From an uncultured Saprospiraceae bacterium (GTDB lineage Bacteria; Bacteroidota; Bacteroidia; Chitinophagales; Saprospiraceae), in assembly GCA_937921595.1 (NCBI GenBank), contig CAKZTD010000112.1:1-64000 (forward strand): a DNA stretch of 64,000 nucleotides. Direction: 5' to 3'. A program made the translations under genes and the position numbers. How positions within the stretch are numbered: the first letter of the stretch is position 1; each line of letters opens with the position of its first letter. Under the pieces are notes generated by a model, which did not search any database, was not told the origin of the DNA, and worked only from the letters and a program-made list of their open reading frames with translations. Below, one piece after another: positions 1-64,000 of this stretch.

Positions 1-3000
1 TCATAGTTTTCTAAAACGGTCAATTCTAAATGGACAATACTATCACAACCATTTGTTGTTTGATAAGAATGTGTGTAATTACCGGAGTTCGTATAAATAG
101 AATCACCAAAGATAAACTCACTTCCTTCGCATATTGAATCAATGCTAAATTGCTCAAAATTCGGATGAACAATCAAATTTAAAATTACAATACTATCGCA
201 TCCATTGTCAGCGGTCAAGGTGTCTGTGTATTGCCCTTCATTTTGAATATAATCATTGACAAAAAAGGTGGAATCTCCACTACAAATTTCGGCATCTATT
301 GGATTGAGTATAGTAGGTGTTACAAAAAGATCGATATGGATAATACTATCGCAACCATGTTCAGTTTGATGAGTAAAAGTATACATCCCCGTTTCTGTAA
401 GTGTAGAGTCTTCAAAAATATAAACTTGAGTATCACATATGTTTACAGACGTGGAATCCTCATAATTTGGAAACACATTTACATTCATTAAAATGATGCT
501 ATCACAACCGTTAATAGTACTGAGCGTATCAGAGTAGATACCAGGGACTGTTAATGTTTCTGCATTAAAAACGATGGAATCTCCTTCGCAAAAAGATGCT
601 TCAAGCATAGTTGGCGACGTAGCCCTAAATATTTCTAGAAACACTACATCAGAAACGACACTACAAGAGTCATTGTATATATTTCCTGAGTCATCAGAAA
701 TCAAAATTTGATAATATCCAGAATCCAAAATCGACACAAAATCAAATAGGAGAATGGAGTCATTAGCTCCAGGAATATCTTGCCAAATAGTAGTAGTATC
801 ATTTGTAAATTGCCACTGAAAATAAGGAGTATCATATCCTTGACTTAAAGCTATTTCAAATAAAACACTTTCATTTTCACAGACACTCGTATCCGGAGGC
901 AGGTTAAAACTAACATCTGGACTACACTGAAGCAATGTAATCTGCTGAGAAATTAAAGTGCTATTTCCGCAGCCATCAGTAGCTATCCATGATCGATTTA
1001 CCGTCTGAATATCTATACAAGATCCAATAACTGTTTCTTCATCATAGACTACATCAAGTGTACTTCCACAATCATTAATGAAATCTAATATTGGAATAGG
1101 AGGGAGGTTTTCACAAGCTACAATAGTATCTTGAGGAAGAGAAAGTATCATTGGACCTGTTGTGTCAATTACAGTAACTAACTGAATAAGTGAGTCTTGA
1201 TTACCACAATCATCAATGGCTGTCCAGATTCTTCTAATCGTATAATTGTTTTCGCAGGTTTGATTGATGTTTTCAGAATAAAATTCCAGATTAAAAGATG
1301 TTCCACAACTATCTGAAACTATCGGATCAACTAAGATAGGAATCGCTCCACAATCTACGGTTACATCTATAGGCGTACCAGAAAATGTTGGTGCTGTATT
1401 GTCTTCAATAGTTATCATTTGTAAATGACTGACACTGTTTCCGCAATCATCTGCAAGGACCCATTCTCGAATAATGATTTCCGTTCCTCCACAAGGAGGC
1501 GAAGTAGACAAACTATCTGAATAAATGGCTTCACCAATTGAACTATTACAAACATCAAATTCATCACTGACATCTCCTGTTAGGTTGATGTCATATGGAT
1601 CTTCGTAACAAGACAAGGTTACATCATCTGGAACAGAAAAGCTAGGAGCAATCGTATCAATAACCATTATGATTTGAACACCAGAGTTACTATTACCACA
1701 ATCATCAGAAAGAATCCAAGTTCTTTCAATCAATCTACTTCCATCGCATAGGCCATCCGTAAATATACTATCGGTATAAGTAGCCTGAGCAATTACTTCT
1801 GAGCAATTGTTTGATCCATTTGTAATATTTCCAGTAAAATTAAGGTCATCTACGTCAGAAAGACAATTGATAGTTATATCTTCAGGCGTTTCAAAAGTAG
1901 GAGGAATATCATCAATAACTGTAATAGTTTGAACATGATTACTACTGTTATTACAATTGTCCATCCATGTCCAAGTTCTTGTTATCGTATATTCGTTTTG
2001 ACAAGTTCCAGGAATTATTGTTTCAACAAAATCTATCGTCAAATCCGCGTCGCAATTGTCTCCAACATTCTGTTCTTCTACAGATGGAATAGAGTCACAG
2101 CTTACAGTAATATCCGGAGGAAATACCAGTATAACCGGTTCCGCAAAATCTTCGATTTCTAAGCTCTGAGAAATAGTGGAGGTGTTCCCACAGTTATCGG
2201 TAGCTGTCCAGATTCGAACTAAAGTATAGCTGTTTGCACAAGAACCCGGAATAATGTTTTCTACAAAATTGATAGTAGGTGAGTTGTCACAATTATCTGT
2301 TGCAGTTAGAACATAAGGAGGCGGAATAGAATCACAACCTAATACTAAGGTGTCAAGTGACTCATTAAAAACAGGAGCTATGGTATCAACGATAGTTATG
2401 GTTTGCTGGTCAGTACTTGTATTTCCGCAAGCATCAGAAAGTGCCCAGGTTCTTTGAATGATATAATCACAGGAATCGTTTTGTAAAACAATATCATTAA
2501 AACTTATCGTCCCTAAAGTATTAGAACAATTATCTCCTATGATCAGTACTTCACTAGTTAAACTGGAATCATTTAATTCTGAAAAACAGTTGATCGTTAA
2601 ATCATCAGGTATAGACATTACCGGAGGAGTCGTATCCTGAAGGGTAATAAGTTGTTCGCCTGTTAATTCATTTCCACAAGCATCTGCTAGTCTCCAGGTT
2701 CTATGTATTATTGTTGAGCCTTCACAAGGTGTATTTGTTAAAATACTATCCACATAAACCGCTTGTCCTGTTGATAAAGTACAGTTGTCTGACTCATCAA
2801 TAACATCTCCTGTGAAGGAGAGATCACTTGCATTTACATCACAATCAAGTGTGATATCCTGAGGAATTGTAAAAGTAGGAGAGATCGTATCAGTGACTGA
2901 TATAATTTGGATGCCAGAGGTGATATTTCCACATTCATCTCCCAGCGTCCATGTTCTAAAAATAGTTCTAGTTTCTGAACATTCCGCACTGACTACGATA

Positions 3001-6000
3001 CTGTCTGAATAAACTGCTTCAAAAGTTAAAGAATCGCAGTTGTCTGTTTCATCGAAAACATCACCTGTAAATGTCAAATCATTCGGATTGACTGAACAAT
3101 CAATTATAATATCTTGAGGTAAGGTGAATAGTGGTGCAGTAGTATCGACAACAGTTATTTCCTGAGTATAAGAACTAATATTGTCACAATTATCCGCCCA
3201 GGTCCAAACCCTTATAATGGTTGTATTTTCACTACAGTTTCCAAGGATTATTGTTTCTTCAAAATTAGTAATAAGGTCAGTGTCGCAATTGTCGATTACT
3301 GTTGGATCAATCCGAACAGGGATGATTTCGCAACTTACAATTGTATCATTTGGAAAACTCAAAATTATTGGCGGAGTAGTGTCTTGGACTACGATGTTTT
3401 GAATATGAGTAAAATTATTTCCACAATTATCTGTTGATGACCAAGATCTTATTATTGTATAATTTTCGCTACAAGTTCCGGAAGTAATTGTTTCATTGAA
3501 AATAATATCTGGAGTAGTACCACAGTTATCAGATGCTATTATTTCAGGAATATCAGGAACCGTATTACAATCTATAATTAGATTTTCAGGAAGAGAATCC
3601 AAGACAGGAGCAATAGTATCTATGATGGAAATCATCTGTGTGTCAACAGCGATATTTCCACAAGCATCTGTGCCCAGCCAAAGTCTTTGAATTAAATAAT
3701 TACAAGAATCATTTACAAAAATACTATCGATGAATGTCATGCCTCCAAAATTTGAAGAACAGTTATCACTGATATATATCGGAGGACTAATAAACGAGGA
3801 ATCTTCGAGTGCTGAAAAACAATCAAGTGTTATATCTGCTACGTCTGAAATAATCGGAGGACTGGTATCCTCTACTGAGATAACTTGAATTTGGCTTGTA
3901 GCATTTCCGCAAGCATCTTCAAGACTCCAGTTTCGATAAATAATACGTGAGCCTTCACAAGGTGCATTATTGATAATGGAATCGCTGTAAATTGCTTCTC
4001 CAATATTAAAATTACAAAAATCAAATTCGGTTACTACATCACCTGTAATACCAAGGTCATCAGGATTGTCATCACAACTAATAGAAACATCTGATGGTAC
4101 TTCAAAAAGAGGTGGAATAGTATCTATTAAAGTAATCAACTGAACTTGTAATGCTGTATTTCCACATTCATCGGAAAACGCCCAGGTACGTTCGATTTGT
4201 CCGGTCCATTCGCAAGAAACATTTGGAGTAAATACATCTGTAAAAGTAAATGTTCCTAGATTTTCATCACAATTATCCGATCCATTAAAAGGTTCTCCAG
4301 TTATAGTTATATTTTGATTGTCTAAATGGCAATCTATTGTTAAATCAATTGGTAAATCAAATAAGGGAGGGATCGTATCAATGATAAAAATCAATTGAGT
4401 ATCTACAGATATATTTCCGCAATCATCCATCAAATTCCAAATTCTTGTAATGGTTCCTTCGGCAGAGCAGGAAGGATTGATTTCAATAATATCTGTATAA
4501 GCAGCTTCTCCGATTGTATCATCACAGTTGTCTGATTCATCTAAGACGTCTCCTGTAATCGTTAAATTATCAGCATCCTGATCACATTGAATGCTTAAAT
4601 CAATGGGAGCAGAAAATACAGGAGGGGTTGAATCAATAAAAACAATATTTTGAATATGTTCGGTCGTATTACCACAATCATCAACTAATATCCAAGTTCT
4701 TATTATGGTACCAGAACCTATACAATCGGATATGACTTCATCAGAATAAGTGGCATCACCAATGATGGAAGTACAATTGTCATTTTCATCAAAAACATCT
4801 CCTGTTAGATTTAAATCATTAATATCAACTTCACAAGAAACGGTAATATCAGAAGGTGGAGAAAAAGTAGGTGGGCTTGTATCTTCAACGCTGATTGTTT
4901 GGGTGGAAGACGCTGTATTTCCGCAAGCATCCGTCCATGTCCAAATACGCTCAAGTGTATAAGTTCCTTCACAGCTTCCTGAAGTGGTTGCTTCACTATA
5001 AGCAATATTAACTTCACTGTCGCAATTATCTGCTACTTGGGGTTCCTGTGGAGATGGGATCGTATCGCAAGAAATAGTGATGTCTTCTGGAAAAACCAAA
5101 ATTACAGGATTGGAAGCATCCTCAACATTGAGTTCTCTTGTAACTATTGTTTCATTACCGCAAGCATCTGTTGCTGTCCATGTTCTAACGAGTACAAATG
5201 AGTTGGGACAACTTGCAGAAATAAGTGATTCTGAAAATACAACAGTTGGATTTGGATCACAATTGTCGATGAGTGTTACTTCAGGTGGAGTAGGAATACT
5301 ATCACAGACAGCGTAAGGAATTTCTGTAATTCCAATGATCTGAGGTCCAAGTGTATCCATCATCATGATTAACTGAGTATCACGACCTATATTTCCACAA
5401 TCATCTATAGCTTCCCATACTCTTGTGATTTGAATTTGACCATCACAGCCAAAATCATTTTCAAAAATGTCAGTATAGTTTACATTAACCGAGGTTGAAT
5501 CACAATCATCAAAAGCTATAGGACTTTGCCCAGTTAGATTAAGATCCATGAAATCATCAGTACAGGATATGGTAATATCTTCTGGTGCATCAATTATTGG
5601 AGGACTAGTATCAATTAAAATTATTCTTTGGATAGCAGAATAAGTATTTCCACAATCATCAGTCAAACTCCAATTTCGATTGATTTGCCCCGTTCCATTA
5701 CAAAAACCATCGGTAATTAAGGAATCAGAGTAAACGACATCAATGATATCGGGATCACAGTTGTCTTGAGTATCTGTTACGATTCCTGTAATCCCCAAAT
5801 CAAGAATATCATCAACACATTCCAATGTTATATCTGATGGCTGAGTAAAATATGGTGGCAAAGTATCAATAATAGTTGTGGTAGGTATTCCTGGAGGATC
5901 AATTTCCTGACAAGGGTATTCTAAGACATAAATAGAGTCGATTCCAATACAGCCAAACTCGTTTGTAACTTCCAGAAAATAAATTCCTGGCATGTTTACA

Positions 6001-7562
6001 CTGATGTTCTGTCCTAAATAGGAGTCACCAAAGGGCCCTGTCCAGGAGTAAGAAAATCCATCATCAAGTGCGAAAAGATCTGAAATAACATTGGCACAAT
6101 CATATACTGGATCACTACCAATATTGGCTGGTGGTTCATCAAGAAAAGCTTCGACTACGATCGTATCAAAAGTCAATTCACAATCGTCCATATAAGCTGA
6201 ACCTACAATATACGTTCCGGGTGCATCTACATAGATAAGTGTATCATAAATGCTGGACGAATCTGTTAATATATTTCCATCAATAGTAGACCATTCATAA
6301 TAGGAATCTGGATAAGGTTCTTCTACCTGTAAGGTAGCAATTGGATGATCACAGGTTATTGTATCACCGATAGCGTTGGATACTAATTTATCCAATACGA
6401 TAAATGTAAAAGGCCCCGCAAAATCTTTTAGCTGAGCAGTAAATGAGCTCGAAGCTCTTGCTTTAAATATTACATTGGCAAATGGCAGATCACAAGCATC
6501 TAAGTCGACGACTAATTGAGGATCAATTCCAAAATCATATAAATTTAATCCAATCTCGACAAATTGACCGGGTTGATAAAAATTAGTCGTATTACCAAGG
6601 TCATCTAAAGTACCCCAAGGTGGCCCAGGCCATGTTTCCTGATTGGTAATTCCACAACCAAACTCATTTCCCATAGGAGGAAGAATATCAGCATAGCCAT
6701 AATTTGAATTAACAGAAGCACCGTCTAGATCGTTTCCAAAATCAAAGCCAGCTGGGTCAAGGTTTTCAAAATCAAACCTCTTTACCCAAATTCTGATCTC
6801 AAAGTCGGGGATATTACTTGTGTTCATGTTTACTGTTACGATCATATCACCAATCTTTGTGATATTACCTAACTCATCAAACTGCCAGGCGGTATGCCCT
6901 TCTTCTGTTCCTACTGATTGAAACCCTGTTATAGGATCATAAACAATTTCATTCGCAAATAACTCTGCATCAAAATAGCTATTCCCATTACTGGAGATCC
7001 TTGAAAAACCAAGATATAACCATAATGGGTTTTCAGCGAAAGTACCATCTCGTCGTAAGTGAGCATAACAATCAATCAAATCGTTTTTAGGAACAACATT
7101 GTGAACCCCTGTATCCCAGTCTTCTAAAGGTTCGCCATTTTTACTGGCTGTCACATAAGAAGAGGAATCAATAGCTCCGCTTCCACCAAAATAATCCCGC
7201 ACATAAGTGGCATCTTGCCACCGTCTACCATTTATAATAGAATTTGGTGGAACTGCCATTTTTTGTGCAAAAAATATATTATTTCCACCTTGCAATAAAT
7301 TTCTATAGTATTGGGTACCTGTTGTATCAATTACATTTCTTCCTGGGCCATCATAAACAGAACTGTTAAAAAACCAATCATCTGCTGTATTTCCATTGGT
7401 AGGAATAGAAGAACCGAAATACTCCGTACCATTGGCGTAAGTATAGCCGTCTATACCAAACCCAGCTCTAATACAAGATCCTTCTAGGGTCTGTGATAAT
7501 GCTTGGAAAGGCATTAACACTAAAAAAGCAAATAAAATGGTATGTTTTAAAATTCTTGACAT
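1..7562 (-). CDS. Giant secreted adhesin-like protein with HYR-like repeats (3' end outside window)
   Basis: The reading frame starts at an ATG at 7562 and is still open at base 1, giving at least 2520 codons. I checked the frame at both ends and in the middle. The first ~22 residues are a signal peptide (MSRILKHTILFAFLVLMPFQ, then ALSQ). An N-terminal globular region of ~400 residues and a PKD/Ig-like stretch follow. Then come about 20 tandem HYR-like domains of 80-85 residues, each with the pattern P.DITI.C...DNCD...RTW...D.CGN and an IDTTPP-type linker. After these are an Ig-like domain and at least four ~75-residue repeats ending in NGCDSI. The C-terminus, where a T9SS signal would be expected, lies outside the window. 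Such proteins are surface adhesins or gliding/biofilm proteins in Bacteroidota; the exact role is inferred. The paired Cys residues in each HYR unit fit an exported protein. Confidence 0.9.
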   Translation of the reverse strand, partial: MSRILKHTILFAFLVLMPFQALSQTLEGSCIRAGFGIDGYTYANGTEYFGSSIPTNGNTADDWFFNSSVYDGPGRNVIDTTGTQYYRNLLQGGNNIFFAQKMAVPPNSIINGRRWQDATYVRDYFGGSGAIDSSSYVTASKNGEPLEDWDTGVHNVVPKNDLIDCYAHLRRDGTFAENPLWLYLGFSRISSNGNSYFDAELFANEIVYDPITGFQSVGTEEGHTAWQFDELGNITKIGDMIVTVNMNTSNIPDFEIRIWVKRFDFENLDPAGFDFGNDLDGASVNSNYGYADILPPMGNEFGCGITNQETWPGPPWGTLDDLGNTTNFYQPGQFVEIGLNLYDFGIDPQLVVDLDACDLPFANVIFKARASSSFTAQLKDFAGPFTFIVLDKLVSNAIGDTITCDHPIATLQVEEPYPDSYYEWSTIDGNILTDSSSIYDTLIYVDAPGTYIVGSAYMDDCELTFDTIVVEAFLDEPPANIGSDPVYDCANVISDLFALDDGFSYSWTGPFGDSYLGQNISVNMPGIYFLEVTNEFGCIGIDSIYVLEYPCQEIDPPGIPTTTIIDTLPPYFTQPSDITLECVDDILDLGITGIVTDTQDNCDPDIIDVVYSDSLITDGFCNGTGQINRNWSLTDDCGNTYSAIQRIILIDTSPPIIDAPEDITISCTDDFMDLNLTGQSPIAFDDCDSTSVNVNYTDIFENDFGCDGQIQITRVWEAIDDCGNIGRDTQLIMMMDTLGPQIIGITEIPYAVCDSIPTPPEVTLIDNCDPNPTVVFSESLISASCPNSFVLVRTWTATDACGNETIVTRELNVEDASNPVILVFPEDITISCDTIPSPQEPQVADNCDSEVNIAYSEATTSGSCEGTYTLERIWTWTDACGNTASSTQTISVEDTSPPTFSPPSDITVSCEVDINDLNLTGDVFDENDNCTSIIGDATYSDEVISDCIGSGTIIRTWILVDDCGNTTEHIQNIVFIDSTPPVFSAPIDLSIQCDQDADNLTITGDVLDESDNCDDTIGEAAYTDIIEINPSCSAEGTITRIWNLMDDCGNISVDTQLIFIIDTIPPLFDLPIDLTIDCHLDNQNITITGEPFNGSDNCDENLGTFTFTDVFTPNVSCEWTGQIERTWAFSDECGNTALQVQLITLIDTIPPLFEVPSDVSISCDDNPDDLGITGDVVTEFDFCNFNIGEAIYSDSIINNAPCEGSRIIYRNWSLEDACGNATSQIQVISVEDTSPPIISDVADITLDCFSALEDSSFISPPIYISDNCSSNFGGMTFIDSIFVNDSCNYLIQRLWLGTDACGNIAVDTQMISIIDTIAPVLDSLPENLIIDCNTVPDIPEIIASDNCGTTPDIIFNETITSGTCSENYTIIRSWSSTDNCGNNFTHIQNIVVQDTTPPIILSFPNDTIVSCEIIPVRIDPTVIDNCDTDLITNFEETIILGNCSENTTIIRVWTWADNCDNISSYTQEITVVDTTAPLFTLPQDIIIDCSVNPNDLTFTGDVFDETDNCDSLTFEAVYSDSIVVSAECSETRTIFRTWTLGDECGNITSGIQIISVTDTISPTFTIPQDITLDCDVNASDLSFTGDVIDESDNCTLSTGQAVYVDSILTNTPCEGSTIIHRTWRLADACGNELTGEQLITLQDTTPPVMSIPDDLTINCFSELNDSSLTSEVLIIGDNCSNTLGTISFNDIVLQNDSCDYIIQRTWALSDACGNTSTDQQTITIVDTIAPVFNESLDTLVLGCDSIPPPYVLTATDNCDNSPTINFVENIIPGSCANSYTLVRIWTATDNCGNTSTISQSLEIEDFAEPVILVFPPDITVSCDSIPSVEEQNVGDNCDADLTIDFVETIIPGTCQNEYTITRTWTWMDNCNNSSNHVQTITVIDDIPPTFETPEDITINCLSDVDDLNFTGNITNGSNNCSEVIAQATYTDSIFTDGLCDGSRLIERTWILSDDCGNSNSGVQIIMVIDTIAPSFSVPDDVTLSCYEDPYDINLTGDVSDEFDVCNSSIGEAIYSDSLSTSPPCGGTEIIIREWVLADDCGNSVSHLQMITIEDNTAPTFSGTPIDVTVDCGAIPILVDPIVSDSCGTSFNLEFYSENINQTCENNYTIRRIWTAIDDCGNQDSLIQLVTVIDTTGPMILSLPQDTIVACENLPPIPILDFINDCGSTLDVVYDEETVIGSCIDIQTVNRSWIATDGCGNSTLISQQITLLQCSPDVSFNLPPDTSVCENESVLFEIALSQGYDTPYFQWQFTNDTTTIWQDIPGANDSILLFDFVSILDSGYYQILISDDSGNIYNDSCSVVSDVVFLEIFRATSPTMLEASFCEGDSIVFNAETLTVPGIYSDTLSTINGCDSIILMNVNVFPNYEDSTSVNICDTQVYIFEDSTLTETGMYTFTHQTEHGCDSIIHIDLFVTPTILNPIDAEICSGDSTFFVNDYIQNEGQYTDTLTADNGCDSIVILNLIVHPNFEQFSIDSICEGSEFIFGDSIYTNSGNYTHSYQTTNGCDSIVHLELTVLENY
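920..5875 (-). repeat. About 20 tandem HYR-like domain repeats of ~250 bp
   Basis: Reading the giant frame by eye, I count roughly 20 units of 235-260 bp. There are two main types. Type A has a DL.LTGDV.DE.DNC insertion (~84 residues). Type B is shorter (~79 residues), with a SCD.IP.P...DNCD core. In protein order the types run A A B B A A A A A' B B A A A' B B A A B B. The boundaries are approximate. Confidence 0.8.
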
Positions 7563-7626
7563 AAAACAATGTTGGGTGTAGGGGAGTTAAAAAGAGCTAG
7601 GAATATGTAATTATGAATACATCAAA

Positions 7627-7648
7627 GGGGGGGAACTAAAGGGGGGGG
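7627..7648. repeat. Two poly-G tracts (G7 and G8) upstream of the giant gene
   Basis: Runs of seven G (7627-7633) and eight G (7641-7648) lie 65 and 79 bp upstream of the giant gene's start codon. In the gene's orientation they read as C7 and C8, each followed by TTT. Such tracts stand out in this AT-rich DNA and are the classical substrate for slipped-strand length variation. The rest of 7563-7797 shows no gene. Confidence 0.6.
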
Positions 7649-7797
7649 AAATGAGAATAAGGCAAAATTAAGGCCAATCTAGTATTTGTATTGTTAATGT
7701 TTTGAAGAGGGCTAAGGGTAAGGCTAGAAAGTCTAAAGATTTAGTTTCTTCTAGTGATTGAAAGATTTTTTTGTGAAAGTATTTTTAGAAAGCCAAT

Positions 7798-9726
7798 CTA
7801 AAAAATAATACGACATCGAGGGAGTAGTTTTTTTATTTTTCTTTGCTCTTCCTTTGATAAATTATTTCCTTCTAAATTAAGTATTCTCAGGCCTTTCATA
7901 TCTTGAATTGATTCAGGTAAGGTTGTTAATTTATTATAACTAAAATTAACTTCATATAGGTTTTTACGAACAGTCATGTATTCAGGGAAAGTAGTGAGTA
8001 GATTGTGACTTAAATTTATTTTTTTTAAAAAATCTTTTCCTCTAAATAAATCAGGGAGTTTTGTGAGTTGATTATTTGCTACCGAGAAAGTTGTTAATCT
8101 TTTGCATTCACTAATTGATTCTGGTAAGCTTGTTAATTGATTGTTGTCAAGTGTGAGCGTTTGCAAAGATTTTAATTTTCCAATAGATTCGGGCAGACTC
8201 GTGAGTTTATTGTTTTTTAATGAGAGGGTGGTTAAGTTTTCTAATTTTCCAATTGAGTCAGGAAGTTGAGTCAGTTGATTATTGTCTAATTCAAGTTGAG
8301 TCAGTTTTATAAATTGAGTAATAGAATCAGAAATACTTGAAATCAAATTATCTTTTAAGTTTAGTCTTCTTAACTTTATTAAACCTCCAATATTATCAGG
8401 GATATTCGCTAGTTGATTTCCTTGCATAGAAAGATAGGTTAAGGTTTTCATTTTTCCAATGACTTCAGGGAATACCTTAAATTGATTGTTGTTTAAATGA
8501 AATGTGGAAAAGTTAGTGTTTTTGTTTAAATCTTTCGGAAGGAATTCTAATTGATTGTTGTTTATTACAAAGGTACTCAGGCTGGAAGGTTTGTTGGAAA
8601 TATTAAATGTTTTAATTTGATTATTACTCAAATTTATATGACGTAGTTTAGGTGTTTTTGAGATGCAATTTGGAACTTCTGTAAGTTGATTGCCATTTAA
8701 GTAAAGCCATCGTAGCTCATTAAGATTAGCAAAAGATTCAGGAATTTCTGTAAGCTTATTTATACTCAAATCAAATTCTATTAAGTTCTGAAGCTCACCG
8801 ATTGATTCCGGTAAAGTAGTGATCGCAGACCTCTTTATTTTTAATTGTTCTAAATTTTTCAACTTTCCAATTGACTCAGGAATAGTCGTCAAATTTATAC
8901 TTCCTATGTAGAGTTCTTTAAGACTATTTAATTGGCCAATGGATTCTGGAAGTGTTTTGTATTCATTAAAGCTAATATTCAAAACTTCTAAGTTTTTTAA
9001 ATTACCTATGGTCTTAGGAATGCTGGAGATTTTATTTCCTGAGAGAGCGAGCCAGGTTAGTTTTTTTAATTTACCTATAGAATTAGGGAGACTAGTAATT
9101 CGATTCTCTTGAAAGATCATAAGGTCTAAATTTCTTAGCTTGCCAATGGAGGAAGGTAAAGATTCTAATTTATTTCCGCCGAAATTAATATCTTTCAAAT
9201 TTCTCAATTTGCCAATAGAATGAGGGATCTCTGTCAATTGATTATGGTAGGCTTCGAAATGGACTAGGGTTTTTAATCGTCCAATATTATCAGGAAGTTT
9301 AGTTAACCTGTTTTCAGTCAAATTCAGACGCTTTAGTCTTTTTAAATTTGTAATAGATTTTGGAAGTTCTCTGAGATCGTTGTCAGATAAATCTAAAGTA
9401 TTTAATCGTTTTAGTTTGCCTAAGCTTTCAGGAAGCTTGCTTATATTATTGCTTCGAAACCAAAGTGATTTTAATTTCTTTAGGTTGCCAATCGCATTTA
9501 ATTGTTCGTGATATGAATTAAAATAAATGTTTAGATGGCGTAATTTCGGAAATGTTTGAAACGAATCTTTTAAAAAAGAATCTGCGTCATCATTACCTGC
9601 GAAAAGATAGTAAACTTTTTTAGGTGTTTTGGCTGCCTCTTTGAAGTTAGAATATTCCTTAGATCGCTGACTAAATACTAATATTGAGCTAATAAAGAAA
9701 AGAGTAAATAGAAAGATTCGTTTCAT
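7798..9726 (-). CDS. Exported leucine-rich-repeat protein
   Basis: 642 residues. A signal peptide (first ~19 residues, ending VFSQ) is followed by a short region and then about 23 leucine-rich repeats of 22-23 residues with the consensus LP.SIGKLKNL..L.L..N.L. This is the bacterial LRR type common in Bacteroidota and Leptospira. The solenoid is a protein-binding surface; no enzyme domain is visible. The last repeat is capped by a short basic/Cys segment. There is no obvious T9SS tail, so it may stay in the periplasm or leave by another route. The WG-repeat gene lies 6 bp upstream on the same strand, suggesting one transcript. The partner is unknown. Confidence 0.85.
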   Translation of the reverse strand: MKRIFLFTLFFISSILVFSQRSKEYSNFKEAAKTPKKVYYLFAGNDDADSFLKDSFQTFPKLRHLNIYFNSYHEQLNAIGNLKKLKSLWFRSNNISKLPESLGKLKRLNTLDLSDNDLRELPKSITNLKRLKRLNLTENRLTKLPDNIGRLKTLVHFEAYHNQLTEIPHSIGKLRNLKDINFGGNKLESLPSSIGKLRNLDLMIFQENRITSLPNSIGKLKKLTWLALSGNKISSIPKTIGNLKNLEVLNISFNEYKTLPESIGQLNSLKELYIGSINLTTIPESIGKLKNLEQLKIKRSAITTLPESIGELQNLIEFDLSINKLTEIPESFANLNELRWLYLNGNQLTEVPNCISKTPKLRHINLSNNQIKTFNISNKPSSLSTFVINNNQLEFLPKDLNKNTNFSTFHLNNNQFKVFPEVIGKMKTLTYLSMQGNQLANIPDNIGGLIKLRRLNLKDNLISSISDSITQFIKLTQLELDNNQLTQLPDSIGKLENLTTLSLKNNKLTSLPESIGKLKSLQTLTLDNNQLTSLPESISECKRLTTFSVANNQLTKLPDLFRGKDFLKKINLSHNLLTTFPEYMTVRKNLYEVNFSYNKLTTLPESIQDMKGLRILNLEGNNLSKEEQRKIKKLLPRCRIIF

Positions 9727-9732
9727 AAGTTT

Positions 9733-10689
9733 TTAATTGCTAGGTACTGTTCTTTTAAAATATTCTTTGCCTCCAAATTTTACATACCCAAATTTGTTTT
9801 TTTCATATTCTGCTAATGCATAAATTCCTGATTCGAGTTTAATACTGTGGTAAATGGCTTCCACTGTAGTTTGTCCACTTCCATTGATCATACCCCATTT
9901 ATCTCCGATTCTAACTTTTGCAACAAAGATTTCATTGTCCATAAAGCGTTCGAATTTTATGTCATCATAAATAAAGTCTATCTGAGTATTGACTATAGAT
10001 TTTGCTTCTTGGGAGGAATCTTTTTTTGCTTCGTATTGGATGATAATCGGTTGATTTGGTTTTACTGTGTAGAAACCGTATTTGTCATTCTTTTTCACTA
10101 GAATTTTATTTCGACCATATCCGATCAATGAGTCTAGCTGTAAATTTGTAGTATCGGTAAGTTTCTTATGATTTAAAGAATCGTATTGAATATAATATTC
10201 ATAAACGAGTTCATACTTCCCTTCTTTTTTTACAGAATGTTTCTTAGGATCGGTAGGGTAACTGATAACACAACCAGTGCTAAAGGGAAAAATTTCTTCT
10301 TTTACTTTTTTCCCTTTGCGATTAATTATCTTGTATTTGTTATTCTTTTTTACAGAAGTATAATCTCGATAAAATCGAGTAACACCCTCATACTTCGGTT
10401 TAAGATGCCATTCTCCTTTTTGATTAATGTAGCCGTATTTTTCACCAGATTTAGCAATCGCTAATCCGTTGAAAAAGAAATCTACAGAATCAAACTTACA
10501 TTCAATGACCTGCTTTCCATCTTCATTAGTAAATCCCCATTTTCCATGATCAACCAGTGGGTAAAACCGCTCGTTATTTTTATCCAATGCTAGAATGTTT
10601 TTATTGCTCATGCAATGCATAAAGAATAAAACTGGTAAAAGGAGGAAGAATATTTTTTTCAAAAGCTTTACATTTTTAAAGAAAATCAA
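9733..10689 (-). CDS. WG-repeat protein, probable lipoprotein
   Basis: Up to 318 residues, with WG-type repeats such as HGKWGFTNEDGKQVIE, GEKYGYINQKGEWHLKPKY and GDKWGMINGSGQTTVEAIY. These match the WG beta-hairpin repeat family, which is of unknown, probably binding, function. The N-terminus is hydrophobic and ends near FFMHC, a weak lipobox. No ATG gives a full signal sequence. The longest frame begins at a TTG at 10689; another TTG at 10662 would give the cleaner start LKKIFFLLLPVLFF. The gene lies 6 bp upstream of the LRR gene and is probably co-transcribed with it. The start is uncertain; the family assignment is firm. Confidence 0.75.
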   Translation of the reverse strand: MIFFKNVKLLKKIFFLLLPVLFFMHCMSNKNILALDKNNERFYPLVDHGKWGFTNEDGKQVIECKFDSVDFFFNGLAIAKSGEKYGYINQKGEWHLKPKYEGVTRFYRDYTSVKKNNKYKIINRKGKKVKEEIFPFSTGCVISYPTDPKKHSVKKEGKYELVYEYYIQYDSLNHKKLTDTTNLQLDSLIGYGRNKILVKKNDKYGFYTVKPNQPIIIQYEAKKDSSQEAKSIVNTQIDFIYDDIKFERFMDNEIFVAKVRIGDKWGMINGSGQTTVEAIYHSIKLESGIYALAEYEKNKFGYVKFGGKEYFKRTVPSN

Positions 10690-10810
10690 ACTAAATAAAA
10701 TGGAAAATATGTTCTCTGTACCTCCGCAATATCTTAATTACAAAGGCACAGAAAACACATAGATTTTATAGTTACTAACTAACAAGGATTTTTCCTCATG
10801 TTTCAAGTTC

Positions 10811-10945
10811 ACTTCACTATTCGACCGTAGGGAGAATCTATCCCTATCACATAAGGTGATCTATCCCTTCAGAAAGCGCAGCGATTCTGAATTACTCACT
10901 ATTCCGAAGGAATCTATCCCTTTTTTCAAGCGCAGCGAGAAAAAA
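10811..10945. repeat. Dispersed intergenic repeat (AATCTATCCC family) with two hairpins
   Basis: The block repeats the word AATCTATCCC or GATCTATCCC four times. It holds two hairpins with nearly the same loop, AGCGCAGCGA: stem TTCAGAA/TTCTGAA (10868-10874 with 10885-10891) and stem TTTTTTC/GAAAAAA (10921-10927 with 10939-10945). The second hairpin touches the stop codon of the vWA gene and may end its transcript. A related block lies at 31388-31466. Just upstream, 10725-10790 resembles another short dispersed motif (TGTGCCTTTGT on the minus strand). Confidence 0.65.
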
Positions 10946-12901
10946 CTATTTCTGTCCCACCGTCGTATCCTCCATTGCTCGCATATCTTTCATCATTCGA
11001 ATCAACTCTGCTCGGTAACCATTTTTGTCTAAACTCTTTGCATTCTCCGCAAGCTCAATGGCCATGTCATAGTTTGCATCTTTCTTAAACTCTGAACCTC
11101 GAAGGATCATCCCAAAAGAAGCAACAGCTGCTGACCATCGGAAGTTATCACTGCTTTGTTCCAATTCCAAATTGTTGTCAAGCACAGGCTTTTCAATTAA
11201 CCGACTTTTATTGCCATCCGGTTTTTTATAACGAAGTTTGATAGTGAGTAGTTCGTCTGATTTAGAAGCACTCTTTTTGATTTTTTCTTTTTGGTATTTT
11301 AGCTTATCAACACTTCCTAGAAAATCACTTTTGACACCAGTAGGGATGATTTCATAAATCGCAGTCACCGTATGACCAGAACCCAATTCTCCAGCATCTT
11401 TTTTATCATCATTAAAGTCCTCATTGGCAAGCATACGGTTTTCATAACCGATTAATCGATAACCACTTACTTTTGAAGGATTGAATTCTAATTGCAATTT
11501 TACATCTTTTGCAATTGTAAATAATGTACCACCAAATTCATTGACCAATACTTTTCTAGCTTCGCTGATGTTGTCAATGTAGGCATGGTTTCCATTACCT
11601 TTATTAGCCAATTCTTGCATTTTATTGTCTTTGTAATTTCCTGTTCCAAAACCCATCACCGTTAGAAACACACCATCTTTTCTTTTCTTTTCAATGAGTC
11701 TTGTCAAGGCTGCATCACTGCTCGTTCCGACATTAAAATCTCCATCTGTCGCTAAGATTACTCGATTGTTTCCACCTTCTACAAAATTCTCTTTTGCAAT
11801 TTTATAAGCCAGATTAATTCCTGCAGCACCAGCCGTAGAACCACCAGCACTTAATTTATTGATCGCTGCTTTTATTCTTTGTTTGTTTGCCCCGCTTGTA
11901 GACGGAAGTACGGCACCCGCTGCACCTGCGTAAACGACAATCGCTACTCGATCTTCTTCTCGTAATTGATCCACCAATAACTTAAAAGAGGATTGTAATA
12001 ATGGTAGTTTATTGTAAGAATTCATACTTCCAGAAACATCGATCAGGAAGACTAGATTAGATGCAGGCAGGTCTTCCGTTGCGATTTTCTTTCCTTGTAA
12101 ACCGATATGGAATAATCGGTGATCTTTATTCCAAGGGCAATCTGAAGTTTCAGTAACGACTTCAAAAGGATGTTCGCTCTGTGGCTGTGGATATTCATAT
12201 TCAAAATAATTAACCATTTCCTCGATACGTACGGCATCCTTTGGTGGCTTCTGGCCATTCTGAATAAAACGTCTCATGTTAGCATAAGATGCAGCATCAA
12301 CGTCAATAGAAAAAGTGGACAATGGTTCTTTGTTGACTTCTAAAAATCGGTTCTCATTGATGGCACTGTAATCTTCGGTGTTGTGGTTTTGTTCAGGTTC
12401 TGAAGGGCGGTGTTTGACGTATCCATTACTTGGAGAAATTTGTACTCCGGCTACTCTGCCTTGAAGCATTTTGGACTGGGCAATATCTTTGGATCTACGT
12501 TTTTCTTTTTTTCTATCATTCATTCTTCTGATAGCTCCACTTAAGGTTCCTTTGCTTTCTTCGGTTTCGATTGCATAACCAGTGACGACCACTTCGTCTA
12601 AAGTTGTTCCAGAAGAAAGAACAATTTTTAATGGTTTTTCTATAGAGGTAACTTCAACCTCTTGTTTGTCATATCCGGTATAAGAGACACTTAAAGTTAC
12701 CGGTAATCCTTGATTAGAAACAATAGAAAAGTTTCCATCAATATTAGTAACAGCACCTTGACTTGTTCCTTTAATTAAAATACTTGCTCCGATTAATAGT
12801 TCTCCGTTTTCATCTACAACGGTTCCGGTAATCGTTGTTTGGGTGAAGTTGAATAAACTAATGGAGAGTAATAGTACGATTGAAAATAAATGCTTTTGCA
12901 T
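10946..12901 (-). CDS. vWA-domain protein (YfbK type) with carboxypeptidase-regulatory domain
   Basis: 651 residues from the ATG at 12901. A longer frame to 12961 would add 20 residues in front of a clear signal peptide (MQKHLFSIVLLLSISLFNF), so the shorter start is preferred. Residues ~25-105 are a carboxypeptidase-regulatory-like domain. A short LDEVVVTGYA segment follows, like the start of a TonB-receptor plug, but no barrel is present. Then come a YfbK-type N-terminal region, a von Willebrand A domain with an intact MIDAS motif (DVSGS at ~287) and TDGDFNVG, and a DUF3520-like C-terminal part. vWA domains bind metal and partners; this type is usually periplasmic or surface-exposed. It shares the SYTGY..QE.EV module with its two neighbours. 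Confidence 0.88.
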   Translation of the reverse strand: MQKHLFSIVLLLSISLFNFTQTTITGTVVDENGELLIGASILIKGTSQGAVTNIDGNFSIVSNQGLPVTLSVSYTGYDKQEVEVTSIEKPLKIVLSSGTTLDEVVVTGYAIETEESKGTLSGAIRRMNDRKKEKRRSKDIAQSKMLQGRVAGVQISPSNGYVKHRPSEPEQNHNTEDYSAINENRFLEVNKEPLSTFSIDVDAASYANMRRFIQNGQKPPKDAVRIEEMVNYFEYEYPQPQSEHPFEVVTETSDCPWNKDHRLFHIGLQGKKIATEDLPASNLVFLIDVSGSMNSYNKLPLLQSSFKLLVDQLREEDRVAIVVYAGAAGAVLPSTSGANKQRIKAAINKLSAGGSTAGAAGINLAYKIAKENFVEGGNNRVILATDGDFNVGTSSDAALTRLIEKKRKDGVFLTVMGFGTGNYKDNKMQELANKGNGNHAYIDNISEARKVLVNEFGGTLFTIAKDVKLQLEFNPSKVSGYRLIGYENRMLANEDFNDDKKDAGELGSGHTVTAIYEIIPTGVKSDFLGSVDKLKYQKEKIKKSASKSDELLTIKLRYKKPDGNKSRLIEKPVLDNNLELEQSSDNFRWSAAVASFGMILRGSEFKKDANYDMAIELAENAKSLDKNGYRAELIRMMKDMRAMEDTTVGQK

Positions 12902-12981
12902 AGCTTGATTTTTTATGGTTGATAATATTTTTATAAACTTCAATTGGGGACTTGACGTCATATTTGGAATTAGATAAGTAT

Positions 12982-13674
12982 TTAACCCTTGCTTTTCTTT
13001 CTTTTAAAAAAACTTCGAAGACCTTTTTTCTTTTTCGTTTCTGGAAGAATAAGAACTCTACAATCTATAACTCCTTGGTCCATTTCGATGACCAAGTCAT
13101 TGGTGAAATGTTTTAAATGAAATTGCTGAGTCTCGTATCCAGTATAGTTGAAAATGATTTTCTCAACAGATAAATGTGTAGGAATTTCCAATTCAAAGTA
13201 TCCCTCTAAATCTGTAACGGTACTCAATTTAGTGCCTTCAATTTTTATCGTTGAAGCAATCAATGGCGTTTGATTTAATTTATCAATCACCCGGCCATTG
13301 ATTATTCGAGTATCAATTTTTATTGGAGGAGGAAGCGGACATATGATTATCTTATTAATCTCATCAGGATTCTCTTCCATTTTTATAATTGGAATTTCCT
13401 TTAGGCTTTCAACCTTAATGTTTTTATCATGATAACCGATATGGCTAATGGTAATATGCCAAGGAAGGCCTTTTGTTGTATTTATTTTAAAACTGCCGCC
13501 GAAATCTGTAGAAGTACGTCCATCATCACTATCTTGAAGAACGACCATTGCTCCAATCAATGCTTCATTAAGTTCCCCATCGACCACTAAACCTTTCATG
13601 GTCAGTGCTTTTTGAGAAAATATAGAAGTCGTTCCGAGTAAAAATATTAGTAGAGAGAAAGATGACTTTTGCAT
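12982..13674 (-). CDS. Exported protein with two carboxypeptidase-regulatory-like domains
   Basis: 230 residues. The signal peptide ends near IFSQ (~20). Residues ~25-100 and ~125-200 are two carboxypeptidase-regulatory-like beta-sandwich domains, each with a GxVxD...LIGA or LIAS core and a (T)GY motif. The C-terminus is strongly basic (KKKKGLRSFFKRKKSKG). No catalytic domain is present. The gene lies 80 bp upstream of the vWA gene on the same strand and is divergent from the sigma-factor gene, so the group probably shares a regulatory region at 13675-13794. The function is unknown; it is likely a structural or adaptor part of the vWA/TonB-like group. Confidence 0.75.
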   Translation of the reverse strand: MQKSSFSLLIFLLGTTSIFSQKALTMKGLVVDGELNEALIGAMVVLQDSDDGRTSTDFGGSFKINTTKGLPWHITISHIGYHDKNIKVESLKEIPIIKMEENPDEINKIIICPLPPPIKIDTRIINGRVIDKLNQTPLIASTIKIEGTKLSTVTDLEGYFELEIPTHLSVEKIIFNYTGYETQQFHLKHFTNDLVIEMDQGVIDCRVLILPETKKKKGLRSFFKRKKSKG

Positions 13675-13794
13675 AGTTTATATTTTTAAAAAATGGTGAT
13701 TTAAAAATCAGCTGTCAAATAATGGATGCATAAAAGTCCGGGATTACATAAAAGGGCTGAGATTTTTTTTAATTTTATCTCGAAAGTCAAATCT

Positions 13795-14373
13795 ATGCTT
13801 CGAATTTTTCGTAAAAGACGGGAGGACTGTTCCGATTTGGAATTGGTTTCATTGTATAAAAAAAAGGAGGACCCTGAGCTTATCGGGACCCTCTATGAGC
13901 GTTATACCGAACTGGTTTATGGAACTTGTTTGAAAATATTGAAAGATGAATCAGAAGCACAGGATGCCTTTATGACTGCTTTTGAAAAACTATTGGTAAA
14001 AGTGAAAACTCAGGATATTAAAGACTTTCGGCCTTGGTTACACGTTTTGGTTAAAAATCATTGTTTTGAGATCATTAGGAAGCGTGGAAAACATTTAACA
14101 GTTTCTTATGAGACCGAATTTATGCAATCTGAGGAAATTGTGCATCCATATATAGAAGACCCTTCTTTGGAGCGTGAAAAAGCCTTAACAGCTTGTATTG
14201 AACAATTGCTTGGTGAACAAAAGGAATGTGTACAACTGTTCTATTATCAAGGCAAAAGTTATAAAGAGATTGCAGAGATGAAAAAAGAAGCGGTAGGAAG
14301 GATTCGTTCTTATATTCAGAATGGGCGGAGGAATTTGAAAATGTGCATAGAATCAAAAGCAGCGAGTTCTTAA
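13795..14373 (+). CDS. ECF-type RNA polymerase sigma factor
   Basis: 192 residues from the ATG at 13795; the frame extends upstream to 13726, but the family begins near MLRIFRKRRED. Region 2 (LYERYTELVYGTCLKILKDESEAQDAFMTAFEKLL) and region 4 (CVQLFYYQGKSYKEIAEM, then a basic helix) are clear. Region 3 is absent, as in ECF factors. It directs RNA polymerase to a dedicated promoter set. The next gene on the same strand encodes a single-pass membrane protein with a cytosolic N-terminus, which could play the anti-sigma role. The position opposite the vWA/carboxypeptidase-regulatory genes suggests it controls the cluster. Confidence 0.88.
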   Translation: MLRIFRKRREDCSDLELVSLYKKKEDPELIGTLYERYTELVYGTCLKILKDESEAQDAFMTAFEKLLVKVKTQDIKDFRPWLHVLVKNHCFEIIRKRGKHLTVSYETEFMQSEEIVHPYIEDPSLEREKALTACIEQLLGEQKECVQLFYYQGKSYKEIAEMKKEAVGRIRSYIQNGRRNLKMCIESKAASS

Positions 14374-14403
14374 TAGATTAAAGGAACTAAGATTTTAAAA
14401 ACA

Positions 14404-14476
14404 CTCTTTCAAGTTTAAGCTGATCGAAGGAAGCTGTAACTTGGAAGTAGCGAATAGTGACAAGTTTGTAACTTGT
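14404..14476 (+). repeat. Dispersed repeat family 1, copy 1
   Basis: A ~73-bp element beginning CTCTTTCAAGTTTAA and ending in the near-palindrome ACAAGTTTGTAACTTGT. Related copies lie at 25494-25567, 34295-34368 and 39198-39269, all intergenic and all on the plus strand. It overlaps the apparent N-terminal extension of the next gene, which argues that the extension is not translated. Confidence 0.75.
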
Positions 14477-14524
14477 CTGCGGCATTATCCGCAAATAGAA
14501 TTAAATTTTAGAACATTAAAAAAT

Positions 14525-16000
14525 ATGTTTGATCAACTAAAAAAATGGCTAAGCGGAGATGCTGACTGGAAATCAGAGCAGCGGCTTGACCAATTGGGTA
14601 AAAACGATGCCTTCCTCAAGGATGCGATGGATGGCTATCGATCTATGCCTGAGGCTGATCATTCAAAAACTATCGCTAGCTTAAAAGATCAACTCAAAGG
14701 GAAGTATGCTAAAGATGAGGCCGATAGAAAAGGAACTCAATTTAATTGGAGAACTTTGGCGGCAGCGGCAGCTTTTATTGGCGTAATCGGATTGTTTTTC
14801 TGGACGCAAAGAGAACTTCCTGATTCGGGAACAATTGCTGAATCCGTCCAACCCAGAGAAACAAAGACTAAAGAAAGCGTTTCCCCTAGTGCTGCACCTT
14901 CCGCAGAAATAAAATCTCAGGATATAGAAAATGAAGAAGAACTCAATAGCGGTGATGCTGATGAAGTCGAAGAAAAGGAAGAACTGAAGATTGCTAATAG
15001 TAGCAAAAGACAGCCAAGCATAAAACCTCAATTAGATCCATCAAATATTGAAGCTGGTGTAATTGAAGAAGCCGATCTGACAAGTACAGGGGAGAATGAT
15101 TTTGATCTTAATGATTCAAATGATGAAGATGCATTAGCTAATGTTTCAGCAAAAGAAATATCAAAAAATACAAATAGCGGTGCAGGAATAAGACCGGAAG
15201 TAACTGCATCACCTTCTGTGATTGTTGCTGAGGAAGCTGCATCTTATAGTAATACTGAGCTTCCTGAAAATGAACCAATTGGTGGAGCGGAAGATGATGG
15301 AATCGCAGCTGCTAAAGATGCGCCAATAGTTTCAGCAAATGCAACTGAAGCTAGGGCAAAAGCTGAAAGAAGTTTGCCAACAGATGTAGCATCATCGACT
15401 GTTTATAATGTAAGTGGTCTTAAAGGAACTGTTGTTGATCCTGAATCTGGAGAAGCTATGATCGGTGTTAGTATTTATATCAAGGAAACAGGTACAGGTA
15501 CAACTTCTGATTTTGATGGTAATTATTTTCTTAAAAGCGATCAACCTTTACCTTGGACAGTGATCGCTAGTTATACAGGATATACTGATCAGGAATTTGA
15601 GGTAAATAGTTTAGATGAAGATTTTCCAATTTCGATGGAGGGAGGAAGTGTTGAATTATCGGAGATAGTGGTCACCGATTATGCTGTAGATAAAGCAAAG
15701 AAAAAATCACGTAGCAAAAGCGATACATCGAGTGATGCAAAACCTATTATTGGTTTTAAAAAGATGAAACGCTACGTCAATAAAAATCTTAATTATCCTG
15801 AACTCGCGAAGCAAAATAAAATTCAAGGTGGTGTGACAATTAGGTTCTTTATCGGAGAAGATGGAACCCCTGAGGATTTGAAAATTTTAAATACGCTCGG
15901 TAGTGGTTGCGATCAGGAAGCGAAGCGGTTATTGGAAGAAGGCCCGAAGTGGGAGCCGGAAGGTGTTTGGGCGATTTATACGGTGGTGTTTAATTTGTAG
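14525..16000 (+). CDS. Membrane-anchored protein with carboxypeptidase-regulatory and TonB C-terminal domains
   Basis: 491 residues from the ATG at 14525 (MFDQLKKWLSGDADW). The frame runs 28 codons further up, but those overlap a dispersed repeat. The N-terminal ~75 residues are cytosolic and charged. One transmembrane helix follows at ~77-95 (LAAAAAFIGVIGLFFW), then a long acidic, low-complexity linker. Residues ~297-375 are a carboxypeptidase-regulatory domain, and ~410-491 a TonB-type C-terminal domain (LNYPELAKQNKIQGGVTIRF...). The layout (cytosolic head, helix, periplasmic TonB domain) resembles an energy transducer or a transmembrane anti-sigma protein. It follows the ECF sigma gene by 151 bp and is probably its partner. 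Confidence 0.82.
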   Translation: MFDQLKKWLSGDADWKSEQRLDQLGKNDAFLKDAMDGYRSMPEADHSKTIASLKDQLKGKYAKDEADRKGTQFNWRTLAAAAAFIGVIGLFFWTQRELPDSGTIAESVQPRETKTKESVSPSAAPSAEIKSQDIENEEELNSGDADEVEEKEELKIANSSKRQPSIKPQLDPSNIEAGVIEEADLTSTGENDFDLNDSNDEDALANVSAKEISKNTNSGAGIRPEVTASPSVIVAEEAASYSNTELPENEPIGGAEDDGIAAAKDAPIVSANATEARAKAERSLPTDVASSTVYNVSGLKGTVVDPESGEAMIGVSIYIKETGTGTTSDFDGNYFLKSDQPLPWTVIASYTGYTDQEFEVNSLDEDFPISMEGGSVELSEIVVTDYAVDKAKKKSRSKSDTSSDAKPIIGFKKMKRYVNKNLNYPELAKQNKIQGGVTIRFFIGEDGTPEDLKILNTLGSGCDQEAKRLLEEGPKWEPEGVWAIYTVVFNL

Positions 16001-16020
16001 CAGATTAAATATATTTTAAA

Positions 16021-16066
16021 AAAAAGTCATCCCGAGTATTGTTAACAATACCCGGGATGACTTTTT
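16021..16066. terminator. Bidirectional terminator between convergent genes
   Basis: A 21-bp stem with one mismatch. The left arm starts AAAAAGTCATCCCG, the loop is TTAA, and the right arm ends CGGGATGACTTTTT. It is flanked by A and T runs, so it works in both directions. It sits between the TonB-like gene (ending 16000) and the convergent PKD lipoprotein gene (ending 16084). Confidence 0.92.
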
Positions 16067-16083
16067 ACATTATATTCTTATTT

Positions 16084-17667
16084 CTATTCAGGGGCCATAC
16101 TACTTGCTTGTAATTTTCTGTCAAATGTTGTACCATCAACAGTAAAATGAGTAGTATAAATATCTGTCAGTTTTAGATTGAATTTATCACTTCTTTTATA
16201 AACATTTTTCAATCGTTTTTTATTCGAACCAGAAGTCGAAGATACGGTAGAAAGATCGTAAGCTGAGCAAGTTGGATTATCAAGATAGATGTTTCCAGAA
16301 TAGCTAATATCAAAATCTGCTCTGGCTCTAAATCCTCTGGCTTTTATCTTTGCCTTGATTTTATTTTTACCCAAAAGTCGATCTCCGTTTTGTTTGATTT
16401 TCCATTTTACCTTTTGCCCATTCAAGGTTTCTCTTTCTGTTTTTGATCCGGAAGATCTATATTTTCTCCAACCCAATTTTACTCGAGTTCCAATATCTGA
16501 ACTACATTCAGGAGGTAGTGTTCCTTGAGGAATTACGTACACATCAAATGATCCTCCACAACCTGAATAAGTATATTGGTGTGTCACGGTGCTTCCTGTT
16601 CCTGTTGCTCCATCACCAAAGATCCAATTGAAACCAGTAATTGGAATAGCAGGATTATGATCGACAGTAAAGGTTACATTATCATTCAGGCCATAGCTTC
16701 TATTGATGTTGATTCCGCAAGCAATGTTGATGCGCTTGGTTATCTTATTCGAACAAAGCAAGTTTGTCGCTCTATAAGAAACCTCAAAGAAATCTTTTGA
16801 CCTTGGCACTTTCAATATTACTGTTCTTCCTGTAACCAATCTAATTCGAATTGGAATTCCAAGGATGTCTGTTTCTACATCGAATAATTCTCCTTGAATA
16901 ACGTCGATACCACTTTCATATCTAAATCCCCATTTTCTAAATAATATAGGACGATCGGAATAAGCATTGGCGTCTAAAGTTACTTCAACAAAATCTGGGT
17001 CTGCGGTCCAATTGATAGAGGTTTGGAAGTCTGCTACGATTCCACAGTTTCCTCGTTCTGATCCTGAATCACAAATGTTTTCAATTTGGATTTCTGGATT
17101 GTCAAACATAAATTGATTAGCTGCCTCAATCTCGTTTTGTTCAATCAATTTTGAAAATTGACTCATTAAAGTAACACCTCGACAATCTTCAAATGGTGCT
17201 TTAAAAATCACACATTCATCAAGATACAAAACGACCGTATCTCCAATTTTGACGAGTTTATCTTCATTAAGAAAAGTCTTCATGACATCATCCTCAAAGA
17301 AAGTTTTGTCAGGATCATTGGCATCGGTTATTGGAATATTTTGAGCTTCCATTTGCTTTTCAAGATTCTCAACATGTCTTCTTAGTGATTTGAAATCTTT
17401 TTGATCTTCAAAAAAATCAAGGTATGCGGTAGAGTCTGTCGGTGAAGTACTGTCATATTTGCCTTCTAAATAATCGTAAGAATTTCGGAAATGAGTTTCG
17501 TCTTCAAAGCAGAGTACTGCGTTACATACTTTGTTGACGGTGTTCAGTGGCCCCATGTCGGTACTATAACCAAGGATAAGACCAGGGTCTAAATCTAGGA
17601 TAGGTTCTTTTTTGCATGCAGTAAATAAAATTCCTAGAAGGACTGCAAATAACATTAACTTTTTCAT
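16084..17667 (-). CDS. Lipoprotein with a PKD-like domain
   Basis: 527 residues with a lipoprotein signal (MKKLMLFAVLLGILFTAC, Cys at 18). The N-terminal part (~50-190) is helical and charged. The middle (~215-330) is beta-rich. Residues ~330-390 form a PKD-like domain (FNWIFGDGATGTGS...HQYTYSG). The C-terminal ~130 residues are basic and beta-rich. PKD domains bind proteins or polysaccharides on the surface. No enzymatic motif was recognised. It is monocistronic as far as I can see, and lies between two terminators. Confidence 0.75.
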   Translation of the reverse strand: MKKLMLFAVLLGILFTACKKEPILDLDPGLILGYSTDMGPLNTVNKVCNAVLCFEDETHFRNSYDYLEGKYDSTSPTDSTAYLDFFEDQKDFKSLRRHVENLEKQMEAQNIPITDANDPDKTFFEDDVMKTFLNEDKLVKIGDTVVLYLDECVIFKAPFEDCRGVTLMSQFSKLIEQNEIEAANQFMFDNPEIQIENICDSGSERGNCGIVADFQTSINWTADPDFVEVTLDANAYSDRPILFRKWGFRYESGIDVIQGELFDVETDILGIPIRIRLVTGRTVILKVPRSKDFFEVSYRATNLLCSNKITKRINIACGININRSYGLNDNVTFTVDHNPAIPITGFNWIFGDGATGTGSTVTHQYTYSGCGGSFDVYVIPQGTLPPECSSDIGTRVKLGWRKYRSSGSKTERETLNGQKVKWKIKQNGDRLLGKNKIKAKIKARGFRARADFDISYSGNIYLDNPTCSAYDLSTVSSTSGSNKKRLKNVYKRSDKFNLKLTDIYTTHFTVDGTTFDRKLQASSMAPE

Positions 17668-17687
17668 GTTTGTGATTTTTAGTTTTT

Positions 17688-17724
17688 AAAAAGGTCTTCA
17701 GTAGTTCATACCTCGAGACCTTTT
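17688..17724 (-). terminator. Terminator downstream of the HD hydrolase gene
   Basis: The inverted repeat AAAAGGTCT/AGACCTTTT has an 18-base loop. On the minus strand it is followed by TTTTTAAAAA. It lies after the stop of the HD gene and ~20 bp before the start of the PKD lipoprotein gene, so it could also sit in the lipoprotein gene's leader. Confidence 0.6.
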
Positions 17725-17815
17725 GAGCAAACTAAAAAATCACAATCTTAATTTTAAATTAACGATTGGCTTAAGAACTTGTTAAGAAGGAGAGTGCTTA
17801 TGTTTTTGGAAATTA

Positions 17816-18478
17816 TTACTGCTCGTCTTCAATATTCTTCCGAGCATTTTCTTCGTAAAGCTCATGAAATATTTCTGTTTTAAAAATTCGATCCATTTTA
17901 GAAAAATGTGCTAATACTTTTTTTCGTCCACGATTATAAAGGATCGAAGGAACAATTTTATATTCCTTCCGAATTTGTAAAACATACTTTTGATATTCTT
18001 CTGGAAGACTCCCAAGTATCGAAAGATCTAAATCTAAAAGATATGCATTATCACTTTTCTCTGTTTCCGTTTCCCAGGCTTCAATCTCATGTTTTTTTGT
18101 AGAACAAATTAGTTTAAATACTTTCTCTCGAATGGAGCTATCGATGTTCATTTCTTTTAATCTTTTTGAACAAAGAACAGCGCTTTTTACTTCATTGTGC
18201 TTGCTTAATGTTTGATAAATGATATCGTGATACCAAATGGCAAGTTGAATAGTTGGAAGGTCATGGATAAGGGAAGTATGGTTTTCTAGTTTTGTGAAAA
18301 TATCGAAAAGATGATTTAGATTATGATAAGCTCTATCCTTTTTAGAATAGTATTGGAAGATTTCATCCCAATGTTTTTGGATGGCCGATTCATCTTGATT
18401 AAATAAAGTAAGTAGATCCCACCATTGCTTTTTTAAATAAGCTAAGTTTTGTTTTGTTGACGAATTTCTTTTACTCAT
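17816..18478 (-). CDS. Predicted HD-superfamily metal-dependent phosphohydrolase
   Basis: 220 residues, no signal peptide. The motifs RAYHNLNHL, AIWYHDIIY (the HD dyad is YHD) and LLDLDLSILG match the COG4339 group of predicted HD phosphohydrolases, which is about this length. Such proteins bind a divalent metal through His/Asp and are thought to hydrolyse phosphoesters; the substrate is not known. The family member is complete. The next gene upstream is a small membrane protein 48 bp away on the same strand, so co-transcription is possible. Confidence 0.85.
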   Translation of the reverse strand: MSKRNSSTKQNLAYLKKQWWDLLTLFNQDESAIQKHWDEIFQYYSKKDRAYHNLNHLFDIFTKLENHTSLIHDLPTIQLAIWYHDIIYQTLSKHNEVKSAVLCSKRLKEMNIDSSIREKVFKLICSTKKHEIEAWETETEKSDNAYLLDLDLSILGSLPEEYQKYVLQIRKEYKIVPSILYNRGRKKVLAHFSKMDRIFKTEIFHELYEENARKNIEDEQ

Positions 18479-18526
18479 AAATCGTTTTTTATTAAAAACA
18501 TGCAGCTCGAAGCTTATGTTTTAAGC

Positions 18527-18964
18527 TCATCGAAAATACTTCCTAGTCATCACCAAAGGCAATCCCATCAAAAGCAAAGCAAAGAGATTTATAAGATAAA
18601 CATTATGATAAGCTCCATGAAAGGTAGAAAGTGAAGTGTCAATCACAAACCAAGAAAGCAATCCCGCCCATAAGGCTCGATAAGCCCAAACTTCTTTTTT
18701 TCTAAAAGGATAATGAACAATAAAAAGCATCAGAACTTGAAAGCCGACCATTGTTCCACCAATAATTCCATAGAGAAATTTTTTATAATGAAGAGTCGAT
18801 CCTTGAATTTCGTTTCCTTCAAAGAAAACCTCTTTTGTCGCTTCATTATGGAAATAAAAAAGAAAGCTATCTCCAAAGAAAGCAACCATAAATCCCATGA
18901 TGATGATAATAACGTTTGCAACGATCAGCCATTGTAACCAGAAATTGAATTTTTTGTCTTGCAT
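18527..18964 (-). CDS. Small membrane protein with four transmembrane helices
   Basis: 145 residues with four hydrophobic helices, at roughly 9-30, 62-86, 93-113 and 117-138. A charged loop lies between helices 1 and 2. I do not recognise the family; the topology is like small uncharacterised integral membrane proteins of Bacteroidota. It lies 48 bp upstream of the HD hydrolase gene on the same strand. No catalytic residues are apparent. Confidence 0.65.
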   Translation of the reverse strand: MQDKKFNFWLQWLIVANVIIIIMGFMVAFFGDSFLFYFHNEATKEVFFEGNEIQGSTLHYKKFLYGIIGGTMVGFQVLMLFIVHYPFRKKEVWAYRALWAGLLSWFVIDTSLSTFHGAYHNVYLINLFALLLMGLPLVMTRKYFR

Positions 18965-19045
18965 GATGTTCTATAATAAAGTGTGAATGAGAATCAGGTT
19001 TGAAATATAATAAAATGACACTGAAGCGTTTAGTTTTAAATGATT

Positions 19046-19158
19046 AAAACGGTGTTAGGAGAGTCCGGAAATCTAATACATAATGACATTTTTCTTAGCT
19101 TGGAAGAAATTCATGACTATCAATATTTTAATTCCTGATTGGCATTATAAGAATGATT
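19046..19158 (+). repeat. Dispersed repeat family 3, single arm
   Basis: This ~110-bp stretch resembles, with gaps, the minus strand of the palindromic element at 54615-54796. Shared words are TTAGGAGAG, CTAATAC, TTTTTCTTAGCTT and CCTGATTGG, in the same order and at similar spacing. It occupies most of the gap between the membrane protein and the metalloprotease genes. Confidence 0.6.
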
Positions 19159-19162
19159 TCCT

Positions 19163-20095
19163 TCAGCCTTTACTTCTGAATCTAGCCCTCAAAGGATTCC
19201 TGGAAGCAACTTTAATGTGTTCCAATTGATTCGGAGTAAACTCATATTTTTTTAAATAACAAGGTTTGTAATAAGACATGAAGTTTTGAATCAGAGGCAA
19301 ATATTTGAAGCCTGATTCCTGATCGATATTTCCAATCATTTCACATTTAGAATAATTGACATAGACTTCATAAAGCGTTCCTGGGTCGGCAGGTGTATCG
19401 CAAATTCGATCACCAGATTCTGCACAATTTTCACCAGAAGGTAACTCTTTTCCAAATTGATGTTCTTCAAAAGTATGGTACAAACCAAAGAAATGACCGA
19501 ACTCATGAACAATGATTTTATGGTCTTCCATATCAAATTTACTGAGGACGATATTATTCGTTCGTTCAGATAAAATATAAGAAAATCCTCCGGTCCTTCC
19601 ACAACTAATGTAGCCGTCTTTTACATCACAAAGCATTGGATCATAGTCAAAAAGAAAAAGACTGATGGTGTCTTGAAGATCATGTTGCTGTGAAAATGTA
19701 TTATAAGCTTCGTAGTAATTTTCTTGCAACAAACTAATATTAAGTGGTGACTGAATGTATTCAATTTTTCCAATATAAAACTGAATGTCAGCATGGACAA
19801 AAGCTATGTTTAAAATGTCAATGGTTTTTCGAATTTCTAATTCGGTAGTCGAGATACTATCTGCATTATTTTGAACGACTCCGATTCGTAAAGGAAAAAC
19901 AAAAGTCGAAGAATCACCCATAATACTTTTCATAATTTGCTGGTCTAACATTTGGAGATGAACTAAATCTGTGTTCTTAAGTTCGTCACCAGCAGCATCA
20001 CATTTGGAAAGACAAGTGTTTGGTGTATGTACCACTTGTGAGTACGTTTTGGATGAAACAAAAATTATTAAAAATAAGAAAAGTAGCTGTTTCAT
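19163..20095 (-). CDS. Secreted M43-type (pappalysin-like) zinc metalloprotease
   Basis: 310 residues from the ATG at 20095 (MKQLLFLFLIIFVSSKTYSQ, signal peptide). An upstream in-frame start at 20146 only adds a charged prefix. The zinc motif HEFGHFFGLYH fits HExxHxxGxxH of metzincins. It is followed by the Cys-containing CDTPADPG segment and a Met-turn-like NFMSYYKPC, typical of the M43 family. The predicted role is extracellular proteolysis. No T9SS tail is seen: the protein ends soon after the catalytic domain (NPLRARFRSKG). Confidence 0.88.
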   Translation of the reverse strand: MKQLLFLFLIIFVSSKTYSQVVHTPNTCLSKCDAAGDELKNTDLVHLQMLDQQIMKSIMGDSSTFVFPLRIGVVQNNADSISTTELEIRKTIDILNIAFVHADIQFYIGKIEYIQSPLNISLLQENYYEAYNTFSQQHDLQDTISLFLFDYDPMLCDVKDGYISCGRTGGFSYILSERTNNIVLSKFDMEDHKIIVHEFGHFFGLYHTFEEHQFGKELPSGENCAESGDRICDTPADPGTLYEVYVNYSKCEMIGNIDQESGFKYLPLIQNFMSYYKPCYLKKYEFTPNQLEHIKVASRNPLRARFRSKG

Positions 20096-20225
20096 ATCTT
20101 TTGGTTTTAGGAGTTTGATTGTTTTTAATAAACAATTAACCTTCAAAAAAGATTTGTGAACAAAGGAGTATTGCAGCTAAAAATATTAATGCCGACATTT
20201 TTAGACGGACTAAGAATGACAATCT

Positions 20226-20672
20226 TTAATTGCAATTTTCTGTTCCCCAATCTTCATGTCCACGACCTTTCCAACATCGCCAGTTTTTTTTCACCATGAC
20301 AACCTGCCAAAGCCCTTTATCTTCTTTAGCTATCATGATCAATTTGATGCCTCGCTGAGAATCATCTAGCATTCGATCATGAATCATAAGGACCTTATGA
20401 TACCCGTTTTTCAAATCGGTTGGAGTAATATCAATGGACTCATTGCCTTCAGCATTAGGAGCAACTTTATTTGGATAATATAATTCCATAAAAGCACCTG
20501 CATTCGTAATATATCTAGCCTCTTTTATTGACTCGTTAAATGCTGAAGGATCTAATTCCTCAAAAGATTCATTAGGAAAAGCATCAGGGAATTTGTTGTT
20601 AGAAATTGATTTATTACAGGCTAACAAAAATAGGAAAGAAGAAAAGAGGAGGAGAGTAATGTATTTAATCAT
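20226..20672 (-). CDS. Hypothetical lipoprotein
   Basis: 148 residues with a lipoprotein signal (MIKYITLLLFSSFLFLLAC, Cys at 19). The mature part is short and mixed, with a C-terminal Trp/Cys-rich segment (VMVKKNWRCWKGRGHEDWGTENC). I do not recognise a family. The start codon lies only 19 bases after the U-run of a terminator, so the terminator either ends an independent RNA or acts as a leader switch for this gene. Confidence 0.6.
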   Translation of the reverse strand: MIKYITLLLFSSFLFLLACNKSISNNKFPDAFPNESFEELDPSAFNESIKEARYITNAGAFMELYYPNKVAPNAEGNESIDITPTDLKNGYHKVLMIHDRMLDDSQRGIKLIMIAKEDKGLWQVVMVKKNWRCWKGRGHEDWGTENCN

Positions 20673-20690
20673 TAGTTTTTGACACTAAAA

Positions 20691-20724
20691 ATAAAAAAAA
20701 CCTACCTAAATTAATAGGTAGGTT
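20691..20724 (-). terminator. Rho-independent terminator
   Basis: Stem AACCTACCTA/TAGGTAGGTT (20699-20708 with 20715-20724), loop AATTAA, followed on the minus strand by eight T. It lies in a 586-bp protein-free gap (20673-21258), supporting an RNA gene there. A second stem, AATGTTGGG/CCCAACATT, is at 20962-20970 with 20989-20997. Confidence 0.85.
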
Positions 20725-20890
20725 CATGACTTGTTTAAAAATGGTTTTCTAGGTGTTAGTTATTATCCGTAGATTAATTTTCTTGAACATCTCAACAATG
20801 TTTGTATGCATCTTTAGATTGTTTTTCGCTGTTCATTAATCTACTGAACTCTATTAAAATAGAGTGGGGGGTGGATAAAACTTATTCCCC
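20691..20890 (-). ncRNA. Candidate structured RNA ending in a strong terminator
   Basis: On the minus strand, ~200 nt fold into nested perfect stems: TTATCC/GGATAA (20878-20873 with 20768-20763), GTAGATTAAT/ATTAATCTAC (20844-20835 with 20778-20769), TGAACA/TGTTCA and AACAAT/ATTGTT. A side hairpin CTCTAT/ATAGAG sits at 20864-20849. The RNA would end at a 10-bp hairpin followed by T8. There is no protein gene upstream on this strand to need that terminator. The size and long-hairpin form recall 6S RNA, but I cannot assign a family. The 5' end is a guess. Confidence 0.5.
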
Positions 20891-21258
20891 AAGTCACTTT
20901 TCTTTAGGTTTAATATTCAAATTCGAATACTATTTGGGAGTGTTTACGTATTTATAGGCTAAATGTTGGGATTAATTTCGGATTCTGACCCAACATTAAA
21001 AACTAGTTATATATGTTAATATCAAAAAGTGTACCAGTAAAAGTGTTGTTGAATAGACTGATTAGGATAATTTTCATTTATTGCTCAATCTAAATAGGAA
21101 TATTATCACTTGAACTGGTTCGAAAATATCGTGTACCATTTAATTGAACTTTTTATAAAAGTTTATTTTGTTAGCTAAAGGCTTATTCTTTGTACTGAAT
21201 TCGGAGATATTTCCGTACTTTGCGGCCGTTTTGACCAATTTGCTTAATAAATTATAAA

Positions 21259-21984
21259 ATGATGAAAAAAACATTATATCTATTGCCAGTATTGATTCTG
21301 GCCTTGGCATGTACTCCAAAGGTAAAACCTGTAGTACAAACTTTGCCTGCAATTCCACAATTATTAACCTTTAATGATTCTGTGGCTTACTATCTGGGAA
21401 CCGCTAGTGCTGCCCAGTTGAAAAAAGCTCTTCCAGAGTCTTTTACATTAAATGAAAAACTTTACAGCTTAGGTGTTAAAGATGGGTTTGGAGAAAAAGG
21501 AATGATTGATGAAGAGGCAGGTAATGCTTTAATGACAACATTCCAACAACAAATCCAAGAGGCAATGGCGGCTGAGCAAGCTGCCAAAGCAGCAGCAGCT
21601 AAGAAAGTTGGTACAGATTTTCTTACCGCTAATGCTGCAAAAGAAGGAGTGATGACTACTGCTTCAGGTTTGCAATACAAAGTGCTTACTGAAGGAACAG
21701 GAGCAACTCCTACAGCTTCAGATCAAGTAGAAGTTCATTACGAAGGTCGATTGATCAATGGTGAAGTTTTCGATAGTTCTTACAAAAGAGGTAGTACGGC
21801 TACTTTTGGTGTTGGGCAAGTAATCTCTGGTTGGACCGAAGCATTACAACTCATGAAAGAAGGTGCAAAATACCAATTATATATTCCTTCTGATTTGGCT
21901 TATGGAAATAGAGGTTCTGGACAGAAAATCGGACCAGGAGAAGTTTTGGTTTTCGATGTAGAGCTAATAAAAGTTGTCAAGTAA
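21259..21984 (+). CDS. FKBP-type peptidyl-prolyl isomerase lipoprotein
   Basis: 241 residues. The lipoprotein signal ends ILALAC (Cys at 18). A helical dimerisation-type region (~40-125) with an Ala-rich stretch precedes the FKBP domain (~130-241; GLQYKVLTEGTGATP, VHYEGRLINGEVFDSS, VISGWTEALQLMKEG, YGNRGSG). This is the FkpA/Mip layout: the enzyme isomerises X-Pro bonds and helps fold exported proteins in the periplasm. Either of two adjacent ATGs may be used. The paralogue begins 65 bp downstream. Confidence 0.93.
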   Translation: MMKKTLYLLPVLILALACTPKVKPVVQTLPAIPQLLTFNDSVAYYLGTASAAQLKKALPESFTLNEKLYSLGVKDGFGEKGMIDEEAGNALMTTFQQQIQEAMAAEQAAKAAAAKKVGTDFLTANAAKEGVMTTASGLQYKVLTEGTGATPTASDQVEVHYEGRLINGEVFDSSYKRGSTATFGVGQVISGWTEALQLMKEGAKYQLYIPSDLAYGNRGSGQKIGPGEVLVFDVELIKVVK

Positions 21985-22049
21985 TCCATTTGTGATAAAA
22001 GAAATCTATCTCAATTTCAATTAGAAAAATAAAAACAAAAATTAAACGA

Positions 22050-22769
22050 ATGAAAAAATTAGTAATGTTTTTGCCAGTATTGGCTTTAGTTTGGTCTTGC
22101 ACAGGAGGGGCTGGTACTTCAAGTAATTATGAAGGCCTTAAGACTTTTGTAGATTCATCATCTTATGCACAAGGTATGTTGATGGGAGAACAAATCAAAA
22201 ATTTCCAAGGAGAAGGAGAAGAAGCGCTTATGAATTCTAATGCTTTAAAAGCAGGTTTTGATGATGCGATGAAAGGTGTTGATGGATTAATTCCTAAACC
22301 TGAACTGGAGGTTTTAATGCAAAAATTTCAGATGAATCTTCAGCAAGCTTCTCAAAAGAAGGCTATGGCGGAAAGTAAAATTAATGCAGCTAAAGGTGCT
22401 GCCTTTTTAGCAGAAAATGGTGCTAAAGACGGTGTAATTACTACCGAAAGTGGTCTTCAATACAAAGTGATTACTCAAGGTACAGGTGCTTCTCCTACAG
22501 CTGCTGATAGAGTAGAAGTAGACTATGAAGGTCGTTTGATGAATGGTGAAGTTTTTGATAGTTCTTTTAAAAGAGGAAAACATGCAACCTTTGGTGTTGG
22601 TCAGGTAATTCCAGGTTGGACAGAAGGACTTCAGTTGATGAAAGAAGGTTCAAAATTTCAATTTTTTATTCCTTCTACTTTAGGTTACGGTGAAAGAGGT
22701 TCGCCTCCTAATATCGCTCCGGGAGAAACTTTGATTTTCGATGTAGAATTGTTTAAAGTAAATCCTTAA
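22050..22769 (+). CDS. FKBP-type peptidyl-prolyl isomerase lipoprotein (paralogue)
   Basis: 239 residues with a lipoprotein signal (MKKLVMFLPVLALVWSC, Cys at 17). The helical region (~30-120) and FKBP domain (~125-239; GLQYKVITQGTGASP, VDYEGRLMNGEVFDSS, VIPGWTEGLQLMKEG, YGERGSPPNIAPGETL) match the gene just upstream closely, showing a tandem duplication. The active-site pattern here (PGWTEGLQ, GSPPNIAPG) is nearer the classical FKBP form than in the first copy. The pair is probably co-transcribed and ends at the terminator at 22798. Confidence 0.93.
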   Translation: MKKLVMFLPVLALVWSCTGGAGTSSNYEGLKTFVDSSSYAQGMLMGEQIKNFQGEGEEALMNSNALKAGFDDAMKGVDGLIPKPELEVLMQKFQMNLQQASQKKAMAESKINAAKGAAFLAENGAKDGVITTESGLQYKVITQGTGASPTAADRVEVDYEGRLMNGEVFDSSFKRGKHATFGVGQVIPGWTEGLQLMKEGSKFQFFIPSTLGYGERGSPPNIAPGETLIFDVELFKVNP

Positions 22770-22797
22770 TATTTAGGATTGTTGTATTAATAATTAG

Positions 22798-22832
22798 AGA
22801 GCCAAGTAAATTATATTTACTTGGCTCTTTTA
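22798..22832 (+). terminator. Terminator of the FKBP pair
   Basis: A 13-bp perfect stem AGAGCCAAGTAAA/TTTACTTGGCTCT with loop TTATA, followed by TTT. It lies between the second FKBP gene and the convergent Cys-rich gene and could serve both. Confidence 0.9.
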
Positions 22833-22855
22833 ATTTTGAAGCTTTGAAGAGACTT

Positions 22856-23239
22856 CTATTCTTCCGTCTTTTTTTGACAAGGCTTAGAACATTCTACTTT
22901 CTTTGATTCTCCACTCTTAGAATCCGTAGAAAGTATTTCTAATCCTACCAATTTTACTGGAGTTGCAGAAGTTGATGCAACCTTACCTTTAGCGCAAGCT
23001 GGTGCGCAAGTTTTTGATTTTTCAGGGGATTTGTTTACTACTTTTACAGCTGTTGCGGAAGCAGTTTTTGTCGTAGAAGCCATTTTGCCATCGCAAATTT
23101 TTTGACAAGCTGCTGACTGGTCTCCACCCATTTTTTTACAAGCTTCTATTTGTGCAGGAGTACAAGCTGTTTGAGCTTGGATCTCAGAGGTTACGGCCAT
23201 AGAAAGCATTAGGAAAAGTACTAACGTTAAATTTTTCAT
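22856..23239 (-). CDS. Cys-rich exported protein, 127 residues
   Basis: The signal peptide ends near EIQAQ (~23). The mature ~104 residues contain eight Cys in pairs (TAC...EAC, AAC..KIC, TCAPAC, ECSKPC), separated by Lys/Ser/Thr-rich linkers. The spacing could bind metal or form disulfides. I do not recognise a family. The gene is divergent from the histidine-kinase gene, whose sensor domain is itself Cys-rich, so the kinase may control or sense it. Confidence 0.65.
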   Translation of the reverse strand: MKNLTLVLFLMLSMAVTSEIQAQTACTPAQIEACKKMGGDQSAACQKICDGKMASTTKTASATAVKVVNKSPEKSKTCAPACAKGKVASTSATPVKLVGLEILSTDSKSGESKKVECSKPCQKKTEE

Positions 23240-23499
23240 ATCTAATAAAGTTTTATTTTCACCCAGAATCGCTGAGCTACCGATTATTTACAGAAACAAA
23301 ATTATCGGAAATTAGAGTATATAGCTGTAGATAACCTGTTATTCACTTGTTAATGAGCTGTTAATCCAAGACATCTAAGGAGAATAATGCCTTTTTTTGT
23401 AGGAAAGTTAGCTATCTTTTTACTGTGAAATTGGTTTGTAATTTGATATTATTATAATACGATGACCATCAAAAAATATTTACCATCAAAAAAAGTCTT

Positions 23500-24771
23500 A
23501 TGAACAGAACCAATATAATCATCGGTTCCGCATTTTTGGCTTTGATTGCATTGTTTGCATTTCAGACCAAATGGATGACTGATTCTCGTAATCTTATCGA
23601 GGAGCAGTTTAACCAAAAGGTGACCATGGCGATGAGTTATGCTGTTGGAATTTTAGGAAATGACAAAACTTTTCAAGCCACTTGTGCTCCTGCATCAACT
23701 TCTTGTTTGCCATTGCAGGAATGTTCGCCAATCCAGGAAGTGAGCGATGGTTTTCAATTAGAAACAAAAAACGAAGCCGAAATTCCAGCCATTAAATCAG
23801 CATTAGGAATTGCTCTGAGATTTTATGATATAAAAATGGATTATGAAGTAGCAGTTGTCGAACCGGAAATGGAATTTTTTACTTTAGGAATGCAAAAGGG
23901 AAAAAAATATTCCTGTTCTCTGAATCCGCTCGAAAAAAATGAAAGCAGCTTGCTCCAGATAAGTTTTCCTGGTAAAGAACAATATATTTTTGGAAAGATG
24001 AAATTTATGCTTTTTACATCCATTATCATCCTATCGTTTATAACCTTATTTTTTATCATTTCCAGTTACACCATGATTCGTCAAAAGCGAATGCAGGAAA
24101 TCAGCAAAGAGTTTTTTAATAATATGGCTCATGAATTTAGAACGCCATTGACCAATATTTCTTTGGCTGGATCGTTACTTGCAAAAACACAAACTAGTCC
24201 CAAAGAAGCAAGATACTTAGCGGTCGTAAAAGAGGAGAGTAAGAAACTAGCGAATCAGGTAGAACGAATTCTTCATTTGGCAAAATTAGAAAATGGTGAA
24301 TATCAATTGGATAAGGAAGAACTTTGTTTAAATGACTTGATTCAAAATGTCATTCAGGATATGGATCTTCAAATCAAAGAGAAGAATGCTAAGATAAATT
24401 TTGAAATTAAAAAAGAATCCTTAATGCTTGAAGGGGATAAATTTCATCTTGGAAATGCCTTTCGTAATGTTCTTGAAAATGCACTTAAGTATTCTAAAAA
24501 AGATCCGATTATAAATATTGCAATCGAGAAAAATACAGAAGGAGTGACCATAAAGTTTCAGGACAATGGAATCGGTATTGCAAAAAAAGATCAAAAGGAG
24601 ATTTTTGAAAAATATCGGAGAGTCAATCAAGGAGATGTTCATAATCAGAAAGGATTTGGATTAGGTTTAGCGTATGTGAAAATGATTGTAGATCGCCACA
24701 AAGGAATGATCAAAATATTTAGTGACTTAAATAAAGGAACTCGTTTCGACTTGTTTTTACCCGTAAAATAA
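23500..24771 (+). CDS. Sensor histidine kinase
   Basis: 423 residues. TM1 is at ~5-24. The periplasmic sensor domain (~25-165) holds CAPASTSC, PLQEC and a later SC. TM2 is at ~168-190. The HisKA domain carries NMAHEFRTPL with phospho-His near 211. The HATPase domain has N (FRNVLENALKYS), G1 (DNGIGI) and G2 (GFGLGLAYV) boxes. It autophosphorylates and passes phosphate to the response regulator encoded 6 bp downstream. The sensor's Cys cluster suggests redox or metal sensing (inferred). The start ATG directly precedes TM1. Confidence 0.93.
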   Translation: MNRTNIIIGSAFLALIALFAFQTKWMTDSRNLIEEQFNQKVTMAMSYAVGILGNDKTFQATCAPASTSCLPLQECSPIQEVSDGFQLETKNEAEIPAIKSALGIALRFYDIKMDYEVAVVEPEMEFFTLGMQKGKKYSCSLNPLEKNESSLLQISFPGKEQYIFGKMKFMLFTSIIILSFITLFFIISSYTMIRQKRMQEISKEFFNNMAHEFRTPLTNISLAGSLLAKTQTSPKEARYLAVVKEESKKLANQVERILHLAKLENGEYQLDKEELCLNDLIQNVIQDMDLQIKEKNAKINFEIKKESLMLEGDKFHLGNAFRNVLENALKYSKKDPIINIAIEKNTEGVTIKFQDNGIGIAKKDQKEIFEKYRRVNQGDVHNQKGFGLGLAYVKMIVDRHKGMIKIFSDLNKGTRFDLFLPVK

Positions 24772-24777
24772 AATCGT

Positions 24778-25473
24778 ATGACCATGAACCGGAACGTTTT
24801 AATTGTTGAAGATGATATCCACTTAGGGTTTTTATTAATGGAGTTTTTAGAAAGTGAAAACTTCAAAGTCAAACTTTGCCGAGACGGAGAATCTGGATTT
24901 AATAGCTTTAAAAAAGAAGCTTATGATCTTTGTATTCTTGATGTAATGCTTCCTGAGATGGACGGTTTTTCTCTTGCTAGAAAGATTAAAAATGTTGATC
25001 AACAAACTCCTTTTTTGTTCCTCACCGCTCGGTCAATGAAAGAAGACAAACTCCAAGGGTTTTCAGTAGGAGCGGAAGATTTTATTACCAAACCTTTTGA
25101 TGAACAAGAGTTGCTTTGCCGCCTAAATGTCATTCTCCGAAGAAGTAGCAAAGAAGCTAAAGTCGTCGTACCTGTTCAGTTTAATATCGGTGATTATTTT
25201 TTTGACTATGCCCGACAAGAACTTTGTTTTAACGGCACCACTACCCGTATGACAGAAAAAGAAAACGAAGTGCTTCATTTATTATGTTTACACAAAAATC
25301 AAATTCTTAAAAGAGAAGAAGCAGTTGAAAAAATATATGGTAAGAAAGATTATTTCCTAGGTCGAAGTTTCGATGTTTTTATTTCTCGAATCCGAAAGAT
25401 GTTGAAAAATGATCCTCGAGTCTCTATCGAAAATGTTTTTAAAGTTGGGTTTATTTTAAATGTTGATGAATGA
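24778..25473 (+). CDS. OmpR-family response regulator
   Basis: 231 residues. The receiver domain (~5-120) has acidic residues E11/D12/D13, phospho-acceptor D55 (CILDVMLP), a switch Thr (FLTA) and Lys (TKPF). The C-terminal winged-helix DNA-binding domain (~130-230) carries TEKENEVLHLLCLHKNQILKRE and SRIRKMLK. It partners with the kinase encoded 6 bp upstream. An alternative start is the ATG two codons later (MNRNVLIVEDD). Targets are unknown; the divergent Cys-rich gene is a candidate. Confidence 0.94.
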   Translation: MTMNRNVLIVEDDIHLGFLLMEFLESENFKVKLCRDGESGFNSFKKEAYDLCILDVMLPEMDGFSLARKIKNVDQQTPFLFLTARSMKEDKLQGFSVGAEDFITKPFDEQELLCRLNVILRRSSKEAKVVVPVQFNIGDYFFDYARQELCFNGTTTRMTEKENEVLHLLCLHKNQILKREEAVEKIYGKKDYFLGRSFDVFISRIRKMLKNDPRVSIENVFKVGFILNVDE

Positions 25474-25493
25474 TTTAGAAATCAAAACCCTTA

Positions 25494-25567
25494 CTCTTTC
25501 AAGTTTAAAATCGACGATAGGAGATTGTAACTTGGAAGAAATAAATAAAGACAAGTTTGTAACTTGT
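25494..25567 (+). repeat. Dispersed repeat family 1, copy 2
   Basis: Starts CTCTTTCAAGTTTAAAAT and ends GACAAGTTTGTAACTTGTC. It occupies most of the spacer between the response regulator and the Asp-box lipoprotein and closely matches copy 1 at both ends. Confidence 0.75.
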
Positions 25568-25637
25568 CCGCTATGGTTAAAAAAAAGTATATGATACTCT
25601 CTCTATTATTACCTTTCTTATCCTTAAGATAATCAAA

Positions 25638-26636
25638 ATGCAAAAAACAGCGACAATTTTTTTTCTCCCTCTTTTTCTTTTTACAATTCTTACCTGTTCC
25701 AATTTTAAAAACAAAAAAGAAACCTCCCAAGAAGAATTAGAATTATCTAAAACAGAAAAAAAACTCTCCCAAAGATATCCTGTATACACCTCAAGCGACC
25801 AAGGCCAAAGTTGGCTTCCTCTTAAACTCAATTTACCAAAAAACACTCAAGTCTCTTTTCTAAAAGATTTTGGAAATGAAATACTCATTGCCACTGACAA
25901 TAATGGATTATTTATTACAACAGAAAATCAATCCAATAGTCTACATATTAGTGCAGATTTACCCGATCAAAAAATAAATGCGCTACACGTTTTTGGAAAC
26001 CAAATTTACATTGGTGTTTATCGTCAGGGGATTTTTCTTACTGAAAACAATGGAAAAAATTGGACGAATCTCAATAAAGATTTACCAAATCTAAGGGTGC
26101 AAGGGATTCTAAAAAACGGAGATGATTTGATAGTAGGAACAGACATCGGGATCTATAAATCCACCAAAGGGGGAGCGTGGGAAACTACATTTTCTGATCA
26201 TCAAATTGTTAGTTTAAATAAAGCGAATGGAAAGATAATCGCAGGTGCTAGTCAAGGAACGATATTGTCAAATGATGAAGGAAATACCTGGGAATGGATT
26301 CATCAAGATGGTGCTGCTCATAGCACAGAAATCATTAATGAGGAAATCATTATAATGAATGTCTCTGGCGATTTCTTTCGATCAAAAGATTGGGGAAAAA
26401 CCTGGGATAATATTTTCTATCGGCTAAGAGGCCAATCTTATATTTACGATGTTGTTCAATCTGGAACCTCTAGAATTTTTAGCAACAATTACGGAATCCA
26501 TCGTTCCGAAAATGGCGGAACAAATTGGAATTTAATTTACCCAAGAGAAGATTTAGCCTTTTTCGATTTATTGATAAAAGACAATATCATTTATGGTGGG
26601 ACCCGAACATGGAACGAATGGAGAAGAAGGAAGTAA
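25638..26636 (+). CDS. Lipoprotein with Asp-box (BNR/sortilin-type) beta-propeller
   Basis: 332 residues. The lipoprotein signal ends FTILTC (Cys at 20). After a charged linker, the rest is a beta-propeller with repeated Asp-boxes: SSDQGQSW, ENNGKNWTNL, NDEGNTWEW, SKDWGKTWDN and SENGGTNWN. The family covers sialidase-like and YCF48-like propellers; no sialidase arginine triad was identified, so a binding or assembly role is more likely. It is anchored at the outer or inner membrane. No operon partner is evident. Confidence 0.8.
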   Translation: MQKTATIFFLPLFLFTILTCSNFKNKKETSQEELELSKTEKKLSQRYPVYTSSDQGQSWLPLKLNLPKNTQVSFLKDFGNEILIATDNNGLFITTENQSNSLHISADLPDQKINALHVFGNQIYIGVYRQGIFLTENNGKNWTNLNKDLPNLRVQGILKNGDDLIVGTDIGIYKSTKGGAWETTFSDHQIVSLNKANGKIIAGASQGTILSNDEGNTWEWIHQDGAAHSTEIINEEIIIMNVSGDFFRSKDWGKTWDNIFYRLRGQSYIYDVVQSGTSRIFSNNYGIHRSENGGTNWNLIYPREDLAFFDLLIKDNIIYGGTRTWNEWRRRK

Positions 26637-26685
26637 AAGTGGAAACTTAAATTAATATTGAAAACTGACAAAGAACAATTCATTC

Positions 26686-26744
26686 CTTATGTGACTTATG
26701 TGGTTCAAAAAAAGGATATTGAAAAACCACATAAGTCACCTAAG
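26686..26744. repeat. 20-bp inverted repeat between convergent genes
   Basis: CTTATGTGACTTATGTGGTT (26686-26705) pairs with AACCACATAAGTCACCTAAG (26725-26744) with one mismatch; the loop is 19 bases. It sits between convergent genes and may limit read-through. The same ACCACATA word is repeated three times at the end of hisF. Confidence 0.8.
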
Positions 26745-26763
26745 AATGATCTGACGAGTTTAT

Positions 26764-27297
26764 TTAAAATTCCCCAGAATTTTTCACAGCTTGCCGAATA
26801 TGAGCCAAGTGGTGATTACAGTGCCAAGCATATAAAGCCACAGTCAAATACAAACTCCATTCCTTTTTACTCTCCGGATGAAAGAACGTTTTATTAAAAT
26901 CTTCAGCGCTCATATTTTTCAACATAGCAGTCCAGCGATAATGTAAACCTTCGATGATTTTAATCGAATGAATCACAGGGATTTCGTAATCTACCATCTT
27001 TGCCCATTCTGATTCGAGATAAGATTTGATTGTTGGATTCTCTTCCGTCAAAGCTAATTTGAAACGAGTAAAAGAATTCATATGACTATCTGCACAGTGA
27101 TGAATCACTTGCTTAATCGACCAGCCATCCGGTCTATATTTCCAATCTTGTTGTTCTGGTGTCAAAGGGCCAACTTCCTTGACTAGTTGAGTCGGAAATT
27201 GCTCGATATCAGCAATAAAAGACCTAAGCGTTTGAGGATTGAATTCTCCAGGACGTTGAAATTTCCCGATAGGATATTTAAGCGATTCTAAGTTCAT
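26764..27297 (-). CDS. YfiT/BstA-type DinB-superfamily protein
   Basis: 177 residues, the usual length for the YfiT group. The DinB four-helix fold is shown by the metal-binding His residues in VIHHCADSHMN and WHCNHHLAHI. It starts with the conserved YPIGKF.RP motif. Family members are metal-dependent thiol (bacillithiol-type) transferases or predicted hydrolases; the substrate here is not known. It is cytosolic, with no signal sequence. The gene stands alone, convergent with the Asp-box gene. Confidence 0.87.
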   Translation of the reverse strand: MNLESLKYPIGKFQRPGEFNPQTLRSFIADIEQFPTQLVKEVGPLTPEQQDWKYRPDGWSIKQVIHHCADSHMNSFTRFKLALTEENPTIKSYLESEWAKMVDYEIPVIHSIKIIEGLHYRWTAMLKNMSAEDFNKTFFHPESKKEWSLYLTVALYAWHCNHHLAHIRQAVKNSGEF

Positions 27298-27433
27298 GTT
27301 TCATGTTGTTAAAGACAAAAAACAAAGATACTTCCTAAGGACTTATTAAAAAAGCTAATGATTGACTATTTTAAACCTTATTTCCGAATCAATTCATTTT
27401 TGAACAACTTCTAGATCATTAAGCTTCTTAACC

Positions 27434-29179
27434 ATGAAAAGAACCATACAATTAGCCGTCTTTCTCTTTTTTAGTTGTAACCTATTTGCTCAAACCAATA
27501 TTCATCCAACGAATGCTGAAGCGGAGCAAGTCCTTCTTGGGAACTTCAATCCTGGAGATTATATGGCCACTACGGTTTTAAATCATCCGGATGATATCGT
27601 AGCCGGGATAACAGAAAATGTTTCGGCTAATAATATGAAAGAATATCTATTGACGCTTTCCAGTTTTGGAAATAGAAATACCGGTGCTGATACACTTTCG
27701 CAAACGACAGGTATCGGAGCATCGAGACGTTGGGTTCATTCGAAGTTTGAAGAGTTTAGTAGCCAGAATGAAAATCGTTTGATCCCTTTTTATATGCAAT
27801 TTGATCAAGATATTTGTGCCATGGGACAACATCGGAATGTCTGTGCAGTGCTTCCAGGTTTAGATGCAAATAATCATTCTGTCATTATTATCGAAGCTCA
27901 TATGGATAGCCGATGCGATACTCCTTGTGATATTAATTGTGATGCTCATGGAATGGAAGACAATGGAAGTGGGACGGCTTTGGTCATTGAATTAGCAAGA
28001 GTCATGAGTCAATATTCTTACAATAGTACGATTGTTTTTATGGCAACAATAGGAGAGGAGCAGGGTTTGTTTGGAGCGAATGCTTTTGCAGAATGGTCGA
28101 TGCAGAATAATGTTCCCATCAAAGCTGTTTTTAATAATGACATCGTTGGTGGGGTTATTTGTGGAGAAACATCTTCGGCTCCAAGTTGTCCGGGATTCAA
28201 TGAAGTTGATAGTACACAGGTTAGAATTTTTTCTGGAAATAGTGTTACGACTCCACATAAAGGACTCGCTCGATATTCGAAATTAGAATATACAGAAGAG
28301 GTGTTGCCGAATGCTTCGGTTCCTATGTTGATCACTTTAATGTCTGCTTTGGATCGGACTGGTAGAGGAGGAGATCACATTCCATTTAATGATCGTAGTT
28401 ACACTTCGATTCGATTTACTTCTGCCAATGAGCATGGAAATGCCAATGCAGCAGATCCTGATTATCATGATCGGCAACATACATCTGATGATATTCTCGG
28501 AGTAGATACCGATGGAGATATGGTGCTGGATAGTTTCTTTGTTGACTTTAATTATTTGGCTAGAAATACAGTGATCAATGGTGTTGCCGCAGGGATGGCA
28601 GGGATCAGTCCTAATACGCCAAGCTTTACTGCGGAGAATGAAGGTGGAGCCATTAGTATAGAAGTTACTGATGATTTTGATTATGGAAAATATCGGATTG
28701 GCGTTCGCCACATGGGATTAGATTTTCTAGAACTAGTTGACTTAGAAGATACTTTAGCAACAACTTATTATCCTTCTAATTTTGGATCTTACTTTTTTTC
28801 GGTTTGCTCGGTAGATAGTAATGGAATTGAAAGTTTATTTTCGAATGAATCTTTTTTTCTGGTGACCGCTTTAGGTGTAGAAGAAGGGGAGCTTGAGCAA
28901 GAAGTCAAAGCGGTTCAGTTATTACAAAATCGACCGAATCCATTTGATGAAGCAACCTTGATTGGCTTTTTTGTGAATGAAAATATTTCCTATCAAAAAG
29001 CTTATATCGCGGTCAGAGATTTAAGTGGAAAAGAGTTGAAGCGGATAGCAGTAGAATTAAATCAAGGCTTTAATGAAGTGCTTTATGATCATGGTTATAA
29101 TGTGGTCGGGACTTTTGTTTATAGTTTGGAGGTTGACGGAAAAATTTTAGATTCGAGGCAGATGATTTTTGCGAACTAG
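27434..29179 (+). CDS. Secreted M28-family metallopeptidase with T9SS sorting domain
   Basis: 581 residues. The signal peptide ends NLFAQ (~20). The M28 catalytic domain has zinc ligands and catalytic residues in EAHMDS, MEDNGSG, ATIGEEQGL (catalytic Glu pair) and a later HGNANAADPDYHDRQHT. It is probably an aminopeptidase acting outside the cell. Between HMDS and EDNGSG there is an unusual Cys-rich insert (RCDTPCDINCDAHG). The last ~80 residues are a type A T9SS tail (QNRPNPFDEATLI...LSGKEL...FVYSLEVDG). The upstream motif TGAACAACTTC at 27401 is shared with another gene. Confidence 0.92.
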   Translation: MKRTIQLAVFLFFSCNLFAQTNIHPTNAEAEQVLLGNFNPGDYMATTVLNHPDDIVAGITENVSANNMKEYLLTLSSFGNRNTGADTLSQTTGIGASRRWVHSKFEEFSSQNENRLIPFYMQFDQDICAMGQHRNVCAVLPGLDANNHSVIIIEAHMDSRCDTPCDINCDAHGMEDNGSGTALVIELARVMSQYSYNSTIVFMATIGEEQGLFGANAFAEWSMQNNVPIKAVFNNDIVGGVICGETSSAPSCPGFNEVDSTQVRIFSGNSVTTPHKGLARYSKLEYTEEVLPNASVPMLITLMSALDRTGRGGDHIPFNDRSYTSIRFTSANEHGNANAADPDYHDRQHTSDDILGVDTDGDMVLDSFFVDFNYLARNTVINGVAAGMAGISPNTPSFTAENEGGAISIEVTDDFDYGKYRIGVRHMGLDFLELVDLEDTLATTYYPSNFGSYFFSVCSVDSNGIESLFSNESFFLVTALGVEEGELEQEVKAVQLLQNRPNPFDEATLIGFFVNENISYQKAYIAVRDLSGKELKRIAVELNQGFNEVLYDHGYNVVGTFVYSLEVDGKILDSRQMIFAN

Positions 29180-29235
29180 AAAAAATCATTACCGCTATAA
29201 AATCGCTAATAAAAACAATTTAGATCAGAATTAGA

Positions 29236-30087
29236 ATGCGAAAAGCAATAAAATTTTTAAAAAACATCTTTGATCCTAAATCAAGTTTATATTCTATATT
29301 ATTAGGTTCAATGAGCTTTCTGGCGATACTCATTTCTTTGTTGACTTTAAAGGAAATGAAAGTTCAAAGAGAATTGAGTATGATGCCAATTGCGAGAGTT
29401 CAAAGTTTTGAAAATGTTTATATTCATGTAGATTCTTCCTGCCAGGACATGATCTATAATGATGAAATAAACGTTCATAAATCGTTTGATAATCAATCTG
29501 AAAATCCAGAATTTACAAACGAAAAAATATCAGATTGGTTTGTATTGAGTTTAATAAATATTGGAGAAGGAAGCGCTATTGATATTGAAGTAGAATGGAA
29601 CATTAATTATAAGTGGTTTCAAGAATATTTTGCTGATTTAAAAATTGACGAAGATATTTTCAAATTTACTTTAGACAATCAAAATATATTTGTTGTAAAT
29701 AAAAACTGTTCAAATATTAAATCAGGTAAATCAGCACCTACACTTTCAAAAATCACTTATTCTCATTTATTATCTGCTTCAAATTCTTCAGAAAGAATTA
29801 AAATAAATATTCCTGAATTAATATTAAAACTTCAGGTGGCTGCAATCAAAGGAGCGTGGTTAGGTGAAGGGCAAAATGCTGAAAATTTAACAAGCATTCC
29901 TGTTGAACACCAGTTTAAAATTAAATACAATTCAGTAAATGGTTTAGAATATCAGGATACTTATAAAGCAAGTGTTTCTCTTACTTCTCCTTTGATCGAA
30001 ACTCAGATGAAATCAGGGAAAGAGACTATTTTTTCTGCTTCGTATAATAATTTTATTGTGGAATTTATCGTAGAGAAATTACCTTGA
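29236..30087 (+). CDS. Hypothetical membrane-anchored protein
   Basis: 283 residues. A basic N-terminus is followed by one transmembrane helix (~20-38, SILLGSMSFLAILISLLTL), a short coiled-coil-like stretch and a beta-rich domain of ~230 residues (SLINIGEGSAIDIEVEWNIN...). No known motif was recognised. It follows the M28 gene by 56 bp on the same strand, and is convergent with the sialidase-like lipoprotein gene. It may be inner-membrane with a periplasmic domain. Confidence 0.65.
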   Translation: MRKAIKFLKNIFDPKSSLYSILLGSMSFLAILISLLTLKEMKVQRELSMMPIARVQSFENVYIHVDSSCQDMIYNDEINVHKSFDNQSENPEFTNEKISDWFVLSLINIGEGSAIDIEVEWNINYKWFQEYFADLKIDEDIFKFTLDNQNIFVVNKNCSNIKSGKSAPTLSKITYSHLLSASNSSERIKINIPELILKLQVAAIKGAWLGEGQNAENLTSIPVEHQFKIKYNSVNGLEYQDTYKASVSLTSPLIETQMKSGKETIFSASYNNFIVEFIVEKLP

Positions 30088-30118
30088 TTTTTACCCAATT
30101 GTTAAACAACTTCAATAT

Positions 30119-31345
30119 TTACAATACAATTTCTCCAGTCTTAATTCTAGTCTCTTCCCCATCAATTTCCGTCCACGCTAAAATCAACCTGTCCTTTATT
30201 TTTTCTAAAACAGGGAATCCACTTTTTCTCTTAGCAGAAGTTTCTATCAAAGTATGTTGACTGAGAAGCGTCGATGTTTTAGAATCAATAATAGCCAATT
30301 TGATTGCTGCCTGATCTTCTTTTTTATCCAGCCAAGTCAGATAAGTATTTCCTTTTTCTAAAAAAATATCAACTCGTCCAAGTGGATCAATGTCATCAAT
30401 AATTAATGGGGCTGAAAAAGTCGCCCCAGCATCTTTGGAGAAAATTACTTTGACCATTGGTTTTTCATTAGCAGCTGTAAACCAAGCAACGGCAACTTCA
30501 TTTTTGAAAGTAGAAACAGCTGGGCCATTGACAGGACAACCAGTGATGTGCCAATTATCATTTGAAATATTTCGAGCTTGTGTCCAATCTAATCCGATTT
30601 TTCTAACGATAGAAATATCTCTGATTTCTTCAGCTGTCCGATCTCGATAAACAATGATTGGTCCTTGAGGAGTCATCGCTGCATCTGTCTGGCAACAGTC
30701 ACAAATTCTATCATCCAGTTCCACTTCACTAAAAATATTTCCTTCTTCATCAAATTCCGCAGTACGAAGCGACATTGCTCCTCCATGACCATGGCCATGA
30801 TCGCCTGAACTTGCTTCTCCTGTCTTTGTGTTTCGGCCATCGAGCCAAGTGGCGAGTATCCTATTTTGAGGAGCTGCGATCAATGTAACAAAACCATGTT
30901 CTGCAGCAATACTATCACGGTGCAAAATAAAATCAGTTGACCAGTTTTTACCTTGATCACTCGACTGCGAAATATGAACATCATAGTCATAAGTTCCTGG
31001 AGCACTTTTTTGAAGCCAATGCGCAGCAAGTGTTTTTCCATCTCCATGAACCGCAAGAGAAGGGAAGTCTGCCCAATTCACAAACCAATCATTTCCAGTC
31101 GCAATCGTAGTTGCTGTTGACCAATGATCGGTTTCCAATTTTGAAAATTGCAAAGCATCCGTCGTATCATTCAGGTATTCAACCCAAGATAAATAAGCAT
31201 CGCCATTATTAGAAACAAAAAGATTTGCTTCACCTCCAGATTTGCATGGATTTGGAATTTCGGTTAGAGTAGGGGAGGCTAAAGGTGTTGTTTCGGTACA
31301 AGCAAAGATCCCAAAAATTAGAATACAAAAAATAAAAACTCTCAT
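30119..31345 (-). CDS. Sialidase-like Asp-box lipoprotein with a CDCC motif
   Basis: 408 residues. The lipoprotein signal ends IFGIFAC (Cys at 16). The body is a beta-propeller of the BNR/sialidase type, with Asp-boxes SSDQGKNWS and FSKDAGATFS. A His-rich loop (SSGDHGHGHGG) and a Cys cluster (DDRICDCCQTDAAM) fall in the middle and could bind metal. The Cys cluster marks a subgroup of sialidase-like bacterial proteins whose enzyme activity is unproven. It is monocistronic. Confidence 0.8.
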   Translation of the reverse strand: MRVFIFCILIFGIFACTETTPLASPTLTEIPNPCKSGGEANLFVSNNGDAYLSWVEYLNDTTDALQFSKLETDHWSTATTIATGNDWFVNWADFPSLAVHGDGKTLAAHWLQKSAPGTYDYDVHISQSSDQGKNWSTDFILHRDSIAAEHGFVTLIAAPQNRILATWLDGRNTKTGEASSGDHGHGHGGAMSLRTAEFDEEGNIFSEVELDDRICDCCQTDAAMTPQGPIIVYRDRTAEEIRDISIVRKIGLDWTQARNISNDNWHITGCPVNGPAVSTFKNEVAVAWFTAANEKPMVKVIFSKDAGATFSAPLIIDDIDPLGRVDIFLEKGNTYLTWLDKKEDQAAIKLAIIDSKTSTLLSQHTLIETSAKRKSGFPVLEKIKDRLILAWTEIDGEETRIKTGEIVL

Positions 31346-31387
31346 ATTTAATTCTTTAAATCACTCCAAATATTATAAACTTCTCCC

Positions 31388-31466
31388 TCACTATTTACGC
31401 AGCAAATCTATTACTATCACCGTAGGTGATCTATCCTTATTTCGACGAAGGAGAAATCTATCCCTT
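31388..31466. repeat. Dispersed intergenic repeat (AATCTATCCC family), second copy
   Basis: CACTATTTACGCAGCAAATC leads into GTAGGTGATCTATCC and TTTCGACGAAGGAGAAATC. It matches the block at 10811-10865 in order and spacing. Like that block, it follows directly on the stop codon of a minus-strand gene. Confidence 0.65.
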
Positions 31467-31472
31467 TATTCT

Positions 31473-32564
31473 CTATTTTAAAATAAAAGCATCCGCCCGA
31501 GTAATCGGATGATAATAATCCGCTTCATCTTTCAAGATGCTAGCTGTAGTAATTTCAATCGCTGCGATCTCTACACGAACTCCTTTATATTTTAAATGCC
31601 GAACTAATTCTACATAATCAGAATCACCAGAAAGAATGATAATGGTATCGACCTTATCTGCTAATTGAGTAGCATTAATCGAAAGCGGAATATCTGCGGA
31701 TTTATGACAAGGAACCACCGATCCAAAATAATGGGTATGTAAACGATCTGCTAATTTTTTAGAAATACTTCGACCCTCTCGGAAATAAATCAAACGATTC
31801 AATCCACGACCATTCAATAATTTTGGAATGACTGTATCGTAATTTAGAACTGCACTTTTATTATTTGTCAGTTTGGTCAAACTCATCTCGATATTATTCC
31901 CGTCAATGAGGATTCCAACTGTTTGAGAAATTTTTACAGAATCATTAGATTGTACAGGAGTTGATGCAGTACTTTTTGATGTATTAGAAGATTTGTTCTG
32001 TTCCGAAGACCTGTCCGAAGATCTATCTGTCGATCTTTCCGTTGACCTTTTTTCAACAGGCTTATGCTGAGGCCTGTTGACAGATTCTGGATTTGGATTA
32101 GGCCTTGTCCTATTTTGAGGTTGAGCTTGTTTTTGTGGTTGAGGTCTATTTTGAGACTGTGTTTGAGGATTTGATTTTTCCTGCGTTTGCGGTTTAGATT
32201 GTGTTCGCGGTTGTGGCTTGGCTTGAGTCCGCGGTTGTGGTTTGGGTTTAGATTGAGTCCGAGGTTGTTGAGTGGACTGGCTTTGTTTTTTTTCCGGTGT
32301 TTGGTCCTGAGTTTGAGATTTAGGACTTACAACTTTCCGAGCCGCAGGCTTTCTAGCAGGAGCCTTTTTAGTCGTTGTTTTTTTTGCTGGAGTTTTAGAA
32401 TCCTCCGTATTTTGCTTCTCCGCCGCAGGTTTTCTAGGAGCTCTAGGTTTTCTAGGCGCAGGAGTTTTCTTTTCTTTACTCTTAGGAGTAATTTTTATAA
32501 TAGTCTGATCATCTGAAGGATCAGGTTTCTTATTTCTAGGATTTTGGTTAGTTCTTTTAGCCAT
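31473..32564 (-). CDS. NYN-domain (LabA/DUF88-type) protein with long disordered basic N-terminus
   Basis: 363 residues. Residues 1-~210 are low complexity: Lys/Pro/Arg-rich, then Gln/Pro/Thr-rich with repeats such as QPRTQSKPKP, then Ser/Arg-rich (STERSTDRSSDRSSE). Residues ~215-363 form an NYN/PIN-like domain (GILIDGNNIE, ...KVDTIIILSGDSDYVELVRHLKYKGVRVEI), with the conserved Asp residues of this nuclease fold. NYN proteins act on RNA. The basic tail could bind nucleic acid or drive condensation (inferred). Confidence 0.88.
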   Translation of the reverse strand: MAKRTNQNPRNKKPDPSDDQTIIKITPKSKEKKTPAPRKPRAPRKPAAEKQNTEDSKTPAKKTTTKKAPARKPAARKVVSPKSQTQDQTPEKKQSQSTQQPRTQSKPKPQPRTQAKPQPRTQSKPQTQEKSNPQTQSQNRPQPQKQAQPQNRTRPNPNPESVNRPQHKPVEKRSTERSTDRSSDRSSEQNKSSNTSKSTASTPVQSNDSVKISQTVGILIDGNNIEMSLTKLTNNKSAVLNYDTVIPKLLNGRGLNRLIYFREGRSISKKLADRLHTHYFGSVVPCHKSADIPLSINATQLADKVDTIIILSGDSDYVELVRHLKYKGVRVEIAAIEITTASILKDEADYYHPITRADAFILK

Positions 32565-32927
32565 CGGTTATTATTGTGTTATTTTTCTTTTTCTATCGTA
32601 CGGATATTTGAGTAAGTTGTTCAAAAACATCCCTTAAGTAGTTTCGAAGAAGTAATTTAATATTTCTTCTATATTACTAAAACTCTAAATTAGGATTTAA
32701 AAAGCCAAACCCACCCTGTTTATAGATAATTTTAAAATGAAGAGTTATTTATAAATTGCCCTATGAAATCTAATTTTAGCCTTTTTTGATGAAAAAATAA
32801 ACACTTTGATCAAAATCAACGTTTATTATTTTGGAATACATGAAGAAATGTTCATATTTTGGTTTGTTTTAAAAAATGAAGTTGTTCAGAACACATTCTT
32901 GAACAACTTCAAATAAAGCTTTAAGCA
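32565..32927. other. Protein-free gap with an inverted repeat
   Basis: The only structure I see is GAAGTTGTTCA/TGAACAACTTC (~32879-32889 with 32900-32910), just before the fatty-acid-hydroxylase gene. The right arm recurs at 27401-27411, upstream of the M28 gene, at a similar distance from the ATG. The rest is plain AT-rich DNA. Confidence 0.6.
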
Positions 32928-33947
32928 ATGAAATACCTAGAAGCATTTATCAATGGTTATAAAGGATACGCCAGTTATCTATGGCATGAAATTACTCACC
33001 CGGGCTGGCACAATTATTTTTATTGGTTGCTCTTAGTGTCTGTGTTTTTCTTTGCACTGGAAATTGTAAAACCATGGAGAAAAGATCAGGCTAATTTTCG
33101 AAAAGATTTCTGGTTAGACGTCTTCTACATGTTTTTCAACTTCTTTTTATTTTCCTTACTTATTTATGCTCCGATTTCGAATGTTGTTGTTGAATTTATA
33201 AAAGATGGCTTTTTTCTGGTCGGTGTAGATATCAAAGAATTAAATCCTCTGTGGAGCCTACCATTATGGGCGGTACTATTGATTGGTTTTGTGTTGAGAG
33301 ATTTTATTCAATGGTGGATTCATCGCTTATTGCACAGAGTGACTTTTCTTTGGGAATTCCATAAAGTCCATCACTCGGTTGAAGAGATGGGATTTGCGGC
33401 TCACCTTAGATATCATTGGATGGAAAATGTCGTTTACAAAAGTCTTGAGTATTTGCCATTGGCATTTTTAATAGGCTTGCGTCTCGATCAATTTTTTGTG
33501 ATCCATATTTTTACGTTGGCAGTTGGTCATTTCAATCATTCAAATATCTCTGTAAAAGGTTGGATCAAAGGTGGTATTCTCGGCTTGCTGATTGGAATTG
33601 TTTTAGGATTTAATCTGTTGGAATTGAATGTGTTTATCAACTCAACTGTCAATCCTTATATAATCGTAGCAATAGGTACGAGTATTGGAGCAATAGCTTT
33701 GGGACCGATTATGAAGTATCTTTTTAATAGCCCAGAAATGCACATATGGCACCATGCTTATGAATTGCCAAAGGGTAGGAAATATGGAATTAATTTCGGC
33801 TTGACGTTAGCGATTTGGGATTACATTTTTGGTACCGCTGAGATTCCACATGATGGAAAAGATATTCGACTTGGCTTTCCAGGGATTGAAAATTTTCCTA
33901 CTAATTTTGTAAAACAAGCAACTCATGGCTTTCATAAAGATGATTGA
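32928..33947 (+). CDS. Fatty-acid hydroxylase/sterol-desaturase family membrane enzyme
   Basis: 339 residues with several transmembrane helices (~30-47, 65-90, 115-135, 175-200, 215-255). The histidine clusters WWIHRLLHR, WEFHKVHHS and MHIWHHAY fit the di-iron HxxxH/HxxHH pattern of the family. The reaction is oxygen-dependent hydroxylation or desaturation of a lipid; the substrate is unknown (carotenoid, sterol or fatty acid). It is complete, with the start ATG preceded by an inverted repeat. Confidence 0.9.
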   Translation: MKYLEAFINGYKGYASYLWHEITHPGWHNYFYWLLLVSVFFFALEIVKPWRKDQANFRKDFWLDVFYMFFNFFLFSLLIYAPISNVVVEFIKDGFFLVGVDIKELNPLWSLPLWAVLLIGFVLRDFIQWWIHRLLHRVTFLWEFHKVHHSVEEMGFAAHLRYHWMENVVYKSLEYLPLAFLIGLRLDQFFVIHIFTLAVGHFNHSNISVKGWIKGGILGLLIGIVLGFNLLELNVFINSTVNPYIIVAIGTSIGAIALGPIMKYLFNSPEMHIWHHAYELPKGRKYGINFGLTLAIWDYIFGTAEIPHDGKDIRLGFPGIENFPTNFVKQATHGFHKDD

Positions 33948-34080
33948 TCTTTCATCTTGTTAAAATGTACTTTTCCGACATTTTGATTGTACTTTATTGT
34001 AAATCAGAAAATTAGGTATTATGCCTATATGTTATGGGAGTGTTTTTTTTATTTCAAAATAAAGTTTCTCCAGTGAAAAA

Positions 34081-34112
34081 TTGAATTTCTCAAAATAAAT
34101 ACCGTATTTTTA
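34081..34112 (+). promoter_or_regulatory. Possible promoter of the his leader region
   Basis: TTG at 34081, 21-bp spacer, then TATTTTTA at 34105. It is close to the Bacteroidota pattern (TTG, ~20 bp, TAnnTTTG) but lacks the final G. Transcription from here would include both leader peptides. Confidence 0.4.
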
Positions 34113-34143
34113 CCCTCAGTTAATTATAGATGACCACTGCAAT

Positions 34144-34200
34144 ATGATTTTAATCCAATTACATCAGAATTCACATCATTATAATACGTCTATAACGTAA
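34144..34200 (+). CDS. His-containing leader peptide 1 of the his operon
   Basis: An 18-codon frame, MILIQLHQNSHHYNTSIT, with three His codons. A terminator hairpin (34228-34261) follows. The bases around the stop codon (CGTCTATAACGTAA, 34187-34200) can pair, with small bulges, with the 5' half and loop of that terminator (34235-34248). This is the layout of ribosome-mediated attenuation: stalling at His codons frees the anti-terminator. It is weaker than leader 2 but has the same design. Confidence 0.65.
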   Translation: MILIQLHQNSHHYNTSIT

Positions 34201-34227
34201 ATGAGGAGCTGATGCAAGAACAACAAT

Positions 34228-34261
34228 AAAAGGCTTATCGTTTATACGGTAGGTCTTTTTT
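34228..34261 (+). terminator. Attenuator terminator 1
   Basis: AAAAGGCTTATCG (34228-34240) pairs through its whole length with CGGTAGGTCTTTT (34247-34259) when G-U pairs are allowed. A T-run follows. Its 5' arm shares AAAAGGCTTA with terminator 2. Confidence 0.8.
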
Positions 34262-34294
34262 AGTTTTATGAAAGAGATACATCAAGTTTTAACC

Positions 34295-34368
34295 ACTTTT
34301 TCAAGTTTAGTCGAAGGATAAGGAAGAGGTAACTTGAAAAAAGAAATAAAGACAAGTTTGTAACTTGT
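34295..34368 (+). repeat. Dispersed repeat family 1, copy 3
   Basis: The element starts ACTTTTTCAAGTTTAG and ends GACAAGTTTGTAACTTGTC. It lies exactly between the two his attenuators. Confidence 0.75.
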
Positions 34369-34424
34369 CACCAAAGAATTAAACAAAAGATAATAATAAC
34401 TGTTACAACAGTCAAATATCAGAA

Positions 34425-34487
34425 ATGAACTTTAATCAAAATTTCCATCTTCATCATCATGCTTTTGTAGAACGCTGCAAATGGTGA
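34425..34487 (+). CDS. His-rich leader peptide 2 of the his operon
   Basis: A 20-codon frame, MNFNQNFHLHHHAFVERCKW, with four His codons within five positions. The segment over its stop codon (GCAAATGGTGAG, 34477-34488) can pair with 34517-34529, the 5' arm and loop of the following terminator. So a ribosome stalled at the His codons would favour anti-termination, and one reaching the stop would allow termination. This is a standard histidine attenuator, read directly from the sequence. Confidence 0.88.
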   Translation: MNFNQNFHLHHHAFVERCKW

Positions 34488-34510
34488 GGAAGGTATATCT
34501 ATACGTTCTG

Positions 34511-34547
34511 AAAAGGCTTACCATTTTGCAATGGTAAGCCTTTTTTT
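34511..34547 (+). terminator. Attenuator terminator 2 before hisG
   Basis: A 15-bp perfect stem AAAAGGCTTACCATT/AATGGTAAGCCTTTT with loop TTGC, followed by T7. It lies 24 bases after leader 2 and ~115 bp before hisG. Confidence 0.92.
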
Positions 34548-34630
34548 ATTGCCCTAGTTTGAGAATCTTTCAAAGTTTCTTAAGCCTGAAATCAAACTAA
34601 TTTAATCAACGACGCTTTATAATGACTAGA

Positions 34631-34666
34631 GTCATTTCGAGCGAATAAATTAAGTCGAAAAATGAC
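34631..34666. repeat. Inverted repeat covering the hisG start codon
   Basis: GTCATTTCGA (34631-34640) and TCGAAAAATGAC (34655-34666) form an imperfect hairpin. The hisG ATG (34662) lies in the right arm. A sister element covers the hisA start (39918-39951). Confidence 0.65.
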
Positions 34667-35519
34667 AACATTAAGATTAGCAATCCAAAAATCAGGAAGA
34701 CTAAGTGATGCTTCCAAAGGCCTTCTTAAAGAATGCGGAATCAATCTCCAAAATGGGAAAAATAAATTACTCGCTCCAGCAGTCAATTTTCCACTAGAAA
34801 TACTATACCTCCGAGATGATGACATTCCACAATATGTAGAAGATGGAATCGCAGATATCGGAATACTCGGAGAAAATGTAGTCGCCGAATCTGCAAAGAA
34901 TATCATGGTCAAACAAAAACTAGGTTTCTCAAAATGCCGATTATCTCTTGCCATTGCAAAGAGTGAAGAATTTACCGATCTCTCTTGGTTTCAATCCAAA
35001 AAAATCGCAACCTCCTATCCTCAAATCTTATCTGACTATCTTTTAAAAAATAACATCCAATGCGAAATTCACAAAATCAGTGGCTCTGTAGAAATTGCAC
35101 CAAGTATCGGATTAGCAGATGCCGTTTGTGATATCGTGAGTTCAGGTAGCACCCTTTTCAGCAATGGACTTAAAGAAGTGAAAGTCATCATGCGATCCGA
35201 AGCGGTCCTTGTTGCCAATGAAAATATGTCAATTGATAAACAAGCAATTCTCAATCAATTTCTATTCAGAATAGAATCGGTCAACCGAGCCAAATCCAGT
35301 AAATACATCATCTTAAACGCACCTAACGAAAAGGTAAAAGAAATCAGCAACTTGCTCCCAGGAATGCGAAGCCCAACGGTCGTCTCCTTATCAGAACCAG
35401 GCTGGTCCGCGATCCATTCCGTAGTCAACGAACAAAAATTCTGGGAGGTCATCGATCAACTAAAATCCAAAGGCGCCGAAGGCATCCTAGTTGTCCCCAT
35501 AGAAAAAATGATCCTCTAA
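34662..35519 (+). CDS. hisG: ATP phosphoribosyltransferase
   Basis: 285 residues, the long form with a C-terminal regulatory ACT-like domain (~210-285, ending GAEGILVVPIEKMIL). It catalyses the first step of histidine synthesis, ATP plus PRPP to phosphoribosyl-ATP. Family motifs are the N-terminal LRLAIQKSGRLSD, DIGILGENV and SGSVEIAPSIGLADAVCDIVSSGSTL, the last being the PRPP-binding loop. The long form is usually active alone, without HisZ, and is feedback-inhibited by histidine. It is the first gene of the operon, behind two attenuators; its ATG lies inside an inverted repeat. Confidence 0.96.
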   Translation: MTTLRLAIQKSGRLSDASKGLLKECGINLQNGKNKLLAPAVNFPLEILYLRDDDIPQYVEDGIADIGILGENVVAESAKNIMVKQKLGFSKCRLSLAIAKSEEFTDLSWFQSKKIATSYPQILSDYLLKNNIQCEIHKISGSVEIAPSIGLADAVCDIVSSGSTLFSNGLKEVKVIMRSEAVLVANENMSIDKQAILNQFLFRIESVNRAKSSKYIILNAPNEKVKEISNLLPGMRSPTVVSLSEPGWSAIHSVVNEQKFWEVIDQLKSKGAEGILVVPIEKMIL

Positions 35520-35530
35520 TCAATACCCGA

Positions 35531-35592
35531 AGAACCTAAAGGACTCAACGCAATAACTTCAACACATCCAGAGCCTGAAAGGCTCCACGCAA
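35531..35592 (+). repeat. Two tandem hairpin units before hisDC
   Basis: The units AGAACCTAAAGGACTCAACG and AGAGCCTGAAAGGCTCCACG are degenerate copies 39 bp apart. The second forms the stem GAGCC/GGCTC. They fill the hisG-hisDC spacer. Confidence 0.65.
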
Positions 35593-35602
35593 AAAAGAAA
35601 AA

Positions 35603-38008
35603 ATGATACTCAAAAATAATCCACCAAAATCTCAATGGTCCAATATCCTAAAACGGCCCACCATAGAAACCAAAGATCTAGAATCTGCAGTCAGTAAAAT
35701 CATGCAACAAGTAAAAGTCCAAGGAGACCAATCCCTGATTGAACTAACAACAAAATTCGACAAAGTCCAATTGTCAATACTCCAAGTAAACAAAGAAGAA
35801 ATAACTGCAGCGATTCAGCAAGTCGACCCAAAATTAAAAGCGGCGATCCAACAAGCTAAAGCAAATATCGAACAGTTTCACACCGCTCAAAAAGAAGAAA
35901 CCAAAATCATCGAAACGATGCCAGGTGTCCAATGTTGGAGAAAAAGTGTAGCCATAGAAAAAGTCGGCCTATACATTCCTGGAGGAACAGCACCCTTGTT
36001 TTCGACAGTTTTAATGCTAGGCGTACCAGCACAAATTGCAGGCTGTTCCGAAATCATCCTATGTACACCACCACAAAAGGACGGCACAATAAATCCAGCC
36101 ATTTTATATACCGCAGACCTCGTTGGAATCACCAAGGTTTTTAAAGTCGGAGGTGCTCAGGCTATCGCCGCGATGGCCTATGGAACAGAAACTATTCCTG
36201 CAATAAATAAAATATTCGGACCAGGTAACCAATATGTCACCGAAGCAAAACAACAAGCGAGTAGAGCAGGAGTTGCGATTGATTTGCCGGCAGGACCTTC
36301 AGAAGTTTTAGTGGTAGCAGATGGATCTGCAGAACCAGCTTTTGTTGCTGCTGATCTTTTATCACAAGCAGAACATGGGGCGGATAGCCAAGTAGTTTTA
36401 ATTGCTTTTGAAGAAGATTTTGTAACAGAGGTAAACGCTGAGATTGGAAACCAAATAGAAGCATTACCAAGGAAATCAATCGCTCAGGAGGCTTTAAAAA
36501 ACAGTGTTGCGATTATCGTAGAAAATAAAAAAGAAGCTTTAGATTTAATAAATTTTTATGCTCCAGAACACTTAATTGTAGCGACTGACAAGGCAGAATT
36601 ATTTGCTGAAAACATCAAAAATGCAGGTTCTGTTTTTCTTGGAAATTACACGCCAGAGTCAGCAGGCGATTATGCTTCAGGAACAAACCATACCTTACCA
36701 ACAAATGGTTATGCAGCAGCATATAGTGGCGTTTCTTTAGATAGCTTTGTCAAAAAAATAACCTTCCAAAAAATTACAAAAATGGGCTTGCAAAACCTTG
36801 GCCCAAGCATAGAACTTATGGCAGCAGCGGAACAATTAGAGGCACATAAAAATGCTATTTCTATTCGGCTAAAGTCGGACAATAATTTAAAGGATGACTT
36901 GGCGCAGTTAGGGGAGATAAAACAAACTCCGATTAGTTCTCTAGTCCGCCGAGACCTCAAAGATTTTCTGCCTTATTCTTCTGCTAGAGATGAATTTGAA
37001 GGTACAGCGGAAGTCTACCTCGATGCCAATGAAAACCCATTTCAAACAAATCTTAACCGCTATCCTGACCCGATGCAAAAAGATTTAAAGAATAAAATTG
37101 GGGAGCTAAAAGGAATCAAATCTTCTAAAATTTTTCTTGGAAACGGAAGCGATGAAGCGATCGATTTATTGATCCGATTGTTTTGTGAAAGAGGGAACGA
37201 TAGTATTTTGATACTACCTCCAACTTATGGTGTGTATAGCGTTTTTGCAAAAATAGCAGGCGTACAAGTGAAGACTTTAGCCTTGGATAAAAATTTTCAA
37301 CCATCAATAGAAGCTTTAAATAATCTGGGTTCGAAAAATTCAAAAATTCTTTTCATTTGCAATCCGAATAACCCGACAGGTAGTATAATTTCTATAAAAA
37401 AGATACAAGAAATTATTAGCAATTTTTCAGGAATAGTTGTGGTAGATGAGGCTTATATAGATTTTTCTGAAACGCAGTCTTGTATTTCTTTAATAGATCA
37501 AAATCCAAACCTTGTTGTCCTTCAAACTTTTTCAAAAGCATGGGGACTTGCAGGCTTAAGGCTTGGGATGGCTTTCTCAAATCCTGATTTGATCAATTGG
37601 ATTAACAAGATTAAAATGCCATACAATATCAATTCCTTGACGCAGCAGACGGTTTTAGAAAAACTAGAAAATAAAGGACAAGTACTTCAGGAAATTCAAA
37701 CGATCAAAAATGAAAGAGCGAAACTCGATCAGCGATTAAAAGATTTCAATTTTATAAAAAAAGTATTTCCATCAGAAGCCAACTTTATTCTTGCAGAAAC
37801 TTCAAACGCAGACGAACTATATGATTTTTTATTGAAAAAAGGAATTATTGTGAGAAATCGATCTAAGCAATTCAACTGTGAAAATTGCCTTCGATTTACT
37901 ATCGGAACCTCAAAAGAAAATCAAAAATTAATCACAGCACTTAAAGTCTATCAGGAAATATTGAATTCAAGAATAGAAAACCAAAAGACAAACCTTCAAT
38001 CTTTATAA
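35603..38008 (+). CDS. hisDC: Fused histidinol dehydrogenase / histidinol-phosphate aminotransferase
   Basis: 801 residues in one frame. Residues 1-~425 are HisD: zinc/substrate residues in SQAEHGADS, catalytic Glu-His in YAPEHLIV, GDYASGTNHTLPT, and the late His in EQLEAHKNAISIRL. Residues ~450-795 are HisC: PYSSARDEFEG, YLDANENPF, CNPNNPTG, DEAYIDF and the PLP lysine in FSKAWGLAGLRLG (~644). The linker (~425-455) has no stop or clear restart. HisC makes histidinol phosphate from imidazole-acetol phosphate; HisD oxidises histidinol to histidine. Separate genes are the rule, so the fusion is notable. Both halves keep their key residues. A sequencing error could mimic fusion only by removing a stop or frameshift. 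Confidence 0.93.
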   Translation: MILKNNPPKSQWSNILKRPTIETKDLESAVSKIMQQVKVQGDQSLIELTTKFDKVQLSILQVNKEEITAAIQQVDPKLKAAIQQAKANIEQFHTAQKEETKIIETMPGVQCWRKSVAIEKVGLYIPGGTAPLFSTVLMLGVPAQIAGCSEIILCTPPQKDGTINPAILYTADLVGITKVFKVGGAQAIAAMAYGTETIPAINKIFGPGNQYVTEAKQQASRAGVAIDLPAGPSEVLVVADGSAEPAFVAADLLSQAEHGADSQVVLIAFEEDFVTEVNAEIGNQIEALPRKSIAQEALKNSVAIIVENKKEALDLINFYAPEHLIVATDKAELFAENIKNAGSVFLGNYTPESAGDYASGTNHTLPTNGYAAAYSGVSLDSFVKKITFQKITKMGLQNLGPSIELMAAAEQLEAHKNAISIRLKSDNNLKDDLAQLGEIKQTPISSLVRRDLKDFLPYSSARDEFEGTAEVYLDANENPFQTNLNRYPDPMQKDLKNKIGELKGIKSSKIFLGNGSDEAIDLLIRLFCERGNDSILILPPTYGVYSVFAKIAGVQVKTLALDKNFQPSIEALNNLGSKNSKILFICNPNNPTGSIISIKKIQEIISNFSGIVVVDEAYIDFSETQSCISLIDQNPNLVVLQTFSKAWGLAGLRLGMAFSNPDLINWINKIKMPYNINSLTQQTVLEKLENKGQVLQEIQTIKNERAKLDQRLKDFNFIKKVFPSEANFILAETSNADELYDFLLKKGIIVRNRSKQFNCENCLRFTIGTSKENQKLITALKVYQEILNSRIENQKTNLQSL

Positions 38009-38017
38009 AATAAAATC

Positions 38018-39136
38018 ATGAAAAAAATACTCTTCATAGATCGTGATGGAACACTCATTATCGAACCACCAAGCGATTATCAAGTAGACGCTTTTGAAAA
38101 ACTGGAATACTATCCAAAGGTTTTTCAATATCTGTCAAAAATCGTCAAGGAATTCGATTATGAATTAGTCATGATTACCAACCAAGATGGCTTAGGAACA
38201 GACAGCTTTCCAGAAGATACTTTTTGGCCCGTTCATAATAAAATGCTGGAAGCTTTTAAAAATGAAGGTGTTGAATTTTCAGAAGTCATCATCGATAAAA
38301 CCTTCCCAGAGGAGAATGCTCCAACTCGAAAACCAGGAACAGCTCTGCTGACAAAATATATGGAAGGGAATTATGATTTAGAAAATTCATATGTGCTCGG
38401 CGATAGGCTTTCGGATATTCAATTAGCGAAAAACCTTAAGGCTAAAGGTATTCTAATTCAAAATAAAGAAACGGTTGACCTCCAAGCAGGTTTAGAAGAT
38501 ACCTGTATGTTGACGACGCTTGATTGGTCAGAAATTTATGAATTTTTAAAATTTAAAAACCGAACAGCCAGCGTCAGCAGAACAACTTCAGAAACAGATA
38601 TATCGATTGATCTTTTACTCGATGGTTCTGGACAATCCGTAATTAGCACTGGTCTAGGTTTTTTTGATCACATGCTTGAACAAATCGCAAAACACTCTGG
38701 TGCAGATATCAAAATTAAAGTCAAAGGTGATCTTCACATCGATGAGCACCACACGATCGAAGATACAGCATTGGCTTTAGGTGAAGCTTTCGGCCAAGCA
38801 CTCGGGAATAAAGAAAGCATAGAACGTTATGGCTTCTGTTTGCCAATGGATGACTGCCTCGCTCAGGTTGCATTGGATTTTGGAGGCCGCCCATGGCTGG
38901 TCTGGGATGCCAATTTCAAAAGAGAAAAAATAGGCGACATGCCCACAGAAATGTTTATGCATTTTTTTAAATCATTTTCAGATGCCTCAAAGAGCAACCT
39001 TAATATAAAAGTCGAAGGCAACAACGAGCATCACAAAATAGAAGCCATTTTCAAAGCATTCGCCAAAGCAATAAAAATGGCCATCCGAAGAGATGTCAGA
39101 AACGTAAAAATGCCAAGCACCAAAGGAATAATTTAA
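38018..39136 (+). CDS. hisB: Bifunctional histidinol-phosphatase / imidazoleglycerol-phosphate dehydratase
   Basis: 372 residues. The N-terminal ~165 residues are a HAD phosphatase ([29 protein letters not shown]). The C-terminal ~200 residues are the dehydratase, with metal-binding HHTIED and HHKIEA motifs plus [14 protein letters not shown]. It thus supplies two steps: dehydration of IGP and dephosphorylation of histidinol phosphate. The fused form is known from Proteobacteria and Bacteroidota. It starts 10 bp after hisDC. Confidence 0.96.
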
Positions 39137-39149
39137 TTTCTTTTTTTTA

Positions 39150-39286
39150 AGATTTGTTCTTCGTGTCTTAGCGCCTTTGTGGCAAAAAAAAACTCCACTC
39201 TTTTAAGTTTAAACCCGACCAAAAGAGGGTGTAACTTGAAAGTTTGAATAATGCAAATTTGTAACTGGTACTTCTAAAAAAACAAA
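39150..39286 (+). repeat. Repeat-filled spacer hisB-hisH, including family 1 copy 4 (39198-39269)
   Basis: TTCGTGTCTTAGCGCCTTTG is a short motif that resembles, in complement, 10735-10765. The family 1 element follows (CTCTTTTAAGTTTAAACC to GTAACTGGT), the most diverged of the four copies. Confidence 0.65.
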
Positions 39287-39889
39287 ATGCTCAATAAAAA
39301 GTCAAAAATATCAATTATCGACTATAAAGCCGGCAACGTCCAATCCGTCCTCTTCGCCCTCCAGAGGTTAGGAATAGAAGCCACACTTTCCGACGACCCA
39401 GAAGTGATTCAAAATGCAGAGAAAGTCATCTTTCCGGGGGTAGGAGAAGCTTCGACAACGATGGCTGTTTTAAAAGAAAAAGGTTTAGACAAAGTGATCA
39501 AAAAACTTAAACAACCTGTGTTAGGAATCTGCCTCGGCATGCAACTCCTTTGCGAATACTCAGAAGAAAATGACACGCAATGTCTTGGCATTATTCCTCA
39601 AAAAGTAAAATACTTCGAAGCCAATAAAAACGAAAAAGTACCACACATGGGATGGAATCAAATTTATGATTTGAAAACTCCTTTGTTTGATAATCAACTA
39701 GAAAATGAATACACTTATTTCGTACACGGCTACTACGTCGAGGAAGGAGCCTATACGATTGCTACGGCGAATTACATTCAACCATTCAGTGCAGCAATCA
39801 AAAAAGATAATTTCTACGCCACCCAATTCCACCCCGAAAAATCAGGGACCATCGGCGAGCAAATACTAAAGAATTTTTTGTCACTTTAA
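39287..39889 (+). CDS. hisH: Imidazole glycerol phosphate synthase, glutaminase subunit
   Basis: 200 residues, a class I glutamine amidotransferase. The catalytic Cys is in GICLGMQLL, and the His and Glu in QFHPEKS; the oxyanion motif is PGVGEAS. It makes ammonia from glutamine for HisF. The length is normal. It is separated from hisB by a repeat-rich spacer but in operon order. Confidence 0.96.
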   Translation: MLNKKSKISIIDYKAGNVQSVLFALQRLGIEATLSDDPEVIQNAEKVIFPGVGEASTTMAVLKEKGLDKVIKKLKQPVLGICLGMQLLCEYSEENDTQCLGIIPQKVKYFEANKNEKVPHMGWNQIYDLKTPLFDNQLENEYTYFVHGYYVEEGAYTIATANYIQPFSAAIKKDNFYATQFHPEKSGTIGEQILKNFLSL

Positions 39890-39917
39890 TTAATCACGAA
39901 ACTCCAAGGAATGAATT

Positions 39918-39951
39918 GTCATTTCGAGGGAGTACAACGAATCGAGAAATG
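39918..39951. repeat. Inverted repeat covering the hisA start codon
   Basis: GTCATTTCGA (39918-39927) and TCGAGAAATG (39942-39951) form an imperfect hairpin that ends on the hisA ATG. Confidence 0.6.
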
Positions 39952-40656
39952 GAAATAATACCAGCAATAGATCTAATAAACGCCCAAGCCGTTCGCCTCT
40001 CCCAAGGAGATTACAACAGGCAGACTACTTATAACGAGAACCCGCTCGAAGTAGCTCAGAAATTTGAATCCTTAGGGATTAAAAAACTACACCTCGTCGA
40101 TCTTGATGGAGCTAAAGCAAAACGAGTGATCAATGAAAAAGTACTCCAACAAATTGCTAAAAACACAAAGCTTGAAATCGAATTCGGCGGAGGAATCAAA
40201 ACTGATGAAGACTTGCAAAAAGTATTCGATAGTGGAGCAACCCAAGCGATCATAGGAACCATCGCAGTGAAGAATCCTAAGCTGTTTTTTAAATGGCTAG
40301 AAAAATTTGGCCCTGAAAAAATAATCCTAGGCGCAGATGTCAAAGAAGAGAAATTAGCGGTGAATGGGTGGCTCGAAACCAGTGAGATTAGCATTTTTGA
40401 TTTTTTAAAAACAAATGAAAACCAAGGCGTCAAACATGTTATATGTACCGATATTTCTAAAGATGGAATGCTTGGGGGAACTTCTGTTGATTTGTACAAA
40501 AAACTCATGGCAGAATTTCCAAAATTAAATATCATCGCTAGCGGTGGCGTCGCATCTATGGAGGACATTCAACAACTAGAAGCCATCAATTGCAAATCCG
40601 TCGTCGTCGGTAAAGCCATTTATGAAGGAAAAATAAAATTGAGCGAATTACTTTAA
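39949..40656 (+). CDS. hisA: ProFAR isomerase
   Basis: 235 residues from the ATG at 39949 (MEIIPAIDLINAQAVRLSQGDY). The frame extends to 39916, but only through the inverted repeat. It is a TIM barrel with the two phosphate-binding repeats (EFGGGIK and ASGGVAS) and the catalytic Asp residues in AIDL and CTDISKDG. It isomerises ProFAR to PRFAR. The ATG lies in the arm of a repeat, as for hisG. Confidence 0.95.
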   Translation: MEIIPAIDLINAQAVRLSQGDYNRQTTYNENPLEVAQKFESLGIKKLHLVDLDGAKAKRVINEKVLQQIAKNTKLEIEFGGGIKTDEDLQKVFDSGATQAIIGTIAVKNPKLFFKWLEKFGPEKIILGADVKEEKLAVNGWLETSEISIFDFLKTNENQGVKHVICTDISKDGMLGGTSVDLYKKLMAEFPKLNIIASGGVASMEDIQQLEAINCKSVVVGKAIYEGKIKLSELL

Positions 40657-40723
40657 AATCAAAATCAAAGAAGGGTTTTTTGATTAAAAATCATCAATAA
40701 TCGAAAGTTGAAACTTAAGAAAT

Positions 40724-41491
40724 ATGTTAGCAAAAAGAATCATTCCTTGTCTCGATATCAAAGATGGTCGTACCGTCAAAGGAGTCAATTTTGTAGCACT
40801 TCGTGATGCCGGTGATCCTGTCGAGCAGGCAAAAATATACAGCAATCAAGGAGCCGACGAATTAGTCTTTTTGGATATCAGCGCCACCAACGAAAAAAGG
40901 AAAACACTTCGAGAACTCGTACGGAAAATTGCAGCTCAAATCAATATCCCATTTACGGTTGGAGGAGGGATAAGTTCGAGCGAAGATGTAAGTAAACTTC
41001 TACTATCTGGAGCGGATAAAATATCGATCAATTCAGCAGCTGTTCGCAATCCAAAATTAGTCGATGAGCTTTCTAAAAAATTCGGAAGCCAATGCATCAC
41101 GGTGGCCATCGATGCCAAACTAATTAAAGGTGAATGGATCGTTTACCTCAACGGCGGACGTATATCTACAGCATTAAAACTTTTCGATTGGGCCAAAGAA
41201 CTAAATGACCGAGGAGCTGGGGAAATTCTTTTTACCTCAATGGATCATGATGGTACAAAAGCTGGATTCGCTTGTGATGCACTATATCAATTATCTGAGC
41301 AATTGAGCATTCCAATCATCGCATCCGGAGGTGCAGGAACCATGAGCCATTTCAAAGATGTTTTCGAAAATGGAAAAGCAGATGCAGCCTTGGCTGCCAG
41401 TATTTTTCATTATAATGAAATCGCGATCCCAGATTTAAAAGATTATCTAAAGAAAGAAAATATCATCATCAGAAATTATCCAACCACATAA
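40724..41491 (+). CDS. hisF: Imidazole glycerol phosphate synthase, cyclase subunit
   Basis: 255 residues. A TIM barrel with catalytic Asp in PCLDIKDGR and in [10 protein letters not shown], and phosphate-binding GGGISS and ASGGAGT. With HisH it makes IGP and AICAR. The gene ends in ACC ACA TAA, overlapping three tandem ACCACATA units. Confidence 0.97.
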
Positions 41492-41506
41492 CCACATAAC
41501 CACATA
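41483..41506 (+). repeat. Three tandem ACCACATA units at the end of hisF
   Basis: Three perfect 8-bp copies overlap the last codons and stop of hisF. They share the word ACCACATAA with the inverted repeat at 26725. Confidence 0.85.
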
Positions 41507-41516
41507 ATTAATAATC

Positions 41517-42113
41517 ATGATTAATAAAATAAATTTCAAAAAATCAAACGGTCTAGTTCCCGTCATTATTCAAGACAGTACTACCTGTAAAGTTCTTATG
41601 CTCGCATACATGAACGAAGCAGCTTTTCTGAAAACCATGGAAACCAAACTCGTGACTTTCTACAGTCGTTCCAGAAAAGAACTTTGGATAAAAGGCGAAA
41701 CCAGCGGTAATTTTTTAAAAATGCAAAGTATCAAATTAGACTGTGATCAAGATACTTTGTTGATAAAAGTAATTCCAACAGGTCCAGTATGTCACACCGG
41801 AACGGATACTTGTTTTGAAGAAGAAAATAAAGCGGATGGCTTTTTATACCAATTAGAAAAAGTGATTCAAGATCGTAAAAATGAAGATGAAGGTAAATCC
41901 TACACGGCTTCTCTTTTTAAAAAAGGAATCAATAAAATCGCCCAGAAAGTAGGAGAGGAGGCTGTAGAATTGGTCATCGAATCCAAAGACGATAATAAAG
42001 ATCTTTTTTTGAATGAAGCAGCAGATTTGATGTATCACTATCTAGTGCTTTTGGCAGCGAAGGATTTTAAATTAGAAGATGTTGTTGATGTTTTGAAAAG
42101 TCGACAGAAGTAG
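41517..42113 (+). CDS. hisIE: Phosphoribosyl-AMP cyclohydrolase / phosphoribosyl-ATP pyrophosphatase
   Basis: 198 residues. HisI part (1-~105): YMNEAAF, SRSRKELWIKGETSGN and the metal-binding LDCDQDT and CHTGTDTCF motifs. HisE part (~110-198): SYTASLFKKGINKIAQKVGEEAVELVIE and DLMYHYLVLL. It does steps two and three of the pathway. It is the last gene of the operon; with it all ten steps are covered. Confidence 0.96.
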   Translation: MINKINFKKSNGLVPVIIQDSTTCKVLMLAYMNEAAFLKTMETKLVTFYSRSRKELWIKGETSGNFLKMQSIKLDCDQDTLLIKVIPTGPVCHTGTDTCFEEENKADGFLYQLEKVIQDRKNEDEGKSYTASLFKKGINKIAQKVGEEAVELVIESKDDNKDLFLNEAADLMYHYLVLLAAKDFKLEDVVDVLKSRQK

Positions 42114-42256
42114 GCTGACTTTTGGAAATTGTAAAAGGATATTTTTTGTAATATTTGTAGGTCTCATCTTCTCAGTGGTTTGTATTCTTACCGCTAAGAA
42201 AATGAGAAACGCCGAGGTGAAATAGGCGGATTGCAACTTGTTTGTAAAAAAATCCC

Positions 42257-43627
42257 CTACCAATAATACCCAATCCCCATCCGTAAACCAACAGTCAAAT
42301 ATTTTTGATCAACAGGGTTTATTCCAGAAGAAACAGAACTCAATTGATATTTAAAATTCGGAGCAGCACTTAAATTAAATCGATCATTCAATTGGTAAGA
42401 AAGTCCAATCGCAGAAATTAAACTTAAACCCGTTCGAGATTTAAAATATGATTGATCCTCTTTTAATAAAATAGAATGACCGGATTCGCTTAAAGTTTCA
42501 CCACCTGGTTTGAACCATAAATTTAAAGCCAAACCTCCTTCGAGAAACCAGTTAAGCCTTTGTTCCGAAGATGAATAACCAATCAGTATTGGAAGCTCAA
42601 TGCTTCGGTATCGATTATAAATTTTCTTAGAGGAATAATAAGACTCATCTACTAAACCATCTCCTATAGTATTGGTACTCGTACCATCCATGTTGTAGAT
42701 GATTTCAATGATTTGATTCGGTTCAATTACGGTGGAATCCCAGGTCGTATAATTTTCAAACCGTTCATTGATTTGTTGATATTCTAAACCTGTTTTTAGA
42801 TAAAAATTACTTTTGTGTTGAATCCTAAAATTTAAACCAGCACTGATAACATCCATTGGCGTTTCGAGAGAATCTCGAATATTGAGATAAGCTTGGTTGT
42901 TGCTTTTTAAAGATTTATTCACCAGTCCATAATTGAAAAATAATTCAGTAGCGAGATTGTATTGCTTTGGGTTTTTTAATTTTGGAAAAGTCTTATTTTC
43001 TTTTTCGAATTGATCAGATGTATTAGAATAATCAATTTCAATTATCCGAAAGGGTAGTGCAGCTAAAGCGGTGAAATTTGAATTACTTGGTGCTAGATTT
43101 TGATCATCTGGAATAATATTTTTAAAGGCTTTGTTTGTAGAAACTGTATCTTTGGATTCTTTTAAATTCAGAGATTCTTGATCAAATGAAGTAGGAGTAT
43201 CTGAACCGGAATAAATTATTTCCTCTTTTAAAAGATCAATGTTTTTTATCTTAATTTCTTTTTTAATTTTATTGTTTTGTTCGATTAAATTTAATTCTTT
43301 CTCTTTCGGATTATTTTCCATAGCTTTTGATTCAGAAACAGGTTCAACTAAGCTCGTTGGAGATTGAACTGGATCATTATTTACTGAAGATGGAGTGACC
43401 AAAGTTGTTGCTTTTTCTGTCGAACCATTAGCATAGAAAAACAAGCCAAGGCCACTACTGATAAGTAGAAGTCCTGCGAAGAACCATATAAAAAAGAATC
43501 GTCTCTTATCCTTTTTCTTCGCCGCTTGCTTAGCTTGGATTTTTTGCCAAAGCAAATCAGTATCCGAAACGGTCTGATGGTTTTGAACCTTCCCCTTGAT
43601 AAAACGATCTAACCTATCCGAGCCCAT
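42257..43627 (-). CDS. Membrane protein paired with ECF sigma factor; beta-barrel-like C-terminus
   Basis: 456 residues. A charged cytosolic N-terminus (~1-48) is followed by one transmembrane helix (~45-65, FFFIWFFAGLLLISSGLGLFF). A ~130-residue Ser/Lys/Glu-rich linker leads to a C-terminal ~220-residue domain with alternating beta-strands typical of an outer-membrane barrel (FYLKTGLEYQQIN, NWFLEGGLALNLWF, YLTVGLRMGIGYYW). The start overlaps the end of the sigma gene by 19 bp. This suggests an anti-sigma role with a sensing C-terminal part, a pattern seen in Bacteroidota. No Zn-binding anti-sigma motif is seen. Confidence 0.78.
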   Translation of the reverse strand: MGSDRLDRFIKGKVQNHQTVSDTDLLWQKIQAKQAAKKKDKRRFFFIWFFAGLLLISSGLGLFFYANGSTEKATTLVTPSSVNNDPVQSPTSLVEPVSESKAMENNPKEKELNLIEQNNKIKKEIKIKNIDLLKEEIIYSGSDTPTSFDQESLNLKESKDTVSTNKAFKNIIPDDQNLAPSNSNFTALAALPFRIIEIDYSNTSDQFEKENKTFPKLKNPKQYNLATELFFNYGLVNKSLKSNNQAYLNIRDSLETPMDVISAGLNFRIQHKSNFYLKTGLEYQQINERFENYTTWDSTVIEPNQIIEIIYNMDGTSTNTIGDGLVDESYYSSKKIYNRYRSIELPILIGYSSSEQRLNWFLEGGLALNLWFKPGGETLSESGHSILLKEDQSYFKSRTGLSLISAIGLSYQLNDRFNLSAAPNFKYQLSSVSSGINPVDQKYLTVGLRMGIGYYW

Positions 43628-44160
43628 AATTCCTGTTTTTCTTGATTATTTAATTTCATCCGTAAAATATTTTTCGCTTTGGATAAATTACTTCTGGAAG
43701 TCGATTCTTTGATCCCCAATAATTTTCCAATCTCTTTATGAGAATACGCTTCGATCACATTTAGATTAAAAACCTGCCGATATCCATCCGGTAAAGTATT
43801 GATCAATGCCATCACATCTTCCTCTTCCAGATGACTATAAACTATTGGTTCAAGCTGAACGTCCTGAAACTGATCCACACTTTTTTCATGCGTAAAACAT
43901 TTCTTATTGAGTTTTTTTAAAGCGGTATTGATTACAATTTTCCGCATCCAAACTTCAAGGTTTCCTTTCTTTGAATCATATTGCTTAATCGCTTCAAATA
44001 TTTTGATAAAAGCATCTTGCAATACATCTTCGGAATCGATGTTTTGTGGGGAATATCTTCGACTGACCGTCAAGAGCATAGGAGAGTACCGAACCACCAG
44101 CAATTGCTGATACCTGGACTCTTTTTTCAAGCACCCTTTTACAATTTCTTGCTCGGTCAT
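43609..44160 (-). CDS. ECF-type RNA polymerase sigma factor
   Basis: 183 residues. Region 2 is LTVSRRYSPQNIDSEDVLQDAFIKIFEAI, and region 4 is LPDGYRQVFNLNVIEAYSHKEIGKLLGIKESTSRSNLSKAKNILRMKL. It is the short ECF form of Bacteroidota. Its end overlaps the start of the membrane partner, indicating translational coupling. The large lipoprotein gene downstream of neither belongs to this pair and is transcribed toward it. Confidence 0.93.
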   Translation of the reverse strand: MTEQEIVKGCLKKESRYQQLLVVRYSPMLLTVSRRYSPQNIDSEDVLQDAFIKIFEAIKQYDSKKGNLEVWMRKIVINTALKKLNKKCFTHEKSVDQFQDVQLEPIVYSHLEEEDVMALINTLPDGYRQVFNLNVIEAYSHKEIGKLLGIKESTSRSNLSKAKNILRMKLNNQEKQELWARIG

Positions 44161-44255
44161 GAATGAATCTTGTTGGATTCGTTTTTAAAATTTACTAAAC
44201 CTTCTCAAAAAATTGAGAAAGTTTAGTAACTATTCGCTTATGATTTAATCAAAAT

Positions 44256-46016
44256 CTAATCTCGTGTTATTTTAAAATCAGCGCTTATCGGGAATGAATT
44301 TGCTCCACCATTATTGACTTCTCCACTCATAGTCCCAATAATAAATCCACCTGGATTTTCAAAAGTTGAAATGTCAACCGTAACATCACTGCATTCTCCT
44401 CCTTCACAAGTAGCAAGGTAAACTAATATCTGATCAGTACCTGTCATGTGTAATCCCGTTGAGGTGTATTGTCCTTCTGAAAATCCATCGAAAGTTAATG
44501 AAAAAACATTATTTGGCTCTGTAGGATTAGAGGCTTCAATCAAAAACGGCAAACCTGATTCTTCAATCGTTTGAAATTCAGTAACAGAGAAACTTACTCC
44601 ATTAATGGTATAAATTAGATACTCATCAATTTCTTCACAAATGGAAACTTCTTCGAGGTCTAGACTACTGATTCCAGTGATGTCATGTGTGACTTCATTG
44701 CTTTGTCTTATGTTTTCCAAATCGTATCCTTTAGTGGTAATACTGGTAGCGTTACAAACTGAAATGGTACTATTAAAATATCCATTTGCATCAACATTTA
44801 ATATAGTATATTGGTTGTCGTAAGTGACCAGTAAATATCCATTGGAAACGGTGTTGTCGATTGGGTCATCGCAATTAATCAATGTTCCGCTGATGGTCAA
44901 TAAGTTGGCAGATCCTATATTTACCAGAATAGTTGGGATGGTCGCATCTTCTGCAAAAGGACCAATCTCAGCAGAATATATTTCATTTCCACAGACATCA
45001 TTGATAGTAATAATTAATGCTTCATCAGCTGGAACATAACCAGAATAAAACCCTTCTTCATCCGTACTACCAACCGCTGAGATTCCACTGGAAACTACGG
45101 AAATAACAATCGATACATCTGTTACACCGCCATTTTCATTAGTGACCAATCCTTCAATAAAAACCAAATCACTTGGAACATCACAATTCCAAAATGAGAA
45201 GTGACTGACCGATCCCACATATTTGTTTCCGTCTAAAACCGCTGATCCTTCTTCTTCCCAATATCCATTGGCTTCATTAAAATACCATAGCGGAATGTTA
45301 TCTGGAGCATTGCCTAATAATGACGAAGGAACCGGAAATTCTATTGATGCTGTTTGTCCATCTGCAAGGTTTAATTTTTCTCCTCCCGAACCTTCCAATT
45401 CAACACCGATCATTCCATAGGTAGTCAATTGTACTTGATCTTCTTCCTCATTAAAAGCTCTAAGGTCACCAGGCATTCTTTGCGCAAGATCACTTGCTGT
45501 TGGGTCTAACCATGTCGCATATACATTGACCGAGCCAGAATAATTTCCACCTCCATCTAGTTTGATTCCATTTTCTGGGAAAGTGATGGAAGCTCCATCT
45601 GAAGTTGTAATTATTCCTCCCGAACCTGATTCAAAAGAACCGGTTAAAATCTTGTTGATCATTTTTATACGGGTAAAATTTTGTTTATTTAATTTCGATC
45701 GTACAAATTTAGCATTTGGAAAATATCCGTCTTTTTCTGCAGAGAGCAAACTACCTCGTTCATCAAGATTTATATTTTTAAAAGAGAAGTATCCGTTTTC
45801 GTCACTGATTGCTGAATGTGGTCCTTGAGTTATCGCAACATCCGGAAGTGGTTCATTATTTAGGTTGGTAACTATTCCAGAAATTGAACCGTTAACTATA
45901 ATAGCAGGTTGTTGAGGAGTAGACTCTTTACCAGAGTCGATTTCGTCTTTTCGACAAGATGTAAATAATACCAAGAAACTTAAACTGAGGAAAAGTATAT
46001 TTTTATAAAAACGCAT
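44256..46016 (-). CDS. Large lipoprotein with carboxypeptidase-regulatory domains
   Basis: 586 residues. The lipoprotein signal ends LVLFTSC (Cys at 21). A carboxypeptidase-regulatory domain (~45-115, SISGIVTNLNNEPLPDVAI) is followed by a ~150-residue beta domain (GGIITTSDGASITFPENGI...SHFSFWNCD) and further regulatory-like repeats at ~285-360 and ~370-440. The family is common in Bacteroidota surface lipoproteins; the function is unknown. The sigma-factor gene lies 96 bp beyond its stop on the same strand, so it could be in the same transcription unit. Confidence 0.78.
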   Translation of the reverse strand: MRFYKNILFLSLSFLVLFTSCRKDEIDSGKESTPQQPAIIVNGSISGIVTNLNNEPLPDVAITQGPHSAISDENGYFSFKNINLDERGSLLSAEKDGYFPNAKFVRSKLNKQNFTRIKMINKILTGSFESGSGGIITTSDGASITFPENGIKLDGGGNYSGSVNVYATWLDPTASDLAQRMPGDLRAFNEEEDQVQLTTYGMIGVELEGSGGEKLNLADGQTASIEFPVPSSLLGNAPDNIPLWYFNEANGYWEEEGSAVLDGNKYVGSVSHFSFWNCDVPSDLVFIEGLVTNENGGVTDVSIVISVVSSGISAVGSTDEEGFYSGYVPADEALIITINDVCGNEIYSAEIGPFAEDATIPTILVNIGSANLLTISGTLINCDDPIDNTVSNGYLLVTYDNQYTILNVDANGYFNSTISVCNATSITTKGYDLENIRQSNEVTHDITGISSLDLEEVSICEEIDEYLIYTINGVSFSVTEFQTIEESGLPFLIEASNPTEPNNVFSLTFDGFSEGQYTSTGLHMTGTDQILVYLATCEGGECSDVTVDISTFENPGGFIIGTMSGEVNNGGANSFPISADFKITRD

Positions 46017-46301
46017 GTTTTAAATGTTTTTTAGAAGAGCGATAGCATCACGTAAAGTGATAACATCCACTATTGATTTTTAAATGAGTTCTAATGTTTA
46101 GCAATTGCTTTCATATATACTTATCCTTTTAGATTGAAAAACGATGCCTCTGCTTGAAAAAATAAGATTTTTTTGGCTCATTCCCCATCATTTTTTTATA
46201 TATTTCAGACTGAAAACCAAGTGTTTCCATGCTTGGATGTACCTTTAGAGATTATTTCACTTTACTATCGGTATAACAGCTCCATAAACCAAATAAGAAG
46301 A

Positions 46302-47600
46302 ATGAATAAGCTCCAATGGATAAAACTTAAGAGAGACTTCGATGAGGCTCGATGTATTTTGATGATCGGGCCTAACCTCGCCGGCGTGGAAAAAGATGGC
46401 GAGATGCTCCCTATGGTAGAAGAATTATCAGCCTACTTGGCAGACTTTTTAGATCAAGAAGGTGTTGATTATGATCAAAAAGCTAAAAGAAATCTTCCTT
46501 ATACTGCACTTCGGTTTTTTAGTATTAAAGGTGCAAGAAGAGTTGATCTTGAAGATCTTACCAAAGATTTTATACAACAAAATTCACAAAAGATTCCAGC
46601 AACTTACGAATGGTTAGCAAAGCTTCCTTTTCATATAATCATCAATACCAATCCTGATGATTATATGTTGCGAGCGATGCGTGAAGAAGGAAAGCAACCG
46701 CAATCTTTGCATTATAATTTTAGAAGAGACACCGCAAGTTTTGTTGACTTTGAAAAAGTGAACGCTGAAAATCCTTTAGTTTATAATTTGTTTGGTTCGA
46801 TGGATGAAACAGAATCTTTGGTGTTGACAGAAGAAGATCAATTAGAGTTTACTCGAAATATGGTCAAAGATGATCCTAGAATTCCTGAAGAAATATTAGG
46901 CCAGTTTGATGATCGAAAAACTTATTTGTTTTTTGGATTCAATTTAGAGAATTGGCAATTCCGATTGCTTTTAGATGGTCTAAAACTCAAAGAAGAAAAT
47001 ACAACCATCTCACCAAGTACTAGTCGGTTCCCGGTGAGTTCCATGACCAAGGCTTTTTATGAAGAGCGATTTAATTTTCAATTTATAGATAAAGAAGGAG
47101 ATGCTTTTTTAGAAGAATTAAGGTCTAAAGTATTGCCAGAGAAAACGGAAGGTGAACAAAAGACTGAGCAAGTTTTTCTTTTGTATCATGAAAAAGATGA
47201 GTCTTTTAAAAATGAATTAGAAAACAGCCTGAGCCAATTAATTAAAAACAATGAAATTAGTTTAAAATATCCAGAAAATTTTATCGCAGGAACGGACCAT
47301 GCCGAAGTTTTAGAAGCCTTAAAAAAATCGGATATTATATTGCCAATCATGAGTCCTAATTTTTTAGCAGATGTAGAATTGATGGATAAACTACTTCCGA
47401 TTGCTAGTGATTTAGATAAAAATGAAAAAGCAAAACTCCGACCGATAATTGCAAGACCTTGCGATTGGAGAGAAAATCAACACCTCCGAACCAAAGTACC
47501 ATTTCCAGAAAACGGAGAGGCCGTTACCAGTAATCATTGGAATACTCCCGATGATGCTTATTTCAACATTATTCAAGCCCTTAAAAAAATGTTGAAATAA
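46302..47600 (+). CDS. SIR2-like / TIR-like fusion protein
   Basis: 432 residues from the ATG at 46302 (MNKLQWIKL); an upstream TTG frame is unlikely. Residues ~15-275 resemble a SIR2-like domain: ILMIGPNLAG at 19-28 in place of GAGxS, INTNPDD (~113-119) for the TTNYD motif, and NLFGSMDE (162-169) where SIR2 enzymes have HG; the catalytic His is Phe164. A late FFGFNLENWQFRLLL also fits. Residues ~289-432 look like a bacterial TIR_2-type domain: VFLLYHEKDESF, DIILPIMSPNFL, LRPIIARPCDW and a terminal NIIQALKKML. The usual catalytic Glu after SPxFL seems replaced. So it may be a scaffold or NAD-binding sensor rather than a NADase. The stop TAA overlaps the next ATG. Confidence 0.75.
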   Translation: MNKLQWIKLKRDFDEARCILMIGPNLAGVEKDGEMLPMVEELSAYLADFLDQEGVDYDQKAKRNLPYTALRFFSIKGARRVDLEDLTKDFIQQNSQKIPATYEWLAKLPFHIIINTNPDDYMLRAMREEGKQPQSLHYNFRRDTASFVDFEKVNAENPLVYNLFGSMDETESLVLTEEDQLEFTRNMVKDDPRIPEEILGQFDDRKTYLFFGFNLENWQFRLLLDGLKLKEENTTISPSTSRFPVSSMTKAFYEERFNFQFIDKEGDAFLEELRSKVLPEKTEGEQKTEQVFLLYHEKDESFKNELENSLSQLIKNNEISLKYPENFIAGTDHAEVLEALKKSDIILPIMSPNFLADVELMDKLLPIASDLDKNEKAKLRPIIARPCDWRENQHLRTKVPFPENGEAVTSNHWNTPDDAYFNIIQALKKMLK

Positions 47601-49630
47601 TGAGTGCATCACAAAAGAAAAGTCGATACCCCGGAATACGCGCATTTGAAAAAAATGAACGCCATGTCTTCTTCGGTCGTAGATTAGAAGCCAAGAAATT
47701 ATACAACCTAGTCAAGGCAAAACCATTGGTTGTCCTTTTTGCAAAATCAGGAATCGGAAAAAGTTCTTTGATTAACGCTGGCCTTGAACCTTTGATCGAA
47801 AAAGATTTTTATTATGTGGTAAAGATTCGTTTGCAAACCACAGCGATCAGTTCTGTCGAAATGGTCAAAAACGAATTGAAGCCTTACCTCAATGAGGCAA
47901 AATTAAAAACTCATTCAAAGGGCACACCAGGACTTTGGGAATACCTTCGAGCTTGTGAATTTAAAAAAGGAGAAGATAATTTAACACCCGTTTTAGTCTT
48001 TGATCAATTTGAAGAGTTTTTTGAACACAATAAAAAAGATCAAGAAGAATTGAATCGGGAACTAGCTGATATGGTCAGTGATCGACTACCGGAAAGAATT
48101 CGGGAAAGCCTTCGCGCGATTCCATTTCGAGATAGAACCAAAGAACAATTGGACTGGCATTCACCAATTCCGGTAAAATTTGTTTTTGCTATCCGATCTG
48201 ACCGAATGAGTGAAATGGACGAAATGTCTGTGAAAATTCCTAGCATTTTGCATAATCGTTTTCATTTAAAACCCTTAGGAATTGAGGCTGCGAAGGAAGC
48301 GATTATAGAACCTGCAGCATTAGCAGGAGATGATTTTGATACCCCGGCCTTTACTTATTCCGATCCGGCATTAAATACGATGTTGGCATATTTAAAAAAT
48401 AAAAACGAAGAGATTGAATCCTTTCAGCTTCAATTACTTTGTCGAAATATAGAAAGAACCGTTCAACGAAAACAAGCAAAGGATGTCGTGATTCAGGAAA
48501 CTGATTTTGGAGGAGCATCCGGTATCAAATCAATCCTCAATAACTATTACGAACAAGAGATTTCAGAACTGGAAACGAGTGAGCAATCTGTTGCTAGAAA
48601 ATTTATAGAAGAAGGATTAATCGTTGCTGGTAGAAGGGTAGGTGTGAGCGAAGGTGTAGAAGAGAAGTCATTTAAAATTAGCAAAGACTTATTAGAAAAG
48701 CTATTGTCGAGTCGATTGATTCGTGCAGAGAATACGCATCTTGGTCGGAGTTATGAATTGAGTCATGATACTTTGGTTGCTCCGATTTTACAATCTTATG
48801 AAATCCGACGACGACAAGAAGAACAAGAAGCCGCTTTTAAAAAGCAAGAAGAACAAGAGAAACTGTTGACCATAGAACGGAAGAAAAGAAACGGAGCACG
48901 CTTATTAGCTGCTGCTGGATTTGCCTTGTTTTTAGTAGCAGCAGCCGGTGGCTTTTTAGCAGCCAAACAATCGGAGAAAGCGAAAGTTGCTCAGCAAGAG
49001 GCGGAACGTTTAAAAAAAATTGCTTATACACAAAGAGAAAAAGCTCAAACTGCTTTGGCTGAAGTTGAAAAGGCACAATTGGAAATGGCTAAAGCATATT
49101 TGAGTGCTGGTAAAAGCGATATGAATAATGGAGAGTATAAAGATGCCATTCAGAATTTTAAAACAGTAAAAGAATTGAAGACGGGAATTACCGATAGCAT
49201 CTTTATTGCAAACAAAAACATTTTTGAAGAAGCAGATGATTTGATAAGATCTTCCTCTTCAAAAAGTGGAGTAAAACAACAATTTAATGACTTTTTAAAA
49301 AAAGGGGATAATGCAGCTATCAGCAACAAACATTTGTCGGCTCTTTCTAATTATAGAAAAGCTCGAAAAATAGGAACTACTGATGTTGAAAAAAGAAATG
49401 TCGATTCAAAAATTTCCGAATCTGTTGCAAAATTACTTCCTCAATTTAGATCAGCCTTGAGTGGATCAGAAACTTTTTTTAAAGCAGAAAATGCAATTAG
49501 TTGTAGCCAAGGAAAGAAAAAACTTAAAGAAGCAGAAGCAATTTTTAGAGCATTACCTGCTAGGAGTATTTCCGCTGAAGAAAAAGAGCAATTAGTCAAA
49601 CTAAAAAGAATGAAGCAAGCTTGTCAATAG
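47600..49630 (+). CDS. Membrane-spanning nSTAND-type ATPase
   Basis: 676 residues. It opens with the YPGIRAFEKNE...FFGRRLE motif typical of nSTAND1-type ATPases. Walker A is FAKSGIGKSS (47-56) and Walker B FDQFEEFF (~134-141). Residues to ~410 form the STAND helical and winged-helix parts (SYELSHDTLVAPIL). A charged coiled coil (~400-432), a transmembrane helix (~433-453), a second coiled coil, then TPR-like helices (GEYKDAIQNFKTVKEL) fill the C-terminus. The TPR part would lie in the periplasm. STAND proteins are ATP-driven switches that oligomerise on sensing a ligand. It is coupled to the SIR2/TIR gene by a TAATG overlap. Confidence 0.87.
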   Translation: MSASQKKSRYPGIRAFEKNERHVFFGRRLEAKKLYNLVKAKPLVVLFAKSGIGKSSLINAGLEPLIEKDFYYVVKIRLQTTAISSVEMVKNELKPYLNEAKLKTHSKGTPGLWEYLRACEFKKGEDNLTPVLVFDQFEEFFEHNKKDQEELNRELADMVSDRLPERIRESLRAIPFRDRTKEQLDWHSPIPVKFVFAIRSDRMSEMDEMSVKIPSILHNRFHLKPLGIEAAKEAIIEPAALAGDDFDTPAFTYSDPALNTMLAYLKNKNEEIESFQLQLLCRNIERTVQRKQAKDVVIQETDFGGASGIKSILNNYYEQEISELETSEQSVARKFIEEGLIVAGRRVGVSEGVEEKSFKISKDLLEKLLSSRLIRAENTHLGRSYELSHDTLVAPILQSYEIRRRQEEQEAAFKKQEEQEKLLTIERKKRNGARLLAAAGFALFLVAAAGGFLAAKQSEKAKVAQQEAERLKKIAYTQREKAQTALAEVEKAQLEMAKAYLSAGKSDMNNGEYKDAIQNFKTVKELKTGITDSIFIANKNIFEEADDLIRSSSSKSGVKQQFNDFLKKGDNAAISNKHLSALSNYRKARKIGTTDVEKRNVDSKISESVAKLLPQFRSALSGSETFFKAENAISCSQGKKKLKEAEAIFRALPARSISAEEKEQLVKLKRMKQACQ

Positions 49631-49667
49631 TTTAATCATAAATCTTTTTCTCTAAAGTATTAGAATT

Positions 49668-50654
49668 ATGAAGAATGTATTATGTCTTTTTTTATTGATT
49701 TTTTCTGTGCAAAACCTTATTGCACAGGATTGTTATAACGTTTTTTTTGATGAAGGTGTTCAAGCATACGATGCCTTAGATTTTGAAAACGCAATCCGGC
49801 AATTTAATGCAGCAAAAGTTTGTGATGATAAACCCAATAATAATGAAGTCGACGAATGGATTGTCAAAACACAATCTGGCTATATCGATGCGATCAGAGC
49901 AGCGAGAGATGAAGCATTGCTACTCAAGGTCGAAGCATTGGCTTTACGGTCTTTTGTAAAAGGTCAAGAGCGAGAGTTTAAAAGATTTTATAAAGAAGCG
50001 ATTGATGAATATTCTTCGGCAGTGGAAATGATTCCTGTGGATACTTTATTTCGAGAACAAAGAGCGCAATTAGCGATGAGTCTAGAAGTAAAGGAGTATG
50101 AAATGGCAAAAGAAGATCTTACTTTTTTGATTGAAAATGGAAACCCAAACAAGCGATCAGGATATGAAGATAATCTCGCTTATGTATTGGAGCAAATGAA
50201 TGATTTTAATGGTGCTCTCGTTGCCCAAAGAATGGCAGAGCGAACCGCATCAGTAGAACAGAAAACTTTTTACAATTCTAAAGTAGCAATATTAGAGGAC
50301 AAAAGAAGTAAACAGATCTCAGGTGTTTTTAGTGAAAATCCCACAGAATCAAAAGCAAAAAATAGCTTCATCAAAATAAAAAATGAAACGGGCTATCAAG
50401 AATGTAAACTTCGTATTAAGTTTATAGCTGGTGGTAAAACACTCACCATAGGAAGGGATGGGCAAATAAAACTAGACAAATTACCTGTCGGTACTTATCA
50501 ATATGAAATTACTGGGAAGGTTCATTGTTCTGGACAAACTACTTGGCCAGCGATTGGTAAAGGTACGATCTCGATTAGGTCGAATTCCGTTTATTACCTT
50601 TATTGGGAGCTGACGAAATACAATAAATGTGAGATGCGGGTAGAGAATTTTTAA
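49668..50654 (+). CDS. Exported TPR-like protein, first of three paralogues
   Basis: 328 residues. The signal peptide ends LIAQ (~19). Residues ~20-85 are the module shared with the next two genes (DCYNVFFDEGVQAYDALDFENAIRQFNAAKVCDD). TPR-like helices follow to ~210. A C-terminal beta-sandwich (~225-328, KIKNETGYQECKLRIKF) contains four Cys. No enzyme motif is seen. It follows the STAND gene by 37 bp, and its stop overlaps the next start (TAATG). It is likely a periplasmic partner of the STAND protein's TPR tail (inferred). Confidence 0.78.
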   Translation: MKNVLCLFLLIFSVQNLIAQDCYNVFFDEGVQAYDALDFENAIRQFNAAKVCDDKPNNNEVDEWIVKTQSGYIDAIRAARDEALLLKVEALALRSFVKGQEREFKRFYKEAIDEYSSAVEMIPVDTLFREQRAQLAMSLEVKEYEMAKEDLTFLIENGNPNKRSGYEDNLAYVLEQMNDFNGALVAQRMAERTASVEQKTFYNSKVAILEDKRSKQISGVFSENPTESKAKNSFIKIKNETGYQECKLRIKFIAGGKTLTIGRDGQIKLDKLPVGTYQYEITGKVHCSGQTTWPAIGKGTISIRSNSVYYLYWELTKYNKCEMRVENF

Positions 50655-52114
50655 TGATGAAAAGCCAAAATGAATCCATGAAGCATATCCTTCTTTTTTT
50701 ATTCTTTGTGCTAAATACTCAAATCAGTTTTGCTCAAGACTGCTATCAAACCTTTCTCAATGAAGGCATCCAAGCTTATGATGCCTTGGATTTTGAAAAA
50801 GCCATCAATCAATTCAAAGCAGCTCAGATTTGTGATGACACACCTGCCAATAATGAGATTAGTAATTGGATTGAAAAAGCTCAGAATGGATATATTGATG
50901 CTATTCAGAAAGCACAAAAAAAGTCAGAAGTGGCTTTGGCAAAAGCGAATTCGTTATATTTTGCTAGGCTTAGTCAACAAGCTTTGGAAAATGGGGATTT
51001 AATTTTAGCATACCGATTTTTGGAAATAGCAGATTCATTAGATCAGAATTTAACGGTGTTAGAACAGATGTCAATATTTAGTGACCAGTATGGAGAATTG
51101 TTTGATGGTCAAGTTAAATATTTGATGTGCAAAAAGATAAAAACTAAAAATGGTAGTATTTTATTAATGCATACGGATGAGAATGAAATCTTAGTCAAAT
51201 ATGATGATGAATATATTAGACAACTATTAGATATCCTTGGAGAGAATTATGTGAATTCTATTTCAAATGAATTAAAGTTAAGAGTTGAAAAAGTTATCTA
51301 TAAAGAAGTGAGTGATGTCGGATTAATTTTAGCTTTCATTACTTCTGAAGGAGAGGGTGTCATAACAGATATTGTCTTTTATCCTGAGGAAGAATCAAGA
51401 TTTAGATTTTGTAATAAAACTCAAAGTATGGAGTTTGTTGAAGACCAAAAAGAACTTCTTTGTGTCTGTGAAGATGAAATAATCAAATTAGTTGATGTTA
51501 GTTATCCTTTTAATGAAATATCACTCACTGGCTTTGAATCTGAAATTATAAAAGCTGCTAAATCTAATGATGGTCGTCTTTTAATGGGGATTTCTAAAAA
51601 GGGACTATGTAAAATTTATGATTGTGAAACTGATTCCTTAATCGTTTCTAAAAATGTAGGGATTGGAAATGTTATTGATGCTTCTTTTTCTTCAGACAGT
51701 AAACAAATCATTTTTATTTCTGAAGCAGATAGAATATTACTTACAGATACGAATCTAAATTTAGAATCTAGGGTAGAAATTATTCCAGTCCAATCCAAAG
51801 AAACTGAAATGATTGATAAAGTAATCATGTCCGAAGAAGGAGAATACGTTCTAGTCTTATTAAATGGAAAACATAACCTGGGGGCAATTTTATATAATCG
51901 AAAAGGAGAAATCGTCCACAACATAAAACATGAAGATTTGAATTGGAATATTTTAGAAATCTCTAGGGAAGAGTCTTTATTAGTTTTTCGAGAAAATGGA
52001 AAAGTAAATTTACTTAAACTAGAAGGTTCAAAAAAAGATAACTTTTCTGCATATAGCAAAAAAATGAGAGAAATGAGCTTAGAAGAAAAACTCAGATTTA
52101 AAATTAGAGAATAA
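50654..52114 (+). CDS. Exported TPR-like protein with propeller-like region, second paralogue
   Basis: 486 residues. The signal peptide ends ISFAQ (~28), with a better start perhaps at the third Met (MKHILLFLFFVLN). Residues ~29-100 are the shared TPR-like module (DCYQTFLNEGIQAYDALDFEKAINQFKAAQICDD). The remaining ~380 residues have repeated beta-rich segments with weak propeller character (ISFSSDSKQIIF-like units). The first ~125 bp after the signal sequence are nearly identical to those of the next gene. Nine bases separate the two genes. Confidence 0.78.
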   Translation: MMKSQNESMKHILLFLFFVLNTQISFAQDCYQTFLNEGIQAYDALDFEKAINQFKAAQICDDTPANNEISNWIEKAQNGYIDAIQKAQKKSEVALAKANSLYFARLSQQALENGDLILAYRFLEIADSLDQNLTVLEQMSIFSDQYGELFDGQVKYLMCKKIKTKNGSILLMHTDENEILVKYDDEYIRQLLDILGENYVNSISNELKLRVEKVIYKEVSDVGLILAFITSEGEGVITDIVFYPEEESRFRFCNKTQSMEFVEDQKELLCVCEDEIIKLVDVSYPFNEISLTGFESEIIKAAKSNDGRLLMGISKKGLCKIYDCETDSLIVSKNVGIGNVIDASFSSDSKQIIFISEADRILLTDTNLNLESRVEIIPVQSKETEMIDKVIMSEEGEYVLVLLNGKHNLGAILYNRKGEIVHNIKHEDLNWNILEISREESLLVFRENGKVNLLKLEGSKKDNFSAYSKKMREMSLEEKLRFKIRE

Positions 52115-52122
52115 TAATAACC

Positions 52123-54528
52123 ATGAGTAAAATAATTTTTAAATTAAATTTTCTATTATTTGGACTATTCCTTTTTAGTTCTTCTTTTGCTCAAGACTGC
52201 TATCAAACCTTCCTCAATGAAGGCATCCAAGCTTATGATGCCTTGGATTTTGAAAAAGCCATCAATCAATTCAAAGCAGCTCAAATTTGTGATGACACAC
52301 CGGCCAATAATAAAGTAAACGAATGGATTGGAAAAGCGCAGAATGGTTATATCCATGCGATTAAAGGAGAACGAACTAAAGCGCAGTCTTTAGCTCTGAC
52401 TGCAAAGTCGATTATTGAATTAGAAAAGAATGATGATGCCAGTAAGGCTTTTCGATATGCACAGTATGCTTGGCAAAAAAATGACACACCTGAGTCACGA
52501 TTCGCATTGTATGATTGTTTGTACCAATTGGAAAGTCGGGAGAATCGGAGAAACTTTTACATTCGGGATGTAAAAGTTTTTGAAAATTTGAATAATGAAA
52601 TTAGAACAATAGGATTTATCGACGGAGGAAAAACAGTTTATGTTTCTAGTGAAATAGATGGTGAATTGTTACTCTTTGATTTTGATGGAAATAAGATTGC
52701 CAGTTTATCCTCAGAGGTTCATTGGTATACCAACCAATCCTATAGTGAGGCAACTAATATGCTGTTGACTACTGAAAAGTCTAATAAAAAACATTATGTA
52801 AATGGCTACCATTTAAAAGATTCAAAACTATCCGAGCAACCAGTTTTTCAATATCCTAGTAGTGGTGGTGATGTTACGGCTATTGCAATTTCTAAAGATG
52901 GAGAACGTATCGCAACTTGTTTCAATAATGGAGAAATTCATATTTTAAATAAAAATGGAAAACTTTTGTACCAACTTCCCAAAGAAGAAAGAGGAGCCCT
53001 TTATCTTTCTTTTTCGGATAATTATCAACTGGCTTTGTCTTATGGCAAAGAGGTTAAGGTCTATAATTTGGGAGCTAATAATTTTGAATTGCTTTTTGAA
53101 AAAATAGAAAAAGGAATGACTTGGCCGCATCATGTGGTTTTGTCTCCTTCTGCAAAATACCTGATGACCGCTTATAATGCTAAAGGCAATATTTGGGATA
53201 TTGAAGGAGATTCTATTTATGCTTCTCAAGATAAATTTAATTATCAACAAGATATTGGTATGTTTTCAACCGATGAAATACATGCGACTTTTGGTCCTCA
53301 GTTTTTAAATCTTAAAAATAGAGAACTGGTAAGTGTGTTTCCTGGCGAGGTAAGAAATATGAAATTTTCTATTGATAAAAAATACCTGGTTGCTAATATC
53401 AATAGTAATGTTGCTAGAATATGGGTAGATCAGCAATACCAAAAAGTAAACAATGAACTTCTTGGGGGGCATAATGATTTGATTAAACAAATACATTTTT
53501 CTCCGGATACTATGCATATAATTACTGGATCTTTAGATCAGACCTTTAAGATTTGGAAGCATAGAATTAAGGCTTACTCAAGAATTCAAAATACTGGCCG
53601 CTTTGTGCAAAGTGTAGAAGTAGATGGACGGAATGTAATTGCAACAATAGATAATAAAGAATTGAATATTTTCTATGAAGATGGAGAATTTCGAGAATCT
53701 CACGGACTCCCAGTAAATCGGATTGTGACGATGTCGCCCGATGGAAAAAATGTTTTTGCTAATGTTGAAAATGGCTTCGAGATATGGAGTCTTGATCTTG
53801 AGGCAAAGCGTTTAAGGTTTAGCAATGGAATTTCCGGTACGGATACCACACATATTGCAGACTTTTCAACAGATAATCGAGTCGTATATTTTTCGGGTGA
53901 AAACCTTCTTAGTCTTGAGATATGGGATATGAATACGAAGAAGACCGCTTTGTTATCTGGTTATGACACGGATTTAATAGCTCTAAAATGGTCTCCCGAT
54001 AATAAGCACATTGTAGCGATAAATGATTATGGAAAATTATATCTCTGGAATGTTGAAGGTAAACCTAAACTAATTAAGAGCTGGACTCCTCATCCTGATC
54101 ATGGTTGTTATAATGTAAGTTTTTCGAACAATGGTCAAAAAGTAGTTACTTGTGGCCATGATAATATTGCAACTGTTTGGGATTTGCAAGGACGTCAATT
54201 ATCAAGATTGATTGGGCACATCAAAAGAATTAATGACGCTAATTTTTCGAAAGATGATCGATTCATTGCCACGGCATCAAATGATGGAACAGCAAGGATA
54301 TGGACTTCGGAAGGTGAATTAGTGATCAAGGTGGATGATTTTAATTTCAATGTCCAGCAAGCTGATTTTTCTAGCGATGGTAAATATTTAATTACAAGAT
54401 ATGGACGCGATTATATTAAAGTTTGGCCTTTCGATCCTCAACTGATTATTGATAAATTCAAGGCTTATGGTCTCCCTGATCTTTCTGATGAAGAGAAGTT
54501 GAAGTATGGAGTGAGGAGTGAGAGGTGA
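52123..54528 (+). CDS. Exported TPR-like protein with WD40 beta-propellers, third paralogue
   Basis: 801 residues. The signal peptide ends SSFAQ (~24). The shared module (~25-95) is followed by helices to ~145 and then ~650 residues of WD40-type repeats. Clear examples are ISKDGERIATCFNNGEIHI, FSPDTMHIITGSLDQTFKIW, WSPDNKHIVAINDYGKLYLW and FSKDDRFIATASNDGTARIW. Perhaps two propellers are present. WD40 propellers are protein-binding sensors; in many STAND proteins they are fused to the ATPase, while here they are on a separate exported protein. The last codons are VRSER then TGA. Confidence 0.87.
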   Translation: MSKIIFKLNFLLFGLFLFSSSFAQDCYQTFLNEGIQAYDALDFEKAINQFKAAQICDDTPANNKVNEWIGKAQNGYIHAIKGERTKAQSLALTAKSIIELEKNDDASKAFRYAQYAWQKNDTPESRFALYDCLYQLESRENRRNFYIRDVKVFENLNNEIRTIGFIDGGKTVYVSSEIDGELLLFDFDGNKIASLSSEVHWYTNQSYSEATNMLLTTEKSNKKHYVNGYHLKDSKLSEQPVFQYPSSGGDVTAIAISKDGERIATCFNNGEIHILNKNGKLLYQLPKEERGALYLSFSDNYQLALSYGKEVKVYNLGANNFELLFEKIEKGMTWPHHVVLSPSAKYLMTAYNAKGNIWDIEGDSIYASQDKFNYQQDIGMFSTDEIHATFGPQFLNLKNRELVSVFPGEVRNMKFSIDKKYLVANINSNVARIWVDQQYQKVNNELLGGHNDLIKQIHFSPDTMHIITGSLDQTFKIWKHRIKAYSRIQNTGRFVQSVEVDGRNVIATIDNKELNIFYEDGEFRESHGLPVNRIVTMSPDGKNVFANVENGFEIWSLDLEAKRLRFSNGISGTDTTHIADFSTDNRVVYFSGENLLSLEIWDMNTKKTALLSGYDTDLIALKWSPDNKHIVAINDYGKLYLWNVEGKPKLIKSWTPHPDHGCYNVSFSNNGQKVVTCGHDNIATVWDLQGRQLSRLIGHIKRINDANFSKDDRFIATASNDGTARIWTSEGELVIKVDDFNFNVQQADFSSDGKYLITRYGRDYIKVWPFDPQLIIDKFKAYGLPDLSDEEKLKYGVRSER

Positions 54529-54614
54529 GGTGACAAATTATGAGCGAGGTGGGAACTTTAATCATCGTTTCGTGATTTTAATTGTTGTAGCTATAAAACT
54601 AAAACTTTGGTCGT

Positions 54615-54796
54615 ATTAATAAATGATACCAATCAGGGTTTAAATTATATTGACTTAATTTGCTCTAAGCTAAGAAAAACGGTATTAGGTTTTCGGGCTC
54701 TCCTAATGCCGAGTACCTAATACCGCTTAGACAGGTTAAAATTAAGCGCTGATGTCATATTAATACTTCTTAATTCCTGATTCGCATTAATGATTA
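54615..54796. repeat. Palindromic MITE-like element ending on the start of the first HEAT-like gene
   Basis: Core stem CGGTATTAGGT/ACCTAATACCG (54680-54690 with 54715-54725). The flanking arms are also inverted copies: ATTAATAAATGATACCAATC on the left against TTAATTCCTGATTCGCATTA on the right. One arm matches 19046-19158. The right end includes the ATG at 54790. There is no gene inside. Confidence 0.7.
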
Positions 54797-56622
54797 AAGA
54801 CAACATTCCATCTAATTACATTACTCAATTCCATCATGCCATTTCCTTGGAGGATCAGGAGTTCGATTACACGATGACCGTGAGTGTATTTGGTGAAGTG
54901 TTGGCAGTAGATTTTTTGATTTTTGATTTGCCCAAAGAAGCGCAGCGATTAATGATCGGCAAGGATGTGGATTTGATCCTTGAGAAACTAAAAACTGAAG
55001 CGCGGCTTCTAAAATATAAAATTCCATTTTTAGTATCTAATCATTTTATAGATTCCACCTTTGATCAACTGATTGATGACCTTAGAGAATTAAAATTTTC
55101 TTTGGGCATGTATGAATATCAGGTTGATCTAAACCTAGTCAATGACTTCTGGATCAGAGACTTTTATTTGCTATTATCCGATGAGAAAAGAATGGGGCTT
55201 TCGAAAACAGCTAAAGGCTTAAATGCCATTGCTGATTTGCTTTCCGAAGATCCTGAAGTTTTTTCTAAATCTTGTACGCAATTACGGATTTCTAATATTG
55301 GTCTTTGTTCTCCCATTGTTTTACTGCTATTCCCTCGACTCAAAAAAAAGAGAAATATTCTTGCAGCCTTTGGCCTCCTTGGAGCAATCCGAAATGAAGC
55401 TAGTAAGGAGTTTTTATTAAAAGAACTTGAGAAAAGAAACAGAGCATTTACTAGCAAAATTATTAACTCTTTGTCTTTTTATGAAGAAAAGGCTGTGCAT
55501 AAAAAAATGCTGGAATATTATATTAAACATAGAGGTCATACTGATAAAGAACGGATTAGTTTGATGAAGTGTTTAAAACAATTGGATTTTAAGTTAACCG
55601 AAAATATCCTTTGGGATTTACTATTAGGGGCAAACCTGGAAGTAAGTGTTTTTGCTTTTGATATTTTAAAAGAGTATGATGTTTCTAATATTCTGATCAA
55701 AGAAAAGCTAGAGCCATTGTTTTATAATTTTACTAAAGCAGAAGAATTAGAGGTCGTTTTGACTTTGTATAAAAAAATGAATGATGATACAATAATGCCA
55801 AAGGGAGAGGACTTTCTTGATGCTCTGGTGAAAAGCCTCTTAATGGAAGAGCATTTGAAAATCACGGACTTAGTTGCTTGGTTTTTAACAAAGGAGCATG
55901 ATGAATTGGTGAATGAAAAACTATTTGGATTATTAGATAGTACGGAGAAAGCGGTTAGACGATCTGCTCTTATTTTGATTAGGATTTTATTTTTTGAATA
56001 CAGAGGAAATGTCATTCATCCACTTCCGGATAAAGTAGTAGCCAAATTTAAAAAATTACTAAATGATCTTTCAACGAGCGTACAGACAGAAGCAGTGAAG
56101 ATTTTTAATTGGTCAGGATCGTGGTCGAATGATCGGGAAATGATCCCATTGTTGCTTCCTTTGATTGCGGATAGTTTTATGCTCAAGACTCAGGTATTGC
56201 AAACCATTAATCGGTTTTTATTTATACTCCCTTTTGATACATCCATTCTACCTGTTTATTTTAATGCCTTGGAAGATCCAAATGCTAAGGTTCGAATTGC
56301 AGCACTCGAAGGTTTGAAATATGCGGATTCCGAAGTAGTTCTGGAGAAAATTATCTCCATGAAAGATGATGAATCTGATGCTGTAAAAAATGTAATAAAA
56401 CATATATTGAAGAACAAACAGATTGAGGTAGATATCAAAGTGAAAAAACATACTTTACCAAAAACGGAGGCAGACGTCTATCTTCGCGATATGTATAAAC
56501 GAATGACTCACGAAAAGAAATTTAAAAAAATTGAGAAAGAACCTGAAGAGCCAAAAGACAATTCATTGATCGGTCGTCTTACTCGTTCTCTGAAAAATAT
56601 TTTTCAGGATACTAAAAAATAA
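54790..56622 (+). CDS. HEAT-like repeat protein, first of a pair
   Basis: 610 residues, no signal peptide. The N-terminal ~135 residues (EDQEFDYTMTVSVFGEVLAVDFLIFDLPKEAQRL...) are shared with the next gene. The rest is alpha-helical with HEAT-type repeats (ALEDPNAKVRIAALEGLKYADSEVVLEKIISMKDDE). The C-terminus is basic. HEAT solenoids bind protein or nucleic acid. One base separates its stop from the next start. I do not know the partner; the MoxR/vWA genes downstream are the obvious candidates. Confidence 0.78.
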   Translation: MIKDNIPSNYITQFHHAISLEDQEFDYTMTVSVFGEVLAVDFLIFDLPKEAQRLMIGKDVDLILEKLKTEARLLKYKIPFLVSNHFIDSTFDQLIDDLRELKFSLGMYEYQVDLNLVNDFWIRDFYLLLSDEKRMGLSKTAKGLNAIADLLSEDPEVFSKSCTQLRISNIGLCSPIVLLLFPRLKKKRNILAAFGLLGAIRNEASKEFLLKELEKRNRAFTSKIINSLSFYEEKAVHKKMLEYYIKHRGHTDKERISLMKCLKQLDFKLTENILWDLLLGANLEVSVFAFDILKEYDVSNILIKEKLEPLFYNFTKAEELEVVLTLYKKMNDDTIMPKGEDFLDALVKSLLMEEHLKITDLVAWFLTKEHDELVNEKLFGLLDSTEKAVRRSALILIRILFFEYRGNVIHPLPDKVVAKFKKLLNDLSTSVQTEAVKIFNWSGSWSNDREMIPLLLPLIADSFMLKTQVLQTINRFLFILPFDTSILPVYFNALEDPNAKVRIAALEGLKYADSEVVLEKIISMKDDESDAVKNVIKHILKNKQIEVDIKVKKHTLPKTEADVYLRDMYKRMTHEKKFKKIEKEPEEPKDNSLIGRLTRSLKNIFQDTKK

Positions 56623-56623
56623 A

Positions 56624-58285
56624 ATGCCAGCAAAAGATTTTAATATTCCTCCTATGTATGTGATCGAGCAACTGTTTTCAAAGAAAATAGAAGGTCATGA
56701 CTTTGATTTTAGGATCAAGGTTTCAGTGCTTGGGGAAGTATTAGAGATCGAATGTTTGGCTTTTGAACTACCACTGAATGCTCAGACCCTGATGTATGGT
56801 GGTCAATTCGAATCACTGAAATATTATATTGATGCTTTTCAAAAATTATTTTTTTATCAACTACCCTTTATGGTAAATGATTCTTTGAAGATTGAAGAAT
56901 TGAATGATGTTGCAAATGCGATCAAGAAAAAAAGAATGAATTTAGATTTGGTGAAAATCTCAAATCATTACATTAAATCGGATTGGTTCCAGAAATTTTA
57001 CTACTGCTGTAAAACAACTGGTAATAAACTCCTTCCTACTGAAGCTCAAAGTATGAATGACCTAATTGTTCTTCTTGGAGATAGTCGGAACAATGATAAG
57101 TATTCACAATCCCTTCAATATTTACATTTCGGATGGTTTGGACTTGTTGAACCAATTCTTCGTACTTTGATTCCGTTCCTCAAAATAAACCACCAAAAGG
57201 TAGTAGCCTATAAAGCTTTGAAAAAATTAAAAGGAGAGCATAATCATAATTTTTTGCACAAAGAATTTTTCTTAAAAGGGAATGAAAAAAATAAAGGAGC
57301 AATTATAGAAGGACTCTCTGTTTATAATGACGATAAGACCTATTGGCTTTTGATGAGTTACTATAATCAAAATAAAAACAAATTAAAGGAGGAGGAATTA
57401 AAATCTTTATTATCTGCGTTTTTAAATTTCAAAACAGATAAAGTTGAAACTATAGCTTGGGAATTCTTATTGGATAAGAATAGAACTGCAGGACATCATG
57501 CTTTTAAGATGCTTAAAAAGCTGGAGTTTTCTGAATATGAAATATCTAAACGATTAAATCGTGAATTTCGAAATGTTGAAAATGTAGCTAAATTTGGGAG
57601 TATTTTTTTTCTTTTTAAAAAAATAAGGAATGAATTTTTAATTCCTGATTCTACAGAACTTATTGATGGTCTGGTGATGTATTGTGAATATAGCAAAAGC
57701 ACAAATATTAGTGAGATAGTTGCTGGCTTGTTGATTCAGAATTATAAAAAATCACTTTCTAAAAAATTAGATAATCTTTTGAATCATCCTTCTCCGTATG
57801 TCAAAGGAGCAATATTGAAAATCGTGTGGAATTTGTATACAAATTCAAAATTAACTCCACCTTTTTTACTGACTCATGATACATATTTGAAGATTGAAAA
57901 CTTATGTCTCGATGATGAAATGAATGTTCAGATTCAAGCGGTAAATGCAGTAGGTCATATTGCTAAAAAAAGGAAAAATAGCTTAGTGATATTTCATTTA
58001 CTCAGAACAGTTGATCTAAATAAGATCTCTTTGGCCAAAGCATCTATGGAAGCCATCAACCTGATATTATCGGTTGTTCCGTTTGATGATGCCATCTTAC
58101 CTTTGTATCTTGAAGCCCTTAAACATAGTAACATTTTAATAAAATTATCTGCTATTAATGGCATAAAATATTCTAAGTCACATAATGTAAAAGAACAGCT
58201 ACTATTACTTAAAGACGATCCAAATACTAGTATTAGATCAGCGGTTAATCAAGCACTAAAATTTGGAGGAGAAAGAACAATTTAA
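56624..58285 (+). CDS. HEAT-like repeat protein, second of a pair
   Basis: 553 residues, a paralogue of the gene just upstream: MYVIEQLFSKKIEGHDFDF, KVSVLGEVLEIECLAFELPLNAQTLMYG, and C-terminal EALKHSNILIKLSAINGIKYS...LLLKDDPNTSIRSAVNQAL. It is cytosolic, helical and without catalytic motifs. It lacks the long basic C-terminal tail of the first copy. It lies 43 bp before the MoxR gene and is probably in the same operon. Confidence 0.78.
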   Translation: MPAKDFNIPPMYVIEQLFSKKIEGHDFDFRIKVSVLGEVLEIECLAFELPLNAQTLMYGGQFESLKYYIDAFQKLFFYQLPFMVNDSLKIEELNDVANAIKKKRMNLDLVKISNHYIKSDWFQKFYYCCKTTGNKLLPTEAQSMNDLIVLLGDSRNNDKYSQSLQYLHFGWFGLVEPILRTLIPFLKINHQKVVAYKALKKLKGEHNHNFLHKEFFLKGNEKNKGAIIEGLSVYNDDKTYWLLMSYYNQNKNKLKEEELKSLLSAFLNFKTDKVETIAWEFLLDKNRTAGHHAFKMLKKLEFSEYEISKRLNREFRNVENVAKFGSIFFLFKKIRNEFLIPDSTELIDGLVMYCEYSKSTNISEIVAGLLIQNYKKSLSKKLDNLLNHPSPYVKGAILKIVWNLYTNSKLTPPFLLTHDTYLKIENLCLDDEMNVQIQAVNAVGHIAKKRKNSLVIFHLLRTVDLNKISLAKASMEAINLILSVVPFDDAILPLYLEALKHSNILIKLSAINGIKYSKSHNVKEQLLLLKDDPNTSIRSAVNQALKFGGERTI

Positions 58286-58328
58286 TGCTGCTGTTAGGTA
58301 ATTGTAGTTTTAAAAAGAAATATAAAAT

Positions 58329-59528
58329 ATGGAACAAAATTATCCAATAGGAGCAGAAGCATTACTCGTCGCCCTGAGTACGCCAAACCCCAAGGGAGGA
58401 ATTGGGATACCTGTGATTCTATGGGGGCGACCAGGTGTAGGGAAATCGAGTTTTATAGAAGCATTGGCTGATGATACGGTGAAGATATTAACCTTGATTG
58501 CTTCCATTCATGATCCTACTGATTTCTCTGGATTGCCAATTCTTGATGATGGAAAAGTGAAATATGCGATCCCAGAATGGGTAGAACATTTCGAAGGATT
58601 TGATACCGGAATTTTATTTCTAGATGAATTATCGACGGCTCCTCCTTCTGTTCAAGCTTCTTTATTGAGAGTGGTTTTAGAACGCAAAGTTGGTTTTCAT
58701 GAACTGCCAGCTCAAGTAAGAATCGTAGCGGCAGCCAATCCACCAGATTTGATGGTTGGAGGTTGGGAACTTTCTCCACCTTTGCGAAATCGTTTCATTC
58801 ACCTCGATTGGGATATTACAACTGATCAATATCTAACTGCTTTAAGTGATCAGTGGGGGAAAGGTGAATTTAAAAAAATTGACAAAGAAGAACATGCAAG
58901 ATTACTTCCAGAGTGGAAACTTAGGATCAGTGCCTTTTTGAAATTATCTCCTAATCTTTTGCATACCAATCCGGATGATAATCCCTATGGTTTTGCGAGT
59001 CCTCGAACCTGGGACTTTGCAGCTTGTTTACTAACTTCCTGTGAAATTTTGGAAATCGCTCCAATAAATGGACAAACAACAACGACAACTTGTATTCAAT
59101 TAATCAAAGGTTGTTTGGGAGAAGAGGTGGCAATAACGTTGATTGAGTTTTTAAGAAATATAAAATTGCCTGATCCAGAGAAAGTCCTCGATGGAGAAAT
59201 TGTATTGGATATTCCAACTTTAAATGATAGCGAACTTTACGTGATATTTGGTGCCATGAATAGAGTTTTAAAAAATAGATTTGATGACCCTGGTTTGGTA
59301 GGAATAGCTAGGAAGTATTTCGAATTGATCCGAGAAGTTTTTGCAAACGGGCGGAGAGACTTGATTTATATTTCTTTAAAACAAATCACGAAAGCGGGGT
59401 TATTATCAAAGGTATTGGTTCAGGTGCAGAGACATAATCCAGACCAGAGAACAGAAGTGATGAATTATATTAATGAATTATTTGCGGATGAAGGTTTAAA
59501 AGAATTTATTGATGTCTTTGAAAACTAA
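58329..59528 (+). CDS. MoxR-type AAA+ ATPase
   Basis: 399 residues. Walker A is GRPGVGKSS (33-41), Walker B ILFLDELS (~94-101), sensor 1 IVAAANPPD, and arginine-finger-type LSPPLRNRFIHLDW. MoxR ATPases act with vWA proteins as chaperone-like remodellers. The vWA gene overlaps its end, so the two are made together. Confidence 0.93.
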   Translation: MEQNYPIGAEALLVALSTPNPKGGIGIPVILWGRPGVGKSSFIEALADDTVKILTLIASIHDPTDFSGLPILDDGKVKYAIPEWVEHFEGFDTGILFLDELSTAPPSVQASLLRVVLERKVGFHELPAQVRIVAAANPPDLMVGGWELSPPLRNRFIHLDWDITTDQYLTALSDQWGKGEFKKIDKEEHARLLPEWKLRISAFLKLSPNLLHTNPDDNPYGFASPRTWDFAACLLTSCEILEIAPINGQTTTTTCIQLIKGCLGEEVAITLIEFLRNIKLPDPEKVLDGEIVLDIPTLNDSELYVIFGAMNRVLKNRFDDPGLVGIARKYFELIREVFANGRRDLIYISLKQITKAGLLSKVLVQVQRHNPDQRTEVMNYINELFADEGLKEFIDVFEN

Positions 59529-60837
59529 TCAAAATTCGGAGGAACAAAAAAGAAAGGTAAACGACTTGCTTCGATTTGCCAGAGCTTATTGTGTTGAGAA
59601 GTTACCTTGGTTTTCTCCGGCTTTATTTAAGTGTAAAATTCATTTGACAAAGAAGGTTCCAGTCGCAGCAATTGATTATTCTTTTAATATTTATTTTAAT
59701 CCTGAAGCGATTGAGACCATTGCTCAGAGTGGTACAAAATCCAAAGCTTTATCCGAAGTCGGCTTTCTTTGGATTCATGAAATTTCTCATGTACTTCGCG
59801 AGCACAATGTCCGGTCAAAAGAAAAAAATGCAGATCCTTTATTATGGAATATTACTTGTGATTTGGAAATCAATGATTCCAATTGGGAAGGACTAAGTCC
59901 TCCGGAGAAATTTCCTGGAATATTTCCATCTACATTTAATTTACCGGATGGTCAACTCTCCGAATTTTATTATAAAAAACTAACGAAGGATCAATCAAGC
60001 GAAGATTCTATTGTATTAAAATTACCGAATGGTCAAAAGATAAAATTGGATGTCATTGATGAAGGAAGTGGGGTTCATGGTCATTCAAGACCTTGGGAAG
60101 TGGAAACGAAAGGAGCTCAGGAAATGGACGACATAGAAATTGAATTAATCAAAAGAGGAGTCGCGAATGAAATTAAAAAAGGACAGAAATTAGGCTTGTT
60201 AGCTGGACATAAACCTGGAGGTTGGTTGAGATGGGCAGAGGAAAAACTTAAACGAAAAGTCGATTGGAGAACAGTGCTTAGGCATCGGATGAGCGTTGCA
60301 ATTAACAATGGCTTGGGTAGTCGAATTGATTATTCTTATAGTCGACCAAGCCGTAGGCAGGCAGTATATCATCCCATTCTTACGCCATCGCTAAGAGGCG
60401 ATATGGCTGCAAGAGTAACGGTGATTGTTGATACCTCAGGGTCGATGACTCCACAGCAAATTGGGCAAGCAGTTGCCGAAATATTTGATGTGCTCAAATC
60501 TTTCCAAGTTCCAGTAACCGTGATTCCATGTGATGCTCAGGCTTATGAACCGATCTCTGTTGCCAGACCAAATGATTTTTTTAAACTAAGAAAACTCGCA
60601 GGAGGAGGAGGAACCAATATGATTGTTGGCATCGAAGCCGCATTAAAATTGAAACCTGCACCGGATAGCATTCTCGTTTTGACCGATGGTTTTACGCCTT
60701 ACCCTGATACTAAATATAAAACAGCTGTCATCTTCGGTATATTGACAATGACTCCCAATCAACAAACAGGCTTTCCGCCAAATCCGCCTTGGGGAAAAGA
60801 TACGGTGGTGGAGATTGATTTGAGTAAGGATCGATGA
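59512..60837 (+). CDS. DUF2201-type protein: metallopeptidase-like domain plus vWA domain
   Basis: 441 residues from the ATG at 59512, 17 bp inside the MoxR gene; a TTG three bases earlier is less likely. The N-terminal domain has HEISH (~89-93), an HExxH-type metal site as in the DUF2201 N-domain. The C-terminal vWA domain has an intact MIDAS (VDTSGSM, ~306-312), a Gly-rich LAGGGGTN and VLTDG. The family is the standard partner of MoxR AAA+ proteins. Whether HExxH is active is not known. Confidence 0.9.
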   Translation: MSLKTNQNSEEQKRKVNDLLRFARAYCVEKLPWFSPALFKCKIHLTKKVPVAAIDYSFNIYFNPEAIETIAQSGTKSKALSEVGFLWIHEISHVLREHNVRSKEKNADPLLWNITCDLEINDSNWEGLSPPEKFPGIFPSTFNLPDGQLSEFYYKKLTKDQSSEDSIVLKLPNGQKIKLDVIDEGSGVHGHSRPWEVETKGAQEMDDIEIELIKRGVANEIKKGQKLGLLAGHKPGGWLRWAEEKLKRKVDWRTVLRHRMSVAINNGLGSRIDYSYSRPSRRQAVYHPILTPSLRGDMAARVTVIVDTSGSMTPQQIGQAVAEIFDVLKSFQVPVTVIPCDAQAYEPISVARPNDFFKLRKLAGGGGTNMIVGIEAALKLKPAPDSILVLTDGFTPYPDTKYKTAVIFGILTMTPNQQTGFPPNPPWGKDTVVEIDLSKDR

Positions 60838-61011
60838 TGTTTCCCTACGGAGCTTTAATTCTACATTTAGGAGCCTATTCGCTCATTTCTAAATTGACAT
60901 TCAAAAGTGTCTACTCTTTACTTTCCCACCAAAAAAGCGTATTTTTACATAAGCAAAATAAAAAATGTAACGGTAGTCCCTCGGTATCGACGAACATACA
61001 ATCTTACAACC

Positions 61012-62889
61012 ATGTACATATTTACCAAAACTACTAGTGTCACGGCACTTATTTGTTTTTTATTTTATATCAATTCTTCGGCTCAAATCAGTGATGGTGG
61101 CAAGCCTATTTCTTTTCAAAAAACTTTCCAACAACAATTTTCCAACGATCCGCTAGATGCTGTAATGGTTCCTGCTTTTGATATTCAAAAGGCAAAAAGA
61201 GAAGATGAACAAGGTGGAAATTCACGTTTTGCAGCACCGATCGCTGTAAACTATTCCTTGGATGAAAATGGCCAGTGGACAGATTTAGATAATGGAGATC
61301 GAGTTTGGCGGATGGAGTTATACTCGAAAGATGCCCTGGGAATGTTTGTATTCTATGAAGATTTTTACCTGCCACAAGGAGGTCGCTTTTATATGTACAA
61401 TCAAGATGGAAGTGAAATCAAAGGAGCATATACTAGTCGAAATAATCAGGATAGTGGAAAGTTTATGACAGGAATGATCAAAGGAGAGACTGTAATTTTA
61501 GAATATTTTGAACCTCGGTCAGTAAGAGGGCAGGGGATTATCGATGTTTCAAAAATCTATTATGCTTACGAAAATGACTTTGAGCCAAGCTTACCAGATA
61601 ATGTTTACAAAGTAAATGCAGGCTACGGTGATGCAGCAGCTTGTCATACAAATATCAATTGTCCAGAAGGTGATGATTGGCAAGAACATAAAAGGGGAGT
61701 GGTACGAATCCTTCGTGTTTTTGATGAAGGAATGGGTTGGTGTAGTGGTTCATTGATCAATAATACCAGCGAAGACGAGACTCCTTATGTCTTGAGTGCT
61801 TATCATTGTTATGATGGATTTACACCTCAGTTGGATGTTTGGCGTTTTGATTTTTCTTATGAAAGTGCAGGTTGTGCCGATCCAATGAGCGAACCTTCTG
61901 CGAATTCAATGCTTGGTTGCAATCTTAGAGCAGGTTGGTCTGATACAGATGTTTTGCTTTTAGAATTGTTAGAAGATGTACCAGGTTCTTATAATGCGAG
62001 ATTCAATGGTTGGAACAGAACCTTGAGTCATTTGCCTGATACAAGTACGATTATCCATCATCCTAGAGGCGATATTCAAAAAATATCTCAGGATTATAAT
62101 GAAGCGATTATCTTTCCAACATCAATCAACTGGAGCAATGGAGTAACTACTCCACCTAATCATCATTATGAAGTATTTTTTGATTTAGGAACTTTTGAAG
62201 ATGGTTCATCAGGAAGTAATATGCTAGACGAAGATGGACGAATCGTTGGGCAGTTACACGGCGGAAATGCTTCTTGTTCTACTTTTCAAGGATTCTTCGG
62301 TCGGTTTTCACTGAGTTGGGATGAAGGACCTACGGCTGCAGAGCGTTTAATGGAATGGCTGGATCCAGAAAATACGGGGCAATTGATTCTCGATGCACTC
62401 GAACCTGTGGTAGGAGATATGATTACGGTTAGTGGAAATGTAGAGGCTCGAACGGGGCAAAATATGTCCAATGTTGAGATCGTCCTCATTACTGGATCAG
62501 AAACTTATACGACGAATACAGATACAGATGGGAATTATAGTATCGAAGTGCCAGATGGGTTTACTTATACACTTGAAGCACATAAAAACATTGACGCTGG
62601 AAATGGGGTTTCTACTTTTGATATTGTAAAAACTTCTCGCCATTTATTATTCATTGAACCATTTACAGAGCCTTATCAAGATGTTGCCGCTGATGTAACG
62701 AATGATGGAAATGTTTCTTCTTTTGATATTATCAGGATGAGACAGGTGATTTTAAATATCAATGATGAGTTTCCAGAATCTGAATCTTGGCGTTTTTCGC
62801 CATTATCTACAACAATCGATGCCAGTATGGTGGTGGATTTGATCGGCATCAAAATCGGCGATCCTTCTGGAAATGCGAATCCTAATTGA
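61012..62889 (+). CDS. Secreted trypsin-like serine protease with regulatory and dockerin-like domains
   Basis: 625 residues from the ATG at 61012 (MYIFTKTTSVTALICFLFYI); an upstream GTG frame is not supported. The signal peptide ends SSAQ (~25). The protease domain has His in LSAYHC (~265), Asp in SDTDVLLLEL (~312) and Ser in DGSSGSNML (~401), the lysyl-endopeptidase-like arrangement. A carboxypeptidase-regulatory-like domain (~470-540) follows, then a dockerin-like Ca-binding repeat (DVTNDGNVSSFDIIRM, ~565-580). The C-terminus stops right after, with no T9SS tail. Confidence 0.88.
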   Translation: MYIFTKTTSVTALICFLFYINSSAQISDGGKPISFQKTFQQQFSNDPLDAVMVPAFDIQKAKREDEQGGNSRFAAPIAVNYSLDENGQWTDLDNGDRVWRMELYSKDALGMFVFYEDFYLPQGGRFYMYNQDGSEIKGAYTSRNNQDSGKFMTGMIKGETVILEYFEPRSVRGQGIIDVSKIYYAYENDFEPSLPDNVYKVNAGYGDAAACHTNINCPEGDDWQEHKRGVVRILRVFDEGMGWCSGSLINNTSEDETPYVLSAYHCYDGFTPQLDVWRFDFSYESAGCADPMSEPSANSMLGCNLRAGWSDTDVLLLELLEDVPGSYNARFNGWNRTLSHLPDTSTIIHHPRGDIQKISQDYNEAIIFPTSINWSNGVTTPPNHHYEVFFDLGTFEDGSSGSNMLDEDGRIVGQLHGGNASCSTFQGFFGRFSLSWDEGPTAAERLMEWLDPENTGQLILDALEPVVGDMITVSGNVEARTGQNMSNVEIVLITGSETYTTNTDTDGNYSIEVPDGFTYTLEAHKNIDAGNGVSTFDIVKTSRHLLFIEPFTEPYQDVAADVTNDGNVSSFDIIRMRQVILNINDEFPESESWRFSPLSTTIDASMVVDLIGIKIGDPSGNANPN

Positions 62890-63266
62890 TGATCATTGCT
62901 CTTTTATTTAATTCTTTTGCTTAGCTTAATGCAGTGTATCAAAGGGCTAAGTAAGAGAGAAAGCTGTAATGAATTAAAGGTGGAACTTCCGTCTTGAATT
63001 GCTCCTGAAAAAGCCTTCATATAGCCTCAAAAGCCCACCAAACGCTAAAAATTGTTAAAATAGAACTATTTTTGTACCTTTGTCGTTATATTAATGTACA
63101 TAAAACTATAAATTCTCCTTTTTTACTGTTTGTTTCCTGTTTATACGAATTTAGTTAGCTATTCTTTTATTTCTACAAATTCAGCATTTTCAGATCGGTA
63201 AAAGTTGATGAGGCCTCGCAAAGGCCTATTGGTATATGTGTTTATTTTTTAATTAAAAATGTAATT
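62890..63266 (+). promoter_or_regulatory. Gap with a promoter and long leader
   Basis: Promoter TTG (63052-63054), 20-bp spacer, TACCTTTG (63075-63082), a perfect Bacteroidota-type site. The leader to 63267 is ~180 nt and contains a hairpin AGGCCT-CGCAA-AGGCCT (63211-63227). The part before 63050 shows nothing I can name. Confidence 0.75.
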
Positions 63267-63485
63267 ATGCAAAGAAAGAAAGGATTTAAAATGACTTCTG
63301 GAGTTTATTATTTCAATATAAAAACAGGATATAATACGAATATCACTATTTTTAGAAACACGAGAGAAGAAGCAGCTTACGCCTTTTCAAATTACCTAAA
63401 GCAGAAAAAAGAATGTGAATGGTTAGGACAATGGGAAGGAAATAAATTTGTGGATTCTGACTATGAAAAAGTTATTGCTTCATAA
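63267..63485 (+). CDS. Small protein of 72 residues, unknown function
   Basis: MQRKKGFKMTSGVYYFNIKT...TREEAAYAFSNYLKQKKECEWLGQWEGNKF. It is soluble, with no signal sequence or known motif. It has a strong promoter, a long structured leader and a perfect terminator, which argues for a real and probably well-expressed gene. The start could also be the later Met (MTSGVYYF). The family is not recognised. Confidence 0.7.
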   Translation: MQRKKGFKMTSGVYYFNIKTGYNTNITIFRNTREEAAYAFSNYLKQKKECEWLGQWEGNKFVDSDYEKVIAS

Positions 63486-63501
63486 GTAATTTATAATATA
63501 T

Positions 63502-63539
63502 AAAAAAGCCCTTTTCGAGAAATCGAAAAGGGCTTTTTT
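63502..63539 (+). terminator. Terminator after the 72-residue gene
   Basis: A 17-bp perfect stem AAAAAAGCCCTTTTCGA/TCGAAAAGGGCTTTTTT with a GAAA loop. It can also serve the convergent gene on the right. Confidence 0.95.
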
Positions 63540-63603
63540 AGTTAAATCAAGTGTAGTAAACTTTCGCAATTGATAGAGCGGAAGTTTACTAAACCTAATA
63601 GAG

Positions 63604-64000
63604 TTATTGCTTAATTACTTTTAAAGAAGAAGTCAAACTACCATCAGCTTCAATTTGTAGGAAGTAAATTCCTGCTTGATTGATTGTATTGATTTCTACA
63701 TTACCAGCAATATTATCCAATCGGATACTTTCTACTTGCTGACCTAAGATATTGAAAACATTAAGCGTAGCCTGGTTTGGAATGGCCTCGAATTTATAAC
63801 TTACGTTTAATGAATTACTAAATGGATTCGGAGAAGCATTTATATCAATAACATTTCCTACTACTTCAAAAGTAGCTGTTGGGTTTGCATCAAATACTAA
63901 AAATGCATCAACTCCTGCTTCAGTCAAGTGACCATCATTATCATTAAGCTGATCAGAAGATTCGAAAATGATATTCATGTCATCCGTTAGATTAATACCT
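63604..64000 (-). CDS. C-terminal end of a secreted protein with T9SS sorting domain (5' end outside window)
   Basis: The frame is open to the right edge; at least 132 residues are visible, and the Met at 63978 is internal. The last ~75 residues are a type A T9SS tail (INASPNPFSNSLNVSY...VFNILGQQVESI...GIYFLQIEADG...SLKVIKQ). The visible part before it does not identify the protein. T9SS tails direct export across the outer membrane. Confidence 0.9.
   Translation of the reverse strand, partial: GINLTDDMNIIFESSDQLNDNDGHLTEAGVDAFLVFDANPTATFEVVGNVIDINASPNPFSNSLNVSYKFEAIPNQATLNVFNILGQQVESIRLDNIAGNVEINTINQAGIYFLQIEADGSLTSSLKVIKQ

Follow-up and report, generated by a model that had tools for sequence, protein, structure and literature searches.

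Two predicted histidine attenuators in tandem ahead of the his operon of an uncultured Saprospiraceae bacterium

We analysed a 64,000-nt stretch of DNA (the window) from an uncultured Saprospiraceae bacterium, in which two leader ORFs with His codons, each followed by its own intrinsic terminator, precede a complete his operon. The operon (34662–42113, + strand) comprises hisG, a fused hisD-hisC, hisB, hisH, hisA, hisF and hisIE; hisG starts at 34662, hisIE ends at 42113, and the fused hisD-hisC is a single gene of 801 codons (35603–38008 of the window). Tandem his attenuators before this one operon had been proposed in a sequence-only reading, and our analysis confirmed the arrangement: two leaders, two terminators, and two strands around the leader stop codons that are able to pair with the terminator 5′ arm. 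That reading was also right on the leader coordinates, on the number of codons and on the common start of the two terminator arms. Comparison of sequences establishes the anatomy of the pair, its conservation in the genus, the co-changing helices, and one promoter motif at a conserved place. Beyond this, we consider it likely that the two units are complete ribosome-mediated histidine attenuators acting in series on one transcript, with a response that would be steeper than that of one unit.

Results

Anatomy of the two units

Leader 1 (MILIQLHQNSHHYNTSIT; 34144–34200, + strand) runs from an ATG at 34144 to a TAA at 34198–34200 and contains 18 codons, 3 of them for His, the lowest number among the four species compared (4, 5 and 4 in the peptides of the sisters). 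It is followed by intrinsic terminator 1 (34228–34261, + strand), a stem at 34228–34259 plus a T run, for which folding predicted 13 pairs, including G-U, at −15.1 kcal/mol. Leader 2 (MNFNQNFHLHHHAFVERCKW; 34425–34487, + strand), with ATG at 34425 and TGA at 34485–34487, contains 20 codons, including 4 His within five codons; its intrinsic terminator 2 (34510–34547, + strand; stem at 34510–34545 plus T run) folded at −20.7 kcal/mol. Across the genus, leaders of both units carry 3–8 His.

Both units thus have a short ORF rich in His codons (3 of 18 and 4 of 20) and, as predicted by folding, an intrinsic terminator between the leader and the structural genes. Near the leader stop, antiterminator pairing was found in both units, with only unit 2 of the sister species G002 failing to beat shuffled sequences (p = 0.140). 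No Rfam leader family reached its gathering score in the window; the hits obtained stayed below threshold (Phe_leader, 17 of 55 bits).

The 5′ arms of both terminators contain AAAAGGCTTA, as noticed previously. This sharing is nothing special, because GGCTT occurs in the terminator 5′ arm of 60/171 non-tandem units and GGCTTA in 34/171. We therefore rejected AAAAGGCTTA as a sign of duplication; the sequence of terminator 2 also differs in G004.

Pairing and covariation of the competing helices

We investigated the pairing between bases around each leader stop codon and the 5′ arm of the following terminator, comparing the stop-codon strand against 200 dinucleotide shuffles. The strand of attenuator 1 (34197–34209, + strand), which spans the leader stop codon, pairs with 34233–34245, and that of attenuator 2 (34477–34488, + strand) pairs with 34517–34529. 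Such pairing had been claimed for both leaders, and it was borne out at −12.4 kcal/mol for unit 1 (p = 0.010) and −13.9 kcal/mol for unit 2 (p = 0.020). In the sister species, the unit 1 strand paired with bases of both the 5′ arm and the loop of its terminator, at −14.2 (G002, p = 0.005), −13.8 (G001, p = 0.025) and −14.5 kcal/mol (G004, p = 0.015), and the unit 2 values were p = 0.140, 0.015 and 0.000, respectively. Across 103 single-unit loci, the median antiterminator energy was −13.2, with p ≤ 0.05 in 47; by this measure unit 1 resembles an ordinary unit. When the terminator was excluded from the fold, a hairpin formed between the His-codon region and the stop-codon strand; both units behaved this way in each of the four species.

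The sequence-only reading had suggested folding the region and looking for covariation in relatives, and the two competing helices of unit 1 indeed change together between species. All 13 columns of the terminator 1 stem are paired in the four species, with double changes in 4. Of the 13 columns of antiterminator 1, 7 show double changes and 4 fail to pair in one or more of the species. These counts come from an alignment made by hand, which leans towards structure, because MAFFT placed the helices out of register. The double changes set G004 apart from the other three species in 4/4 columns of terminator 1 and 6/7 columns of antiterminator 1. With four genomes, and nearly all double changes separating G004, few independent covariation events are visible. 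Within this scope, the terminator and antiterminator of attenuator 1 keep their predicted pairing through double changes, mostly of one species against the other three. Similarly, mean pairing was stronger between native strands than between strands mixed across species (unit 1, −13.7 vs −10.4; unit 2, −14.1 vs −10.4), the native pair being the best in 3/4 rows for unit 1 and 2/4 rows for unit 2.

The unit 1 antiterminator of the window is the weakest of the four (−12.4 vs −13.8 to −14.5) and carries one mismatch; combined with the fewest His codons, this suggests that unit 1 may be less effective in this species than in its sisters. Carried further, attenuator 1 would function in the genus and be weakened or decaying in this organism, leaving attenuator 2 to do nearly all the work, a scenario that the repeat inserted between the units (described below) would also fit. 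We regard it as unlikely: the antiterminator still beats shuffles at p = 0.010, terminator 1 is about as stable as its counterpart in G001 (−15.1 vs −13.4 kcal/mol), and the conserved block at the leader start is intact.

Conservation of the pair in the genus and survey of the class

Five genomes were placed in the genus, four of which have hisG (the window's own, G001, G002 and G004); the fifth, G003, is 75% complete and gave no hisG match. Both units were found in the same order in 4/4 genus genomes with hisG. Leader 1 and its stem, on whose conservation the sequence-only reading had staked its claim, are accordingly present in 3/3 sister species with hisG.

The window and G004 share a homologous gene ahead of the leader, and other genes occupy this place in G001 and G002; unit 1, kept in all of them, thus stays with hisG. 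This bears on a simpler account, in which terminator 1 would serve the upstream gene, marking its end, and leader 1 would be an ORF by chance. A same-strand gene does end at 33947, ahead of leader 1, but unit 1 remains with hisG where that gene is a different one, and the His leader, the antiterminator and the promoter motif are all conserved, leaving this account scarcely credible.

We then surveyed regions upstream of hisG, counting as a unit any ORF of 8–40 codons in which some stretch of 8 codons holds 3 or more His, provided that a terminator folding at −10 kcal/mol or below starts at most 110 nt from the stop. We read 130 loci (30 including the window's own, plus 100) and 88 further in the class (28 plus 60), which are part of the hisG matches in 228/399 family genomes and 128/295 class genomes; one locus with only 34 nt of upstream sequence (L025) was dropped, leaving 217. 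One unit was present at 171 loci, none at 41 and two at 5, counts that err both ways, with a few single units resting on odd terminators (e.g. L040, L219). Of the 42 loci lacking a unit, L025 included, 29 do carry a His leader and lack a passing terminator, so that this class partly reflects the limit of the criteria. Chance units numbered 0/217 on opposite strands and 2/651 in shuffled upstream regions, a shuffle rate that predicts about 0.7 units by chance among 217 loci.

The two-unit loci are the four genus members and a weaker case in another genus (L030, genome G032). At L030 the unit 1 antiterminator gave p = 0.225 against shuffles, no good promoter motif was found before leader 1 (p = 0.382), and hisG was not matched in the other genome of that genus; we treat this locus only as a candidate. 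Among loci with upstream sequence, the highest HisG identity outside the genus (70%) belongs to G205 (L055), which has one unit.

Promoter motif and the segment between the units

A predicted promoter, TTG-N21-TATTTTTA, lies before leader 1 (34081–34112, + strand), with transcription expected to start near 34118. The consensus TTG-N17-23-TAnnTTTG, which we take to be the Bacteroidota promoter, occurred in perfect form before the leaders of 43/103 single-unit loci vs 1.0 expected from shuffles, and is therefore usable as a marker. All four genus members have the motif before leader 1 with a spacing of 21, placed 38–39 nt ahead of the ATG. It is perfect in G001 (p = 0.014) and G004 (p = 0.018); the window (p = 0.298) and G002 (p = 0.234) each deviate by one base, and neither is significant alone. 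Between terminator 1 and leader 2, the best motif in the four species had 5/6 and at most 2/3 matches (shuffle p = 0.26–0.94). By sequence, the sole promoter-like motif conserved in place thus precedes leader 1 and does not fall between the units, in keeping with the earlier proposal, which depends on a start that is not downstream of 34261.

Terminator 1 and leader 2 are separated by 54 (G002), 84 (G001) and 62 nt (G004) in the sisters and by 159 nt here. With a conserved motif before leader 1, none comparable before leader 2, and a short gap in the sisters, both units probably lie on one transcript, i.e. in series. The opposite layout, with units in parallel and a second promoter in the gap feeding unit 2 alone, could draw on the longer, repeat-containing gap of the window; however, no good motif was found in the gap of any of the four species, and 54–84 nt is all the sisters offer, making it highly improbable.

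The extra length here about equals that of a dispersed repeat, which had been reported between the units and proved real, at about 34295–34377 (+ strand). Queried with 34264–34424, the genome returned 38 matches, counting the query itself, and most of them cover 34295–34377; two of the 38 lie elsewhere in the window (25493–25587 and 14399–14477). Among 20 copies examined, this one included, 17 are outside any ORF of at least 90 codons. Among the sister genomes, only G001 has matches to the repeat, two in number and both partial; G002, G003 and G004 gave none. With many copies in the genome and near absence from the sisters, it has the look of an element inserted after both units were in place. 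We considered a Y1 transposase as its mover; the genome has two Y1_Tnp genes. As a promoter, the repeat was rejected on the poor best motif in the gap. The repeat carries an inverted pair, TTTCAAGTTT / AACTTGAAA, and a short hairpin, GACAAGTT-TGT-AACTTGTC.

A nearly invariant block at the start of leader 1

Around the start of leader 1 (34129–34158, + strand; columns −15 to +14), 27/30 columns are identical in the four species, compared with only 0/15 and 5/15 in the same stretch around leader 2. hisG of these species is 66–72% identical in DNA, with 34/277 third codon positions identical and a longest identical run of 8. A 27-nt pattern of the block, with up to 3 mismatches, was found in the 4 genus genomes and in 0/395 other family genomes. 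The block includes a putative five-codon ORF, MTTAI (34130–34147, + strand), the stop of which shares bases with the start codon of leader 1 (ATGA); this ORF is present in 4/4 genus members, as MTTTI in G004. By this comparison, constraint on the start block exceeds the needs of an attenuator. A coupled start, a protein-binding site and a trans-acting product are candidate explanations.

We rejected a helix of the block with the rest of the leader, as the best partners lay at differing places (p = 0.34–0.94 vs shuffles). As an antisense seed, the block had 45 sites with up to 2 mismatches in the four genomes, 4 of which are the leader itself, vs 9 for the reversed pattern, a control that does not preserve dinucleotides. 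Comparison of 30 of the 45 sites as loci for a shared antisense target yielded one homologous pair only, with the site inside a coding region.

The block also raises the question of whether unit 1 mainly makes an RNA of about 150 nt acting elsewhere, or responds through its invariant start to some other signal, with histidine sensing in second place. The contrast in invariant columns between the two leaders would suit such a role, as would the predicted length of the RNA terminated at unit 1, 145–152 nt in the four species, and trpL of Sinorhizobium sets a precedent for an attenuator product that acts in trans, as given in the accessible text of PMC7298713. Unit 1 nevertheless retains its His codons and antiterminator, and the 30 sites yielded no shared antisense target beyond the pair inside a coding region; we judge this role very unlikely. 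A combined reading also strikes us as doubtful: the pair would be a ribosome-based counterpart of same-ligand tandem riboswitches, and the unit 1 start block would in addition give a second input or a trans-acting RNA. If true, one leader would both sharpen the histidine response and signal histidine sufficiency elsewhere.

Discussion

Proposed mechanism

In the series arrangement that we favour, RNA polymerase would start near 34118 and meet attenuator 1, then attenuator 2, then hisG. A ribosome slowed at the His codons would open the hairpin between the His-codon region and the stop-codon strand, and the freed strand could then pair with the terminator 5′ arm, letting transcription continue. 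A ribosome that reaches the stop codon would instead cover the stop-codon strand, and the terminator would form. As only transcripts passing both units would reach hisG, the leak would be the product of two read-through probabilities. If the units act independently, simple arithmetic has the read-through probabilities multiply and the logarithmic gains add, and the response to charged tRNA-His would be steeper than with one unit.

Comparison with known systems

Each unit resembles the hisL-type attenuator of Salmonella and E. coli, with a His-codon leader, a stop-codon strand competing for the terminator 5′ arm, and an intrinsic terminator before hisG; unlike a single hisL-type attenuator, two complete units stand here before one operon, and they match no Rfam leader family. 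The mgtCBR leader of Salmonella, as described in the accessible portion of PMC3641672, likewise holds two short-ORF attenuators in one leader, which act independently. Those attenuators respond to ATP and proline signals through stem-loops that are not intrinsic-terminator-like, whereas both leaders here are His-coded and have intrinsic terminators. The mefA/msrD system also combines two leader-peptide attenuators and a related signal in one operon; according to the available text of PMC10314930, they sense macrolides and precede different genes, the second controlling msrD only, in contrast to the pair before hisG. Together with mgtCBR, the closest known cases are the same-ligand tandem riboswitches called 'pseudo-cooperative' in the text available for PMC9481103, in which two complete sensors with their own terminators stand in series for one signal, and for which a steeper response is described or expected. 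There the RNA itself binds the ligand, whereas the proposed sensor here is the translating ribosome.

In the literature on paired leader-peptide attenuators and on Bacteroidetes his leaders, a search that reached few subscription papers found no same-amino-acid pair before one operon. By term search of the accessible text, 'tandem' and 'series' are absent from a model of attenuation sensitivity (PMC1183508), and leaders are not mentioned in a paper on his genes of this group (PMC8305728). In the text available for a survey of premature terminators, 'tandem' denotes a second rimP terminator and transcription starts (PMC2965389), and the accessible part of PMC4833913 cites a comparative study of amino acid attenuators that could cover Bacteroidota. 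The locus lends itself to asking, in a natural setting, whether control becomes more switch-like when two ribosome-mediated attenuators for the same amino acid are placed in series, with the single-unit relatives as controls.

Histidine leaders elsewhere in the class

The 171 single-unit loci among the 217 regions suggest that attenuators of the leader-peptide type are frequent before the his genes of this class of Bacteroidota. His-rich leaders ending in HHSS lie upstream of hisG at eight loci (L040, L046, L175, L177, L192, L196, L206 and L219). Since 6/8 have no terminator passing the unit criteria, the his operons with such leaders may use another read-out. At L027, L030, L043, L045, L047, L048 and L050, 7 of the 8 loci scanned, the his leader is preceded by a tRNA-Phe (GAA) gene on the same strand, the seven having been picked for tRNA-like upstream ORFs.
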